In this document: positions 1 through 64,000 of the stretch, piece after piece
How positions within the stretch are numbered: the first letter of the stretch is position 1
Layout of the letters: every line of letters starts with the position of its first letter
Assembly (NCBI GenBank): GCA_902537895.1
Contig: CACBCU010000002.1
Coordinates: 1-64,000 of the forward strand
Origin: an uncultured Pelagibacteraceae bacterium
GTDB lineage: Bacteria > Pseudomonadota > Alphaproteobacteria > Pelagibacterales > Pelagibacteraceae
Direction of reading: 5' to 3'
Length of the DNA stretch: 64,000 nt
Notes under the pieces: generated by a model
Databases searched by the model: none
What the model was told of the DNA's origin: nothing
What the model saw: only the letters and a program-made list of their open reading frames with translations
Translations under genes and position numbers: made by a program

Positions 1-1
1 A

Positions 2-151
2 AGAACTGGTATGAGAAGATCTCAGAATATGAAATTTTCATCAAAAAACGTTATTGAAGATAAGAAAACTGGTGAGTACAGATTATCACATCATTTAGAT
101 TTAAAAACGGGAATGTATAAAGGAAGACAAGTTTTAGACCCTAAAGAATAA
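2..151 (+). CDS. rpmF: 50S ribosomal protein L32 (C-terminal part, 5' truncated by window)
   Basis: Reading from nt 2 gives [50 protein letters not shown]32-like; directly upstream of plsX as in most bacteria. Confidence 0.85.
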
Positions 152-167
152 TTTTAAAGATTTTAAG

Positions 168-1172
168 ATGACTAAATTGATAAAAATTGCAGTAGATGCA
201 ATGGGTGGAGACAATTCACCAAGGAAAGTAATCGATGGAATTATTCATAATCACAAAAAAAATAAAGAAAATTTTTATAAGATTTATGGAAACAAAGACG
301 AAATTTCAAAGCACTTAGATAATAAGATTAATAATAGCTTTTACGAAATAATACATACTAATGACGTTGTGAAAAGTACAGATAGTCCATTAGAAGCTGC
401 AAAGAGAGGTAAAAAAACAAGTATGTGGCTCTCAATTGAAAGTGTTAAAAACAAAGAAACTGATATTGTAATTTCTGCTGGTAATACTGGAGCTTTGTTA
501 GTAATTGCAAAATTAAATTTAAAAATGCTTGAAAATATTGATAGACCAGCCTTATCTGCTTTGTGGCCAAACAAAAAAGGGATGAGTGTAGTTTTGGATC
601 TCGGTGCAAATATTGAGTGTAGTTCAAAAAATTTAGCTGATTTTGCAATTATGGGAGCATCCTTGTATAAGTCTTTATATCCAAATGATGTTTCAAAAGT
701 AGCTTTATTAAACATAGGTTCTGAAGAACTAAAAGGAAATGAAACAATAAAAGAAACTTATCAATTGCTAAATGATAGAAAAAATCAAAACTTTGATTTC
801 GAGGGTTACATAGAGGGCAATGAACTAATGAATGGTAAAGTAAATGTAATTGTTTCAGACGGATTTACTGGAAATGTTGCATTAAAAACAGCTGAGGGTA
901 CTGCCAATTTTATTACAGATGAGTTAAAGAAAGCTTTGAGTGGATCATTTCTTGGAAAAATATCATCTCTATTAAATATTTCAAATTTAAGAAAATTTAA
1001 AAAAAGATTAGATCCTAGATTATATAATGGAGCGATATTTTTAGGTTTAGATACACCAGTTGTTAAAAGTCATGGTGGAATAGATTATATTGGGTTCTCT
1101 AACTCTTTAGATGTTTGTAATAGAATTATTAAAGGAAATTTGATAAAAAAAATTAGGGAAAATATCAAATAA
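168..1172 (+). CDS. plsX: phosphate acyltransferase PlsX
   Basis: KIAVDAMGGDNSP start and SDGFTGNVALKTAEG motif. Confidence 0.95.
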   Translation: MTKLIKIAVDAMGGDNSPRKVIDGIIHNHKKNKENFYKIYGNKDEISKHLDNKINNSFYEIIHTNDVVKSTDSPLEAAKRGKKTSMWLSIESVKNKETDIVISAGNTGALLVIAKLNLKMLENIDRPALSALWPNKKGMSVVLDLGANIECSSKNLADFAIMGASLYKSLYPNDVSKVALLNIGSEELKGNETIKETYQLLNDRKNQNFDFEGYIEGNELMNGKVNVIVSDGFTGNVALKTAEGTANFITDELKKALSGSFLGKISSLLNISNLRKFKKRLDPRLYNGAIFLGLDTPVVKSHGGIDYIGFSNSLDVCNRIIKGNLIKKIRENIK

Positions 1173-1469
1173 ATGAGAACAAATTTAACTAAAAAAGATT
1201 TAGTTAATATTATTTACATGCAAGTAGGTTTTTCTAAACAAATATCAGAGCATTTAATAGATGAGTTTTTCTCTCTTATTATACAAAATCTTAAAAAAGA
1301 AAAAAAATTAAAATTAACAAAATTTGGTACATTTTTTATTAGATCAAAAAAATCTAGAATTGGAAGAAATCCTAAAACAAAGGAAGACAAGATTATTTCT
1401 GAGAGAAACGTAGTTTTATTTAAACCTTCTAAAGAATTTAAGGAATTTATAAATTCAAAAAATGAGTAA
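1173..1469 (+). CDS. ihfA: HU/IHF family DNA-binding protein, integration host factor alpha
   Basis: LTKKDLVN..., KFGTFFIRSKKSRIGRNPKTKE; rpmF-plsX-ihfA-merR order. Confidence 0.88.
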   Translation: MRTNLTKKDLVNIIYMQVGFSKQISEHLIDEFFSLIIQNLKKEKKLKLTKFGTFFIRSKKSRIGRNPKTKEDKIISERNVVLFKPSKEFKEFINSKNE

Positions 1470-1833
1470 ACATGAGAGCGCTTATAAAACAATAGGTGAG
1501 GTGGTCAAAATTATTGGCTTAAAATCTAAGAGAGGTGACACCTCCCCAACACATACAATAAGATATTGGGAAAAAGAATTTAAACAAATTAAGCCCAAGA
1601 TTTTGAATGGCAATAGACGCTATTATGACAAAAAAAATATAGATTTAATCAGAAAAGTTCATTTTCTTTTAAAAGATCAAGGAATGACAATAAAAGGTGT
1701 TAAAAAAATTTTGAGTAATTTAGATACTTTAAAACTTGACGAAAATTTAAATGAATCTATAAAAGCTCACGATATTAGAAATAAATTAGTTAAAATTTCT
1801 AATATGATTAAAAGTTTAAAAAATAATAAGTAA
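1462..1833 (+). CDS. MerR family transcriptional regulator
   Basis: TIGEVVKIIGL...THTIRYWEKEFKQIKP...NGNRRYYDKKNIDLI winged-helix signature; overlaps ihfA by 8 nt. Confidence 0.9.
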   Translation: MSKHESAYKTIGEVVKIIGLKSKRGDTSPTHTIRYWEKEFKQIKPKILNGNRRYYDKKNIDLIRKVHFLLKDQGMTIKGVKKILSNLDTLKLDENLNESIKAHDIRNKLVKISNMIKSLKNNK

Positions 1834-1834
1834 T

Positions 1835-2026
1835 ATGGCTAAAAAAACTCATGTTAAAGTAAGACTTGTTCCTGAGTCAAAACCAGAAAGCTCTTTTTTT
1901 TATTATGTTAAAAAACCTGCAGGAGGAGAAAAAGCTAAGGTAAAACTTAAAGCAAAAAAATATAACCCTGTTACTAGAAAACATGAAATTTTTGTGGAAA
2001 AGAAACTTCCACCACACAGTAAATAA
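1835..2026 (+). CDS. rpmG: 50S ribosomal protein L33
   Basis: 63 aa basic protein MAKKTHVKVRLVPESKP..KKYNPVTRKHEIFVEKKLP, L33 C-terminal pattern. Confidence 0.75.
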   Translation: MAKKTHVKVRLVPESKPESSFFYYVKKPAGGEKAKVKLKAKKYNPVTRKHEIFVEKKLPPHSK

Positions 2027-2317
2027 CTATTTTCTCTTGAAGTTTCTCTTTTCGTAATCGATATATGCATAAATCATATTTTTCCAAATCTTATTTGTAA
2101 TCTTTGGATCAATATTATTTTTCTGAGATTTTTTCTTTATATTTAATAAGATTTCTTTAATTCTTTTTTTATCAATTATTTGACTTTTTTTTTCTTTTAG
2201 TAAAAGTACTTTTTTGACTAAAAATGTTCTTTTTTTAATTAGCTTTATTAGTAAATTATCAAGTTTATCTAGTTCTGATCTAATTTTACTTAGTTTTTTT
2301 ATTTTTAAAGGCGACAT
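2027..2317 (-). CDS. chorismate mutase
   Basis: LSKIRSELDKLDNLLIKLIKKRTFLVKKV AroQ-type helix pattern. Confidence 0.8.
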   Translation of the reverse strand: MSPLKIKKLSKIRSELDKLDNLLIKLIKKRTFLVKKVLLLKEKKSQIIDKKRIKEILLNIKKKSQKNNIDPKITNKIWKNMIYAYIDYEKRNFKRK

Positions 2318-2360
2318 TTATTAAATTGGATTTGTTAATAATTATTATATTTATCATTAT

Positions 2361-3383
2361 ATGTATATAGAGAATAGTCTATTAAAAAAATACATGTCAT
2401 TATGGCTAATGTTCATGTTTTTTTTGATAGCTTTTATGATTGTAGTGGGTGGTCTGACAAGACTAACTGATTCTGGTCTCTCAATAACAAAGTGGGAATT
2501 ATTTTCTGGAACATTACCTCCTCTAAGTGATGCCAAATGGTTTAATTATTTTGAAGAGTATAAAAAGATACCAGAATATAAAATTCAAAATTATTCTATG
2601 ACCATGAGTGAATTTAAAGTTATTTTTTGGTGGGAGTGGGCACATCGTTTTTTAGGAAGGCTAATTGGTCTAGGATTTTTAATTCCTCTAATATATTTTT
2701 CTTTTAAGATTAAGTTAACAAAATTATTAAATCTTTATTCAATTTTCTTCCTTATATGTTTTCAAGGTTTCATAGGTTGGTATATGGTTTCAAGTGGGTT
2801 AGTTGATAGATTAGACGTAAGTCATTTTCGACTATCAATTCATCTATTAATGGCATTTTTGATTTTGTCTTTAATTTTATGGAATTACTTTAAGTTGAAT
2901 TTCGATATAAAAGAGCAGTCACAATTAAATTTTTTTTTTCCTCTAATCTTTTTATTTCTAGTTTTTTTGCAAATAGTTATTGGTGCTTTTGTTTCAGGTA
3001 TGGACGCTGGTTTAATCTATAATTCATGGCCCATGATGGGCAATACTTACTTTCCAGATGATAATAAATTGGTAAATCTATTTAATTTAGCTGCATTTAG
3101 TGATGCATCATTAGTTCAATTTTTCCATAGAAATTTAGCATATTTAATACTTTTTTATTATTTTTGGATTTTATTTAAAATTTATAAATATCGAATAAAA
3201 AATTGTTTTTTTGCAATTAATTTAGTTGGCTTTTTCTTACTTACTCAAGTCATTCTTGGAATATTCACTTTATTAAATGGAGCTCAAATAGTTTTAGCAT
3301 CAATGCATCAGTTAAGTTCAATATTTCTTGTTAGTGCATCAGTATATTTTTTATATCTTAATAAAAGAATTAATTCTTTTTAA
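2361..3383 (+). CDS. ctaA: heme A synthase (COX15/CtaA family)
   Basis: VVGGLTRLTDSGLSITKWE, WWEWAHRFLGRLIG, GAFVSGMDAGLIYNSWPMMG. Confidence 0.92.
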   Translation: MYIENSLLKKYMSLWLMFMFFLIAFMIVVGGLTRLTDSGLSITKWELFSGTLPPLSDAKWFNYFEEYKKIPEYKIQNYSMTMSEFKVIFWWEWAHRFLGRLIGLGFLIPLIYFSFKIKLTKLLNLYSIFFLICFQGFIGWYMVSSGLVDRLDVSHFRLSIHLLMAFLILSLILWNYFKLNFDIKEQSQLNFFFPLIFLFLVFLQIVIGAFVSGMDAGLIYNSWPMMGNTYFPDDNKLVNLFNLAAFSDASLVQFFHRNLAYLILFYYFWILFKIYKYRIKNCFFAINLVGFFLLTQVILGIFTLLNGAQIVLASMHQLSSIFLVSASVYFLYLNKRINSF

Positions 3384-4188
3384 TAGGAAAATAAGTAAGG
3401 ATAAATTTTTTTAGTATATTTAAGACTTTATCAGCTTCCTCTAAGAGCATCATGTGCCCACAATTGTCAATTATTTCAACTTTACTTCCATCTATTAAAT
3501 CTGCTAATTTTTTTCCCTCCTTTACAGGACACATCTTATCTCCATTTGCCAAAATAGATAAAGTAGGGATTTTTATTTCTTTGGCAGCCTTAAAACCATT
3601 CTTGTAATTATCACAAGCTCTAAAATCTATTCCTAATGTATTTTTGATAGTTCTGGACTTAGCCAGCATTCCACCTGTATTGATGTGATATAAACCTGGT
3701 ACTGGGTGTCCACCAAAGTGTCCAGCTGGACCATGTGCCCAGTCCATCATCAAATCAACGGCTTTCGGATCATCGTTTTCTGCTAGAATCAATAATTCTG
3801 GATTCATAGGAATAGCTCCAGCACCACCCATTAAACTTAGTGTTTTTATTTTTTTGGGAAACCTAAATGCACATTCTAAAATAACCAAACATCCTTGGGA
3901 ATGACCAACTAGAGAAGCCTCTTTATAACCTACTGCATCTATAACATCACTAATCCAATTAGCCATATCTTCGATTGTTTTCAAGCTCTCACCTCCAGAA
4001 AGACCATGTCCAGGCATATCTAAAGCTAAAACACTATAACCATGAAAAGCAAAATACCTAGTTTGAAGCACCCATGTCATATGAGTTAATCCACTACCAT
4101 GAACAAAAATTATCAGTGGTTTTTTTTTGTCGAAAGGTCGTCCACCTGTAGAAGCAAAAACTTCTACACCATTAACTTTAAATTTCAT
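3370..4188 (-). CDS. alpha/beta hydrolase
   Basis: FVHGSGLTHMTW, DMPGHGLSGG, LVGHSQGC nucleophile elbow, CGHMMLLEE. Confidence 0.88.
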   Translation of the reverse strand: MKFKVNGVEVFASTGGRPFDKKKPLIIFVHGSGLTHMTWVLQTRYFAFHGYSVLALDMPGHGLSGGESLKTIEDMANWISDVIDAVGYKEASLVGHSQGCLVILECAFRFPKKIKTLSLMGGAGAIPMNPELLILAENDDPKAVDLMMDWAHGPAGHFGGHPVPGLYHINTGGMLAKSRTIKNTLGIDFRACDNYKNGFKAAKEIKIPTLSILANGDKMCPVKEGKKLADLIDGSKVEIIDNCGHMMLLEEADKVLNILKKFILTYFPIKKN

Positions 4189-5519
4189 TGATTGGAAACA
4201 AGCCTTGGTCGTCTTGCGGCTCTAAAACCTGTCTCAAAGTCATTTCTAATATCATCAAAATCTTCTATCCCCACAGACAATCTAATCATATCTTGAGATA
4301 ATCCAGCAAATTTTAATGTAGCCACATCCATTTGAGAGTGTGTAGAGGATGCTGGATGAATTACTAAGGTTCTAGTATCACCAACATTTGCAAGATGTGA
4401 AGCAAGTTTAACATTATTTATAAATGCTTCTCCTGCTTCTTTACCACCTTTGATACCAAAAGCTATCATAGAACCCTTACCATGTGGTAAAAGTTTTTTT
4501 GCTAAATCGTGGTCTGGGTGATTTGGAACACTTGGATGTGAAACCCAAGCAACACTCTCATGGCTTAATAAATATTCAACCATTTTTTCTGCGTTAGAAC
4601 AATGCTTTTGCATTCTAACAGATAAAGTTTCAATACCTTGTAAAACATTCCAGGCATTTTGTGGACTCAAACATGGTCCAAAATCTCTCATACCTTCGGC
4701 TCTTGCTTTCATTGTAAACGCTGTAGGACCAAACTCTTCAGCAAATGAAAGTCCATGGTAACCTTCATAAGGTTTAGTCATAGTTGGAAATTTATCATTT
4801 TGCATCCAATCAAATTTTCCTCCCTCTACTAAGATACCTGCCATTGATGAACCGTGACCTGCCATCCATTTCGTAAGTGAATGAACAACAATATCAGCAC
4901 CATGATCAATTGGTTTGCAAAGATATGGTGTTTGATAAGTAGCATCTATAATTAAAGGAACCCCAGCATTATGAGCAATCTTAGCTATTTCAGGCATATT
5001 CATAATTTCGTTTCCAGGATTTCCAACAAGCTCACCAAAAATACCTTTAGTATTTTTTTGAATTGCTTTTTTAAAACCCTCAGTGTCTCTTGGTTTTACA
5101 AATGTACATTTGACACCAAATTTTGGTAAAGTAAGCCTAAATAAATTTACAGTTCCACCATAAAGCTGAGACGAAACTACTAAATGATCTCCAGCTTCAC
5201 ATAAAGTCATTATCGTTAAAAAAATTGCACTCATCCCAGATGAAGTTGCTAAGGCTGCTGTACCTCCTTCTAAGGCCGCAACTCTCTCCTCTAATACTGC
5301 AACTGTAGGATTAGAAATTCTGCTATAGATATGACCACCTCTTTCTAAATTAAAAAGTGCTGCTGCATGATCAACATCATCAAACAAATATGATGTAGTT
5401 TGATAAATTGGTACTTGTCTTGAACCAGCATTTTTATGAGGCTGATAGCCAGCATGAAGACTTAGTGTATCAAATTTGTAAGTTTTAGGATCTGTGCTTT
5501 TCTTTTTTTTGTCGGTCAT
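4185..5519 (-). CDS. metY: O-acetylhomoserine aminocarboxypropyltransferase / sulfhydrylase
   Basis: Cys/Met metabolism PLP enzyme: SLHAGYQPHKNAGSRQVPIYQTTSY, HSLTKWMAGHG (PLP Lys), QDMIRLSVGIED. Confidence 0.92.
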   Translation of the reverse strand: MTDKKKKSTDPKTYKFDTLSLHAGYQPHKNAGSRQVPIYQTTSYLFDDVDHAAALFNLERGGHIYSRISNPTVAVLEERVAALEGGTAALATSSGMSAIFLTIMTLCEAGDHLVVSSQLYGGTVNLFRLTLPKFGVKCTFVKPRDTEGFKKAIQKNTKGIFGELVGNPGNEIMNMPEIAKIAHNAGVPLIIDATYQTPYLCKPIDHGADIVVHSLTKWMAGHGSSMAGILVEGGKFDWMQNDKFPTMTKPYEGYHGLSFAEEFGPTAFTMKARAEGMRDFGPCLSPQNAWNVLQGIETLSVRMQKHCSNAEKMVEYLLSHESVAWVSHPSVPNHPDHDLAKKLLPHGKGSMIAFGIKGGKEAGEAFINNVKLASHLANVGDTRTLVIHPASSTHSQMDVATLKFAGLSQDMIRLSVGIEDFDDIRNDFETGFRAARRPRLVSNQ

Positions 5520-5610
5520 AAATTTTCCTTGATTTTAAATATTAATAACTAACTATCAATATTAATATAAATTGACAATATCACATTTATCAGTATTAAT
5601 CCGGCCAATC

Positions 5611-6069
5611 ATGACTAAATTTATCAAAAAAGAGCAATTATCACCATCATGGTATGAGATTGATGCAACCAATGCAGTTGTAGGTAGACTCGCTACAGTA
5701 ATATCCAAAATTATAAGAGGAAAAAATAAAGCTACTTATACACCACATATGAATAGTGGGGATTTTGTTATTGTTAAAAATATCGAACAAATAAGATTTA
5801 CAGGAAAAAAATTTCAGAATAAAAAATACTATAAACACACTGGTCATCCTGGTGGAATCAAAGAAACTACCCCTGAAAAACTTAAAGAAAAAAAACCAGG
5901 TGAGATTTTAAAATTAGCTGTAAAAAGAATGCTACCTACTGGAGTATTAGGTAGAGAACAGCTTTCCAAGTTAAAAATTTATAGTGGGGACAATCATCCT
6001 CATTCAGCTCAAAATCCTAAAGTAATAGAACTAAATAAACTTAATAATAAAAATATTGTAAGAAATTAA
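5611..6069 (+). CDS. rplM: 50S ribosomal protein L13 (start moved from ORF 5572 to ATG 5611)
   Basis: WYEIDATNAVVGRLATVISKIIRGKNKATYTPHMNSGDFVIVKN; followed by rpsI. Confidence 0.95.
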   Translation: MTKFIKKEQLSPSWYEIDATNAVVGRLATVISKIIRGKNKATYTPHMNSGDFVIVKNIEQIRFTGKKFQNKKYYKHTGHPGGIKETTPEKLKEKKPGEILKLAVKRMLPTGVLGREQLSKLKIYSGDNHPHSAQNPKVIELNKLNNKNIVRN

Positions 6070-6070
6070 T

Positions 6071-6508
6071 ATGGAAAGTGCTCAACAAAATCAAAAAAAA
6101 ATAAAGTTAAAATTAGATTTTAAAGATGGCAAATATGCCACTGGTAGAAGAAAAACTTCAATTGCAAAAGTTTGGCTTAAAAAAGGCTCTGGTAAAATTT
6201 ATGTTAATGGAAAACTTTATAGCGAATATTTTTCAAGTGATAATCATAAAATGCAAATAACAAAACCCTTTGAATTGATTAAACAACCCACTGATTTTGA
6301 CGTTAGATGTAATGTAAAGGGTGGAGGACCAACGGGTCAAGCTGGAGCAATGGTTCATGGAATTTCTAAAGCTTTAGTTTTATTTGATGAAAATTTTAAA
6401 ACATCACTTAGAACTGAAAAATTAACCACTCGTGATTCTCGTGCTGTTGAAAGAAAAAAACCTGGAAGAAAAAAAGCGAGAAGAAGTTTCCAGTTTTCTA
6501 AAAGATAA
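6071..6508 (+). CDS. rpsI: 30S ribosomal protein S9
   Basis: YATGRRKTSIAKVWLKKGSGKIYVNG and C-terminal KKARRSFQFSKR. Confidence 0.96.
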   Translation: MESAQQNQKKIKLKLDFKDGKYATGRRKTSIAKVWLKKGSGKIYVNGKLYSEYFSSDNHKMQITKPFELIKQPTDFDVRCNVKGGGPTGQAGAMVHGISKALVLFDENFKTSLRTEKLTTRDSRAVERKKPGRKKARRSFQFSKR

Positions 6509-6541
6509 TTTTCTTTTAATAATTAACTGTTATAATAAAAA

Positions 6542-7564
6542 ATGTCTAAGCTTAATGTATTAATTTCTGGATCAACTGGATATATAGGTATTCAATTAAT
6601 TAAATTGTTAGTCAAACATAGATATGTAAAAATTAAATATCTTTGTGGAAATTCCTCCGTTGGAAAAAAGATTTCATATTTTGATAAATCTTTAATTAAT
6701 AAAAAATTACCAAAAATTGTAAAATTTAATAAAAAATATCTTAATGAAATTGACATAATTTTTACAGCACTTCCCAATGGTGAAGCTCAGGTAATTTCAA
6801 ATTATTTAAAAAAAAATAATGTGTTAATTGATTTAGCTGCCGATTTTAGACTAAAAAAAGCTTCTGATTATTTTAAGTGGTATAAACAGAAACACAAATC
6901 AACTAAGAATATAAAAAAAAGTATTTATTCAATACCAGAAATTTCAAAACAAGAAGTTAAAAAATTTAATATAATTGCTTGTCCTGGATGTTACCCAACT
7001 TCGATTCTATTACCTTTAATTCCATTAGTTCAGAAAAAAATGATTCGATTAAACAACATTATTATTGACTCTAAATCAGGATATTCAGGCGCAGGTAGAG
7101 GAGTTCACAAAAAATATAAAGATCAAAATTTATATGAGTCAATTAGTGCTTATGGAGTTGGGTTCCACAGACACAATTCAGAAATAGAGCAAACTTTAAA
7201 AGAATATTCAAACAAAAAAATTGAATTTAATTTCACTCCACATCTAACACCAATGTTTAGAGGAATTTTGAGTACAATTTATGTAGAGATAAATAAAAAT
7301 GTTTCTCAAAATAAAATCAAAAAAGTTTTAGCAAATTATTATAAGAACGATATTTTTATCAAAATTAAAAAAAATGATGCTTTAATAAGTACTAATGATG
7401 TAATAAATACTAACAAATGTCTTATATCAGTATGTAAGACGAAAAATAAAAATAAGTTAATTATTCTTTCAACAATAGATAATCTTATCAAGGGTGGATC
7501 TGGTCAAGGTATACAAAACATGAATTTAAAGTTTGGATTTCCTTTAAAAACTGGACTTATATGA
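6542..7564 (+). CDS. argC: N-acetyl-gamma-glutamyl-phosphate reductase
   Basis: ISGSTGYIGIQLIKLL, CPGCYPTSILLPLIPL, SGYSGAGRG. Confidence 0.94.
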   Translation: MSKLNVLISGSTGYIGIQLIKLLVKHRYVKIKYLCGNSSVGKKISYFDKSLINKKLPKIVKFNKKYLNEIDIIFTALPNGEAQVISNYLKKNNVLIDLAADFRLKKASDYFKWYKQKHKSTKNIKKSIYSIPEISKQEVKKFNIIACPGCYPTSILLPLIPLVQKKMIRLNNIIIDSKSGYSGAGRGVHKKYKDQNLYESISAYGVGFHRHNSEIEQTLKEYSNKKIEFNFTPHLTPMFRGILSTIYVEINKNVSQNKIKKVLANYYKNDIFIKIKKNDALISTNDVINTNKCLISVCKTKNKNKLIILSTIDNLIKGGSGQGIQNMNLKFGFPLKTGLI

Positions 7565-7794
7565 GAAAGATAAATCTAATTTTAATTTTAATTTTAATAA
7601 TCTTCTCATCATGTTCTTTTAGTGATGATTCTGCTTATTGGAACGAACACAACAAAAAAAAAGTTAAAGAACAAAAAAAATTGGCTAAAATAATTAAAAA
7701 ATCAAAAGATATTACATTAATGTCTCTAGATGAGTACAAGATTTATATAGATGATTATATTAAAAAAAGTAAATATCCTGATATAGCAAAATGA
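7561..7794 (+). CDS. small putative lipoprotein
   Basis: Signal peptide with lipobox-like FSSC; overlaps argC by 4 nt and hom by 4 nt. Confidence 0.65.
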   Translation: MRKINLILILILIIFSSCSFSDDSAYWNEHNKKKVKEQKKLAKIIKKSKDITLMSLDEYKIYIDDYIKKSKYPDIAK

Positions 7795-9083
7795 AAAATT
7801 TAGTAAATATTGCAATAATTGGCTTAGGACAAATAGGTATTTACCTTTACAATGAGTTGAGATCAAAAAAAAAAGAAATTGAGAGAAAAACTGGAAAAAA
7901 AATTAATATTGTTGCTATATCAGCAAAAAATAGGAACAAAAAAAGAAGATTTCAAATTCAAAAAAATATATTCTTTAAAAAACCACTTCAAATTTTTAGA
8001 GATAAAAAAATAGATGTACTATTTGAATGCATAGGTCAATCTGACGGTATTTCAAAAAAGATAGTCGAAACTGCTCTTAAAAATAAAATACACGTCATAA
8101 CACCTAACAAAGCTTTAATTGCAAAACATGGGGATCGTTTAGCAAAACTTGCTGAAAAAAATAATGTAAATTTAGAATTTGAAGCCTCTGTTGCAGGAGG
8201 GATCCCTATCTTAAGAACGATTAAGGAAGGTTTAGCAACAAATAAAATCGATAAAGTCTACGGAATTTTGAATGGAACAACCAACTATATCTTATCTGAA
8301 ATGGAAAATAGTAACGAAAACTTTAATAAAGTTTTACAAAAAGCACAACAACTTGGTTATGCAGAGCCAGGAAACCCAAAACTTGATCTGAATGGGTTTG
8401 ATGCGTTTGCGAAAGTAAAAATTTTATCTGCTCTCTCGTTTAATACAAAAATTTCTAAACATAAATGTATAATGCAAGGTATTGAAAATATCGATTTAAA
8501 AGACATAAAAATCGCAGGTCAATTAGGATTAAGAGTTAAACTTCTTGGTATTTCTGAAGTAATCAATCATAGATTATTTGAAACTGTGCATCCATGCTTA
8601 GTTAGTAAAAATACTTATATTGGAAATGTTAATGGGGTTATGAATGCTGTTATCATAGAGGGTAAACCAATAGGTGAGAGTGTCCTGCAAGGCGAGGGTG
8701 CTGGCCCGGGTCCAACCTCATCTTCTCTATTATCTGATTTATTGTCAATTTTGAGAGGAAATATTAAGCATCCATTTGGTTTATCCTCAAAAAAAAGAAA
8801 ATCTCTTAAATCATTTAATAATGATAATTATACTAATTCTTTGTATCTTAGATTTGAGGTGAATGACAAACAAGGGGTTCTTTCTCTTATAACAAATAGA
8901 TTATCTAAATATAAAATTTCTGTAAAAAGAATAATCCAGACACCAGATAAAAAAAACAAGAAGGCGACAATAGTCATCATTACTCATAAAACTTCTGAGA
9001 AGAATGCTAGTAATTGCTTATCTATATTTAGAAAAAACAAGAATATTCTTAGATCTCCAACATTAATTCGATTATATAATTAA
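7791..9083 (+). CDS. hom: homoserine dehydrogenase
   Basis: IIGLGQIG, EASVAGGIPILRTIKEGLATNKIDKVYGILNGTTNYILSEM, C-terminal ACT-like region. Confidence 0.94.
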   Translation: MKNLVNIAIIGLGQIGIYLYNELRSKKKEIERKTGKKINIVAISAKNRNKKRRFQIQKNIFFKKPLQIFRDKKIDVLFECIGQSDGISKKIVETALKNKIHVITPNKALIAKHGDRLAKLAEKNNVNLEFEASVAGGIPILRTIKEGLATNKIDKVYGILNGTTNYILSEMENSNENFNKVLQKAQQLGYAEPGNPKLDLNGFDAFAKVKILSALSFNTKISKHKCIMQGIENIDLKDIKIAGQLGLRVKLLGISEVINHRLFETVHPCLVSKNTYIGNVNGVMNAVIIEGKPIGESVLQGEGAGPGPTSSSLLSDLLSILRGNIKHPFGLSSKKRKSLKSFNNDNYTNSLYLRFEVNDKQGVLSLITNRLSKYKISVKRIIQTPDKKNKKATIVIITHKTSEKNASNCLSIFRKNKNILRSPTLIRLYN

Positions 9084-9985
9084 TGGATATTTATATAAAA
9101 CTTTTTGAGGTTTTATTTCCAGTATTTTTTGTAGTTGGTATTGGATATTACTTAGGTAAAAAAAATCCTAAAATAGATACAACTTTTATTACTAATTTTG
9201 CTGCTAATGTTGGAACCCCAGCAATGATCATTTATGCGTTAAATCCAGTTAATATCTCTTTCAATATTTTTTTAAATTATTTTTGGTATTACGCGCTAGC
9301 TATTGTTGGTTTTATGATTACTGGAGTTATAATACTATTTCTACTAAACACTAAAGATATTATAAGAGAATTACCTCCACTAACAATGCCAAATACTGGA
9401 AATATGGGCTTGCCTATATGTTTGTTTGCTTATGGTTCACAAGGACTTGGAGTTTCAGCCGCAATATCTGCTTTAATTATTTTATGCCATTTTACCCTAG
9501 GTGTATTTCTTGCTGATAGAAAATTTAGTTTGGACGTTATACTTAAAAGCCCTCCGTTTTACGCAATAATAATTTCTGTTTTTTTACTTTATTACGACTT
9601 AGAACTTCCAGGATTTGTTGAAAATACCACTTTTCTATTAATGTATGCTACAATATTTCTAATTTTAATGTCTTTAGGAATTGCTCTAACAAGACTAAAG
9701 GTCTTCTCACTTAATAAAGCAATATTTTCTTCTATAGGACGAGTAATCATTGGTCCTATAATTGGATACTTTTTGATTTTATATTTTAATCTAGAGGGAT
9801 TTGCAGCCGGTGTTTTATTAATTCAATGTTCTATGCCAAGTGCAGTTCTTAATTACCTTGTTGCCTCTATATATTCTCCTAAAAAGATTGTTGATAGTGT
9901 TGCTAGTACTATTGTTGTTTCGACATTGATGTCATTTATAACTGTGCCAATAGTAGTATTCTTTGCTTTAAAATACTTTAATTAA
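9083..9985 (+). CDS. AEC family auxin-efflux-carrier-like transporter
   Basis: NFAANVGTPAMIIYAL, MPNTGNMGLPI, MPSAVLNYLVA motifs. Confidence 0.85.
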   Translation: MDIYIKLFEVLFPVFFVVGIGYYLGKKNPKIDTTFITNFAANVGTPAMIIYALNPVNISFNIFLNYFWYYALAIVGFMITGVIILFLLNTKDIIRELPPLTMPNTGNMGLPICLFAYGSQGLGVSAAISALIILCHFTLGVFLADRKFSLDVILKSPPFYAIIISVFLLYYDLELPGFVENTTFLLMYATIFLILMSLGIALTRLKVFSLNKAIFSSIGRVIIGPIIGYFLILYFNLEGFAAGVLLIQCSMPSAVLNYLVASIYSPKKIVDSVASTIVVSTLMSFITVPIVVFFALKYFN

Positions 9986-10003
9986 TATATATCCTAATAA
10001 TAG

Positions 10004-10849
10004 ATGAAGGCTATAACTTTTAATCTATTGGCCTGGGTAATGCTTCCAATTATGGATGGATTTGCAAAATATCTAAGTGCTGATCTTCCAGTCTTACAAA
10101 TAACTTGGGCAAGATATTTTTTTACCGTTGCATTTACTTTTCCAATTATGTTCCTATTTTTTAGAAAAAATCTTGTGTGGACTGATAAACCAAAATTACA
10201 AATTACGAGAGGGATAATTCTTTTAACAGCTAATATTTGTTTCTTTTATGCAATTTCGATAATTTCTTTAGCTAAAGCACTAACTTTGGCTTTTGTTGCT
10301 CCTTTAATTGTAACTGCTTTTTCTCCAATTTTTTTAGGTGAGAGAGTTGGATTTAGGAGATGGTCTGCAGTTATTATAGGATTTATAGGTTCATTAGTAG
10401 TTATAAGGCCTGGTTTTGTTGAAATAAATTTAGCGAGTATTGCTGCCCTTGGAACAGGTGTAATGTATGGGTTTTATTTAATTATTACTCGTAAATTGAG
10501 CACGTCAGACAACCCTTTATTAACTTTATTATTAACTGGTGTAGTAGGGGCCATAATCATATCTTTTGTGATGCCATTTGTTTGGGTTAAACCTAATTTT
10601 AATCAGTGGTCTATCATGGCTGCAATAGGTATTTTTGCATGTTTAGGGCATTTTTTTCTAATATTGTCCCTTAAATACGCTGATGCCTCTAAATTAGCTC
10701 CATTTAGTTACTTTGAAATTATTACAAACATAATTATAGGTTATTATTTCTTTAGTGATTTCCCAGATAATTGGACTTTCTTTGGTTTATTTATTATTGT
10801 ATTAAGTGGTATCTATATCTCAAGAAGAGAAAACTTAGTTAAAAAGTAA
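10004..10849 (+). CDS. EamA/DMT family transporter
   Basis: Two EamA-like repeats, ~10 TM; FLGERVGFRRWSAVIIGFIGSLVVIRPG. Confidence 0.88.
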   Translation: MKAITFNLLAWVMLPIMDGFAKYLSADLPVLQITWARYFFTVAFTFPIMFLFFRKNLVWTDKPKLQITRGIILLTANICFFYAISIISLAKALTLAFVAPLIVTAFSPIFLGERVGFRRWSAVIIGFIGSLVVIRPGFVEINLASIAALGTGVMYGFYLIITRKLSTSDNPLLTLLLTGVVGAIIISFVMPFVWVKPNFNQWSIMAAIGIFACLGHFFLILSLKYADASKLAPFSYFEIITNIIIGYYFFSDFPDNWTFFGLFIIVLSGIYISRRENLVKK

Positions 10850-10946
10850 AATAATAGGTATTATTTATTTACTATTATCTAAAGTATTACATTAAGTATT
10901 GAATTTAAACTATTGTTTTTATTGTATTTTATTAATATTATAATAA

Positions 10947-11069
10947 TATAATCTTTTTTAATATTTGGCTTATTTAATGTTAAAATTTCCTTAATATGCT
11001 GAGCAAGAGTGGAGATTTATAGCAAATTATGAAAAATATTAAATAGCCCTTTAAAATAGGGGCTTTTTT
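10947..11069 (+). ncRNA. candidate small RNA ending in intrinsic terminator (unclassified)
   Basis: TATAAT at 10947-10952, terminator AGCCCT-loop-AGGGGCT-T6 at 11044-11069; no ORF in the track. Confidence 0.3.
11044..11069 (+). terminator. intrinsic terminator
   Basis: agccctttaaaataggggctttttt: GC stem followed by T6. Confidence 0.6.
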
Positions 11070-11158
11070 CCAATTGTGGTAATGAAAATTTCCTAAAAAT
11101 AGGGCAGTCTAAAAACATTGATACAGTTGAATAGTAGAGCGATGCACTAATTGAATAT

Positions 11159-11262
11159 ACCATTTAAACGCCCGTAGAGGGGTCTATTTTAAGTATAGGC
11201 TAATATATGGTACAACTAAAGGGTGAATTATGTTATTTAAAGAGAAATCACGCAAAAAGTAA
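11159..11262 (+). ncRNA. candidate structured leader plus 10-codon ORF (MLFKEKSRKK)
   Basis: TACCAT (11159-11164)/ATGGTA (11207-11212) closing stem enclosing CCC-gtaga-GGG and CTAT-tttaagt-ATAG hairpins; AAAGGG then ATG at 11230, stop TAA 11260-11262. Confidence 0.35.
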
Positions 11263-11290
11263 AAAAAAGGTTGATTTTACTTACTTTTTT
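11257..11290 (+). terminator. intrinsic terminator overlapping the small ORF stop
   Basis: AAGTAAAA (11257-11264) / TTTTACTT (11275-11282) followed by AC-TTTTTT. Confidence 0.5.
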
Positions 11291-11315
11291 AACTTAAAAA
11301 AGGTTTAAAATGGCG

Positions 11316-11594
11316 CTAAATAGATACTTTTTCAGATCTAAGTAATTTGAGCTTTTGTCTGACTCCACCTCTCCCAGAATAACCTCCAAGACCTCCATCA
11401 GATCTAATCACTCTATGACAGGGTATTTTTGGAGCATATGGGTTTTTAGCACAAGCATTTGCGACTGCACGGGCTGATTTAGGGTTTTTAATTGCAATTG
11501 CTACTTGTTTATATGTTCTTACGCTGCCCTTGGGGATAGTAATTAGATATTTCCAAACTTTTAATTGAAATTTTGTTCCAAGTAGGGATCTCAT
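11316..11594 (-). CDS. MGMT / methylated-DNA-protein cysteine methyltransferase-like protein (ATG at 11594; longer ORF start at 11633 lies in the upstream terminator)
   Basis: FQLKVWKYLITIPKGSVRTYKQVA...ANACAKNPYAPKIPCHRVIRSDGGLGGYSGG-type PCHRV active site. Confidence 0.9.
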   Translation of the reverse strand: MRSLLGTKFQLKVWKYLITIPKGSVRTYKQVAIAIKNPKSARAVANACAKNPYAPKIPCHRVIRSDGGLGGYSGRGGVRQKLKLLRSEKVSI

Positions 11595-11640
11595 AAAAAA
11601 AAACCCTGATTCTTTACACTTTTTACGGTGCAAAGATCAG
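11595..11640 (-). terminator. strong intrinsic terminator immediately upstream of the MGMT start codon
   Basis: Minus strand CTGATCTTTGCAC-cgtaaaaa-GTGTAAAGaATCAG (13 bp, one bulge) then GGG and T9. Confidence 0.85.
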
Positions 11641-11790
11641 AATTTTATGGCTCGTCGTTTTATGCGCTACCGCCGAACCTGCCACCCTGTATGTTTAGCG
11701 CTGCTTTACAGGGTTTTCTGCCCTCCAGACTTAAACCTCTCGGCCTTTCTCTGGCTGGCCAGTTAAGAGTTGCCTCTTAAGTTAAATTTA
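11595..11790 (-). ncRNA. candidate structured non-coding RNA of unknown class (or attenuator leader of the MGMT gene)
   Basis: Locally GC-enriched, no ORF; TTAAGAG-GCAA-CTCTTAA hairpin (11763-11780), ACCCTGTA/TACAGGGT 8-bp hairpin (11684-11714), pseudoknot of loop 11696-11701 with 11664-11669, terminal terminator. Confidence 0.7.
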
Positions 11791-11877
11791 CTCTATCAGA
11801 CTGAAATTTAAATTGTTATCACTAAATAGTTGTTTTTCATAATTAAATGATTTTTCTGTGAATTTCGGGGATAACTT

Positions 11878-12087
11878 CTATTTTGTAAGCAATATTAGGT
11901 AACTTATAAAGAATATAATCGCCATACTTGATAGAAATATTGTATTTATACTTTTACCAGTATTTTTATACTGAATAACACTTAAAATAATAAATCCGAT
12001 TGAACTTATTAAAAACCATACCGCAGGAATTTCTCCATCAATTGATCCCATATATTTGTAATTTAAACTATTGACATTAAAAATCAC
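11878..12087 (-). CDS. small hypothetical membrane protein (two predicted TM segments)
   Basis: ORF of 69 aa with hydrophobic segments AVWFLISSIGFIILSVI and TIFLSSMAIIFFISYLILL. Confidence 0.45.
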   Translation of the reverse strand: MIFNVNSLNYKYMGSIDGEIPAVWFLISSIGFIILSVIQYKNTGKSINTIFLSSMAIIFFISYLILLTK

Positions 12088-12132
12088 TTGATATATTACT
12101 AATGATAATTAATTGTTATCAATAGTAATTAT

Positions 12133-13086
12133 ATGAATGAACTAACAACTGACCTAAAATCACTTCATGAGGCAACTCTAAATAACCTCAAAAGCTCTAA
12201 AGCAAATAACACGTTAAGAGCTTATAGATCAGACTTTAGAGATTTTGGAGTTTTTTGTGCTAAGCACGGTTTAAATTCTTTACCATCTGAGCCAAAAATA
12301 GTGTCTTTATACCTAACCCATCTTTCTAAAAATTCAAAGTTTAGCACTTTAAGAAGACGATTAGTGTCAATAAGCATGGTTCACAAACTAAAAGGTCATT
12401 ATTTAGATACAAAACATCCAATTATAGTTGAAAATTTAATGGGGATAAGAAGAGTCAAAGGGAGTATTCAAAAAGGTAAAAAACCTATATTAATCAATCA
12501 TTTAAAATTAATAATTGATGTAATTAATGAACAAAAAATTGAGGAAATTAAAAAATCAAGAGATAAGACAATCATCCTAGTAGGCTTTGGAGGTGGTTTT
12601 AGACGAACTGAACTTGTTTCAATTGACCATGAGGACTTGGAGTTTGTAACTGAGGGTCTCAAAATCTCCATTAGAAGATCAAAAACTGATCAATTCGGTG
12701 AAGGAATGATGAAAGGTCTACCCTACCTCACTAATGAAAAATATTGTCCAGTGGTTAATCTTAAAAATTGGTTACAAATTTCTAAAATAAAGTCTGGACC
12801 AATTTTTAGAAGATTTTCTAAAGGATCAACTTTAACCAAAAATAGATTAACAGATCAATCTGTAGTTCTATTAATAAAAGAATACTTAAAACTAGCTGGC
12901 ATTGAAAACAAAAATTTTGCAGGTCATAGTTTAAGATCCGGTTTTGCAACCGTTGCTGCAGAATCTGGTGCTGATGAACGTAGTATTATGGCAATGACTG
13001 GTCACAAAACAACACAAATGGTTAGAAGATACATAAAAGAGGCAAATATATTTAAGAACAACGCTTTTGGTAAAATTAAAATTTAA
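12133..13086 (+). CDS. tyrosine-type site-specific recombinase/integrase
   Basis: SAM-like N-terminal domain; catalytic FRRTEL, HSLRSGFAT, GHKTTQMVRRYI (R..HxxR..H..Y). Confidence 0.93.
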   Translation: MNELTTDLKSLHEATLNNLKSSKANNTLRAYRSDFRDFGVFCAKHGLNSLPSEPKIVSLYLTHLSKNSKFSTLRRRLVSISMVHKLKGHYLDTKHPIIVENLMGIRRVKGSIQKGKKPILINHLKLIIDVINEQKIEEIKKSRDKTIILVGFGGGFRRTELVSIDHEDLEFVTEGLKISIRRSKTDQFGEGMMKGLPYLTNEKYCPVVNLKNWLQISKIKSGPIFRRFSKGSTLTKNRLTDQSVVLLIKEYLKLAGIENKNFAGHSLRSGFATVAAESGADERSIMAMTGHKTTQMVRRYIKEANIFKNNAFGKIKI

Positions 13087-13792
13087 GCTTAGAAATGTAA
13101 TAGGAAAAAAAATTAAACTTTTTATTATAGAATATTTCAAATAATTCTTTTTTATATTCTTTAAAATTCCATTTTCCTTTAATCACAGCAGTACAAATAT
13201 AGGGATATACAGAACTATCGTAGTGAAATTTCCCCCTTTTTTTATCTACATCTGGATCAAATGAACAAAGTGAAATTAAATCTTTAAGATATTTTTTTGA
13301 AGTATTAGCTTCAAATTCCCAAATATTTTCACCTGGAACGGTCTTATAGATGTGTTTAAGAGTTTTAATTTTAATAATTGTTGGCTGGATTGAAAATAAT
13401 TGTTTATCAGGATTTTTAAATAACTTTTTGTGTAAATTTGACTTATCTAAATTTTCAAAAGCTCTTATTAATTTAACTAGTTCGCAATTATCGTTTTTAA
13501 CTAAATTTATATATTCATCAATTATTTCAAAATTAGGTTTCTTATATAAAAACATATCCTCATGACAAAAAAGTACAATTTCGTTATCATCTATTTCATT
13601 CAGACAGGAAAGAACTCTATCTTTATAGGTTAGTTTATCATTATATTTGATTACAAGATAATCATCTCTAAATGAAGAATTTGAATTTGACATACAAATC
13701 TTATCAAAATTATGTAAAAATTTATCGGTTTGTTGGTGCCAATATTTCCATACCCAAGAATAGTCACTATGAGTGTATACAAGGATTTTCAT
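13076..13792 (-). CDS. putative glycosyltransferase-like protein
   Basis: MKILVYTHSDYSWVWKYW..., CHEDMFLYKKP acidic motif; downstream of a glycosyltransferase gene. Confidence 0.5.
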   Translation of the reverse strand: MKILVYTHSDYSWVWKYWHQQTDKFLHNFDKICMSNSNSSFRDDYLVIKYNDKLTYKDRVLSCLNEIDDNEIVLFCHEDMFLYKKPNFEIIDEYINLVKNDNCELVKLIRAFENLDKSNLHKKLFKNPDKQLFSIQPTIIKIKTLKHIYKTVPGENIWEFEANTSKKYLKDLISLCSFDPDVDKKRGKFHYDSSVYPYICTAVIKGKWNFKEYKKELFEIFYNKKFNFFSYYISKLKF

Positions 13793-13797
13793 TTTTG

Positions 13798-15927
13798 TTA
13801 AAATAATTTATAATTTTTACCTACAGAAATATTTACAAAATATTCGGTAATACGTTTTTCGTTAAATAATTTAAAATATTTTTTTTGACCATTCATTGCA
13901 ATTTTTTTTCGAAGATTGTCATTTTTCGAATAAAAATTTATTTTATCAGCCAAATCGCTGATGTTATTATAAAAAACAATCTCTCTAGAATTAAAAAAAT
14001 GATCCATTTGTACTTTTTTATCAATAAAAGTTAGCAACCCATTACCCATAATTGATGCTATTCTATTACTGGAGTAGTATTTCGTTGGTTTTCCCCTGCT
14101 AAGGTTTAGACCCATTTTAGAGTTAATTAGTGAACGAAAAAAATTATTTCCCCAAATTGGTTGTTTGTTCGCAAAACCGTAAAAGTCATATTTGATGTTA
14201 GGTATCTTTTTAACTAAATTATTTAAAAAGATAATACGATCATCCTCAATCCCCTCTTTTAACGTTGCTCTATTTACCCCATGACTCATTGCGTAAAAAA
14301 GATCTTTTTGAGGTCTTAAATTATATACATTAAAAAATTCAATGTTTTTATCAACTGGCACAAAGAAAAAATGGAAATTATCAGTATTTATATTCTGTTT
14401 CTTTAATTCACTTGGATTGGTAGTTATAAAATTATGATCAACTAATTCTGAATATTTTTGAATATTTTCGATATTATTTCTTGAATAATTCAAACTTGGC
14501 ATTACGGGATCTTCGTTCCATTGCGAAATAATTAGATTTTTATTTAATTTTTTAAGTGTATCTATAGTTTCTATCTCAATATTTTTAGTGTGTCCAAAAA
14601 ATACGAGATCTGGATTATAATTTTTAAAAGACTCAATTAAATATTTTTGAAAAGAATTTCCAACAGATGTAAAAGAAAATCCTCTATTATTCTTTATATA
14701 GTCCCTATCACTTATTTCGAGAACATCATGACCATTTCTTATAAATCCGTTAGTAAATTTTTTTCCTAAAGAGATATTATAAAGTCTATGATCTAATTTT
14801 TGACCTTGATTATAAATATTAAGTATCTTTAATTTATTTTTTATAAAGTTAAAATTATTGTATGGTAGACATTCTTGTCTAATTTTATCAATAAGTTTTG
14901 TATTTTCGGAAATAATATGTTCAACGTTAGAAAATGAATCTTTTTGAATTATTTTCAATTTTTTTTTATTTTTTATTAAAAATTTAATTTGCTTATAAAG
15001 GTTAATACTATCAAGATTTTTTAGTAAAATTGCTTGCTTTGTAGTTTCAGGTAATCCACCTCTATTAGAAATTATAGTTGCACATCCCCTCGATGTTGCC
15101 TCTAAGGCTGTTCTTCCAAAAGGTTCTTCCCATTTAGAAGGTACAACAGAAATTGAAGTTTCATCTAATAAACTAAGAACTTCTTTATGTTTTATAAATC
15201 CTAGTTCAAAATGGTTACGATGTTTTATAAATATTTTTCTCCTATCTTCATCACCTAAAGAAAAAGCTTTCCAATCAGGAAACTCATTTAATATTTTTAT
15301 AATAGATTTTGAAAATAAGTCATAACCTTTTGATTCATTAAGTTTTCCCACAAATGTTATATATTTTTTTTTTCTCTTCATTTTTTTTTTGGGTTCTATG
15401 CTGGGATAAACAATTTCAGATTTAGTTTTTAATTTGTCATCTAAATCTATAAAAAATCTTTTTTGTGTCCATTCACTAACAAAAATTATTTTTTCTACAT
15501 TAGAGATTATATTTAATCTCTCTTTAACAGTTTTTGATCCTTTCATTGATAATGGGTCGTTATGAAAATAAATTATATATCTAGAATTAATACTTTTCAT
15601 AATTTCTTTCAATATGAGAGGTCTATTGTGTATTTCGATTAAATCATAACTTTGATTTTTAAATTTCTTAATTAGTTTCTTTGAATACTCCTTTGTTGCA
15701 CTTTTTAATTTTGATTTAATATTCTTTAGATTTATATTGATATAATTTTTTGATAAAAAATCATCATACCTAGTATGCCCATATATATAATTTGATGTTT
15801 TAAATTTTGATTTTCTATAAAATTCACTCACCCATAAAGAAGCAGCAGAAGCTTTTGCAAAAGTATAATTTTCTTTATATGGTAAAATTGTAGCTATTTT
15901 AGTATTTTTTTTTTTCATAAATGCCAA
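13798..15927 (-). CDS. double-domain glycosyltransferase: N-terminal GT4-like plus C-terminal CgeB-like glycosyltransferase (start may be ATG 15918)
   Basis: N-half FVGKLNESKGYDLF...EEPFGRTALEATSRGCATIISNRGGLPET; C-half NPDLVFFGHT...SQWNEDPVMP...GLNLSRGKPTKYYSSNRIASIMGNGLLTFID. Confidence 0.85.
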   Translation of the reverse strand: MAFMKKKNTKIATILPYKENYTFAKASAASLWVSEFYRKSKFKTSNYIYGHTRYDDFLSKNYININLKNIKSKLKSATKEYSKKLIKKFKNQSYDLIEIHNRPLILKEIMKSINSRYIIYFHNDPLSMKGSKTVKERLNIISNVEKIIFVSEWTQKRFFIDLDDKLKTKSEIVYPSIEPKKKMKRKKKYITFVGKLNESKGYDLFSKSIIKILNEFPDWKAFSLGDEDRRKIFIKHRNHFELGFIKHKEVLSLLDETSISVVPSKWEEPFGRTALEATSRGCATIISNRGGLPETTKQAILLKNLDSINLYKQIKFLIKNKKKLKIIQKDSFSNVEHIISENTKLIDKIRQECLPYNNFNFIKNKLKILNIYNQGQKLDHRLYNISLGKKFTNGFIRNGHDVLEISDRDYIKNNRGFSFTSVGNSFQKYLIESFKNYNPDLVFFGHTKNIEIETIDTLKKLNKNLIISQWNEDPVMPSLNYSRNNIENIQKYSELVDHNFITTNPSELKKQNINTDNFHFFFVPVDKNIEFFNVYNLRPQKDLFYAMSHGVNRATLKEGIEDDRIIFLNNLVKKIPNIKYDFYGFANKQPIWGNNFFRSLINSKMGLNLSRGKPTKYYSSNRIASIMGNGLLTFIDKKVQMDHFFNSREIVFYNNISDLADKINFYSKNDNLRKKIAMNGQKKYFKLFNEKRITEYFVNISVGKNYKLF

Positions 15928-16162
15928 TTAGCGATAATCTTCTTGGTCTATCTTTCTTTAGTTTATACTCATAAGAAAGTGCTGATGATTTATCTTTGAA
16001 ACCTCTTTTGTAAACCAATTCCCACTTATAACCCTTTGTAGCTTTAGCCCCTTTATTTTCATTATGTTTAGCTAATCTATTTTTTATATTATTTGTGAAT
16101 CCGACATAAGACTTATTTTTAAACCCTTTTATGGTTTTTATAAGATAAACATAAAAAAGCAT
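15899..16162 (-). CDS. GIY-YIG nuclease family protein
   Basis: FYVYLIKTIKGFKNKSYVGFTNNIKNRLAKHNENKGAKATKGYKWELVYKRGF. Confidence 0.92.
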   Translation of the reverse strand: MLFYVYLIKTIKGFKNKSYVGFTNNIKNRLAKHNENKGAKATKGYKWELVYKRGFKDKSSALSYEYKLKKDRPRRLSLIGIYEKKKY

Positions 16163-16179
16163 ATAGAATTACCTTATTT

Positions 16180-16254
16180 TGGCGGTCCCTAGGGGAATCG
16201 AACCCCTCTTTCGAGGATGAAAACCACGTGTCCTAACCGATAGACGAAGGGACC
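16180..16254 (-). tRNA. tRNA-Glu (TTC)
   Basis: GGTCCCTTCGTCTATCGGTTAGGACACGTGGTTTTCATCCTCGAAAGAGGGGTTCGATTCCCCTAGGGACCGCCA; cloverleaf with encoded CCA. Confidence 0.97.
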
Positions 16255-16313
16255 AAAGAGCTGCTTTTTATTGTATAATATAACATTTATCAAGTGTTTA
16301 TAATATGAATTCA

Positions 16314-17255
16314 TTAAATTAATTGTTTGGTTTTTATTATTTTTTTTAATCCGGAAGATTTATGAGTAATAAGTGTCTCGGAAATAAATTCATCATTTAT
16401 CACTTCAATGCCTGAAACAATATCTCCAGATGTAATACCAGTAGCACAAAATATACTATCACCTTTTACAATTTCGTTTAATTGATATTTTTTATCAAAA
16501 TCCTCTATACCCATCTTTTTTGCTCTCTCTTTATCTTTGTTTGATTCAAATAAAAATCTTCCTTGAAAATTACAATTATAAGCATCAAGTGCCGTGGCAG
16601 CTAGAACACCTTCTGGTCCTCCACCAATACCTAAAAAGATATCTACCGAATACTTTTTGTCAATAACCATTAGTGCTCCAGCAATATCTCCATCAGTTAT
16701 TAACTTCAATTTTACCTTCAATTTTCTCAATTCATCTATAATTGCTTTATGTCTTGGTCGATCTAAGATACAGGCGGTTAAATCCTCAGGCCTCTTATTT
16801 TTAAATTCTGATAAATTAAAAATATTTTTTTTTACCGAATAATCTAGATCTACAACGTTAGGTTCAGAAAAATTAACAGATAATTTATCCATATATGTTT
16901 CAGGAGCATTTAAAAGATCAGATTTGTTGGAAACAGCAATGACTGAAAGAGCCCCAGGTAAATTGCTAGCAACAAAATTAGTTCCCTCTAATGGATCTAC
17001 AGCTATATCCAATTCTGGCCCATTTTTATTGCCAACTTTTTCCCCAATATAAAGCATAGGTGCTTTGTCCAACTCACCCTCACCTATTACAATTTCTCCA
17101 TTCATATCAATCTTATTTAATTCATTTCTCATTGTATCAACTGCTGCTTTGTCGGCTGCTATTTTGTCTTTTTTTCCTATTAGATGATGTGAAGATAAAG
17201 CAGCTCTTATTGAAACGTTCAAAAAAAGTTTCTCAAATTTTTTATTTAAATACAT
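16314..17255 (-). CDS. glpX: class II fructose-1,6-bisphosphatase
   Basis: IGEGELDKAPMLYIGE, DIAVDPLEGTNFVASN, LGIGGGPEGVLAATAL. Confidence 0.95.
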   Translation of the reverse strand: MYLNKKFEKLFLNVSIRAALSSHHLIGKKDKIAADKAAVDTMRNELNKIDMNGEIVIGEGELDKAPMLYIGEKVGNKNGPELDIAVDPLEGTNFVASNLPGALSVIAVSNKSDLLNAPETYMDKLSVNFSEPNVVDLDYSVKKNIFNLSEFKNKRPEDLTACILDRPRHKAIIDELRKLKVKLKLITDGDIAGALMVIDKKYSVDIFLGIGGGPEGVLAATALDAYNCNFQGRFLFESNKDKERAKKMGIEDFDKKYQLNEIVKGDSIFCATGITSGDIVSGIEVINDEFISETLITHKSSGLKKIIKTKQLI

Positions 17256-18247
17256 TACTTAACAGTTTCTAAAGATGTATTTTTTTCTAACTTTGCCTCA
17301 AATTCCCTTAATCGTTTCCATACAGATATCAATTCAACAATTATTGGCCAGCTTCTTACCAAATATTGAAGTGAGGTTTCAACTCTACCAAAGGCTCTTA
17401 TTATTTGTTGAACAAATCCTAATGTGATTGCGCCAGTTACAATTGTTGGTGCCAATGCTAAGTAAGGAACTATCACCATTCCCTGTAAATAACTCCATTT
17501 CACCGCATTAAAATAAAGATAATGGAAATACATTTTATAATGTATTTTTCGAACTCCGCCGTAAAGATCAGTTATTTTTTCAGGCTTCGCACTTTCTTTA
17601 AAATCTTCACCTAAGACAAGTTCTTTTCTGTAAGCCGCCTCTTCTTTTTGTATATCATATTCTATTCCTGGTAATTTTATCCCAACACTTGCTAATAAAA
17701 TAGTACCACCCAAAGCAGAAAGTATAGCGACCCAAACTAAAGCATGTTCAACTTCACCGACCCATGGCAATACTGTAATACTTTTGGAAAGGCCCCATAA
17801 AATAGGAGTAAATGCTATAAGAGTCATTAAACTTCTTAAAAGTTCTGCACCTAAGCCCTCCATAATTCTAGCAAATTTAAGAGTATCTTCTTGAACTCTT
17901 TGAGAAGCACCCTCTATAGATGAAGCATCGTCCCATTTATCATGATAAAAATCAGCCATTGCTGTTCTCCACCTGAAAGTCCAATGACTAGTAAAATAGT
18001 CGCTAAAAATAACCACAAGTATGTAAACAGCGGCAATTTTTGCAAATGTAAAAAGATAATTAATAAATTCTTTTTCTGAAACTGAATTTGGCTCAGTTAA
18101 AGCTTTTTGCAAAGTATCGTAAAATTCACCAAACCATTCATTAATTCTTACATCTAATTGTACTTGGTACCAAGTAGCCAACAGAATTAATATAGTGCCT
18201 CCTATACTCCAAGGAAACCATTTTTTTTGACTAAAAAATTTAAACAT
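17255..18247 (-). CDS. SbmA/BacA-like family transporter
   Basis: QVQLDVRINEWFGEFYDTLQKAL, FTSHWTFRWRTAMADFYHDKW, SQRVQEDTLKFARIMEGLG. Confidence 0.85.
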   Translation of the reverse strand: MFKFFSQKKWFPWSIGGTILILLATWYQVQLDVRINEWFGEFYDTLQKALTEPNSVSEKEFINYLFTFAKIAAVYILVVIFSDYFTSHWTFRWRTAMADFYHDKWDDASSIEGASQRVQEDTLKFARIMEGLGAELLRSLMTLIAFTPILWGLSKSITVLPWVGEVEHALVWVAILSALGGTILLASVGIKLPGIEYDIQKEEAAYRKELVLGEDFKESAKPEKITDLYGGVRKIHYKMYFHYLYFNAVKWSYLQGMVIVPYLALAPTIVTGAITLGFVQQIIRAFGRVETSLQYLVRSWPIIVELISVWKRLREFEAKLEKNTSLETVK

Positions 18248-18528
18248 TATTTTAAAAAATTATCTGCATAAGATTTTCTTACTACTTTTCTTTTTTTAGG
18301 TTCGATTAACTCATAATCAATTCTTTTCTTTTTTGCATAATTGATTGCACTTTCTTTTGTTGAAAATTCTAATTTTAATTCACCCAAAGTATCTGAAGAA
18401 CTCTCCCAACCCATTAAAGGATTTGTAGTGGGATCTATTGTTTCAAATTCTAAAATCCATTTTATTGATTTACCCAGACCTGACTGCATTGCACTTTTAT
18501 TTGGTATATAAATTTTTGCTTTTTTCAT
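18247..18528 (-). CDS. ETC complex I subunit region protein (NDUFS4-like)
   Basis: AKIYIPNKSAMQSGLGKSIKWILEFETIDPTTNPLMGWESSSDTL. Confidence 0.88.
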   Translation of the reverse strand: MKKAKIYIPNKSAMQSGLGKSIKWILEFETIDPTTNPLMGWESSSDTLGELKLEFSTKESAINYAKKKRIDYELIEPKKRKVVRKSYADNFLK

Positions 18529-18534
18529 AATAGA

Positions 18535-18611
<77 letters not shown>

Positions 18612-18704
18612 AATGATGTACTAATACAGTAGTTATCAATATTTTCAATGGATAAAGCTGCCAAATATGAAGAATTTTAATTAAAATCTGATATAAAAAG
18701 ATAC

Positions 18705-19178
18705 ATGATAATTTCATGCCCCGCTTGTAAAAAAAAATTTGAAATTGATGCAAATTTAATACCTAAAGATGGCCGTAATTTAAAATGTGGATCATGTTTG
18801 AATGTCTGGTTTTATAGATTTGAAAAAAAAACTTCAGATTTAGAGATTGGGGCTAATACGACAGAATTAAATAAAGATGATAATGAAATTATTATTAAAG
18901 AAGATAGAAAAGAGGAAATATCTACAATCAAAAAAGAAGATAGTGAAAATCAAAAAGACAAAGCTTTAGTCAAATATGAAAAAAAAACAAAGTTAAGTTT
19001 ATTTAATTTTATAGGTTATTTTTTTGTATTAATTTTAACATTTGTCGCACTATTGATCATTTTGGATACATTTGAGCCCCTACTATTAACAATATTTCCA
19101 AATCTTGAATTAATTTTATTTAATTTTTATGAAACTTTATTAGATATATATCTCTTTATAAAAGATTTAATTAAATAG
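18705..19178 (+). CDS. MJ0042-type zinc-ribbon membrane protein
   Basis: MIISCPACKKKFEIDANLIPKDGRNLKCGSCLNVWF plus C-terminal TM. Confidence 0.85.
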   Translation: MIISCPACKKKFEIDANLIPKDGRNLKCGSCLNVWFYRFEKKTSDLEIGANTTELNKDDNEIIIKEDRKEEISTIKKEDSENQKDKALVKYEKKTKLSLFNFIGYFFVLILTFVALLIILDTFEPLLLTIFPNLELILFNFYETLLDIYLFIKDLIK

Positions 19179-19179
19179 T

Positions 19180-20352
19180 ATGATTAATTACATTTCAAAA
19201 CCTTTTAAATGGTTTTTTAAATTAGAAGCAGCAAGTGGTTTGGTTTTATTATTTGCTGCGGTGATTGCCTTATTCATAAGTAATTCAGATTTATCGGAAA
19301 TATACTTTTCTACTTTAGAAAAATATATTTTTTTAGGAATAAACAATTTTGGAATTAAATTAAGTGTCTTGCATTGGATTAATGATGCTTTAATGGCTAT
19401 ATTCTTTTTTTTTGTCACCTTAGAAATAAAAAGAGAATTTTTGCAAGGAGAACTTTCTAATATCAAACAAGCATTGCTTCCAATTATTGCAGCAGTTGGA
19501 GGAATGCTTGTTCCTGCGTTGTTTTATATTTTTATAAACTTTGGTGATAGTGAAACTCTCAATGGTTGGGCTATTCCATCAGCTACCGATATAGCTTTTT
19601 CTCTTGGTGTTCTTTCTTTATTAGGAAAAAGAGTTCCATTATCTTTAAAAGTTTTTTTGACGGCTCTAGCTATTATTGACGATTTGGGTGCAATTGTGAT
19701 TATTGCTTTATTTTACTCTGGAGACTTGAGTGTTAAATATTTAAGCTTAATGCTTATAGCATTTTTAATTCTATTAATTATAAATAAATTTAATATTAAA
19801 AAATTTTTACCATATTTGATAATAGGAATTTTTCTATGGGATTTTACTCATAACTCTGGAATACACGCAACAATAGCTGGTGTATTATTAGCAATGACTA
19901 TACCCCACAGGAAAAAAGAAAAAGATTTTTCTCTATTAATTAAAGTTGAACATGCAATTAGTCCCTACGTTGCATTTGGTATAATGCCTTTATTTGCTTT
20001 TGCTAATGCTGGGGTTTCCCTTGAAGGCCTGTCCTTAAACTCATTACTAGATAAAGTTCCTCTTGGAATATTGTTAGGATTATTTGTTGGAAAACAACTT
20101 GGGGTATTTGTCTTTTCTTATGTTGCTATCAAAGCAAAAATAGCACAGATGCCAAATAACTCTAACTGGTATAATTTTTATGGCGTTGGTGTATTAACAG
20201 GAATTGGTTTTACAATGAGTTTATTTGTTGGAAATTTAGCTTTTGTAGAAAATATCCAGTATATGGATGGTGTAAAAATAGGAGTTCTAACCGGATCACT
20301 TTTGTCTACTTTATTTGGCTATTTTTTAATATTACTAACACCTAATAAATGA
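19180..20352 (+). CDS. nhaA: Na+/H+ antiporter NhaA
   Basis: WAIPSATDIAFSLGVLSLLGKRVPLSLKVFLTALAIIDDLGAIVIIALFY. Confidence 0.95.
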   Translation: MINYISKPFKWFFKLEAASGLVLLFAAVIALFISNSDLSEIYFSTLEKYIFLGINNFGIKLSVLHWINDALMAIFFFFVTLEIKREFLQGELSNIKQALLPIIAAVGGMLVPALFYIFINFGDSETLNGWAIPSATDIAFSLGVLSLLGKRVPLSLKVFLTALAIIDDLGAIVIIALFYSGDLSVKYLSLMLIAFLILLIINKFNIKKFLPYLIIGIFLWDFTHNSGIHATIAGVLLAMTIPHRKKEKDFSLLIKVEHAISPYVAFGIMPLFAFANAGVSLEGLSLNSLLDKVPLGILLGLFVGKQLGVFVFSYVAIKAKIAQMPNNSNWYNFYGVGVLTGIGFTMSLFVGNLAFVENIQYMDGVKIGVLTGSLLSTLFGYFLILLTPNK

Positions 20353-20894
20353 AAAAAAAATTATTAGTAGGTTTAACAATATTTATGTTTTTTTTTAAAA
20401 ATACATCTGCTGGAAATTATGAAAAAGTTTTTTATGATTTTAAAATAGAAAGTATTACAGGTGAAATTATTGACTTTAATAAATATAAAAATAAAGTCAT
20501 TTTAATTGTTAATACAGCAAGCTACTGTGGTTTTACAAAACAATATGCTGAATTACAAGAACTTTGGAATAGATATGAGTCTAAGGGTCTAATTGTTCTT
20601 GGTGTGCCTTCTAATTCATTTAATCAGGAAAAAAATGATAATAAAGATGTAAAAAAATTCTGTGAAGTCAATTTTGATATAAATTTTCCATTATCAAGTA
20701 TAACAGATGTTAAAGGGGAAAATGTTCACGAACTATTTAAATGGGCAGCTGATAACCACGGTAAATCAGCTATACCTAAATGGAATTTCCACAAAATTTT
20801 AATAAATAAAGAAGGTAAAGTTGAGGATACTTATTCATCATTTACTAAACCAATGTCAAATAAGATGTTAAAGAAAATAGAAAGTATTCTATAA
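20349..20894 (+). CDS. glutathione peroxidase
   Basis: VILIVNTASYCGFTKQYAELQELWNRY, KWNFHKILINKEG. Confidence 0.92.
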   Translation: MKKKLLVGLTIFMFFFKNTSAGNYEKVFYDFKIESITGEIIDFNKYKNKVILIVNTASYCGFTKQYAELQELWNRYESKGLIVLGVPSNSFNQEKNDNKDVKKFCEVNFDINFPLSSITDVKGENVHELFKWAADNHGKSAIPKWNFHKILINKEGKVEDTYSSFTKPMSNKMLKKIESIL

Positions 20895-21659
20895 TTTCAA
20901 CAAAAGACCATCGTAGGCAGGAACAACATTTTTAGGTAAAATTTTTTTTAGTTCATCATAATCCAAAATAGGAGATAGATTTGTTAAAATAGCCTTCTTT
21001 GGTGCAAATTCTTTTATCATTAATAATGATTTTTCTAAATTAAAATGTGATGGGTGGTAATTATACCACAAACAATCAATGACTAAATATTTTAATTTAT
21101 AAAAATATTTATAATCTTTTTCATAAATTTTACTTACATCACTAATGTAGGCTATCTTCTTATTAATTATAAAACAATTTGATTTTACATTACCATGATC
21201 AACACTAATTGATTTAATATTAATTTTGTTGTTATTATTTCTCAAAAAAAAATTCTTTGTTAATTTGTTTAATTTAAGTGTAGCAGGATATTCTTTTGAA
21301 TAGGTATTAAAAATATATGAAAAACTTTTTTTTAAATATTTTGAAGTAAATTTATCTGCATAAACGTTTATTTGTTTTTTACTACTAATATAAAAAGATC
21401 TTAAATCGTTAATACCGTGTGTTTGATCTCCATGCATATGGGAATAAAATACTTTATCGATTTTCTTAATATTATGTCTTAATAACTGTTGACGCAAATC
21501 AGGAGATGTATCAAATAAAATATTCTGATTAGAAGCCTTTAATAAAGCGGAACATCTTGTCCTGTAGTTTTTTTTATTTTTTGGATCACAATTTCCAAAA
21601 AAACCATCGGGTCGAGGAACTCCCATAGAACTACCGCATCCAAGAATAATAAATTTCAT
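20889..21659 (-). CDS. MBL-fold metallohydrolase (PhnP-like)
   Basis: LGCGSSMGVPRPDGFFGNCDP, SHMHGDQTHGINDLR. Confidence 0.9.
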   Translation of the reverse strand: MKFIILGCGSSMGVPRPDGFFGNCDPKNKKNYRTRCSALLKASNQNILFDTSPDLRQQLLRHNIKKIDKVFYSHMHGDQTHGINDLRSFYISSKKQINVYADKFTSKYLKKSFSYIFNTYSKEYPATLKLNKLTKNFFLRNNNNKINIKSISVDHGNVKSNCFIINKKIAYISDVSKIYEKDYKYFYKLKYLVIDCLWYNYHPSHFNLEKSLLMIKEFAPKKAILTNLSPILDYDELKKILPKNVVPAYDGLLLKL

Positions 21660-21665
21660 ATTAAA

Positions 21666-22439
21666 CTATTTAAAAAAAAGATTATCAAAATTTTCAGTAG
21701 TTATTTTGTCAAGTTTTGATTTTTCAATATCTCTGATTTCTGCAAGTTTTTTGGACGTAAAATCAATAAAAGAAGGTTCATTTTTTTTTCCTCGATTAGG
21801 AACTGGAGCTAGAAACGGACTATCTGTTTCAATTAAAATTCTATCTAAAGGTAAAAATTTAAATGTTTTTTGTAATTCTTCAGAATTTTTAAAAGTTATA
21901 ATACCACTTGCTGAAAAATAAGTATTTAAATTAAGTAAATCTTCTGCAAATTTTTGTGAACCAGTGAAACAGTGCATTAAGATCTTAAGTTTTGTATCAT
22001 TGTATTCATTTAAAATATCGAAGGTATTTTCCTCTGCATTTCTTGAATGAACAATTAAAGGGAGATTATTTTCTAAAGCAGCGTTTATATGAATCTTAAA
22101 ACTTTCAATTTGTTTTTTTCTGTCAGAGTTATCATAATAATAATCAAGACCTGTTTCACCTACTCCAATAATTTTCTTATTTTCTCTTAAATTTTTTTTA
22201 AAAAATTCAGAGTTGACGATGTCTTTATCTGCTTCATGTGGGTGAATTCCAATAGAACCATAAATTATATCATCTTTTTTCACTATTTCTTTAACTTTTG
22301 AAAAACTTTTTATGGACGTTGATATTGTTAGTATCTTCTTAACACCAATATCTTTAGATCTTTGAATAATACCATCCAAGTTACTTAATAAAGGCTCATG
22401 GTCTAAATGGCAGTGTGAGTCAATCATTTTTTTTTTCAA
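21666..22439 (-). CDS. TatD family hydrolase
   Basis: MIDSHCHLDHEPL, GIHPHEA, GETGLDYYY, LIETDSPFLAPVPNRGKKNEP. Confidence 0.95.
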   Translation of the reverse strand: MKKKMIDSHCHLDHEPLLSNLDGIIQRSKDIGVKKILTISTSIKSFSKVKEIVKKDDIIYGSIGIHPHEADKDIVNSEFFKKNLRENKKIIGVGETGLDYYYDNSDRKKQIESFKIHINAALENNLPLIVHSRNAEENTFDILNEYNDTKLKILMHCFTGSQKFAEDLLNLNTYFSASGIITFKNSEELQKTFKFLPLDRILIETDSPFLAPVPNRGKKNEPSFIDFTSKKLAEIRDIEKSKLDKITTENFDNLFFK

Positions 22440-23961
22440 CTTTATTAAAAAGAATATTGATCTTATTAATAGGATTTCCTTGTTTTAAAAAAGTATTATC
22501 TCCTATTGATTCAAAATCAATATCTTTTTCAGTCAAGTTAAAAATCTTTAAAGCTTTTAAAGATGATTGAGGGATAATTGGATAAAGTAAGAAGCTTATT
22601 TTTCTTACGATTTCAAGTGTCGAGTATATAATTGTGTTCAATCTTATAGGGTCGTCTTTTTTTTTCCAGGGCTCTTGATCATTAAAATATTTATTTGCTT
22701 CAAATAAAGAATTAACTATGTAGTCGATATAAAAATTGATATTTTGATTATCAATTTCAGATCTAATTTTGCTTAAATTTTCTTTATATTTGTCTAAAAT
22801 ATCTAAGTCGTCTTTTTCAAAATTAATTTTTTCTGGAATTTTACCTGAACAATTTTTAATTGTAAAAGAAACAACACGTTGACATAAATTTCCAAAATTA
22901 TTTGCTAAATCACTATTAATACAATCCTCTAATTTATCTTGCGATATATTACCATCGTTTCCAAATGAAACTTCTTTTATAAGATAGTATCTTAATGGGT
23001 CTAGACCATATTGATCTATAATTTCAATTGGATCTAAAATATTTCCTTTTGATTTAGACATTTTTTCTTCATTTGAAAGTATCCATCCATGACCAAATAC
23101 TTTTTTTGGTGGAGTTATTTTGGCTGCAAGTAAAAAAGCTGGCCAATAGATTGCATGAAATCTTAAAATATCTTTACCAATTAAATGTATACTTGCTGGC
23201 CAAAAATTTTTAAATAATTCATCGTTTACTTGAGGATAATTTAAAGCACTCATATAATTTGTTAGAGCATCTAACCATACATAAATTACATGATTTTCAT
23301 CATGAGGTACTTTAATACCCCAAGAGAAACTTTTTCTACTAACAGATAAATCTTTCAAACCACTTTTAACAAAACTAATTACTTCATTTTTACGAGATTT
23401 AGGGGATATAAAATCTGGATTATCTTGGTAAAATTTTAATAATGGCTTTTCCCATTTTGAAAGTTTAAAAAAATATGATTCCTCATCAACCCATTCAACT
23501 AAAGATTTAGATGAGGTCGCTACTTTTTTATTATCTAAATTTTCAATTTCATCATCATTATAAAAAGCTTCATCAGAAACTGAATACCAACCTGAATATT
23601 TTGATAAATAGATATCCCCATTTTTTTTTAATTCATTCCATAAAAATTGAACCGATTTTTTATGACGATCTTCTGTTGTTCTTATAAAATCGTTGTTTGT
23701 TAAATTTAAAGTTTTTGATAAATCTTTGAATGTTTTACTTAATTCATCACAAAATTCTAAAGTTTTAACTCCTTTTTTTTCAGCCGCTCTTTGTATCTTT
23801 AATCCATGTTCATCAGTACCAGTTAAAAAATAAACATTAAAACCATCCATTCTTTTAAATCTAGCAAAAAAATCTGCTATTATACTTGAATAAGCATGAC
23901 CCATATGAGGTTTTGCCGACGGATAATAAATAGGTGTAGTAATATAAAAATTTTTAGCCAT
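22420..23961 (-). CDS. metG: methionyl-tRNA synthetase
   Basis: [47 protein letters not shown]. Confidence 0.96.
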   Translation of the reverse strand: MAKNFYITTPIYYPSAKPHMGHAYSSIIADFFARFKRMDGFNVYFLTGTDEHGLKIQRAAEKKGVKTLEFCDELSKTFKDLSKTLNLTNNDFIRTTEDRHKKSVQFLWNELKKNGDIYLSKYSGWYSVSDEAFYNDDEIENLDNKKVATSSKSLVEWVDEESYFFKLSKWEKPLLKFYQDNPDFISPKSRKNEVISFVKSGLKDLSVSRKSFSWGIKVPHDENHVIYVWLDALTNYMSALNYPQVNDELFKNFWPASIHLIGKDILRFHAIYWPAFLLAAKITPPKKVFGHGWILSNEEKMSKSKGNILDPIEIIDQYGLDPLRYYLIKEVSFGNDGNISQDKLEDCINSDLANNFGNLCQRVVSFTIKNCSGKIPEKINFEKDDLDILDKYKENLSKIRSEIDNQNINFYIDYIVNSLFEANKYFNDQEPWKKKDDPIRLNTIIYSTLEIVRKISFLLYPIIPQSSLKALKIFNLTEKDIDFESIGDNTFLKQGNPINKINILFNKVEKKND

Positions 23962-24874
23962 TCAAAATTTTATCGTTTAATTCTATGAAAAAAGCCTCTT
24001 CATCAAGATTAAATTTATTAATTTTTTCTATTTTTTTAACAAAATAATTATAGTGGTCCATATTTAATAATATCGATTTTTTTTTTAACAAATATTCTAT
24101 TACTTCATAAAAAATATATCTTAGGTCTTTTTGTTTTTTGATATGACTATTTTTGATTAAGATATCAATGAAATCTCTTAATTCAATATTTTTTAAATCT
24201 ATATTATTTCCATCACAAAACTCTATCATTCTATAAACATTACCTGGAGAAAAATAATAGTTAATAAAATCATTATTAACTAAATTATATATATCTTCAT
24301 TAATCAATTTATTTATTACGAAAATAGACTCTTTATTAGTTAAATTAATATTAAATCTTATGAATCTAGAGGTTAATGTAGATAATAAAGTTTTTTGATT
24401 TTGAATAAGTATAAAATAAACATTGTCATTTGGTTCTTCAATTTCTTTTAACAAAACGTTTATACTGTTTTTATTAAGGTACTCACTATTATCTATCAGC
24501 ACAAATTTAGGTTTATTGTTAATTGATGATTTGTTCAAATCTTGTGTTATATTTCTAATCTGATCAATATTGATATGTTTCTTATCTGCTTGTATATCTA
24601 TTAAAAAAAAATTTGGACTCGATCCATTGTTAATTAATTTAAAAGATCTATTCTTTTCGTCAATTTTAAAATTATCAATATCATAGGGAAAATCCTCATT
24701 TTTAGAGAGAACAAAATTTATTAAATGATAGGCCAATGTGGATTTACCGATCCCCTTCTGTCCTTTTAACAAAATCTTATTTGGAAGTTTGTTTTCTTGA
24801 TATAAAAAAATAAGATTTCTTAATTCATTTCCATGAATTAATAATTCTAATTGATTCGATGGGTTTAGTTTCAT
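23954..24874 (-). CDS. holB: DNA polymerase III delta' subunit-like protein
   Basis: LLKGQKGIGKSTLAYHLINF, DNSEYLNKNSINVLLKEIEEPNDNVYFILI; between tmk and metG. Confidence 0.85.
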   Translation of the reverse strand: MKLNPSNQLELLIHGNELRNLIFLYQENKLPNKILLKGQKGIGKSTLAYHLINFVLSKNEDFPYDIDNFKIDEKNRSFKLINNGSSPNFFLIDIQADKKHINIDQIRNITQDLNKSSINNKPKFVLIDNSEYLNKNSINVLLKEIEEPNDNVYFILIQNQKTLLSTLTSRFIRFNINLTNKESIFVINKLINEDIYNLVNNDFINYYFSPGNVYRMIEFCDGNNIDLKNIELRDFIDILIKNSHIKKQKDLRYIFYEVIEYLLKKKSILLNMDHYNYFVKKIEKINKFNLDEEAFFIELNDKILNG

Positions 24875-25488
24875 TTAATAAGATCATTAATCTTTCTAAT
24901 TATAATTTCTTTATTTTTTTTTAATTCTAAATTTGAGTCAACTATTAAGTATTTGTCTCTTTTATTTCTAACGATTTTTAAATAACCTTTTTGAACCTTT
25001 TCATAAAACTTGCTACTAAATTTATCATATCTATTCAATTTATTTCTTTTTTTTAATCTTGATAACATGTTTTTGTTATTTACAATATTTAAGAAAGTAA
25101 AATCAATTTTAAAATTATTTAGAATAACATTATGAATTTTTTTGATTAAATTTAAGTCAACACCCAATCCAAAATGTTGATAAGCTATAGTGGAGTCAGT
25201 AAATCTATCAATGAGTATAATCTTTTTTTTATGAAATTTTTTTAATTTTTGTATATTTTCACTCCTAGAGGCTGAATATAAAAATAAATCAGTATTTCGA
25301 TTAAAATTTGATTTTTTATTAAGAATTAATTTTCTAATAATCTCTGAATTTTTACTACCACCAGGTTCTCTTAAACATATATATGGAATTTTTTTTTTTT
25401 TTAAAAATTTACAAACATTTTTAATATGAAGAGATTTCCCACTGCACTCAATACCTTCAAAAACAATAACAGGCTTATTAGACATCAC
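24871..25488 (-). CDS. tmk: thymidylate kinase
   Basis: FEGIECSGKSLHIKNV, REPGGSKNSEIIRKLIL, DRFTDSTIAYQHFG. Confidence 0.93.
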   Translation of the reverse strand: MMSNKPVIVFEGIECSGKSLHIKNVCKFLKKKKIPYICLREPGGSKNSEIIRKLILNKKSNFNRNTDLFLYSASRSENIQKLKKFHKKKIILIDRFTDSTIAYQHFGLGVDLNLIKKIHNVILNNFKIDFTFLNIVNNKNMLSRLKKRNKLNRYDKFSSKFYEKVQKGYLKIVRNKRDKYLIVDSNLELKKNKEIIIRKINDLIK

Positions 25489-26629
25489 CCCAAATTAAAT
25501 AATTAAGAGACTTCATAAGTCTTGAAAACATATTAACTTTTTTAACATCATTAGCTGCTAGCAAATTATATTCTCCAATTATATTCTCATTATAAGAAAT
25601 ATTTAATTTTCCAATAATTTGATCTTTTTTAATTGGCGCTTCAACTGGTCCCTTATAGTTAATTGATACTTTTAATAATCTTTTTTGTGCTTTTTTTATA
25701 GTTTTATATATGTCTTCATTTACATATACATTTACTTGTTTTTCTTTTCCCAACCATACATCAACTTTGTCTAAAGATTTTTTTGCTTTAGCTATTTCGA
25801 TGAGATCAAAATTTGTAATACCATAAGTTAATAACTTAGTACTTTCTCTAGACCTACTATTTTTAGTTTCAAACCCACTCCCAACGGCTATTAATCTTCG
25901 TCCATTTTTTTCTAATGATGAGGCCAAAGAATACTTTTCAACCGCTAAGTACCCGGTTTTGATTCCATCCGCTCCAAGATTTTTATAAAGAAGTGGATTA
26001 CGATTTCCCTGAGTTATGGGGTCACCACCTGTCCTATCCCAAGTAAACTCTGTCTCACTAAATAATTGATAATATTCGGGATGTTCTTTAATAAGGTAAT
26101 TAGACATTATAAGAATATCCCTAACAGTCGAGTAATTATCTGGATCATTAATTCCTGATGAATTAGTAAAATTTGTATTTTCCATGCCTAATTCTTTGGC
26201 TTTCATTGTCATAAGAAGTGCAAATTCCTCTTCGGTTCCCGCAATACCTTCTGCTAAAGCAATACAGGCATCGTTTCCAGAGGCAACAATAATTCCTTTA
26301 AGTAAATTTTCTACACTAACCTCATCTCCAACCATTATAAACATTGAGGAGTATCCAGCAGTAGATAATCTCCATGCTTTTTCTGATATTATAAATTTAT
26401 CCTCTAAATTTAAATCACCAGACTTAATTAAATCAAAAGCGATTATAGATGTCATAATTTTAGTCATCGAAGCTGGGTAAATTGATCTATCAGGATCTTT
26501 TTCATAAAGTATCTCTCCAGACAAAAAATCTTGTAAGATGGCAGTTCTAGCCTTTATTTGAATATTTGCATTCAAGTAACTTGAAAGAAATAATATTATT
26601 AAATTAGTTATAAAAATTTTCTTAAACAT
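25478..26629 (-). CDS. D-alanyl-D-alanine carboxypeptidase
   Basis: YPASMTKIMTSIIAF (SxxK), SGNDACIALAEG, GADGIKTGYL. Confidence 0.94.
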   Translation of the reverse strand: MFKKIFITNLIILFLSSYLNANIQIKARTAILQDFLSGEILYEKDPDRSIYPASMTKIMTSIIAFDLIKSGDLNLEDKFIISEKAWRLSTAGYSSMFIMVGDEVSVENLLKGIIVASGNDACIALAEGIAGTEEEFALLMTMKAKELGMENTNFTNSSGINDPDNYSTVRDILIMSNYLIKEHPEYYQLFSETEFTWDRTGGDPITQGNRNPLLYKNLGADGIKTGYLAVEKYSLASSLEKNGRRLIAVGSGFETKNSRSRESTKLLTYGITNFDLIEIAKAKKSLDKVDVWLGKEKQVNVYVNEDIYKTIKKAQKRLLKVSINYKGPVEAPIKKDQIIGKLNISYNENIIGEYNLLAANDVKKVNMFSRLMKSLNYLIWGDV

Positions 26630-27368
26630 TATTTAGTATTTCTAAATTTTCAAAATTCATTGGCCTAAGTTTTTCGTAGGACTCTTTTAAACTTTTTATA
26701 TCATTAAAGGGGCCTATTAGTACTCTAAATTTTGTTTTAGAAAGTTGTAGTATTCTAGAATTTTTTATGTTTGTTTCTTTTGCAATTCGCGAAATCATTG
26801 TCTTTGCTGAAGTTTTGTAATAAAAGTCAGCTAGTTTTATTGAATAGGAAAATTTAAGTTTTGTGTTTGTCTTTTTTTTTTTAGGTGTTGAATTTAGGTC
26901 TTTTATTTGAATACTATCAATAGGTGCTTTTTCAGCAACTTTTTTTTCTTCTTCAAATGTCTTGCTCTTTTTTGCAATAAAAGTAGAATTTTTTGAGACT
27001 AGTACTATTTCTAATAGGGGTTCATTAAAATCAAGATCCAAATCTTCAGCTATTCTTTTAGATATAATCGAATTATAAAAATCTGAAAATCTTTGATTAT
27101 TAGATTTCACTTCTGCAATCAAGGACTTACCATTTTTTGGATTAGTTATTTTGACAGTTGATTTTCTTTTAAGCGATTTGTGATAAATCATTAATGATCT
27201 ATCATCCAATTTTTTTATTTTATCTAAACTTTCATCAAAAATTAAAGCAAATCCACTATTAGTGTATTTTTTTTCTAATTTTATCTCAGTTTTATCTAAT
27301 TCTTTAGGGAGTTGAACACAACCTATCAAAAAAAGAGAAAGTAATATAACTAAAATCTTATAATTCAT
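26622..27368 (-). CDS. RlpA-like lipoprotein with C-terminal SPOR-like domain
   Basis: Lipobox LIGC; DPBB-like VKITNPKNGKSLIAEV; C-terminal SPOR-like region FRVLIGPFNDIKSLKE. Confidence 0.7.
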   Translation of the reverse strand: MNYKILVILLSLFLIGCVQLPKELDKTEIKLEKKYTNSGFALIFDESLDKIKKLDDRSLMIYHKSLKRKSTVKITNPKNGKSLIAEVKSNNQRFSDFYNSIISKRIAEDLDLDFNEPLLEIVLVSKNSTFIAKKSKTFEEEKKVAEKAPIDSIQIKDLNSTPKKKKTNTKLKFSYSIKLADFYYKTSAKTMISRIAKETNIKNSRILQLSKTKFRVLIGPFNDIKSLKESYEKLRPMNFENLEILNNV

Positions 27369-28359
27369 TTTTAAATTTGTCCTTTAAAGTACAAACAGCT
27401 AAAGCGAATCTCAAGGATCTATTCCATTGAAGAATAATTTCATAATTATCAAATACAATATAAGCAGGGTTTAGAGTTTCTGCTCCTGGAATGATATCTT
27501 TATCAGGAGTAATTATTGCAACATTATAGTTAGATTTTAAAAAACTTAATTTATCATAATTTTCTATGTATTTCTTAAAAAAACTTAATCTCTTTTTATT
27601 ATGAAGTTTTTTTGCAGATACATTTAAATATTTTTTTGGTATGTTTTTTTTTAGATCTATCTTGTAAAAGCAAGGAGAATTTTTTTTCCAACCAATTTTT
27701 TTTAGATAGTTTGCAGCAGACGCATAAGCATCGTGAGAATTTTTTAAGTTTATATAATTATCAGTATTAAAATCAATAGCATGGTTTTTTATAGTCGAGG
27801 GCATAAACTGAAAAAAACCAAAAGCTCCTGCCCATGAACCATATAAAGATTTATAATCTATTTGATTTTCATCTATTAACTTAAGTAAAATTAAAAGTTC
27901 TTTAGTAAAAAACTCAGATCTTCTTTTATCGTAGCTTAATGTTGCTAGTGAAGAAATAATATCCATTTTACCAACATAAGTTCCATAATTTGTTTCTATT
28001 CCCATTAATGATAGTAAAAGTTCTTTTTCAATCTCAAACTTATTTTCAACAACATTAATCAGCTCTTTATTATTTGAATAAAAGTCAACACCTTTACTCA
28101 ATTTTTTTGAAGACGCTCTTTTTGAAATATAAGTCTTAGTATCTTCATAAAATTCAGGTTGATATCTATCATATTTTATTACATTCGATAGAAACCTAGC
28201 ATCAGTCATTACAAGATCAAAAGTTTGTTCAGAAATATTATTGGCTAAAGCTCTTTGTTTAAAATTTTTTTTCCAATTTTCAAAGCTTTGAATTTCATTA
28301 GCAAAGGAACTAGACTGGAAAAAAAATACAATTAAAAAAAAAATTTTAATTTTGTTCAT
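27358..28359 (-). CDS. lytic murein transglycosylase (MltB-like)
   Basis: ETNYGTYVG, SWAGAFGFFQFMPSTI, AAANYL-type motif, W-N(R)SLRFALAV. Confidence 0.9.
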   Translation of the reverse strand: MNKIKIFFLIVFFFQSSSFANEIQSFENWKKNFKQRALANNISEQTFDLVMTDARFLSNVIKYDRYQPEFYEDTKTYISKRASSKKLSKGVDFYSNNKELINVVENKFEIEKELLLSLMGIETNYGTYVGKMDIISSLATLSYDKRRSEFFTKELLILLKLIDENQIDYKSLYGSWAGAFGFFQFMPSTIKNHAIDFNTDNYINLKNSHDAYASAANYLKKIGWKKNSPCFYKIDLKKNIPKKYLNVSAKKLHNKKRLSFFKKYIENYDKLSFLKSNYNVAIITPDKDIIPGAETLNPAYIVFDNYEIILQWNRSLRFALAVCTLKDKFKNEL

Positions 28360-29224
28360 ATAAATCGTTTAAATATATAATTACAGCAATCCAAATGATA
28401 ATAAAACTTAGAAATTTCAATAATGAAAAATCCTCCCCATAATAAAAATAACCTAAAATGAACTGTAAAGTTGGTGTGATGTAAAAAATCATTCCAGTTG
28501 GACCCAAACCAATTAACTCAACCCCTCTTACATAAAGAAACAAAGGAATCACTGTCATTGGACCAGCTAAAAGTAGATACAGACTTAATCCTGAGTTATT
28601 CAAACTAAAATCATTAAAGTTATTATTTGCAATAATATAAAATGCAACAAGAGCAAATGGAAAAATATACAAGCTTTCAATTAATAATCCAATGTCAGTA
28701 TCTATTTTAATTTTTTTTCTTACTAAGTTATAAAATGCCCAACTAAAAGCTACGACCAGACCAACCCAAGGTAAAGATCTAAGATTAAATAAAATTAATA
28801 TTATAATTGATATTAAAACTAAAAGGATTGAAAAAATTCTTTTTTTATTAAGTTTTTCTTTAAAAAAAATATATCCTAATAGAACACTGATTATTGGCAT
28901 AATAAAATATCCGAAACTTGCATCTATAATTCTTTCGGAAGCTACTGCATATATCCATATAGACCAATTAACAAAAATTAAAAAACCAGATACAAATAAT
29001 CCAATTAATTTTTTTTTATCTTTTATTTCTTTAAGAAACATTTGCCATTTAGACAAAAAAGTTGTGGTAAAAACTAACATGATTGCAGTCCATAAACATC
29101 TATGCACAACTAATTCTGTATGACCGATAAAAGATACGGACTCAAAATATATAACTCCAATAAATCCCCACCAAAATGAACCCAGTGAAGTTAAAATCAA
29201 ACCTTTATTAAAATTATTTTTCAT
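28346..29224 (-). CDS. rarD: EamA family transporter RarD
   Basis: NKGLILTSLGSFWWGFIGVIYFE...LVVHRCLW, NWSIWIYAVASERIIDASFGYFIMP. Confidence 0.88.
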   Translation of the reverse strand: MKNNFNKGLILTSLGSFWWGFIGVIYFESVSFIGHTELVVHRCLWTAIMLVFTTTFLSKWQMFLKEIKDKKKLIGLFVSGFLIFVNWSIWIYAVASERIIDASFGYFIMPIISVLLGYIFFKEKLNKKRIFSILLVLISIIILILFNLRSLPWVGLVVAFSWAFYNLVRKKIKIDTDIGLLIESLYIFPFALVAFYIIANNNFNDFSLNNSGLSLYLLLAGPMTVIPLFLYVRGVELIGLGPTGMIFYITPTLQFILGYFYYGEDFSLLKFLSFIIIWIAVIIYLNDLYEQN

Positions 29225-29308
29225 ACTAATTAAATGAACAAAATATCAAGACTAATTAGACTATTTTATTGTTGAATTAAATATTTTTAATTATAAAAGC
29301 TTCTACAC

Positions 29309-29398
29309 GGAGAGATGGCTGAGCGGTTGAAAGCACCGGTCTTGAAAACCGGCAAAGGGGCAACTCTTTCCTGGGTTCGAATCCCAGTCTCTCCGCCA
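29309..29398 (+). tRNA. tRNA-Ser (TGA)
   Basis: ggagagatggctgagcggttgaaagcaccggtcttgaaaaccggc...gggttcgaatcccagtctctccgcca; long variable arm. Confidence 0.97.
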
Positions 29399-29404
29399 TC
29401 AAAA

Positions 29405-29665
29405 TTATTTATATTTAAAATTTTTAAATAAATTGTTAATTTTATTGTTTTCAAATTCCAAATCGGTTTTTAAACCATTATAAAAATTATAAAGATTGTT
29501 ATCATCTACTTCCAAGAGCTTTAATAATTCATTTAAGTCACTAAAATCTAATTCATTTAAGTATTTATTGGTGAAAGCTCCTAATAATTTATCCATTTCT
29601 TTGGTACCACGATAATTTGATCTGTAAATTATTTTTTTTTTTATTTGTTCTATATCAGTGGTCAT
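29405..29665 (-). CDS. sdhE: succinate dehydrogenase assembly factor 2 family
   Basis: KKIIYRSNYRGTKEMDKLLGAF; upstream of divergent recG. Confidence 0.85.
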   Translation of the reverse strand: MTTDIEQIKKKIIYRSNYRGTKEMDKLLGAFTNKYLNELDFSDLNELLKLLEVDDNNLYNFYNGLKTDLEFENNKINNLFKNFKYK

Positions 29666-29687
29666 AATAGGAATATAATATTAGTTT

Positions 29688-31739
29688 ATGGATATTAAAA
29701 GAAATTATGAATATTTATTGTCTGATCTAAGTTCTCTAAAAGGTGTAGGAGTAAAGACAACAAATTTATTAAAAAAGAAAAAAATAAATACTATTTTTGA
29801 TCTTTTATGGAGATTACCAAAATCTTCTACAGATAGAAGTTTATCATCAAAAATTAAAGATTTAAAAATAGATGAAGTACAAACTATAAGTATAATTCCT
29901 CAAAAATATTCTTTTCCTAGAATAAGAAACTTACCAAATCGAGTTTTATGTAAAGATGAAACTGGTGAAATAGATTGTATTTTCTTTAATAGTTATGAGG
30001 GTTATATTAAAAAAATATTGCCTATTGGAAAAGAAATTACAATTAGTGGTAAAATTAAATATTTTAGGAACAGATACCAATTAACAAATCCAAAATATGT
30101 TTCAGAAGACTCGACTATTATAAAACAAAAACATAATAATTATTCATTGACTGATGGTATCAGTGAAAAAGTATATAATAAAATAATGTTACAAATAATC
30201 AAAAATTTGCCTAAAATTAATGAATGGCACTCAAAAAACATATTAAAAAAATTTGACAATATCGGGTGGAATGACTCAATCAAAAAGTTACATGAACCTG
30301 AAAATATTGGTAAATTTAAAGAAAATTTTTATCAAAGACTTGCTTTTGATGAAATTTTTTCAACCTTTTTAGTTAATTCAGAAATTAGAAAGAAAATTAA
30401 AAAAATTAAAAAAATAAAAAAAAAATTTGATATCAAAAAACAAAATAAAATAATATCTAGTTTAGATTTTTCATTAACCAGTGACCAAACTAAAACATTA
30501 AATGAGATTAATAATGATTTATGTTCAGATAATAAAATGTTTAGATTGCTTCAAGGAGATGTTGGTAGCGGTAAAACAATAGTATCTTTATTATCTGCAT
30601 TCAATACTATTAATTCTGATTTTCAAGTTGCAGTCATGGCTCCTACTGAAATTTTAGCTAGACAGCACTTTTTATTAGCAAAAAGAATATTTTCAAAAAA
30701 TATTAAAATTGAATTACTCTCAGGAAAATCAACTTATAAAAACAAAAAAATTATTTTAGATAAGCTTTTAAGAAAAGAGATTGATATAATATTTGGAACA
30801 CATGCCTTATTTCAAAAAAAAGTAAAATTTAAAAAACTAGGATTGATAATAATTGATGAACAACATAAATTTGGGGTCAGTCAAAGAAAGAGATTATCTG
30901 ACAAAGCTGGAAAAGATTGTGATATTCTTTTGATGACAGCTACACCAATTCCACGTACTTTAACAATGACCATATACGGAGATATGGATCTTTCAATTAT
31001 AAGAGAAAAACCTAATAGCCGAAAACCTGTAAAAACTTATAGTAAACTTGAAAACAAGATTGAAGATGTAATAAAATTCATTAAAAAAGAAATCAAACTT
31101 GGAAACCAAATTTTCTGGGTATGCCCATTAATAGAGGAATCAAAAAAAATTGATCATACTTCAGCAATTAAAAAGTCTGAATATTTAAAAAAAATATTTC
31201 CTAATGAAGTTTATTTACTGCATGGAAAAACAACCAACGAGGAAAAAGAAAAAATTTTAAACAAATTTTTAAGAAATGAATTTAAGATTTTGGTTTCAAC
31301 TACTATCATTGAGGTTGGTATAGATTTCCCTAATGCAAATGTAATTATAATAGAAAATGCAAATAAATTTGGTTTGTCTCAATTACATCAACTTAGGGGT
31401 AGAGTTGGAAGAGGCAACAAAGAATCTTCATGTATATTAATGTTTAAGTCAAATCTAAGTGATAATGCTAAAAAAAGAATCAATATATTAAAAGGATCTA
31501 ATGACGGATTTGAAATATCTGAAGAGGATATGAAATTAAGAGGTTTTGGAGATATTCTTGGCTTTAAACAAAGTGGAATCAAAAACTTTAAATTAGCAGA
31601 TCCTGTACATAATCATAATCTTTTTATTTTAGCAGAAAAAGAAATTAAAAGAATAGAAAATGAAAAAGAAGACATAGGTAAATTTAAACCATTAATTAAA
31701 TTATATGATCGAGCAGATATAATAAATGATATTGCCTAA
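29688..31739 (+). CDS. recG: ATP-dependent DNA helicase RecG
   Basis: RLLQGDVGSGKT, IIDEQHKFGVSQR, RGRVGRG. Confidence 0.96.
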   Translation: MDIKRNYEYLLSDLSSLKGVGVKTTNLLKKKKINTIFDLLWRLPKSSTDRSLSSKIKDLKIDEVQTISIIPQKYSFPRIRNLPNRVLCKDETGEIDCIFFNSYEGYIKKILPIGKEITISGKIKYFRNRYQLTNPKYVSEDSTIIKQKHNNYSLTDGISEKVYNKIMLQIIKNLPKINEWHSKNILKKFDNIGWNDSIKKLHEPENIGKFKENFYQRLAFDEIFSTFLVNSEIRKKIKKIKKIKKKFDIKKQNKIISSLDFSLTSDQTKTLNEINNDLCSDNKMFRLLQGDVGSGKTIVSLLSAFNTINSDFQVAVMAPTEILARQHFLLAKRIFSKNIKIELLSGKSTYKNKKIILDKLLRKEIDIIFGTHALFQKKVKFKKLGLIIIDEQHKFGVSQRKRLSDKAGKDCDILLMTATPIPRTLTMTIYGDMDLSIIREKPNSRKPVKTYSKLENKIEDVIKFIKKEIKLGNQIFWVCPLIEESKKIDHTSAIKKSEYLKKIFPNEVYLLHGKTTNEEKEKILNKFLRNEFKILVSTTIIEVGIDFPNANVIIIENANKFGLSQLHQLRGRVGRGNKESSCILMFKSNLSDNAKKRINILKGSNDGFEISEEDMKLRGFGDILGFKQSGIKNFKLADPVHNHNLFILAEKEIKRIENEKEDIGKFKPLIKLYDRADIINDIA

Positions 31740-32353
31740 TTTTTACCCGAAGATGTTCCGGCAGAAACAATGAATTTAGACGCTTCCTCAAATGTCATAT
31801 CAAGATAAATTACGTCCTCTATCGGAAACATTAATAAAAATCCGCTTGTTGGATTTGGGGTTGTCGGTACAAAAACATTAATCAATTTTTTATTAGTTTT
31901 CTTTGCCATTTCACCAGTATTTTCTTTTGTTGCAAAACCTACAGCCCACACACCTTTTCTAGGATATTCTATTAAAACTACACTTTTCTTATTGTTATCT
32001 TTTTTTGAAAACGTTTCTGTCATTTGAACTATGGCAGAGTAAATAGTTCTTAAAAATGGGATACGTTTAAAAAGATCATCAATAAGTTTTAAAATTCTTT
32101 TTCCCAAAAATGATAAAGATAAACCCCCAACAACAGTAATGAATATTAGCGAAATCAAAATTTCTATACCTGGAATTTCAAATGGTAAATAACTATTTGG
32201 GTTAATATTTTCTGGTAAAATTCTGGAAGAAAGGCCAATTAGAACTTTACTTAGGTATAAGGTAAATCCTATGGGAATAAGAACAACTACACCTGTAATG
32301 AAATAGTTTCTTAATAGTAAAGTTATTGATCTTTTCTTTTTAATTTTTGACAT
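31736..32353 (-). CDS. DUF502 family membrane protein
   Basis: RNYFITGVVVLIPIGFTLYL, PFLRTIYSAIVQMTETF, VFVPTTPNPTSGFLLMFP. Confidence 0.88.
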   Translation of the reverse strand: MSKIKKKRSITLLLRNYFITGVVVLIPIGFTLYLSKVLIGLSSRILPENINPNSYLPFEIPGIEILISLIFITVVGGLSLSFLGKRILKLIDDLFKRIPFLRTIYSAIVQMTETFSKKDNNKKSVVLIEYPRKGVWAVGFATKENTGEMAKKTNKKLINVFVPTTPNPTSGFLLMFPIEDVIYLDMTFEEASKFIVSAGTSSGKN

Positions 32354-32355
32354 AA

Positions 32356-32433
32356 TTAATTAAAACTTGAATAAATAACAAAAACAATTGCAATTATAAA
32401 TAACACTAATAAAATTTTGTTATTTAGATTCAT
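32356..32433 (-). CDS. candidate 25-aa membrane microprotein MNLNNKILLVLFIIAIVFVIYSSFN
   Basis: Manual minus-strand translation; single predicted TM; stop ends 2 nt before the DUF502 start codon; TATTAT-like -10 close to the ATG. Confidence 0.35.
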   Translation of the reverse strand: MNLNNKILLVLFIIAIVFVIYSSFN

Positions 32434-32463
32434 GCATAAATATAATATCAATGTTAAAGAAAA

Positions 32464-33291
32464 ATGAATAGAAGAAAATTTTTATCATATGTTGGCTGTA
32501 GTTGCGGGGGTTTTATTCTCAATTCTTGTACTACAGCACCTATTACTGAAAGAAAACAGTTAAGTATAGTCCCCGAGGCAAGACTAAATGCTCATGCAGC
32601 TAAAGTCTATGAAGAAGTTAAGAAAAAAGAAAAATTAAGTAAAGATACTAAAACACTCAATTTAATAAAAGATATTGGGAAAAAGATGGAGGATTCAATT
32701 AGTGAATATTTTTATCAGTCTAAATTAGACGATCCTACCAAATATTTTGACTGGGAATATATATTAATTGAAAATAAAAAGATTAGAAACGCATGGTGTA
32801 TGCCAGGTGGAAAAATTGCAGTTTACACAGGTATATTAGATGTTACCAAAAATACAAATGGACTAGCTGCAGTAATGGGGCATGAGATTGCTCACGCTGT
32901 AGCAAAACATTCTGTAGAAAGAGCAAGTCGAGGGACGTTATTGAATGTTGGTACAAAAATTATAGATATTGCAAGTGGAGGTGTTTTATCTGATATCAAC
33001 AGAACTACTCGTATGGATACCGTAGGACTATTATCTCAATTAGGGATAATGAATCCTTTTAATAGGAAACAAGAAAGTGAAGCTGATTATCTTGGTATGA
33101 TTTTTTCCTCTTTATCTGGTTATGACATTAGAGAAACCCCAAAAATTTGGGAAAGAATGAAAGAATATAATAAAGGAAAGACACAACCAGAATTTATGAG
33201 TACGCATCCTTCACCTGAGAATAGAATTAAAAAAATTAACGAGTGGACAAATCAAATACTTTTAGAGTTCCCACCACTTAAGATTTCTTAA
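32464..33291 (+). CDS. M48 family metalloprotease lipoprotein
   Basis: Zn motif VMGHEIAHAVAKHS, downstream ESEADYLGM; N-term MNRRKFLSYVGCSCGGFILNSC. Confidence 0.92.
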   Translation: MNRRKFLSYVGCSCGGFILNSCTTAPITERKQLSIVPEARLNAHAAKVYEEVKKKEKLSKDTKTLNLIKDIGKKMEDSISEYFYQSKLDDPTKYFDWEYILIENKKIRNAWCMPGGKIAVYTGILDVTKNTNGLAAVMGHEIAHAVAKHSVERASRGTLLNVGTKIIDIASGGVLSDINRTTRMDTVGLLSQLGIMNPFNRKQESEADYLGMIFSSLSGYDIRETPKIWERMKEYNKGKTQPEFMSTHPSPENRIKKINEWTNQILLEFPPLKIS

Positions 33292-33295
33292 AGTA

Positions 33296-33371
<76 letters not shown>

Positions 33372-33454
33372 AAATAAAGTACTGATTGAGAGTGTATATA
33401 CATAATTATAAGAATAATTCAAATGACAATTTGTGAGACAAAAAAGTTAATTAA

Positions 33455-34567
33455 CTACAACTTATCTATATATTTATCATGAAATTCCTTAAAAGTGCCA
33501 TTACGGATATTTTTCCTTATTAACAACATCAATTCTTGATAGAAGTTAATATTGTGTAAAGTTAATAACATTGAACCAAGAATTTCATTAGTATTAAACA
33601 AATGATTTAAATAGCTTTTAGAATACTTATTTAAATCAAGAGTTTTAACCGCTGGATCAAGAGGAGAATCATCGTTTTGATATTTACTATTTCTAATATT
33701 AAGTCTTCCATTCCATGTAAAAGCCAAACCAGTTCTTCCAGATCTTGTTGGTAAAACACAATCAAACATATCAATACCTCTCATTACAGCTCCCAAAATA
33801 TCAGATGGAGTACCAACACCCATTAAATAATGAGGTTTTTCATGTGGAAGAATATCTTTTAGGCCATCTAATACTCCAAACATTTCTTTTTGTGTCTCGC
33901 CTACAGCTAATCCACCAACAGCATATCCATCAAATTCTATATCTATTAGTTCTTTCAGAGATTGTTTTCTTAAATCCTGGAATAGTCCTCCTTGAACAAT
34001 CCCAAATAAGGCTTTGTGTGAATTTAATCCGAAGGCTTTCTTAGATCTTTCAGCCCAATATAAAGATAAATTCATAGAATTATTTATTAAATCATAATCT
34101 TTTGTATTTTTGGGACATTCATCCATTATCATACAAATATCTGAATTAAGACCTAGTTGAATTTCAATACTTCTTTCTGGACTTAAAATAAATTTTTTTC
34201 CATCTATATGTGAATTAAAAATTGCACCTTCTTCCCGGTCAATTTTATTTAATTTTGAGAGAGACATAACTTGAAAACCTCCTGAGTCGGTGAGTATAGG
34301 TAGGTCACAATTCATAAATTTGTGTAATCCGCCTACTCTTTCAATTCTTTCTACACCGGGTCTAATCATTAAATGATATGTATTTGACAGAATTATTTCT
34401 GAATTAGTTTTCTTGATATCATTAATTGTGCAAGCTTTAACTGTTGCCTGCGTGCCTACAGGCATAAAAGCTGGAGTGTGTATATCACCTCTATGTGTTT
34501 TTATAAGGCCTTCTCTAGCATAACCATCAGTTTTGGAAACCTCAAAGGCAAATTTTTTAATATCCAT
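33455..34567 (-). CDS. tgt: tRNA-guanine transglycosylase
   Basis: HTPAFMPVGTQATVKA, LSNTYHLMIRPG, LTDSGGFQVMSL, GGLAVGE. Confidence 0.96.
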   Translation of the reverse strand: MDIKKFAFEVSKTDGYAREGLIKTHRGDIHTPAFMPVGTQATVKACTINDIKKTNSEIILSNTYHLMIRPGVERIERVGGLHKFMNCDLPILTDSGGFQVMSLSKLNKIDREEGAIFNSHIDGKKFILSPERSIEIQLGLNSDICMIMDECPKNTKDYDLINNSMNLSLYWAERSKKAFGLNSHKALFGIVQGGLFQDLRKQSLKELIDIEFDGYAVGGLAVGETQKEMFGVLDGLKDILPHEKPHYLMGVGTPSDILGAVMRGIDMFDCVLPTRSGRTGLAFTWNGRLNIRNSKYQNDDSPLDPAVKTLDLNKYSKSYLNHLFNTNEILGSMLLTLHNINFYQELMLLIRKNIRNGTFKEFHDKYIDKL

Positions 34568-34579
34568 TTAAATTTATGA

Positions 34580-35134
34580 CTATTTAAAACTTATAATCTT
34601 ATCTGGATCACTTACTGCCCCATTATTATTTTCATCTCCTCTTTTGATTTTGTCAACAAATTCCATACCTTCAATAACTTTTCCGAAAACTGTATATTGC
34701 TTATCTAGAAAAGGAGCAGGTTTAAAACATATAAAAAATTGGCTATTAGCACTATTTGGATTTGAGGATCTAGCCATTGATAAAGTTCCTCTGTCATGGG
34801 GGAGATTACTAAATTCTTGATTTAGATCAGGTAGATCTGATCCACCCATTCCAGCCATACTTAAATTAAAATCTTTAGAATTTGAGTTTCCAAACTTTAC
34901 ATCACCCGTTTGAGCCATAAAACCATCTATTACTCTATGAAAGACAACTCCATCATATTTACCAGCTGTAGCTAAATCTTTAATTCGTTTTACATGATTT
35001 GGGGCAACATCATCAAATAATTCAATTTTAACATCGCCATCTTTGAGTTTTAAGATCATTATATTTTCCTCCGATATTGATTGATTAATTAATACAAAAA
35101 ATAAAAAAAATAATTTTAAGATTATCTTAAACAT
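34580..35134 (-). CDS. peptidylprolyl isomerase (cyclophilin)
   Basis: VVFHRVIDGFMAQTGD, SMARSSNPNSANSQFFIC. Confidence 0.95.
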   Translation of the reverse strand: MFKIILKLFFLFFVLINQSISEENIMILKLKDGDVKIELFDDVAPNHVKRIKDLATAGKYDGVVFHRVIDGFMAQTGDVKFGNSNSKDFNLSMAGMGGSDLPDLNQEFSNLPHDRGTLSMARSSNPNSANSQFFICFKPAPFLDKQYTVFGKVIEGMEFVDKIKRGDENNNGAVSDPDKIISFK

Positions 35135-35621
35135 ATTTTAATTCTAAAGCTTTTATAGTACTTTTTGTTGTAAATTTTTTAATGTTTCCTTTTAACTTTA
35201 CAATTTCTTTTACAAATTTCGACGAAATAATTTGGTTTTCGACGTCTGACATTAAAAAAACAGTTTCTATACTATTATTAAGTTTTCTATTCATTCCAGC
35301 AAGTTGGAATTCATATTCAAAATCTGAAGCTGCTCTAAGCCCTCTTAGTATTATGCTGGCTTTATTTTTTTTACATAAATCTGTTGTTAGAGTATTAAAA
35401 GCGATTACGTTAATTTTATTTTTATTAAGTTTTAAATCAAAGAAAAGTGCTTTTTTAACAATCTCTATTCTTTCATCAATATCAAAAAGATAATCTTTAT
35501 TATCAACGTCAGAAACAGCTACTATTATTTTATTAAATAGTTTTAATCCTTTTTTAATGACGTCTATATGACCATATGTAATTGGGTCAAAGGTCCCTGG
35601 ATAAATTGCAATTTTAGTCAT
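35127..35621 (-). CDS. coaD: pantetheine-phosphate adenylyltransferase
   Basis: AIYPGTFDPITYGHIDVI, RGLRAASDFEYEFQLAGMN. Confidence 0.96.
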   Translation of the reverse strand: MTKIAIYPGTFDPITYGHIDVIKKGLKLFNKIIVAVSDVDNKDYLFDIDERIEIVKKALFFDLKLNKNKINVIAFNTLTTDLCKKNKASIILRGLRAASDFEYEFQLAGMNRKLNNSIETVFLMSDVENQIISSKFVKEIVKLKGNIKKFTTKSTIKALELKYV

Positions 35622-38197
35622 TAAATTAAATTATCATCAATTTTATTTGCTGAAACTACTTTTTCCTCACCTGATAATTTAATTATTCTTACACCTTGTG
35701 TATTTCTTCCAGCTGTTCTAATTTCTTTCACAGCTACTCTTATGACTCTACCTTTGTTTGTTGATATAAGAATTTCATCTCCTTCAAATACAGGAAAAGA
35801 TGAGGAAATATCACCATTTCTTGGTGAATTAACTATTCCTATTATACCCTTACCACCTCTATTCGTAACTCTATAATCAGTATGCAATGTCTTTTTTCCA
35901 AACCCATTTACCGTAATCGATAAAATAAATTTTTCTTTAGCTTTAATTTCAGATTTTTCATCTTTGCTCTTTTTTCCATTTTTACTATATTTATCGTTAT
36001 CAATGATTGACAATGATACAATTTGATCATTTGGTGATAAAACAATACCCTTAATCCCTTTTGAGGATCTACCCTTAAAAACTCTCAATTTTTTTGACTC
36101 AAATCTAATACACTTTCCGAATTTGGTGCTTAGTATTATGTCCTGATCTTCTTTACAAATCTTTACTCCAACAATTTTATCATTATTATCCAATTTCATC
36201 GCAATTTTACCTGCCGTATTTATTGAGGAAAAATCCTCTAAACTATTTTTTCTTATCTTTCCATTGGCCGTAGCAAATACTATCTGGTAATTCTTTAACT
36301 CAGAATCCTCAGGAAATGGCATTATAGAGCTTATAGATTGATGACTTTTGAGAGGTAAAATGTTGAATAAAGATTTTCCTTTAGAAGATGAAGATCCAAC
36401 CGGTATTTTCCAAGCTTTAATTCTGTAAACAAGACCTTCAGTAGAAAAAAACAAAACAGAAGTATGGGTGTTAACCGATAGTGTTTGGACAACAGAGTCT
36501 TCATTTCTCGTTGTAATACCAGTTTTTCCTTTTCCACCTCTTTTTTGTTGTTTAATATTATTTAAAGATCCTCTTTTAATGTAGCCTTGAAGAGTAACAG
36601 TAATAATAACAGACTCTTTTTGAATAGTTTCCTCAATATCATAATTTAGAACAGCATCGATAATATCTGTTCTTCTTTTAACTGAAAATTTTTCTTTTAT
36701 ATCATTTAATTCATTGCTAATCACATTTAACAATTCTTTTTTTGAAGAAATAATCTTTTTATATTTTTTTATCAATTCAGAAAGTTTTTTAATTTCAACT
36801 TCTATTTCATTGATACCCAATGCAGTTAGTTTTTGTAGTCTTAATTCTAAAATTGAATTAACTTGAATTTCAGATAAAGAATACATTCCTTTAGAAGTTT
36901 TGTTTTCAATTAAATTTATCATCTTTAATGATTTATTTATTTTCCATTTAATTTTAAGAAGTGAGCTTTTTGCCTCATCAGGATTTTTTGATGATCTTAT
37001 AATTTTTATAACTTTATCTAAATTTTCAACTGACACAGATAAACCGATCAATATATGTGCTCTCTCTTCAGCTTTATTCAAATCAAATTTTGTTTTTTTA
37101 ATTACTACACTTTCTCTAAAATTTAAAAAATGGGTTAAAAAATCTTTTAAATTACATGTAATAGGTTTTCCCTCAACTATTGCTAAAGTATTAAAACCAA
37201 AAGAGCTTTCTATTTGAGTGTTTTTATATAATTGTCTTTTAACTGTCTCCGGTTCAACACCAGTTCTTAAATCTATAGATACTCTTATCCCTTCCCTGTT
37301 GGACTCATCTCTTATATCTCTTATACCTTCTATTTTTTTTTCTCTAACCAATTGAGCTATTCTCTCATTTAAAACCGACTTATTAACTTGATAAGGAATA
37401 GAAGTTATTACTAACCTCTCCCTACCGTTCTTCACTTGTTCAATAGAAATTTGACCACGAACTTTAAAAGACCCTCTTCCTTTCGTATAACCTTCTTTAA
37501 TCATATCTTTTCCTATGATTACTCCGCCCGTTGGAAAATCAGGACCAGGTATAAATTTCATTAATTGCTTAACAGTAATGTCCTTATTTTCAATTAATGC
37601 TAAAGTTCCATCTATTATTTCTCCCAAATTATGAGGTGGAATACTTGTTGCCATTCCAACTGCTATACCGCCGGCACCATTAACTAAAAGATTTGGATAT
37701 TGAGCAGGAAGAACACTTGGTTCTTTTTCCGTTTCATCATAATTACTTTTAAAATCAATAGTGTTCTTTTCAATATCATCTATAAGAAACTGAGATACTT
37801 TTGAGAGTCTTGTCTCAGTATATCTCATTGCCGCTGCTGGATCTCCGTCTATAGAACCAAAATTTCCTTGCCCTTCAACCAGAGGTAAACTCATTGAAAA
37901 ATCTTGAACCATCCGAACTAATGCGTCATATACAGATTGATCTCCATGTGGGTGATATTTACCAATTACATCACCGACTATTCTAGCTGATTTTCTAAAT
38001 TGTTTTGACCAGTCATAACCTCCTTTGTACATTGCATATAAAATTCTTCTATGAACAGGTTTTAATCCATCTCTGATATCAGGTAGAGCACGGCTGACAA
38101 TAACGCTCATTGCATAAGATAGATATGACGAGCTCATCTCGTCATGCATGGATATCAACTTAATATTCTTATCGTTTTGATTTTCAGAATTTTGCAT
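35621..38197 (-). CDS. gyrA: DNA gyrase subunit A
   Basis: [38 protein letters not shown], GyrA-box [10 protein letters not shown]. Confidence 0.97.
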
Positions 38198-38202
38198 AAT
38201 TG

Positions 38203-38658
38203 CTAAAATGGAATTTCGTCATCCATTTCGTTAGAAATCTGAGACATATCATCATTATTATTTAATGATTTATTATTATCATTTGCAATACTACCACTCG
38301 AATTTCCTCCGCCCAACATTGTAAGTGAGGAATTATATCCTTGAATAATTATCTCAGTAGAAAATTTATCTTGGCCTGATTGTTCGTCTTTCCATTTTCT
38401 TGTAGATAGTTGTCCCTCAACATAAATTTGAGCTCCCTTTTTTAGATATTGTTGAACAACATTTACAAGACCCTCATTAAATACAACCACACGGTGCCAT
38501 TCAGTTTTTTCTTTTTTTTCTCCAGAATTTTTATCTTTCCATGATTGACTTGTAGCAAGACTAAGTCTTGCTACATTTTTTCCATTTACCATTTGCTTAA
38601 TTTCAGGATCTGCGCCCAAACGACCAATTAAAAGTACTTTATTTAAACTTCCAGCCAT
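38203..38658 (-). CDS. ssb: single-stranded DNA-binding protein
   Basis: [28 protein letters not shown], acidic tail DDEIPF. Confidence 0.96.
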
Positions 38659-38748
38659 AATATTTTAATATTTGTATTATTAATTAATTAGATTTATATC
38701 ACAATTTACTCTGAATATTAATTTTATTAAGTCAAAGCAATAAGAATT

Positions 38749-41604
38749 ATGATGAAAAAGATACTTATTAAGGGGGCTAAAGAGCACAATTTAAAAAATA
38801 TTTCATTAGAAATACCTAAAGACAAGTTTGTAGTTATAACAGGTCTATCTGGCTCCGGAAAATCTTCACTAGCGTTCGATACCGTTTATGCAGAAGGTCA
38901 AAGAAGGTATGTTGAAAGTTTATCAGCTTATGCACGTCAGTTCTTAGACAAAATGAAAAAACCTAATGTTGATTTAATTGAAGGTTTGAGCCCTGCTATT
39001 TCGATTGAGCAAAAGAATACTTCAAAAAATCCTAGATCTACTGTCGCAACAGTTACTGAAATTTATGATTATATGAGAGTTCTCTATGCAAGAGCAGGAA
39101 TTCCCTATTCACCTTTCACTGGTAAGCCAATAGTATCTCAAACAATTACTCAAATTGTAGATAAGATTAAAGAATTACCAAAAAAATCAACAATTTATTT
39201 ATTTGCTCCGGTAGTAAGAGGACGTAAAGGCGAATACAAAAAAGAAATATTGGGCTTTAAAAAGCGTGAATTTAGAAAAATTAAAATAGATGATAAACTT
39301 TATGATATAGATAATGTTCCTGAACTTAATAAAAAGATAAAGCACGATATATATGTCTTAGTTGATAGGATTATACTAAATTCTTCTTTAGGTAATCGTT
39401 TAGCAGAGGGAATTGAAACATCAATAAATTTAGCAAATGGTTTAGTTTTTGTTGAGTATGAAAATGAAACCTTACCCAAAAAGTTTAGAAAATTAGAGAG
39501 ATTAATATTTTCAACTAAATTTGCTTGCCCTGAAAGTGGTTTTACTATTGAGGAAATTGAACCAAGATTATTTTCTTTCAATAGTCCGTTTGGTGCCTGT
39601 GAGGAATGTGAGGGTATAGGAATAAAACTTAATGTCGACCCTAACTTAGTTATACCAAATGAAAAAAAATCTATTATTGATGGTGCTATCGAACCATGGG
39701 CTAAAACCACTACTTTATATTATGCCCAAACACTATCTTCCCTAGCAAAACACTACAATTTTTCTCTTAATGAAAGATGGAATAAATTACCAAAAAAAAT
39801 AAAAGATATAATACTCTATGGTTCAGATGATGAAGAAATAAAATTTACTTACGATGATGGATATGAAAAATATTCACATAAGAAATCGTTTGAGGGCGTC
39901 ATAAATAATCTTGAACGACGTTATTTAGAAACTGATAGTGATTGGAAAAGAGAGGAAATTTCTCAGTATCAATCAGATACGAAATGTGAAAGATGTAATG
40001 GTCATAGACTTAAAGATGAAGCTTTGTGTGTAAAAATAGATGGTTTACATATAAGTGAAGTAACTGAAAAATCAATTTTAGAAGCTTCAAAATGGTTTAA
40101 GGATCTTCAGACAAACCTAAATAAAAAACAATTTAAAATTGCTGAACATATTTTAAAAGAGATAAATGAAAGATTAGATTTTTTGTTAAATGTTGGACTT
40201 GATTATTTAACACTATCAAGAGAGTCAGGCACATTATCAGGGGGCGAGTCTCAAAGAATACGGCTTGCATCACAAATAGGATCGGGGTTAACAGGCGTAC
40301 TCTATGTTTTAGACGAACCTTCTATAGGACTTCACCAAAAAGATAATGTTAAATTGATTAATGCTTTAAAACGATTAAGAGATTTAGGAAATACTGTTAT
40401 TGTTGTTGAACATGATACAGAGACAATGGAGAGTGCTGATCATATAATTGATCTAGGTCCTGAAGCCGGAAATAACGGCGGCCAAGTTGTAGCGCAAGGA
40501 ACTTTTAAAGAAATAGGTCAAAACCAAAATAGTATTACTGGAAAATATTTATCAAATAAACTCAAAATCATAGTTCCACCAAAAAGAAGATTAGCTAAGA
40601 ATGGAAGATTTTTAGAAATTACTGGTGCAACAGGAAATAATTTGAATAACGTAAATTTGAAAATACCCTTAGGAAGTTTAACATGTGTAACTGGTGTGTC
40701 AGGAAGCGGAAAATCTACTTTAGTTTTACAAACACTTTATAATGCTTTGAATTTAACTTTAAATAACAATAAATCTAGGAAAATCCCCAAACCATTCAAA
40801 AATTTCAAAGGTACAGAATTAATAGATAAAGTTATAGACATTGATCAATCACCTATTGGTCGTACTCCTAGATCAAACCCAGCTACATACACTGGTGCAT
40901 TTGGACCAATAAGAGACTGGTTTACATCTTTGCCTGAGTCTAAATCACGAGGTTACAAACCTGGTAGATTTTCTTTTAATGTAAAAGGTGGAAGATGTGA
41001 AGCTTGTGAGGGTGACGGTGTTATTACCTATGAAATGCATTTTCTTCCTGATGTATATATTCAATGTGATGAGTGTAAAGGTACAAGATATAATCGTGAG
41101 ACTTTAGAAATAAAATTTAAAGATAAAAGTATTGCAGATGTTTTAAATATGACTGTTGATGAGGGGTGTGAATATTTCGAAAATATTACAAATATAAAAA
41201 CTAAGTTACTTACACTGAAAAAGGTTGGATTAGGTTATATAAAAATTGGACAACAAGCTACCACACTCTCTGGTGGAGAAGCACAAAGAATAAAGCTTGC
41301 AAAAGAATTATCAAAAAGATCTACAGGTCGAACAATGTATATACTCGATGAACCTACTACTGGCTTACATCAGCATGATATAAAAAAATTGTTAGAAATT
41401 CTTCATACATTTGTTGCTCTTGGAAATACTGTTGTAGTAATCGAACATAATCTTGATGTGATAAAAACTGCAGATTATATTGTTGATATGGGTCCAGAGG
41501 GTGGAGTAAAAGGAGGTAAAATCATCGCAGAAGGCAAACCCGAAGAAATTTGTAAGGTAGACAACAGTTATACAGGAAAATTTTTAAAGCCACTTTTGAA
41601 CTAG
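38749..41604 (+). CDS. uvrA: excinuclease ABC subunit A
   Basis: [48 protein letters not shown], zinc-finger Cys pairs. Confidence 0.98.
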
Positions 41605-41651
41605 AAAAAATATTAGTAAATTTCAGTTGAATTTGATATAAGTTAATTATT

Positions 41652-42254
41652 GTGATTAATTTACTATCATCATTATCTAAAACTGTTCATACATCGATCG
41701 CCATAGCTATAATTTTGTTTCTAGGTTTATTTTACCAAAATGGAGGATTTAGCTTTGATGCTCTTTTTTGGAGTTGGATTGCTCGATATACGCACGTTTT
41801 GGTTGGGATTATGTGGATAGGATTATTGTGGTACTTTAACTTTGTTCAAATTCCTAATATGGGAAAAATACCTGATGAACAGAAGCCAGCTATTGGTAAG
41901 GTTATCGCTCCCGCAGCATTATTTTACTTCAGATGGGCTGCTGCATTTACCGTAATCTCTGGATTAATCCTAGCAGGACTTAATGGGTACTTACATGATG
42001 CCATGACTTTAAGTATTGGATCAGGTGTTCCAAAGCATACAGCTATAGGTATTGGTATGTGGCTGGGTTTAATAATGGCATTTAATGTTTGGTTTGTTAT
42101 CTGGCCTAATCAAAAAAGAGCTTTGGGTATTGTTGATGCAGATCCAGACTTAAAAGCTAAATCAGCTAAGACTGCAATGTTGTTTTCAAGAACAAACACT
42201 TTATTGTCTATACCGATGTTACTCACGATGGTTATAGCACAAAATTTGTATTAA
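41652..42254 (+). CDS. PuuD N-terminal-like (urate hydroxylase family) membrane protein
   Basis: ARYTHVLVGIMWIGLLWYFNFVQIPNM; 200 aa, multi-TM, no CxxCH heme motif seen. Confidence 0.6.
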   Translation: MINLLSSLSKTVHTSIAIAIILFLGLFYQNGGFSFDALFWSWIARYTHVLVGIMWIGLLWYFNFVQIPNMGKIPDEQKPAIGKVIAPAALFYFRWAAAFTVISGLILAGLNGYLHDAMTLSIGSGVPKHTAIGIGMWLGLIMAFNVWFVIWPNQKRALGIVDADPDLKAKSAKTAMLFSRTNTLLSIPMLLTMVIAQNLY

Positions 42255-43141
42255 TTTTTTTCTTCATCCTTTAAAATAGTTTTTTGGGAAACATTTAGTC
42301 TCACAAGAATTGTATTTGCTATATAAATTGAGGAATAAGTTCCAAAAATAACACCAAAAATCATTGCTAATGAGAAACCTTTTAAAATTTCTCCACCAAA
42401 AATAAAAATTGAGACTAATGCTAAGAGTGTAGTTATTGATGTTATTAAAGTTCTCGATAAAGTTTCATTAATTGAAATATTGGTTAATTCAAAAATTTTA
42501 ATATCAGCATATTTTCTTAAATTTTCTCGAACACGATCAAATATAACCACTGTATCATTCATTGAATAACCGACTATCGTTAAAACAGCGGCTATTATTG
42601 ATAAATTAATTTCTAAACCTAATAACGAAAACAAACCTAATGTAACAATTACATCATGGAATAAAGCACAAATAGCACCAAGACTAAATTGCCATTCAAA
42701 TCTTATCCAAATATAAATTAGCATTAGAGCTAATGCTACTGAAATAGCAATTACACCTGACTTTAATAATTCAGCGCTTACTTTAGGTCCAACATTCTCA
42801 ACTCTTCTAAAATCTATACTGTTTCCAAATGATTTATCTAAATTTTTTTTAACGTCCTTAATAATATTCTTTTTATTATCTTTGTTTTCAAACTTAATTA
42901 AATAGTCAGTTTCATTACCAAATTTTTTAACTGATACATCTCCTAAATCCATTTGATTAAATCTATCTCTTAAAGATGATACGTTGACCTTTGACTCTGT
43001 AGACCTAAGTTCAATTAAAATACCTCCTTTAAAATCAATCCCAAAATTTAATCCTTTAAATATTAAAAATAATAAAGAAATAACAACTAGAGATATAGAT
43101 AGTATATTAAATTGGTTATAGTATTTATTAAAAGCTATCAT
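42251..43141 (-). CDS. secF: protein translocase subunit SecF
   Basis: GLNFGIDFKGGILIELRS, VVIFDRVRENLRKY. Confidence 0.96.
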   Translation of the reverse strand: MIAFNKYYNQFNILSISLVVISLLFLIFKGLNFGIDFKGGILIELRSTESKVNVSSLRDRFNQMDLGDVSVKKFGNETDYLIKFENKDNKKNIIKDVKKNLDKSFGNSIDFRRVENVGPKVSAELLKSGVIAISVALALMLIYIWIRFEWQFSLGAICALFHDVIVTLGLFSLLGLEINLSIIAAVLTIVGYSMNDTVVIFDRVRENLRKYADIKIFELTNISINETLSRTLITSITTLLALVSIFIFGGEILKGFSLAMIFGVIFGTYSSIYIANTILVRLNVSQKTILKDEEKN

Positions 43142-44695
43142 TTATATAACGATTTCCTTGTTTTTATTTTTTGAAATATATAAGACGGTCAAAAGCCTTG
43201 CGATAAAATAAACAGAAAATAGAGTTGTAAAAATCCCAACACCTAAAGTTATTGAAAAACCTTTAATAGGGCCTGAGCCCATAAAAAATAATATAATTGC
43301 TGCTAATAAAGTTGTTATGTTTGCATCAAGTATTGCTGTTTTTGATTTAGAGTAACCACTGTCAAAAGCAATTAATCTGTTTTTCTCGTTTTTAAGTTCT
43401 TCTCTTATACGCTCAAAAATTAATACATTTGCATCTACAGCCATACCAACAGTCAAAATTATACCTGCTATACCCGGTAATGTTAAGGTTGCTTCAAATA
43501 ATGTAAGAACACCCACTAAAAGAAGTAAATTAATTATTAAAGCCGTATTTGTAATTATTCCAAAAATTTTATATTTAATAATTATAAAAACTATAACTAA
43601 AATGAAACCTATAATTAAAGCTATTATACCAGCATCGATAGAGTCTTGACCTAGACCTGGTCCAACTGTCCTCTCTTCAATAATATTTAACGGTGCCGGT
43701 AATGCCCCGGATCTTAACAAAAGAGCTAAATCAGTTGCTGACTGAAATGTAAAGCCTCCAGAAATTTGTCCAGAACCACCAGCTATTGTGTCTTGAATAA
43801 CTGGAGCACTAATAATCTTTCCATCAAGAATTATGGCTAATTGTCTACCAATCCCTTTTGAGGTTGCTTTACCAAATCTTTTTGCCCCTACTCTATCTAA
43901 ACTAAATGTTACAACTGTTTCATTTGCTTCATTATCCATCCTTGGTTGAGCGTCAAGTAAATTATCTCCACTAAGGATTATTCTTTTGCTAACAAATTCT
44001 GACCCTTCTTCATCTTCATAATTTAATTTTTCATTACCAAATGTATCTTCATTGTTATTAGAAACAAATCTAAATGTAAGATTAGCAGTTTTTCCTAATA
44101 AAGTTTTTATTCTCATAGGATCATCAAGGCCAGGAAGTTCTACTAATATTCTGTCATTTCCTCTTTTGAGAATATTGGGTTCATTTGTTCCAACTTCATC
44201 TATCCTCCTTCTTACTATTTCAAGAGCCTGTTCCTGTGAAGATGTTTTGAGCTTTACTAATCCTTGCTTAGAAAAAATTACACTTAAAAAATCATTTTCT
44301 TCAGTTATTTCTAGTTGGTGTGATTTAAATCTTTCATAATAAGGATTTATTTCACTTTCTTTGTTATTAAATATATCTAGGACTTTTTGTTTATCTTTGT
44401 CATTAACTTTAAACAGAATTTTTTCATTTTGAAGTATAAAATTTACTAACTTTATATTTTTTCCTTTAAAATAATCTCTTAAAGTGATCGTCAAATTTTG
44501 AAGTTTTTGTTCAATAACTGGTTTATTATCAATTTCTAATAATAGATAAGATCCACCTTGAAGATCTAAACCAAGATTTATATTTCTTTTAAGAAAATTA
44601 TTATCAAATTTAAATAAATTTGATGATGCGATCAGAATTAAAAACAAAGATATAATTAAGATGAAGATTATCTTTAATTTAGAAAAATATAACAC
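43142..44695 (-). CDS. secD: protein translocase subunit SecD
   Basis: NLGLDLQGGSYLLLEID, VGMAVDANVLIFERIREEL. Confidence 0.97.
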   Translation of the reverse strand: MLYFSKLKIIFILIISLFLILIASSNLFKFDNNFLKRNINLGLDLQGGSYLLLEIDNKPVIEQKLQNLTITLRDYFKGKNIKLVNFILQNEKILFKVNDKDKQKVLDIFNNKESEINPYYERFKSHQLEITEENDFLSVIFSKQGLVKLKTSSQEQALEIVRRRIDEVGTNEPNILKRGNDRILVELPGLDDPMRIKTLLGKTANLTFRFVSNNNEDTFGNEKLNYEDEEGSEFVSKRIILSGDNLLDAQPRMDNEANETVVTFSLDRVGAKRFGKATSKGIGRQLAIILDGKIISAPVIQDTIAGGSGQISGGFTFQSATDLALLLRSGALPAPLNIIEERTVGPGLGQDSIDAGIIALIIGFILVIVFIIIKYKIFGIITNTALIINLLLLVGVLTLFEATLTLPGIAGIILTVGMAVDANVLIFERIREELKNEKNRLIAFDSGYSKSKTAILDANITTLLAAIILFFMGSGPIKGFSITLGVGIFTTLFSVYFIARLLTVLYISKNKNKEIVI

Positions 44696-44709
44696 ACTAT
44701 TTAATTAGA

Positions 44710-44997
44710 CTATTTCTTTGGTTCTTGTGAATTCATCAAGCTTTGAATTCCTGTGCCTCTTATGACTTCTACAGTTACATTTTCTGCAATTTCAACTTCA
44801 ACTTTGTCATTGTCTACAACCCTTGTAATAATCCCAGTTATACCTCCTGAGGTAACAACTTTGTCTCCTTTTTTTAAATTTTCGACCATAGTCCTATGTT
44901 CTTTTACTTTCTTTTGTTGAGGCCTAATAAGGAAAAAATAAAATATAACAAAAATTAATATTAACGGTATAAACTGACCAAATCCTGAACTATCCAT
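44710..44997 (-). CDS. yajC: preprotein translocase subunit YajC
   Basis: FYFFLIRPQQKKVKEHRTMVENLKKGDKVVTSGGI. Confidence 0.96.
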   Translation of the reverse strand: MDSSGFGQFIPLILIFVIFYFFLIRPQQKKVKEHRTMVENLKKGDKVVTSGGITGIITRVVDNDKVEVEIAENVTVEVIRGTGIQSLMNSQEPKK

Positions 44998-45051
44998 AAA
45001 ACTCCTAATTTTAGTTTGAATATTTATACTATCTAATGAATTAAAACAACT

Positions 45052-46311
45052 TTATTTAAGTGAAATTTTTTCTAAATTATTCATATAAGGTCGTAACACT
45101 TTTGGGATTTGTATAGAGCCATCTTTTTTTTGATAGTTTTCTAAAATTGCGATCAAAGTTCTACCTATTGCTAGACCACTACCATTTAATGTTCCAACAT
45201 GCTTTGTATCTTTATTTTGAGTTTTATATCTTGCTTTCATTCTGCTCGCTTGAAATGTTGAGCATGAGGAACAAGAGGATATTTCACGATATCTATTTTC
45301 CGATGGTAACCATACTTCTAAATCGTAAGTTTTTTCTGCACTAAATCCCATATCACCGCTACAAAGAATAACTTTTCGATAAGGTAATTCTAGTAAATCC
45401 AAAATATTAGTCGCACAATTAGTCATTCTTTCGAGTTCCTCTAGACAATTTTCTTGCTCTACTATACTAACAAGTTCAACCTTATAAAATTGATGTTGTC
45501 TTATCATCCCTTTCGTATCCTTACCGTAACTACCCGCCTCTTTTCTAAAACAAGGAGTTGAAGCAACAAATCTCATTGGTAGATCTTTTTGATTTATAAT
45601 TTTGTCCTTAACTATGTTTGTTAAAATCACCTCAGCTGTAGGTATAAGAAATTTTCTTTCATTTCCTTCCTCGATTTTAACTTCAAATTGATCATTTTCG
45701 AATTTAGGTAATTGTCCTGTACCATACATAGTGTTTTCTGAAGCTAATAATGGTGGTGATATTTCGCTGTAACCATTTTTAGTTACATGAGTATCTAACA
45801 TGAAATTTGATAATGCTCTTTCCAGTAGAGCTAGTTTATCTCTTACAAAAACAAATCTTGATCCGGTAGTCTTTGTAGCTAATTCGAAATCAAGCATGCC
45901 AAGATCTTCACCTAATTCATAATGACTTTTAACTTTAAAATCAAAATTTGGAATTGTTCCAGATTTCATGACTTCAACATTGTCATTTTCATCTTTACCA
46001 ATTGGAACGTCTTTGTGTGGAATATTTGGAATATTTGATAAAATACTATCTAATTCAATTTTAATTTTTTTTTGTTCTTCTGTAATGTCATCAATCTCTT
46101 GAGATAATTTTTTTGATTTTTCAAATAATGATTTATCTTTAGATTTAGATATTTCTTTTTTTTCTTGCTCTAAAGATTCTTTTTTTTGAATTAACTCTCT
46201 ATTTTTTTTGTCTAATTGTTCTAAATTTGAAACATCTATTTCAATTGATCTTTTTTCTAAAGACTTTTTGAAATTATTAAAATCTTTTCTAATCTCCTTA
46301 AGATTGTGCAT
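45052..46311 (-). CDS. serS: seryl-tRNA synthetase
   Basis: [51 protein letters not shown]. Confidence 0.97.
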
Positions 46312-47074
46312 CAGATTTTTCTAAATTTTTATTTTCAATAAACCTTACTGAAAAAATCGATAATTCATATAAAATTAATAAAGGTATCGCTAATCCAATT
46401 TGAGTTATTGGATCCGGTGGTGTTAATAATGCAGCTGCTGCAAATATAATTACAACAACATATTTTCTTCTTTTTTTTAAAAAATCTGAGTCAACTAATC
46501 CCACTCTTGCTAACAAACTTAAAACAACTGGAAGCTGAAAACTTATTCCAAACGCAAAAATTAATTTCATAACTAAAGATAGATATTCATTCACTTTAGC
46601 CTCTAATTGGATTGGTAAGTTGGTAGAAATACCTGAGCTTTCAAATGAAAGAAAAAATTTAATCGCTAAAGGCATTATCAAATAGTAGACAAGTAACCCT
46701 CCTAAAAAAAATAATACAGGTGTTAAAACTAAATAAGGCAAAATCGCAATTTTTTCATGCTTGTAAAGTCCTGGTGCTATAAACTTCCATATTTGCATTA
46801 AAATATACGGACAAGTTACAAAAAAAGCAGTGAAAAAAGAAACTTTCAGATAAGTTAAAAAGGTCTCTTGTAGAGCAGTAAATATCAATCTTCTATTTGT
46901 CTCATCGTCTTTGACTGCTTTAGCATACGGTTCAACTAAAAAACCATAAATATGCTCAGCAAAAAAATAACATCCTACAAAAAAAATAATTAGAAATATA
47001 AAACTGTGTATTAATCTTTTTCTTAATTCAGCTAAATGACTAATAAAACCTGTGTCTTTATCATCGTTAGTCAT
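46298..47074 (-). CDS. tatC: Sec-independent translocase TatC
   Basis: [34 protein letters not shown]. Confidence 0.96.
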
Positions 47075-47279
47075 TTTTCTTTTCTTCTTTTTTTTCTTTT
47101 ATCTCGTTTTCATCAATATCGATGTTAGAAACTTCATTTTGAACATTATTAACATACCTTTTAGCAGTACCAATCCAAGAACCAACCTTCTTGAGCATTA
47201 TTGGAAAATCCTTTGGACCTAAGACTACAATAGCAATACCTACGACAATTAAAATTTCAAACCAACCAATCGTGGGCAT
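47067..47279 (-). CDS. tatB: Sec-independent translocase TatB
   Basis: GWFEILIVVGIAIVVLGPKDFPIMLKKVG. Confidence 0.9.
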   Translation of the reverse strand: MPTIGWFEILIVVGIAIVVLGPKDFPIMLKKVGSWIGTAKRYVNNVQNEVSNIDIDENEIKEKKEEKKND

Positions 47280-47284
47280 GTGGT

Positions 47285-47494
47285 TTACTCTTTATTGTTA
47301 GATTTATTATTGTCCTGATTATCGTCAGAAATATTTTTAGGTTCTGACTCATCTGTTACGTCAGATGCCATACCTTTTTTGAAACTCTTAATACCCTTGG
47401 CTACATCGCCCATCAAACTAGATATTTTGCCACGACCAAATAGTAAAACAACTAATATTACTACTATAGCTATTTGCCAAATTCCTATACTCAT
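47285..47494 (-). CDS. tatA: Sec-independent translocase TatA
   Basis: [40 protein letters not shown]. Confidence 0.95.
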
Positions 47495-47536
47495 GAATAA
47501 CTTATAACCTTTTTATTAAAAATTTAAAGTGGCAAA

Positions 47537-48232
47537 TTACTTTTGCTCATCCTTATCAAGAGTGCTGCTCAACATTTCATCAATATTCGAGTAAATGTCC
47601 TCTTTTTTTTCTTCTTGTTTTTCCTTGTAAAATTTTCCTGTGCCAAATATTGCATTATCTATATTGGCACTATCAATTAAACCTGCGGCTCCTAACTCAT
47701 CAACAGTAGGTAAATCAGATAATTTTTGCAGATTAAAATGACTTAGAAAATTATCAGTCGTAACGTATTGAATTGGTTTTCCGGGTACATCTTTTCTTCC
47801 GCCAGGCTTAACCCAATCTAATTCCATCAGTATTTCAATAGTATTTGTTCCAAAAGCTACACCTCTTATTTCTTCAATTTCTGCTCGGGTTACAGGTTGA
47901 TGGTAAACAATAATTGACAAAGTCTCAATTGCAGCTTTAGATAATTTTTTTTCAACTGTCTTTTCTTGTACCATCAAACTAGATAATTTATCCGATGTTC
48001 TAAAAGACCATTTATTAGATATACAGACTAAATTTATTCCACGATCTTTATATTCGTTTTGTAGTTTTTGTAGAATTTTTTCTACATCTGATTTTTTAGA
48101 AATTTTACTTTCAATAGTGCTAATATCTAAAGGTTCAGCTGCAGCAAAAATAATTGCTTCAATTTCTTTTTCAACACTTGATAACTTAGAGGGAAAATCA
48201 ATTATATTATTTTTTTTTTTCTTTTTAATCAT
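47537..48232 (-). CDS. scpB: segregation and condensation protein B
   Basis: EAIIFAAAEPL, LSIIVYHQPVTRAEIEEIRGV. Confidence 0.93.
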   Translation of the reverse strand: MIKKKKKNNIIDFPSKLSSVEKEIEAIIFAAAEPLDISTIESKISKKSDVEKILQKLQNEYKDRGINLVCISNKWSFRTSDKLSSLMVQEKTVEKKLSKAAIETLSIIVYHQPVTRAEIEEIRGVAFGTNTIEILMELDWVKPGGRKDVPGKPIQYVTTDNFLSHFNLQKLSDLPTVDELGAAGLIDSANIDNAIFGTGKFYKEKQEEKKEDIYSNIDEMLSSTLDKDEQK

Positions 48233-48969
48233 TTATTCTCTTTTATATAAATCTCTGTAAAAAGGTCATCTTGTTTTATTCTTAAATTTCCCTCTTTAAC
48301 TAATTCTAATGAACCAGCAAAAATTCCAGCCGTTCCAGTGCTTTTAAATTTTTTTTCATTTTTAAAATTATTTGGTATCAAATCATCTAATTTCTTCCAA
48401 TCTAAAAGCTTACCAAAAAAATCTCTGATGGTTTTTATGCCGTCTTCAGTTGTAAAAACTGGAAGTCTTGGGATATTAATTTTTTGAAAATCTTTAGTCA
48501 TTAAAATAGAGGAGTACGTTTTTAAAAGATCAAATAAACTGATATTATATTCACTATTATAAATTGGTCTTATTCCAGCCTTCATACCTCTTGTTCTGAT
48601 CTCTTTTCCAAGACGTTTACGCTTAAGCATTTGATCTGACAATAATCTAATTAATTCCAATTTTTTAAGTTGTAATTTTAATTTTTCAGCAACTTCTTGA
48701 AGTTTGAACTCTTCCTCTGGAGAGCTAGGTAGCAATAATTTTGATTTTAGGTAAGCTAACCATGTTGCCATTAACAAATATTCAGAAGCTGTTTCTAAAT
48801 TTAAATTTGTTTCATTTTTAATATAATCATTAAATTGATCTGCTAATTTAGTTATTGATATTTTTTCTAAATTTACTTTTTGAGCTTTTGCAAGATCAAG
48901 TAAAACATCTAATGGACCATTATAATTTTCAATTTGAACGTTAAAAAATTCAGAATCATTGAAAGACAT
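48229..48969 (-). CDS. scpA: segregation and condensation protein A
   Basis: FNVQIENYNGPLDVLLDLAKAQKVNLEKISITKLADQF. Confidence 0.94.
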   Translation of the reverse strand: MSFNDSEFFNVQIENYNGPLDVLLDLAKAQKVNLEKISITKLADQFNDYIKNETNLNLETASEYLLMATWLAYLKSKLLLPSSPEEEFKLQEVAEKLKLQLKKLELIRLLSDQMLKRKRLGKEIRTRGMKAGIRPIYNSEYNISLFDLLKTYSSILMTKDFQKINIPRLPVFTTEDGIKTIRDFFGKLLDWKKLDDLIPNNFKNEKKFKSTGTAGIFAGSLELVKEGNLRIKQDDLFTEIYIKENK

Positions 48970-48978
48970 ACGCCAATA

Positions 48979-49926
48979 TTATCTTAAAATATTGTAAAAT
49001 TGTGATGTTTTTTTTAATATAAATTTATTTACTAAAGGTGAGTTTTTACCAACAATTTCCATTTCTTTTAATTTACCATTGCAATGTAAAGCTAAATTGC
49101 AACCAGCTTTAAAAGCATCAATTGTATTTATTTTAAGACCCTTTTTAAGGCTCTTCATTGATAAATCGTCAGAAATTATGAGATTTTTATAACCAACTCT
49201 TTTTCTAATAATATTTATCATTTTTCTAGAATGAGTAACTGTATTGTCCTTATCAATTTGATTAAAAATCAAATGACCAGTCATTGCAAAAAAAGAATTT
49301 TTATTTTTAAAAGCTTTAAAATCATTTTTTAAAAGATATTGGAGAGATTTATTAATATATGGAGTAGAAAAATGACTATCAACTTTAGCAAGACCATGAC
49401 CAGGTATGTGCTTGATAATGGTACCAATTGAATTTTCTTTATAAGTTTGAATGCATATGTCGCCAATTTTAGAGACAATATTAGGATCTCTTGAAAAGGA
49501 TCTGTCTCCAATTATTTTACTAGAGCCACTAATTTTAAGATCTAACACTGGAACAGAATTGATGTTTATTCCTAATTCTTTTAATAAATATGATGTTTTA
49601 TCTATAAAAGTTTTAAAATAGATATCAAAATCTTTTTTATTTTTAACATATTTTTTTCCAAAAAAGTCAGAGGTCAAATTCTTAAAAGAGATGATATTTT
49701 CTAATCTGCTTACACGTCCACCCTCTTGATCAATCATTATAGGATATTTCTTGTCATTGAAAATATTTCTTATTTTTGAAGTTAGTTTTTTAGTTTGATT
49801 TAAATTCTTGATATTTCTAGTAAATAAAATAACCCCCCATGGTTTATATTTTCTTAAAAAAAGTTGTTCCTTTGATCTAATTTCAGTCGATTTAAGACCA
49901 ACTATAAATGCTCTACGATTATTCAT
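48979..49926 (-). CDS. nagZ: beta-N-acetylhexosaminidase (GH3)
   Basis: IDQEGGRVSRL, IGDRSFSRDP, KHIPGHGLAKVDSHFSTP, ISDDLSMKS. Confidence 0.94.
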   Translation of the reverse strand: MNNRRAFIVGLKSTEIRSKEQLFLRKYKPWGVILFTRNIKNLNQTKKLTSKIRNIFNDKKYPIMIDQEGGRVSRLENIISFKNLTSDFFGKKYVKNKKDFDIYFKTFIDKTSYLLKELGININSVPVLDLKISGSSKIIGDRSFSRDPNIVSKIGDICIQTYKENSIGTIIKHIPGHGLAKVDSHFSTPYINKSLQYLLKNDFKAFKNKNSFFAMTGHLIFNQIDKDNTVTHSRKMINIIRKRVGYKNLIISDDLSMKSLKKGLKINTIDAFKAGCNLALHCNGKLKEMEIVGKNSPLVNKFILKKTSQFYNILR

Positions 49927-50179
49927 TACTTTCTAACAATTTCCAAAAATTATATTTTTTTTTATTTGATTTGGTCTCTTCAACATATTCAATTATATTT
50001 TGAGTATCACTTTTTAAAACAGGTAAATTTTTTACATAATTATTTATTTTCGTATCAATATTGCTCAATGATCTATATGACCTTTTTTTGTTTTCATCAG
50101 AAAAATAATATCGAATAGTAAAAAATAAGAACAAAGAAATTAAGACAATAAATACTAAATGCTTAATCTCTTTAATCAT
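49919..50179 (-). CDS. short single-TM hypothetical protein between nagZ and argS
   Basis: N-terminal TM then 60-aa soluble tail; overlaps nagZ; position normally occupied by a SPOR-domain protein. Confidence 0.6.
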   Translation of the reverse strand: MIKEIKHLVFIVLISLFLFFTIRYYFSDENKKRSYRSLSNIDTKINNYVKNLPVLKSDTQNIIEYVEETKSNKKKYNFWKLLESNE

Positions 50180-51912
50180 TACATTTTTTCTGGTGTTGAA
50201 ACACCAATAATATTCATACCTGATTTAATTACGTTGGATATAACTTTAAGAAAAATCAATTTATCATTATCGATTTTTTTTTGTTCATTAATAAATCGTT
50301 TATCTGGATTATCTTTTCCTAAATTCCAATAAGAATGAAATAGTGATGATAAATCATAAAGATAAACAGCTACTCTATGTGGCTCCAATCTAATACATGA
50401 TATATCTATACATTTTGGCCATTCAGCTATTTTTTTTAAAATCTGGATTTCATCGTTTGAATATCTAAAATCATAACTATCAATATCTAATTCAGAACTT
50501 AAATCTTTATTTAAGTGTCTAAATACAGAAGCTATTCTTGCATAAGCATATTGTACATAATAAAGAGGATTTTCTTTTGACTTCTCCACAACATTGTCAA
50601 AATCAAAATCTAATTCCACATCACTACTTCTATTTAGCATTATAAATCTAGTAGCATCTTTACCAACTTCACCAATTAGGTCATCGACAGTAATATAATC
50701 ACCTTTTCTTTTTGACATTTTAAAAGGTTTTTTATCTTTTATGAGTTTTACTAGTTGGCTTACTTTACATATTAATTTGATCTTTGAATTAGATAACGCA
50801 TCAACAGAAGATGAAATTCTTTTAATATACCCAGCGTGATCAGCACCTAAAATATTTATTAAACAATCAAACTTTCTGTCTAATTTATTTTTATGATAAG
50901 CTACGTCACTTGCAAAATAAGTCCATGAACCATCACTTTTTTGTAATGCTCTATCTTTATCATCACCAAAATCAGTTGATTTAAAAAGAAGTTGCTCTCT
51001 CTCCTCCCAATTATTTTTATCCTCTCCGATTGGTGCTTTAATCTTACCTTTATAAACAAAATTATTCTCTTCAAGTGTTTGAACAACTTTTTCTACTTCT
51101 TTATTAGAAACTAATTTTTTTTCACTGACAAAACTATCATGATTAATTCCGAGACTATTAAGATTTTTTTTAATTAGATTTAATGCCTCTTTAATTGACA
51201 AAATAGTTAGATTTTCAGAAATATTTTCAAAATTTTCAAAGTTTAGATCTTTATTCGATTTTATAATATTTTGAGCAAAATCTTTTATATAATCACCTGG
51301 ATATAAGTTTTCATCATTAGACGGGAAGTTCTCCTTAAATTTTATCTCTCTAATTCTAAAATACACTGATTTTGTAAAATTAATTATTTGATTACCATAA
51401 TCATTTACATAATATTCTTTTGTTACCTTATGATTGTTGTACTGTAACAAATTTGCGGTTACGTCACCTAATATAGCACCCCGACAATGACCTACGTGTA
51501 ATGGTCCAGTTGGATTGGCAGATACAAATTCTATTAAATAATTCATTTTTTTTTCTTTTTTATTTACTCCAAAACTTTTGTAATTTTCAATTACGTCTTT
51601 TATAAAATTCGTCCAAAATGTTGGTTTAAATTTGATATTAATAAAACCAGGCTTTTCAATTGATATCCTTTCAATTTGCTTATCATTATCAATTAAAATC
51701 GGAGATAAAATTTCAGCAATATCATTAGGTGTCTTTTTATTAATTTTTGCTAAGAACATTGCTACATTAGTTGAAATATCACTTTCAAACTTGACTGGTG
51801 GAATTTCAGCAGTAATTCCTTCCAAATTCTGAGGCAAAATAATCTTATTTTGCTTAGACAAATCTTTAAGAATGTCTTTTATCTTAATTAAATATAGATC
51901 AAAAATATTCAT
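50179..51912 (-). CDS. argS: arginyl-tRNA synthetase
   Basis: EFVSANPTGPLHVGHCRGAILGDVTANLL, GADHAGYIKRI, KMSKRKGDYIT. Confidence 0.97.
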   Translation of the reverse strand: MNIFDLYLIKIKDILKDLSKQNKIILPQNLEGITAEIPPVKFESDISTNVAMFLAKINKKTPNDIAEILSPILIDNDKQIERISIEKPGFINIKFKPTFWTNFIKDVIENYKSFGVNKKEKKMNYLIEFVSANPTGPLHVGHCRGAILGDVTANLLQYNNHKVTKEYYVNDYGNQIINFTKSVYFRIREIKFKENFPSNDENLYPGDYIKDFAQNIIKSNKDLNFENFENISENLTILSIKEALNLIKKNLNSLGINHDSFVSEKKLVSNKEVEKVVQTLEENNFVYKGKIKAPIGEDKNNWEEREQLLFKSTDFGDDKDRALQKSDGSWTYFASDVAYHKNKLDRKFDCLINILGADHAGYIKRISSSVDALSNSKIKLICKVSQLVKLIKDKKPFKMSKRKGDYITVDDLIGEVGKDATRFIMLNRSSDVELDFDFDNVVEKSKENPLYYVQYAYARIASVFRHLNKDLSSELDIDSYDFRYSNDEIQILKKIAEWPKCIDISCIRLEPHRVAVYLYDLSSLFHSYWNLGKDNPDKRFINEQKKIDNDKLIFLKVISNVIKSGMNIIGVSTPEKM

Positions 51913-53027
51913 TTTAAATCTTTATATAAATTAATAGCATATCTATCAGTCATCCCAGATATAAAATCAGAAATTGCTCTAAACTTATCAACAGAAAGTT
52001 CTTTTCTTGAAATAAATTTTTTGGGATTTTTTATAATCATTTCAAAAAGTTTTTTGATAATATATTTTCCTCTGTTATTTTTTTTTAAGACGTTTTTGTT
52101 ATTGTACATTTTCGATTTTAGGAAAAATCTAATCTCATAATCCGAATTCTTTATTTTGTCAGAAAAATCTACAGTTAAATTCTTTGTTTTCTTTATGTCT
52201 TTAGACACTTTAATTTTATTTTTTTTTAAATTTTTTAAAGTATTAGATATTAGATCTTTTATCATTATATCAATTGAATCTCTTATGATCTGATATACTG
52301 CGATATCATAGTTATATCTATTTATTTTTCTTTTATATTTTTTATAAATGTTTTTAAAAAAATCTATCTCAACTAACTCCTCAATTGAAAATAAATTAGC
52401 CTTAAGTCCATCTTGTATGTCATGATTATTATAAGCAATATCGTCTGAAATAGCTGCAATTTGAGCTTCTAATGGTGGATATGTTTTAAAATTGATTAAA
52501 TTCTTAAATTTTTTTGTGCCTATTAAATCATTTACTAAATTTAAGTCCTCCACTGGCCCATTGTGTTTTAAAAGGCCCTCCAAGGTCTCAATTGATAAAT
52601 TTAGACCATTAAATTTCATATATTTATTTTCTAAAAACATCACAATTCTCAATGTTTGCAAATTATGATCAAACCCACCGTGATCAGCCATGCAATCATT
52701 TAAAGACTCCTCGCCTGCATGGCCAAACGGAGTGTGGCCTAAGTCGTGCGCCAAACTTAAGGTCTCTGTTAGATCCTCATTTAAATTGAAATAACGTGCT
52801 ACAGAGCGTGCAATTTGAGATACTTCCATTGAATGAGTTATACGAGTTCGATAATGATCACCCTCTGTGTTTACAAACACTTGAGTCTTATGTTTCAATC
52901 TTCTAAACGAAGCGCTATGTATAATTCGATCTCTATCTCTTTGAAATGGAGATCTATATTTTGAGGGTGTTTCGTAAAATATTCTACCCTTACTTTTGAA
53001 TAACCCTAGCTTTGAGTAATTTTTCAT
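51909..53027 (-). CDS. dgt: deoxyguanosinetriphosphate triphosphohydrolase-like protein
   Basis: SPFQRDRDRIIHSASFRRLKHKTQVF, RITHSMEVSQIARSVAR, LAHDLGHTPFGHAGE. Confidence 0.93.
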   Translation of the reverse strand: MKNYSKLGLFKSKGRIFYETPSKYRSPFQRDRDRIIHSASFRRLKHKTQVFVNTEGDHYRTRITHSMEVSQIARSVARYFNLNEDLTETLSLAHDLGHTPFGHAGEESLNDCMADHGGFDHNLQTLRIVMFLENKYMKFNGLNLSIETLEGLLKHNGPVEDLNLVNDLIGTKKFKNLINFKTYPPLEAQIAAISDDIAYNNHDIQDGLKANLFSIEELVEIDFFKNIYKKYKRKINRYNYDIAVYQIIRDSIDIMIKDLISNTLKNLKKNKIKVSKDIKKTKNLTVDFSDKIKNSDYEIRFFLKSKMYNNKNVLKKNNRGKYIIKKLFEMIIKNPKKFISRKELSVDKFRAISDFISGMTDRYAINLYKDLK

Positions 53028-53077
53028 CCTTTAAAATATAAATTTTAGTATTATATTACTAATATCAGTGATCAATT

Positions 53078-53395
53078 ATGATTAAAGAAATTAAATTTAC
53101 CGATAAAGCACTAAAACAGATCAATGTTCTTTTATCTAAAAAAGATAAAGGCTCTTTTTTTAGAATCGCTATCAAGGGTGGTGGATGCTCAGGTTTTCAA
53201 TACGAATTCACTTTTGACAAAGAAAAAAATGATGATGATTTAAACTATCAAAACATATTAATTGATAAAACTTCAGCAGATTTACTCAAGGGATCTGAAG
53301 TTGATTATGTCTCTGAATTAATTGGTGAGCAATTTAAGATTAATAATCCACAAACAAAATCATCTTGTGGTTGTGGTGTCTCCTTTTCACTTTAA
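53078..53395 (+). CDS. erpA: iron-sulfur cluster insertion protein (A-type carrier)
   Basis: IAIKGGGCSGFQYEF, C-terminal SSCGCGVSF. Confidence 0.92.
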   Translation: MIKEIKFTDKALKQINVLLSKKDKGSFFRIAIKGGGCSGFQYEFTFDKEKNDDDLNYQNILIDKTSADLLKGSEVDYVSELIGEQFKINNPQTKSSCGCGVSFSL

Positions 53396-54171
53396 TGATA
53401 ATCTCATCATGGAATGTAAATTCTGTTAGGGCTAGAATTGAAAATATAAAAAGTTATCTACTAAAATATAAGCCTGATATCTTGATGATGCAGGAAATCA
53501 AAACCGAGGACTTAAATTTTCCTTATGACGATTTTTCATCTATGGATTATGAAAGCCATGTTTTTGGTCAAAAAAGTTATAATGGCGTAGCAATTATTTC
53601 AAAAGGAAAATTAAAGAATATCAGAAAAGACTTAATTAAAGATAAACTAAAACAATCAAGAATAATTTCTGCTGAAATGGAATATAAGAAAAAAAATATC
53701 CAATTAATCAATATTTACACTCCCAATGGTAATCCAGTCGACACTGAAAAGTATGATTATAAAAAAAAATGGCTCAATGACTTAATTAAGCAATTAAAAA
53801 ATTTAAGTAAAATAAATCAAAATATTATTTTGGCTGGGGATTTTAACATAATACCATCAGCGGAAGATGTATATAATCCTAAAAGTTTTGAAGATGATGC
53901 CTTGTTTAGATTAGAAATTAGAAAAAAATTGAGAGAAATGATCAATCTAGGTTTTAATGATGTCTATAGACATTTTTATGATACCAAAGAGGGTTATACT
54001 TTTTGGGACTATATGAGAGGCGCTTGGCAAAAAAATAACGGAATGAGAATAGACCATTTTTTAGTCTCAAATTCTCTGATAGACAATATTAAAAGTATCA
54101 ATATTAATAAAGACCCTAGAGGACGAGAAAAGCCATCAGACCACACTCCTATAGAAATAACTTTAGCTTAA
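53395..54171 (+). CDS. xth: exodeoxyribonuclease III (start ATG 53395, overlapping erpA stop)
   Basis: ISSWNVNSVRARIENI, MMQEIKTED, LAGDFNIIPSAEDVYNP, RIDHFLVS. Confidence 0.94.
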   Translation: MIISSWNVNSVRARIENIKSYLLKYKPDILMMQEIKTEDLNFPYDDFSSMDYESHVFGQKSYNGVAIISKGKLKNIRKDLIKDKLKQSRIISAEMEYKKKNIQLINIYTPNGNPVDTEKYDYKKKWLNDLIKQLKNLSKINQNIILAGDFNIIPSAEDVYNPKSFEDDALFRLEIRKKLREMINLGFNDVYRHFYDTKEGYTFWDYMRGAWQKNNGMRIDHFLVSNSLIDNIKSININKDPRGREKPSDHTPIEITLA

Positions 54172-55232
54172 CAACCTTTAAATGATTTTGACATGTTGCT
54201 AATCAAATCAAAATACAAATTTTTTCCAGGATCAAGTGTAGCTCCTAATGGATCTATCACACCTGTTGCAACATTAGTATCTTTTGCTACAGCTTTGATT
54301 ATATCTGGATTAAATTGAGGCTCAGAAAATATACAGCTCACTTTATCATGCTCGATTACTTCTCTAATTTCAGCTAATTGTTCAGCGCCTGGCATAACAT
54401 CAGTGTTGACTGTAAATGCTCCAAGAATATTTATGCCAAATCTTTTTTCAAAGTATTGATAAGCATCATGAAAAACTATTGATTTAAAATCTTTGTTTAA
54501 TTCAGATTTAACTTTCTTAGTTAGTTTATCTAAATCTTTATGAGCGTTTTTTAAATTTGCTTTATATTTTGCCTCATTTTTTTGATCATTTTCAATTAAG
54601 TGTTCTGCCATTTCACTTAAAATTATTTTTGCATTCATCGGATCAAGCCATATGTGTGGATCAAACTCTCCGTGAGCATGTCCTTCGTGTCCATGACCAT
54701 GGTCATCGTGATCATCTTTTTTATGACCTTTTTTATCGTGATCGTGTTCATCATGACCATGTTCCTTCTCTTTTTTATCATGGTCGTGGTCATCATGATC
54801 ATCCTCTTTCTTAGCATGATCGTCATGATCATCCTCTTTATGCCCGTGATCGTCATGACCTTCAAAAATATTTCTTTCTCTAAATTTAAGTTTAGTTAAA
54901 CCTTTAATTTCCATTAATTCGATTTTTTCAGCGTCTTTTGCAATTGTTTTTAATGGTTTCTCTAAAAAGGTTTCGATATCCTCACCTACCCAAAATATAA
55001 TATCAGCATTTTGTATCATTTTTGCGTGTGATGGCTTAAGTGCAAATCCATGTGGGGAAGCATAACCATCAACAATTAAATCTGGTTTAGCAACACCATC
55101 CATTAGATAACTTGCAAGAGAATGGATTGGTTTTATTGTTGCAACTACTTTAATTTCAGCGTTTGCTGGTACAAAAATTGTTAAGAATGATAATATTGTA
55201 AGAATTAATGGTAATTTTTTTATGTTTTTCAT
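54168..55232 (-). CDS. znuA: zinc ABC transporter substrate-binding protein with expanded His/Asp-rich loop (start ATG 55232)
   Basis: Signal peptide KNIKKLPLILTILSFLTIFVPANAE, KPIHSLASYLMDG, His-rich stretch, EFDPHIWLDPMNAK. Confidence 0.95.
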   Translation of the reverse strand: MKNIKKLPLILTILSFLTIFVPANAEIKVVATIKPIHSLASYLMDGVAKPDLIVDGYASPHGFALKPSHAKMIQNADIIFWVGEDIETFLEKPLKTIAKDAEKIELMEIKGLTKLKFRERNIFEGHDDHGHKEDDHDDHAKKEDDHDDHDHDKKEKEHGHDEHDHDKKGHKKDDHDDHGHGHEGHAHGEFDPHIWLDPMNAKIILSEMAEHLIENDQKNEAKYKANLKNAHKDLDKLTKKVKSELNKDFKSIVFHDAYQYFEKRFGINILGAFTVNTDVMPGAEQLAEIREVIEHDKVSCIFSEPQFNPDIIKAVAKDTNVATGVIDPLGATLDPGKNLYFDLISNMSKSFKGC

Positions 55233-55250
55233 ATGTTGTATATTTAGATT

Positions 55251-55281
55251 GTTATAATATAACACTATGTAATAATATAAC
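55251..55281. promoter_or_regulatory. two tandem Zur-box-like palindromes in the znuA/znuC divergent promoter
   Basis: GTTATAATATAAC (55251-55263) and GTAATAATATAAC (55269-55281). Confidence 0.75.
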
Positions 55282-55302
55282 ACTTATTAGTCAAGAAATA
55301 AA

Positions 55303-56049
55303 ATGAGCATTGATCAAAATATATTGGTAAAATTAAATGATGCTGGTTTACAGTTGAACAACAAATGGTTAGTCAAAGGAGTCTCACTACAAGTTGAAAA
55401 AGGTAAAATAGTTACTCTCATTGGTCCAAATGGATCTGGAAAAAGTACAACAGCCAAAATTGCTTTAGGTATTTACAAAAAGATTGATGGCTCAGTTGAA
55501 AAATATACCAATAAAGTTGGATATGTCCCACAGAAAATTTCAATTGATTGGACGTTACCGCTAAGAGTAAATGATTTCATGATGTTAACAGAAAGTCTTA
55601 ATAAAGATACAATAGATGAAGCTCTATCTTTAACTGGAGTAATTCATCTTAAAGATAAAAATTTAGGAGATCTATCAGGTGGTGAATTTCAAAGAGTACT
55701 ACTTGCTAGAGCCATATCAAAAAAACCTGATCTATTAGTACTTGATGAACCAGTGCAGGGAGTAGATTTTACTGGTGAAATAGCTTTATACGAATTAATT
55801 AAAAAAATTTCTGATGAATTAAGTTGTGGGATCTTATTAATTTCACACGACTTACATACAGTCATGAGTGCAACAGACCATGTTGTTTGTTTAAACGGCC
55901 ATGTTTGTTGTTCAGGATCTCCAATGGATGTTGCAAAAAACAATGAATATAAAGCTTTATTTGGAGAGCAGGCTTCTCAAATATTGAGTAGATATGAGCA
56001 TAAGCACGACCATATTCATACAGATGAAGGTGAAATTAAAAAAAATTAG
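55303..56049 (+). CDS. znuC: zinc ABC transporter ATP-binding protein
   Basis: LIGPNGSGKSTTAK, LSGGEFQRVLLARA, LVLDEPVQGVD; His-rich C-terminus. Confidence 0.95.
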   Translation: MSIDQNILVKLNDAGLQLNNKWLVKGVSLQVEKGKIVTLIGPNGSGKSTTAKIALGIYKKIDGSVEKYTNKVGYVPQKISIDWTLPLRVNDFMMLTESLNKDTIDEALSLTGVIHLKDKNLGDLSGGEFQRVLLARAISKKPDLLVLDEPVQGVDFTGEIALYELIKKISDELSCGILLISHDLHTVMSATDHVVCLNGHVCCSGSPMDVAKNNEYKALFGEQASQILSRYEHKHDHIHTDEGEIKKN

Positions 56050-56853
56050 ATGTTTGATGATTTTTTTATAAGAGCTTTAGTAGCTGGAATTGGAGTTGCT
56101 TTTGTAACAGGACCTCTTGGTTGCTTTGTCATATGGAGAAGATTATCTTATTTTGGTGACACCTTAGCTCACTCTGCTCTATTGGGAGTGACATTAGCTT
56201 TTACTATGGAATTTAATATTGCTATTTCAGTATTTATTATTTCCTCGATGATAGCTTTAATTTTGATTCAACTTCAAAAAAAAACGAATTTACCAGGTGA
56301 TGCTTTGTTGGGTCTTCTAGCTCATTCATCTCTGGCAGTTGGACTTGTTGTGATTGGTTTTTTAACATTTATCAGGTTTGATATTATGGGATTATTATTT
56401 GGAGATATTTTAGCAGTTTCGGTTGATGATTTATTGATAATATGGATTGGAGGAGCATTAATCCTTTTAGTTCTAAAATTAATTTGGAAGCCTTTATTCG
56501 CTTCAACAGTAAATTATGAACTAGCAGAGGCAGAAGGATTAAATCCGGATAGAGCTAAAGCTATATTTACAATTTTAATGGCAGCAATCATCGCTATTTC
56601 AATTAAAATGGTTGGATTACTATTAATTACTGGAATGCTGATTATTCCTGCTGCAATGGCAAGAAATTTATCATCAAGTCCACAAAGTATGGTCATCTAT
56701 TCAATTATAGGAGGATTATTATCTGTAATTATAGGATTGTTCACATCTTTAGAGTTTAATACTTCTTCGGGTCCATCAATTATAACAGCAGCTTTATTAT
56801 TATTCATACTTTCGTTATTTAAAATAAAACAATCTATTAAATTGAAAAATTAA
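56050..56853 (+). CDS. znuB: zinc ABC transporter permease
   Basis: ABC-3 family: FVIWRRLSYFGDTLAHSALLGVTL. Confidence 0.95.
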   Translation: MFDDFFIRALVAGIGVAFVTGPLGCFVIWRRLSYFGDTLAHSALLGVTLAFTMEFNIAISVFIISSMIALILIQLQKKTNLPGDALLGLLAHSSLAVGLVVIGFLTFIRFDIMGLLFGDILAVSVDDLLIIWIGGALILLVLKLIWKPLFASTVNYELAEAEGLNPDRAKAIFTILMAAIIAISIKMVGLLLITGMLIIPAAMARNLSSSPQSMVIYSIIGGLLSVIIGLFTSLEFNTSSGPSIITAALLLFILSLFKIKQSIKLKN

Positions 56854-56868
56854 TGAGGAATCAGTAAA

Positions 56869-57270
56869 ATGAAAACAATGCATAAAGAACATACACTCAC
56901 AAAAAATCAGCAAATTATTTTTGATTTAATTGATAAATCTCCTGAACCAATGAAAGCTTATTCAATCCTTTTTAATGTTCAAAAAAAAGGCATTAAAGCT
57001 CCATTACAAGTTTATAGAGCATTAGATAAGCTAGTTGAAATAGGAAAAATTCATAAAATTGAAAGTCGAAATGCCTTTATTGCATGTCATAATTCAAGCT
57101 GCCAGGTATCAAAAGCTACTGCATTTTCAATCTGTGAGATCTGTGAGAAGGTAACAGAAATCAGTAGTGCAAGTCTCTCCAAATACTTAGCTAACTTCAA
57201 AGACAAAGATGGTATGAAATATAGTAAATACAATCTTGAGTTTTTTGGATTATGCAAAAAATGTAGATAA
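56869..57270 (+). CDS. zur: Fur family regulator, Zur
   Basis: LTKNQQIIFDLIDKSPEPMKAYSILFNVQKKGIKAPLQVYRALDKL, CEICEKVTEI, CKKC; last gene of znuCB operon. Confidence 0.92.
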   Translation: MKTMHKEHTLTKNQQIIFDLIDKSPEPMKAYSILFNVQKKGIKAPLQVYRALDKLVEIGKIHKIESRNAFIACHNSSCQVSKATAFSICEICEKVTEISSASLSKYLANFKDKDGMKYSKYNLEFFGLCKKCR

Positions 57271-57314
57271 GTTATTATCTAAAATCTAAATAAAACAAGC
57301 TGAAAGGAAAACGT

Positions 57315-57536
57315 ATGTTTATTAAGAAGTATCTTAAATGGATAAGCACATTTCTGGTTTTGGTTGGTATTCTATTAACAAACCTAAATATATATCCTTT
57401 AAATATTTATTTTCATGGATTAGGAGTTGTTGGATGGACTATAGCTGGATTTGTTAGCAAAGATAAAGCAATACTAACTAATTTTGGATTACAAATACCA
57501 TTATTTTTAATAGGAATTTATAAAATTATTATCTAA
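57315..57536 (+). CDS. small membrane protein of unknown function
   Basis: 73 aa, two hydrophobic segments; abuts MIP gene. Confidence 0.65.
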   Translation: MFIKKYLKWISTFLVLVGILLTNLNIYPLNIYFHGLGVVGWTIAGFVSKDKAILTNFGLQIPLFLIGIYKIII

Positions 57537-58186
57537 TGAAAAATACTAACAAAATATTTCTAGGTGAATTCATTGGAAGTAGTTTTTTAGTAATGGTTAT
57601 TGTTGGATCTGGAATAATGGCTGAAAATCTCACAAATGATAATGCTTTAAGATTAACAGCCAATACACTTGCAACTGGAGCTGGTCTATTCGTTTTAATA
57701 ACTGCTTTTGCAAATATTTCAGGTGCACATTTCAACCCTTTTGTAAGTTTAGCGATGTTTTTAAGAAAAAAAATTACTGGAAAACTTCTGATCATATATA
57801 TTCCTGCCCAAATACTTGGTTGTTTGCTTGGTGTTATGTTGGCCAATGTTTTTTTTGAACACAATATTCTTGAGTTATCAACAAAAAATAGGGATGGCTT
57901 TCATATTTTCTTGTCTGAAATAATTGCTACTTTTGGTTTGATTTTTATTATTTTTGCTACTCTAAAAGATGGCAAAATAACAATAGCTGCAAGTGTAGCA
58001 ACATATATCATGGCTGGTTATTGGTTCACATCATCAACATCTTTTGCAAATCCAGCTGTTGCTATAGCAAGAACTTTTACTGATTCTTTTACAGGAATTA
58101 ATTACATGAATACACCAACATATATTCTAGCTGAATTTTTGGGAGCTCTAATAGCTGTATTTTTAATTAAAAAATTAATTAAATAG
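57536..58186 (+). CDS. MIP/aquaporin-family channel
   Basis: ISGAHFNPFVSLAMF and SFANPAVAIARTF half-helix motifs, six TM. Confidence 0.88.
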   Translation: MKNTNKIFLGEFIGSSFLVMVIVGSGIMAENLTNDNALRLTANTLATGAGLFVLITAFANISGAHFNPFVSLAMFLRKKITGKLLIIYIPAQILGCLLGVMLANVFFEHNILELSTKNRDGFHIFLSEIIATFGLIFIIFATLKDGKITIAASVATYIMAGYWFTSSTSFANPAVAIARTFTDSFTGINYMNTPTYILAEFLGALIAVFLIKKLIK

Positions 58187-58377
58187 ATGCAACTTTTTTT
58201 AGAAATAAAAAATATTATAAACTAGACATTATTATTTAATAGTTTATTGATAGATGAATCCTCACACTGATTCTCATATTATTTTATTATTTTATAGAAT
58301 TATTTTCATTCTCACATTACATAGATCTCAAGTCATGAATCAATAGGAACCGAAAACAATAATATAAAGGAGAAAAA

Positions 58378-59343
58378 ATGGATATGGCTTTAATTTATAC
58401 GGTTATAGGGTTTGCCCTTGCCGGTTATAGCGTTATTGCTAACGACTCAATTCAAACACTGGGTACATTTATAGCTTCGAAAAAGAAGTGGTTTAAATGG
58501 TATACTCTCGCAGGATCTGCGTCAGCTGTTATGATTATTGCGTTAGCATGGGGATGGTATTCGTATGATGGTGATATTTCTTATGGAAGATTAACTAGAA
58601 TACCTTATCAAGAAATTCAATGGTATCACGCAGTAGCACCTGCAATACTATTATTATTAACAAGAATTGGAATACCTGTTTCAACCACCTTTTTAGTTCT
58701 TTCAGCATTTGCCTCAACGGTTGTGCTTGAAAAAATGCTTATGAAAAGCGTCGTTGGGTATGGTTTAGCAGCAATGGTTGCTTATATTGCCTGGATAGCT
58801 GTCTCTAAATTTATTAATGAAAAATTTGATGAAGTAGATGAAAAATGGGTAGGCTTCTGGAGAAATAGTGTTTGGATTTCTTCTGGTTGGTTATGGTGGG
58901 TGTGGTTGTCTCACGATGTGGCTAATATTGCCGTGTATCTACCTAGACAATTAGATTTAACATTGCTTTTAATAGTAATGGGTTACTTTACAGCACTGTT
59001 ATTCTATATTTTCTACATTCAAGGTGGACCAATTCAAAAAGTTGTTCTTGAAAAAACAGGAACAAGGTACGCAAGATCAGCAACAATTATTAATGTAATT
59101 TATGCTGGTGTCTTATTCTACTTTAAAGAACTAAACGATTTACCTATGTCTACGACATGGGTTTTTGTTGGTTTATTATGTGGAAGAGAACTTGCTATAG
59201 CTAGCATGAACAAAGAATATAAGTTGGGTTACGTCTTTCCATTAATTGGAAAAGATTTCCTAAAAATGGTATTCGGCTTAACTGTTTCAGTAGGTATAGT
59301 GCTTGCAATACATTATATAATAATACCAAACAATTGGTTTTAA
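58378..59343 (+). CDS. divergent PiT-family-like transporter (multi-TM)
   Basis: Duplicated motifs: IANDSIQTLGTFIAS and SHDVANIAVYL; GIPVSTTFLVLSAFAS and DLPMSTTWVFVGLLCG; SD aaaggag. Confidence 0.55.
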   Translation: MDMALIYTVIGFALAGYSVIANDSIQTLGTFIASKKKWFKWYTLAGSASAVMIIALAWGWYSYDGDISYGRLTRIPYQEIQWYHAVAPAILLLLTRIGIPVSTTFLVLSAFASTVVLEKMLMKSVVGYGLAAMVAYIAWIAVSKFINEKFDEVDEKWVGFWRNSVWISSGWLWWVWLSHDVANIAVYLPRQLDLTLLLIVMGYFTALLFYIFYIQGGPIQKVVLEKTGTRYARSATIINVIYAGVLFYFKELNDLPMSTTWVFVGLLCGRELAIASMNKEYKLGYVFPLIGKDFLKMVFGLTVSVGIVLAIHYIIIPNNWF

Positions 59344-59354
59344 GTATATTTTTG

Positions 59355-59382
59355 TGGTCGTGTTAATTATTTAACACGGCCA
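59355..59382. terminator. 12-bp inverted repeat between convergent genes (no U-tract)
   Basis: TGGTCGTGTTAA-TTAT-TTAACACGGCCA; overlaps stop codon of the minus-strand gene. Confidence 0.4.
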
Positions 59383-60560
59383 TAAACGTCCTGGTATCGA
59401 ACAATATCTGTTTCTTTTAAAATTGAACCTACTTGAGCTTCAATAATTTTCACTGGTTTTTTGTAGGGATTTTCTATTCTATGGATTGCACCTAATGGAA
59501 TAAAAATAGTTTCATCAGGTTTCATTGTGAAATATTTCTTATTTAAAGTAATTTTTGGTTTACCATGAGTAACTACCCAGTGCTCAGCTCTATGATGATG
59601 TTTTTGAAGACTTAAAATACCTTTTGGTTTTACATATAGTTCTTTAATCAAAAATTCCTTACCATTAAATAGATTTACATAACTACCCCAAGGTCTATGA
59701 AATACATTCTTCTTTTTATAATAATGCCTCTTATTCCGTCCGTACATCTTACAGATTTCTTTCCAAGATCCTAAATCAGACCAAGGAATATCCAACTTGA
59801 TAGCATTTATATCTTTAGTTTTTTCTAATATTGCATAGTCAAAGGACTTAGCTGTTGCTTTAGTGAATACTTGTTTATTTAAATAATACACATTACTTTT
59901 ATATTTTGCTTTTGTTACAGCTTTGTTACAGTTTCGGTAAATATTTGGCTGATATTTCTTAAAATTATTAATAATGGAGTCTTTTCTCATATAAAACATT
60001 CCAGAATTCCAATAACCTTTTTTACTAATTATTTGTTTAGCTTTAGCCTCTTTAGGTTTTTCTACAAATCTAGACACTTTATTATTTTTAGTTAAAAAAT
60101 ATCCAAATTCACTAGATGGCATTGTGGGTTTAATACCAAAAATAAAGATATTATTATGAGTGAGTTTCTTTTGATTTTTTTTGATAGCTTTATTAAATAA
60201 ACCAACCTTCTCTATTAGATGATCAGCGGCTAAAAACATTAATGGTTGTTCATTTGGAATATCCTTTATTAATGCAGTACTTAAAATTGCTGGTGCCGTA
60301 TTTCTTTTGGCAGGTTCTAAAACTATTTTAAATTTTCTTATTTTGTGTTTCTTTAAGTGTTGTTTTACTAGTCTTAAATATTTTGCATTAGTGCTTATAA
60401 TTGGAGCATCAAATATAGATGCTTTAACTCTCTCTAAAGTTTTACCCAATAAAGTCCAATTACCAAAATCGATAAATTGTTTTGCTTGATGTTTTTTAGC
60501 TTTAGGCCAAAGTCTTGTTCCAGCGCCACCACATAAAATAACAGGGCGAATTTTCATCAA
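59367..60560 (-). CDS. manC: mannose-1-phosphate guanylyltransferase / mannose-6-phosphate isomerase
   Basis: [49 protein letters not shown]. Confidence 0.92.
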
Positions 60561-62275
60561 ATTTTCGAATATTCCTTAACTTCTTTTTTCTTACCAGGAT
60601 GCGTTGGTGCTCCTAAACTTGCTGGTCCAACTGTTTGAGCATATTTCCAAAGAGTTCCTGAACCAAAATCAGATTTTCTAGCCTTCCATTTTCTTCTTCT
60701 TGAAGCTAATTGAGATTTAGTTAAGCGAACATTAATTGTTCCTTTTTTAGCATCAATATCAATAACATCGCCATTACGTAAAAGAGCAATCGGTCCACCT
60801 AAAGCAGCCTCTGGTCCAATGTGACCAACACAAAATCCTCTAGTTGCTCCTGAAAATCTTCCATCAGTAATTAAAGCAACTTTTTCTCCTTTACCTTGAC
60901 CATAGATTGCACCAGTTGTTGAGAGCATTTCTCTCATACCTGGTCCCCCTACTGGACCCTCGTATCTAATAATAATTACATCACCATCTTTATATTTTCT
61001 ACTTTGCACTGCTTTCATTGCACTTTCTTCATTATCAAAACATCTTGCTCTTCCAGTAAATTGTAATTTTTTTAGTCCTGCAATTTTAACAATTCCACCT
61101 TCTGGAGCTAAATTACCTTTCAAACCTACTACACCACCATCTGGTGATAAGGGTTTGTTGTAAGCTCTTAATACTTTTTGTTTTGGATTAAATTTAATTC
61201 CCTTTAAATTTTCTTTCATTGTTTTACCTGTAACTGTCATACAATCACCATGAATATAACCACCATCGTATAAAGTTTTTAAAAGCATCGGTACACCACC
61301 TGCTAACCACATATCTTTTGCAACATATTTTCCACCTGGTTTTAAGTCCGCAAGATAAGGCGTTCTTTTAAATATTTTTGCAACATCCATTAAATCAAAT
61401 TTTATTCCTGCTTCATTTGCAATAGCTGGTAAATGTAATGCAGCATTAGTTGAACCTCCAGTTGCAGCTACAATTGTTGCAGCATTTTCTAATGCTTTTC
61501 TTGTTACAATATCTCTTGGTTTAATACCTTTAGCTAACAATTCCATTACCATACGACCACTTGCTTTTGCATACTTATCTCTTTCTTCATATGGCGCAGG
61601 TGTTCCAGCAGAATAAGGTAATGCTAAACCAATAGCCTCTGATACACACGCCATCGTGTTAGCTGTAAATTGACCTCCACAAGCTCCAGCTGTAGGGCAA
61701 GCAACTAATTCTAACTTTCTTAACTCTTTTGCTGACATTTGTCCTGAGGAATGTTTTCCAACAGCTTCAAAAACATCAACCACAGTTACATCTTTACCTT
61801 TATATTTTCCTGGAAGTATTGAACCACCATAAATAAATACACTTGGTACATTCAGTCTAACCATCGACATCATTAAACCTGGCAAAGATTTATCACAACC
61901 TGCAATACCTACTAATGCATCATAACAATGTCCTCTGACGGTTAATTCAGCACTATCTGCTATTACTTCTCTTGAAATCAAAGAAGATTTCATTCCTTCG
62001 TGACCCATTGCTATACCGTCAGTGACTGTAATTGTACAAAATTCCCTTGGTGTACCACCAGAGGCTCTTACACCCTTTTTAACTGATTGAGCTTGTCTCA
62101 TTAGAGCTATATTACAAGGTGCAGCTTCATTCCAAGTTGAAACAACACCGATAAAAGGTTTTGAAACATCTTTTTCAGTTTCACCCATAGCATAATAGAA
62201 TGATCTGTGAGGGGCTCTATCAGGACCAAGAGATGTATGTCTACTTGGCAGTTTTTTCTTATTAAATTTCCGCAT
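60557..62275 (-). CDS. ilvD: dihydroxy-acid dehydratase
   Basis: [44 protein letters not shown]. Confidence 0.97.
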
Positions 62276-64000
62276 TATAAACTTTCAATTGTTAAAGATA
62301 TCTTTTTAATATCATCTTTCAAGTTACTATAGTTAGTTTTTTCTTGATCAACAATATTTTTTGGTGCTCTATCAACAAAACTTTTATTCGATAATCGTTG
62401 CGATATCTTGTCTAAATCTTCTTGATGTTTTCTTTGTCGTTTTAATAAATTTTCTTTAATTAAATTTAAGTCAACATTTTCATCAAAATAAATCTTAAAA
62501 ATATCACCTGAAATAACCATTGTTGCAAATGGTTTATTTTGATCTTTATCAAAAAAATTGTTTATACGCCCAAGTTTTTTCAAAATTGTCTCATTATTAT
62601 TCATTAATGACTTATTTTTTTTTGCTATTTTGTTTATTGATATATCTACAAAGGAGCCAGGACTAACATTAAGCTCATTTTTAAAAGACCTTAATTCAGA
62701 AATAATATCTATGATTTTTTCAACATCTTTTTGAGACTGATCTTTTTTAATTTTTGCAGATGGCCAATTCTTATACATTAGAAAATTCTTATTTGATTTA
62801 TCGAATTTGTTTTTGAGCCATATTTCTTCAGTTACGAATGGTATAAAAGGATGTAGCATTACTAATATTTGTTTAAAAACATAAGCGGATACCTCTTTTA
62901 CCTCTCTTTGAGCTTTTTTGTCTTTTGAGTAAAGAATTGTTTTAGAAAGCTCAATATACCAATCACAATATGAATGCCATGCAAATTGATATGCATTTTT
63001 TGCTGCCTCATCAAAACGGTAGTCCTCAATGTTTTTTTGAATTTTATTTTTAACTTCTATTAATTCAGAATATATCCATTTATTGATATTCAGTGTTGTT
63101 TTTGGAGTTTTATCGGTTTTATTGAAATCGCATTTATTTGTAATTAAAAAATTATTTGCATTCCACAATTTATTTAAAAAATTTCTGTACCCTTTAACTC
63201 TATCTTCTGAAAGTTTTACATCAGTTCCTGGAGAGGCCATAGATAGTAAAGTAAATCTTAAAGCATCTGCACTATATTTTTCAATTATATCTAAAGGATC
63301 AATAACATTGCCTTTTGATTTAGACATTTTTTGTCCCTTTTCATCTCTAACTAAAGCATGAACATAAATATCTTTAAAAGGTTCTTTGTTTAAAAATTCC
63401 ATGCCGAACATAATCATTCTAGCCACCCAGAAAAAAATAATGTCAAAACCAGTAACTAAAACAGTGGTTGGATAAAATTTTTTAACAAACTCTTTTTCAT
63501 CTGGCCATCCTAAAGTTGCAAAAGGCCATAAACCTGAGGAAAACCATGTATCTAAAACATCAGGATCTCTGATTAATTCAACATCTTTTTTATAATGTTT
63601 TTTTGCTAACTTATTTGCTTCTTTCTCATTTATAGCTACAAAAATTTTTTTATCAGGTCCATACCAAGCCGGTATTTGATGTCCCCACCAAAGCTGTCGA
63701 GAAATACACCATGGTTCTATATTATTCATCCATTGAAAATAAGTTTTAGACCAATTGCTAGGAAAGAAATTTGTTTTTTTTGTTTTAACAATTTTTTTTG
63801 CTTTGATAGCTAATTTTTTTGCATCAACAAACCACTGCTCTGTTAAAAAAGGTTCTATTATAGAATTTGATCTATCCCCGTATGGAACTTTATTTTTGAT
63901 ATCTTCTTCTTTTACAAAAAAATCTTTTTCTTTGAGCTCATTAAGTAATTTTTTTCGAGCATCAAATCTATCTAAACCAATATAATCTGATGGAGCATTA
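62275..64000 (-). CDS. valS: valyl-tRNA synthetase (partial; 5' end beyond window)
   Basis: [31 protein letters not shown]; frame stays open upstream of the ORF-track start to nt 63999 ([17 protein letters not shown]...). Confidence 0.97.

Follow-up and report, generated by a model that had tools for sequence, protein, structure and literature searches.

RNAs of the IMES series reportedly came to light in marine metagenomes, and they are said to be abundant in metatranscriptomes. IMES-1 (RF02034) and IMES-2 (RF02035), both marine orphan families, are described by separate models. Other known RNAs with partly similar features are 6S RNA (RF00013), a stand-alone folded RNA of similar length to that described here, and the Hfq-dependent trans-acting small RNAs (sRNAs) of other Proteobacteria, which likewise have their own promoter and an intrinsic terminator. 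The locus analyzed in this work lies on the minus strand of a 64,000-nt stretch of DNA from an uncultured Pelagibacteraceae bacterium, hereafter referred to as the window. It resembled IMES-2 in its marine origin and, over the full length (151 bits), in sequence and secondary structure, and no difference was found in the core; a terminator hairpin located 3' of the Rfam model is an addition to it. IMES-1 did not match the locus and was found in none of 61 genomes of the window's genus, in a search run without a positive control. Unlike 6S RNA, IMES-2 has no long rod with an open central bubble; unlike the Hfq-dependent sRNAs, it has no exposed conserved seed and Hfq was not found in its hosts' family (see below).

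Identity and architecture of the locus

The segment between positions 11647 and 11787 (minus strand) was identified by cmscan as RF02035, with a score of 151.2 bits (E 1.7e-39; gathering cut-off, 54.7 bits) and the whole model covered (positions 1-141 of 141). Our own covariance model, R1, scored 153.8 bits at the same place. A permissive Rfam scan of the locus returned no competing family; KRAS_3UTR and Lacto-rpoB appeared as chance matches far under the cut-off. Over the whole window, the RNAs detected by the Rfam scan were IMES-2 and four tRNAs. The preliminary description of this DNA had called the RNA unclassified unless a confident Rfam match was obtained; since one was, the label does not hold by that description's own standard. 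Nevertheless, it was right in describing a structured RNA that bears both a pseudoknot and a terminator and differs from RNase P RNA, SRP RNA, tmRNA and 6S RNA, and all the elements that it had described on the minus strand were present in the sequence at the places given. The locus is a real and well supported SAR11 copy of IMES-2, an orphan RNA class already catalogued. What is added to this class here is its hosts, its genomic settings, the covariation of the pseudoknot, the 3' hairpin and the independence from the neighboring ogt gene, together with a portable promoter module, a repeated presence and absence with empty sites, and the lack of detectable Hfq or ProQ. The features of the locus are the following:

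11780-11763, minus strand: helix 1, hairpin TTAAGAG-GCAA-CTCTTAA with a GCAA (GNRA) tetraloop; 100% of cells paired, double-sided changes in 2/7 pairs
11718..11762, minus strand: helix 2, with a symmetric internal loop GAAA/CAAG; double-sided changes in 6/11 and 3/4 pairs
11745-11734, minus strand: GNRA hairpin capping helix 2; GAGA here, GCAA in some relatives
11714-11684, minus strand: helix 3, 8 bp, ACCCTGTA/TACAGGGT; 99.2% of cells paired, double-sided changes in 8/8 pairs
11701-11696, minus strand: 5' strand of the pseudoknot (helix 5), GCGCUA; the DNA loop GCGCTA is complementary to TAGCGC
11649..11679, minus strand: helix 4; 88.4% of cells paired, most of the remainder being one conserved mismatch
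11669-11664, minus strand: 3' strand of the pseudoknot (helix 5), UAGCGC
11640-11606, minus strand: 3' terminator hairpin, 13-bp stem with a 1-nt bulge, outside the Rfam model
11603-11595, minus strand: T9 run of the terminator, immediately 5' of the ogt ATG at 11594
11316..11594, minus strand: ogt/MGMT-type gene, 92 aa (Pfam PF01035, E 3.8e-32), a neighbor only

The two strands of the pseudoknot are borne by the loops of helix 3 (5' strand) and helix 4 (3' strand). The stretch was richer in GC than its surroundings, as previously noted, with 44% (50% in the core) versus 28.5% for the window. Of the 6381 segments of 196 nt that were sampled, just 10 were equally GC-rich, and 6 of these 10 overlapped this spot. 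Its minimum free energy was -68.1 kcal/mol versus -45.6 ± 4.5 for the shuffled sequences (z = -5.05; 0/200 shuffles as good). The unusually long intergenic gap described before was also present, although its length is 283 nt (11595-11877) and not 284; of the nearest flanking ORFs, one has its end at 11878 and the other its beginning at 11594. Two mechanically called ORFs enter the stretch, a 50-codon frame on the plus strand and a TTG extension of ogt. The MGMT-type protein encoded by the latter gene has no N-terminal domain; it comprises only PF01035 and contains a PCHRV motif.

Conservation of the structure in the relatives

Complete copies were found in 212 loci and reduced to 45 representatives sharing less than 93% identity. 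The alignment (n = 45) contained the window and 44 representatives, the copy from genus g5 being excluded, and was made with MAFFT without being fitted to the structure. The structure scored was that of Rfam plus the proposed pseudoknot, 45 pairs in all. Over the 45 sequences, 94.9% of the cells were paired and double-sided changes were observed in 25 of the 45 pairs. None of 500 shuffles reached values as high in any of the five measures used, and only 32-41% of the cells remained paired when the partners were shifted by 1-3 columns. The structure is far beyond chance. Covariation among relatives had been proposed in the preliminary description as a check on the helices, and compensatory changes backed all of them as well as the pseudoknot.

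The first two hairpins that had been described correspond to Rfam helices. The pseudoknot is undrawn in the structure line of cmscan, a line that is silent on Rfam annotation elsewhere. In the pseudoknot helix 95.9% of the cells were paired, with double-sided changes at 3/6 pairs (G-C to U-A, C-G to U-A and G-C to A-U). The copies from genus g5 are very divergent (49.6 and 44.2 bits with R1; 68.7 and 62.1 bits with the Rfam model) and keep 5 of the 6 pseudoknot pairs, as GCACU/AGUGC. In these two copies (L094 and L095) helix 2 is rearranged and the pseudoknot retained, which makes them useful toward a broader family model.

Furthermore, a sixth helix was present at the 3' end, where a strong hairpin (-16 to -26 kcal/mol) was found in 45/45 representatives, with double-sided changes in the core of its stem. 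It was followed by a T-run in most representatives, a number of copies having no run of five T. Since this conserved hairpin extends beyond the Rfam model, the RNA was taken to be about 190 nt long. Both tetraloops are of the GNRA type, one being GCAA and the other GAGA exchanging with GCAA. Among the unpaired positions 17/42 were invariant, and their mean conservation was 88% versus 81% for the paired ones. The conserved unpaired bases form short runs within the internal loops and the GNRA loops, and the 5' tail is variable.

Genomic settings, upstream elements and distribution

In the window's genus, IMES-2 lies between a tyrosine-recombinase gene, often accompanied by a 69-aa ORF, and ogt; 155 loci, all of them from this genus, have ogt downstream of the RNA and on its strand. 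In the sister genera g8 and g9 it follows mnmA (53 loci) and the downstream gene, coding for a membrane protein, was convergent in the 49 loci scored. In genus g5 its neighbors are a nuclease gene on one side and, on the other, an SRAP gene in convergent orientation. Additionally, five non-carrier loci retained the recombinase-ogt neighborhood without IMES-2, as a clean empty site, and in four of them ogt started within a few nucleotides of the stop of the preceding small ORF. Because ogt abuts the small ORF in the non-carriers, its transcription in carriers probably crosses the RNA or restarts at it, and an effect of read-through on ogt is possible within the window's genus. A conserved collinear placement before ogt was observed in one genus and not in the other three. 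Hence, of the two layouts proposed beforehand, a trans-acting sRNA or a leader/attenuator of ogt, the trans-acting alternative is favored and the leader is rejected as the function of the family, given the mnmA or nuclease/SRAP neighbors elsewhere and the persistence of ogt without IMES-2.

Two other neighbors were recorded in the window. The tyrosine recombinase (PF00589; 12133-13086, plus strand) is found beside ogt in carriers and in the examined non-carriers, and is a candidate agent of the gain and loss of IMES-2 at the ogt site. The 69-aa hydrophobic ORF (11878-12087, minus strand) had no Pfam match; roughly two thirds of the ogt-type loci have it next to IMES-2.

The region upstream of the RNA contains the following elements:

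11856..11874, minus strand: element A, TTATCCCCGAAATTCACAG; in some relatives it holds TTATCCACA, a DnaA-box-like 9-mer
11817..11832, minus strand: element B, CAACTATTTAGTGATA, in which GTGATA (11822-11817) is the likely -35
11800-11795, minus strand: likely -10, TCTGAT (TATGAT in many relatives), predicted from the alignment of the upstream regions

Element A (consensus TTATCC[A/C]C..ATTCACA) was found in 44/45 representatives, starting 74-89 nt upstream of the RNA, and nowhere else in the 64 kb, on either strand, was the match as good as that of the copy at the locus (17/18; second best, 15/18). Element B (consensus CAACTAAAAAGTGATA) ended 27-30 nt before the RNA across the three genomic settings, and its GTGAT was present in nearly all representatives; at the locus it matched at 13/16, joint best in the window with one other place. 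The TCTGAT hexamer sits 16 nt after the conserved GTGATA. TAGAGT (11795-11790), previously suggested as a -10, overlaps TCTGAT, which is the hexamer that lines up with those of the relatives. Elements A and B, followed by a TATGAT-like hexamer, recurred in all three settings; therefore, the unit comprises promoter, RNA and terminator. The exact TTATCCACA, a perfect DnaA box, was present in element A of 11/45 representatives, the window's genus having mostly TTATCCCCA. Since the exact box was found in so few of them, and not as a rule in this genus, control by DnaA is treated as a lead only. A tandem element A pattern with up to 2 mismatches gave no match in 12 genomes, and this pattern also misses the known site (3 mismatches).

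Carrier genomes have one copy each. IMES-2 was detected in 100/201 genomes of the window's genus (14/29 of the near-complete ones) and in 140/297 genomes of the order (75/150 of the near-complete ones). The carriers belong to 4 of the 11 genera of the order, all from one family (Pelagibacteraceae genera g1, g5, g8 and g9), and a survey of 385 genomes from across the class found no IMES-2 outside Pelagibacteraceae. Named records among the matches listed for the 5' motif were Pelagibacteraceae, Pelagibacterales or Candidatus Pelagibacter. Near-complete IMES-2-negative genomes gave only matches of 8-17 bits with model R1; these were treated as chance, since the inspected ones resemble protein-coding sequence. 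No match was obtained in 50,697 phage records, and the single IMG/VR pattern match (L225), examined as a possible viral IMES-2, was unmatched by R1. In a tree of two flanking genes, presence and absence changed at least three times (forced, on well-supported branches) and most economically five times, a count that recombination of the flanks could inflate.

Mode of action and significance

The explanation that best accommodates these results is that IMES-2 is a stand-alone gene, equipped with a promoter and a terminator of its own, whose product is a compact RNA that may act in trans by binding a protein or a ribonucleoprotein (RNP). The family identity, the covarying structure, the independence from the neighbors, the upstream elements that move together with the RNA, the single copy and the patchy presence are directly supported; the stand-alone unit is also backed by its three unrelated genomic settings and by the divergent g5 homologues with the same architecture. 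The gene would make a compact RNA of about 190 nt with four helices, tetraloops of the GNRA type and a loop-loop pseudoknot, ending in the terminator hairpin. This folded RNA might then work as a ligand in trans that titrates or modulates the protein or RNP, and elements A and B would regulate its transcription and thereby its output; such a role, tentatively proposed by analogy with 6S or CsrB instead of with Hfq- or ProQ-assisted antisense RNAs, is plausible. The unpaired bases are conserved like the paired ones and the 5' tail is variable, a pattern that would be expected of a folded binding surface and not of a linear seed. Any partner must cope without the RNA, since about half of the near-complete SAR11 genomes have no IMES-2. 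The repeated GGA of sponges of the CsrB/RsmY type was not found in the hairpin loops (GCAA; GAGA/GCAA; pseudoknotted).

Hfq (PF17209) was found in none of 26 near-complete Pelagibacteraceae genomes, which do not include the incomplete genome of the window, and was detected in the controls, including Caulobacter. ProQ (PF04352, ProQ/FinO domain) was also found in none of the 26 genomes of the family, only E. coli being positive among the controls. With neither protein found in these genomes, antisense action assisted by one of the common chaperones is unlikely. This observation bears on the mode of action of any SAR11 sRNA. Some bacteria employ sRNAs without a chaperone, and the missing Hfq and ProQ may be compatible with unassisted base-pairing. 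An antisense sRNA pairing with mRNAs in this way would fit a stand-alone unit with promoter and terminator, but it is unlikely here, as neither the 5' tail nor the linkers are long, conservation of unpaired bases is confined to short runs in the internal and GNRA loops, and both large loops are taken up by the pseudoknot.

The invariant unpaired bases could instead form a catalytic core or tertiary contacts. That IMES-2 is a ribozyme or another catalytic or structural RNA is very unlikely, in spite of its compact pseudoknotted core, the invariant unpaired bases of its internal loops and the two GNRA loops with their GAGA/GCAA exchange: the RNA is small and retains its terminator, just half of the genomes carry it, it has no associated gene, and no known ribozyme family of Rfam was matched.

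6S RNA gave no match at the locus (E up to 10) or in the window's genome at E 10, and the 6S model was negative in all of 61 genomes of the genus, the Caulobacter control being positive; 6S RNA has been either lost in this genus or has become too divergent for the model. In the intergenic survey of HTCC1062, tmRNA, SRP RNA and RNase P RNA were reported and 6S RNA was unmentioned (PMC2704228). Both observations would suit IMES-2 as a functional replacement of 6S RNA in SAR11. Nevertheless, this is a minority reading of scant probability, because IMES-2 does not form a long rod opened by a central bubble as 6S does, and half of the genomes have neither RNA; moreover, divergent 6S RNAs can escape the Rfam model, and the absence of 6S may therefore be only apparent.

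A cis-acting leader of ogt, with a terminator switched to permit transcription into the repair gene, is hardly credible even though the T-run finishes at the ogt ATG, ogt follows on the same strand in the 155 loci and lies directly behind the small ORF in non-carriers, since the downstream gene is convergent in g8/g9 and in g5, ogt persists in strains without IMES-2, no alternative antiterminator pairing was evident and the terminator takes no part in the pseudoknot.

The stand-alone, protein- or RNP-binding RNA is thus the preferred reading. A broader version of it is quite unlikely: in SAR11 lineages where Hfq, ProQ and 6S are not detected, IMES-2 would be a portable, promoter-bearing global regulator, repeatedly gained and lost whole, and the DnaA-box-like element A might link it to replication or growth.

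These results fix the hosts of IMES-2 as Pelagibacteraceae, which count among the most abundant cells of the ocean and of which some carry the RNA and close relatives do not. They exclude the regulation of ogt as its general role and make Hfq- or ProQ-dependent mechanisms unlikely. The full gene of about 190 nt, with its promoter elements, is now defined for testing, and its function can be tested by comparing natural pairs of carriers and non-carriers, the latter showing an empty site where the former have the RNA. IMES-2 is a portable stand-alone gene, not a switch for a neighboring DNA-repair gene.
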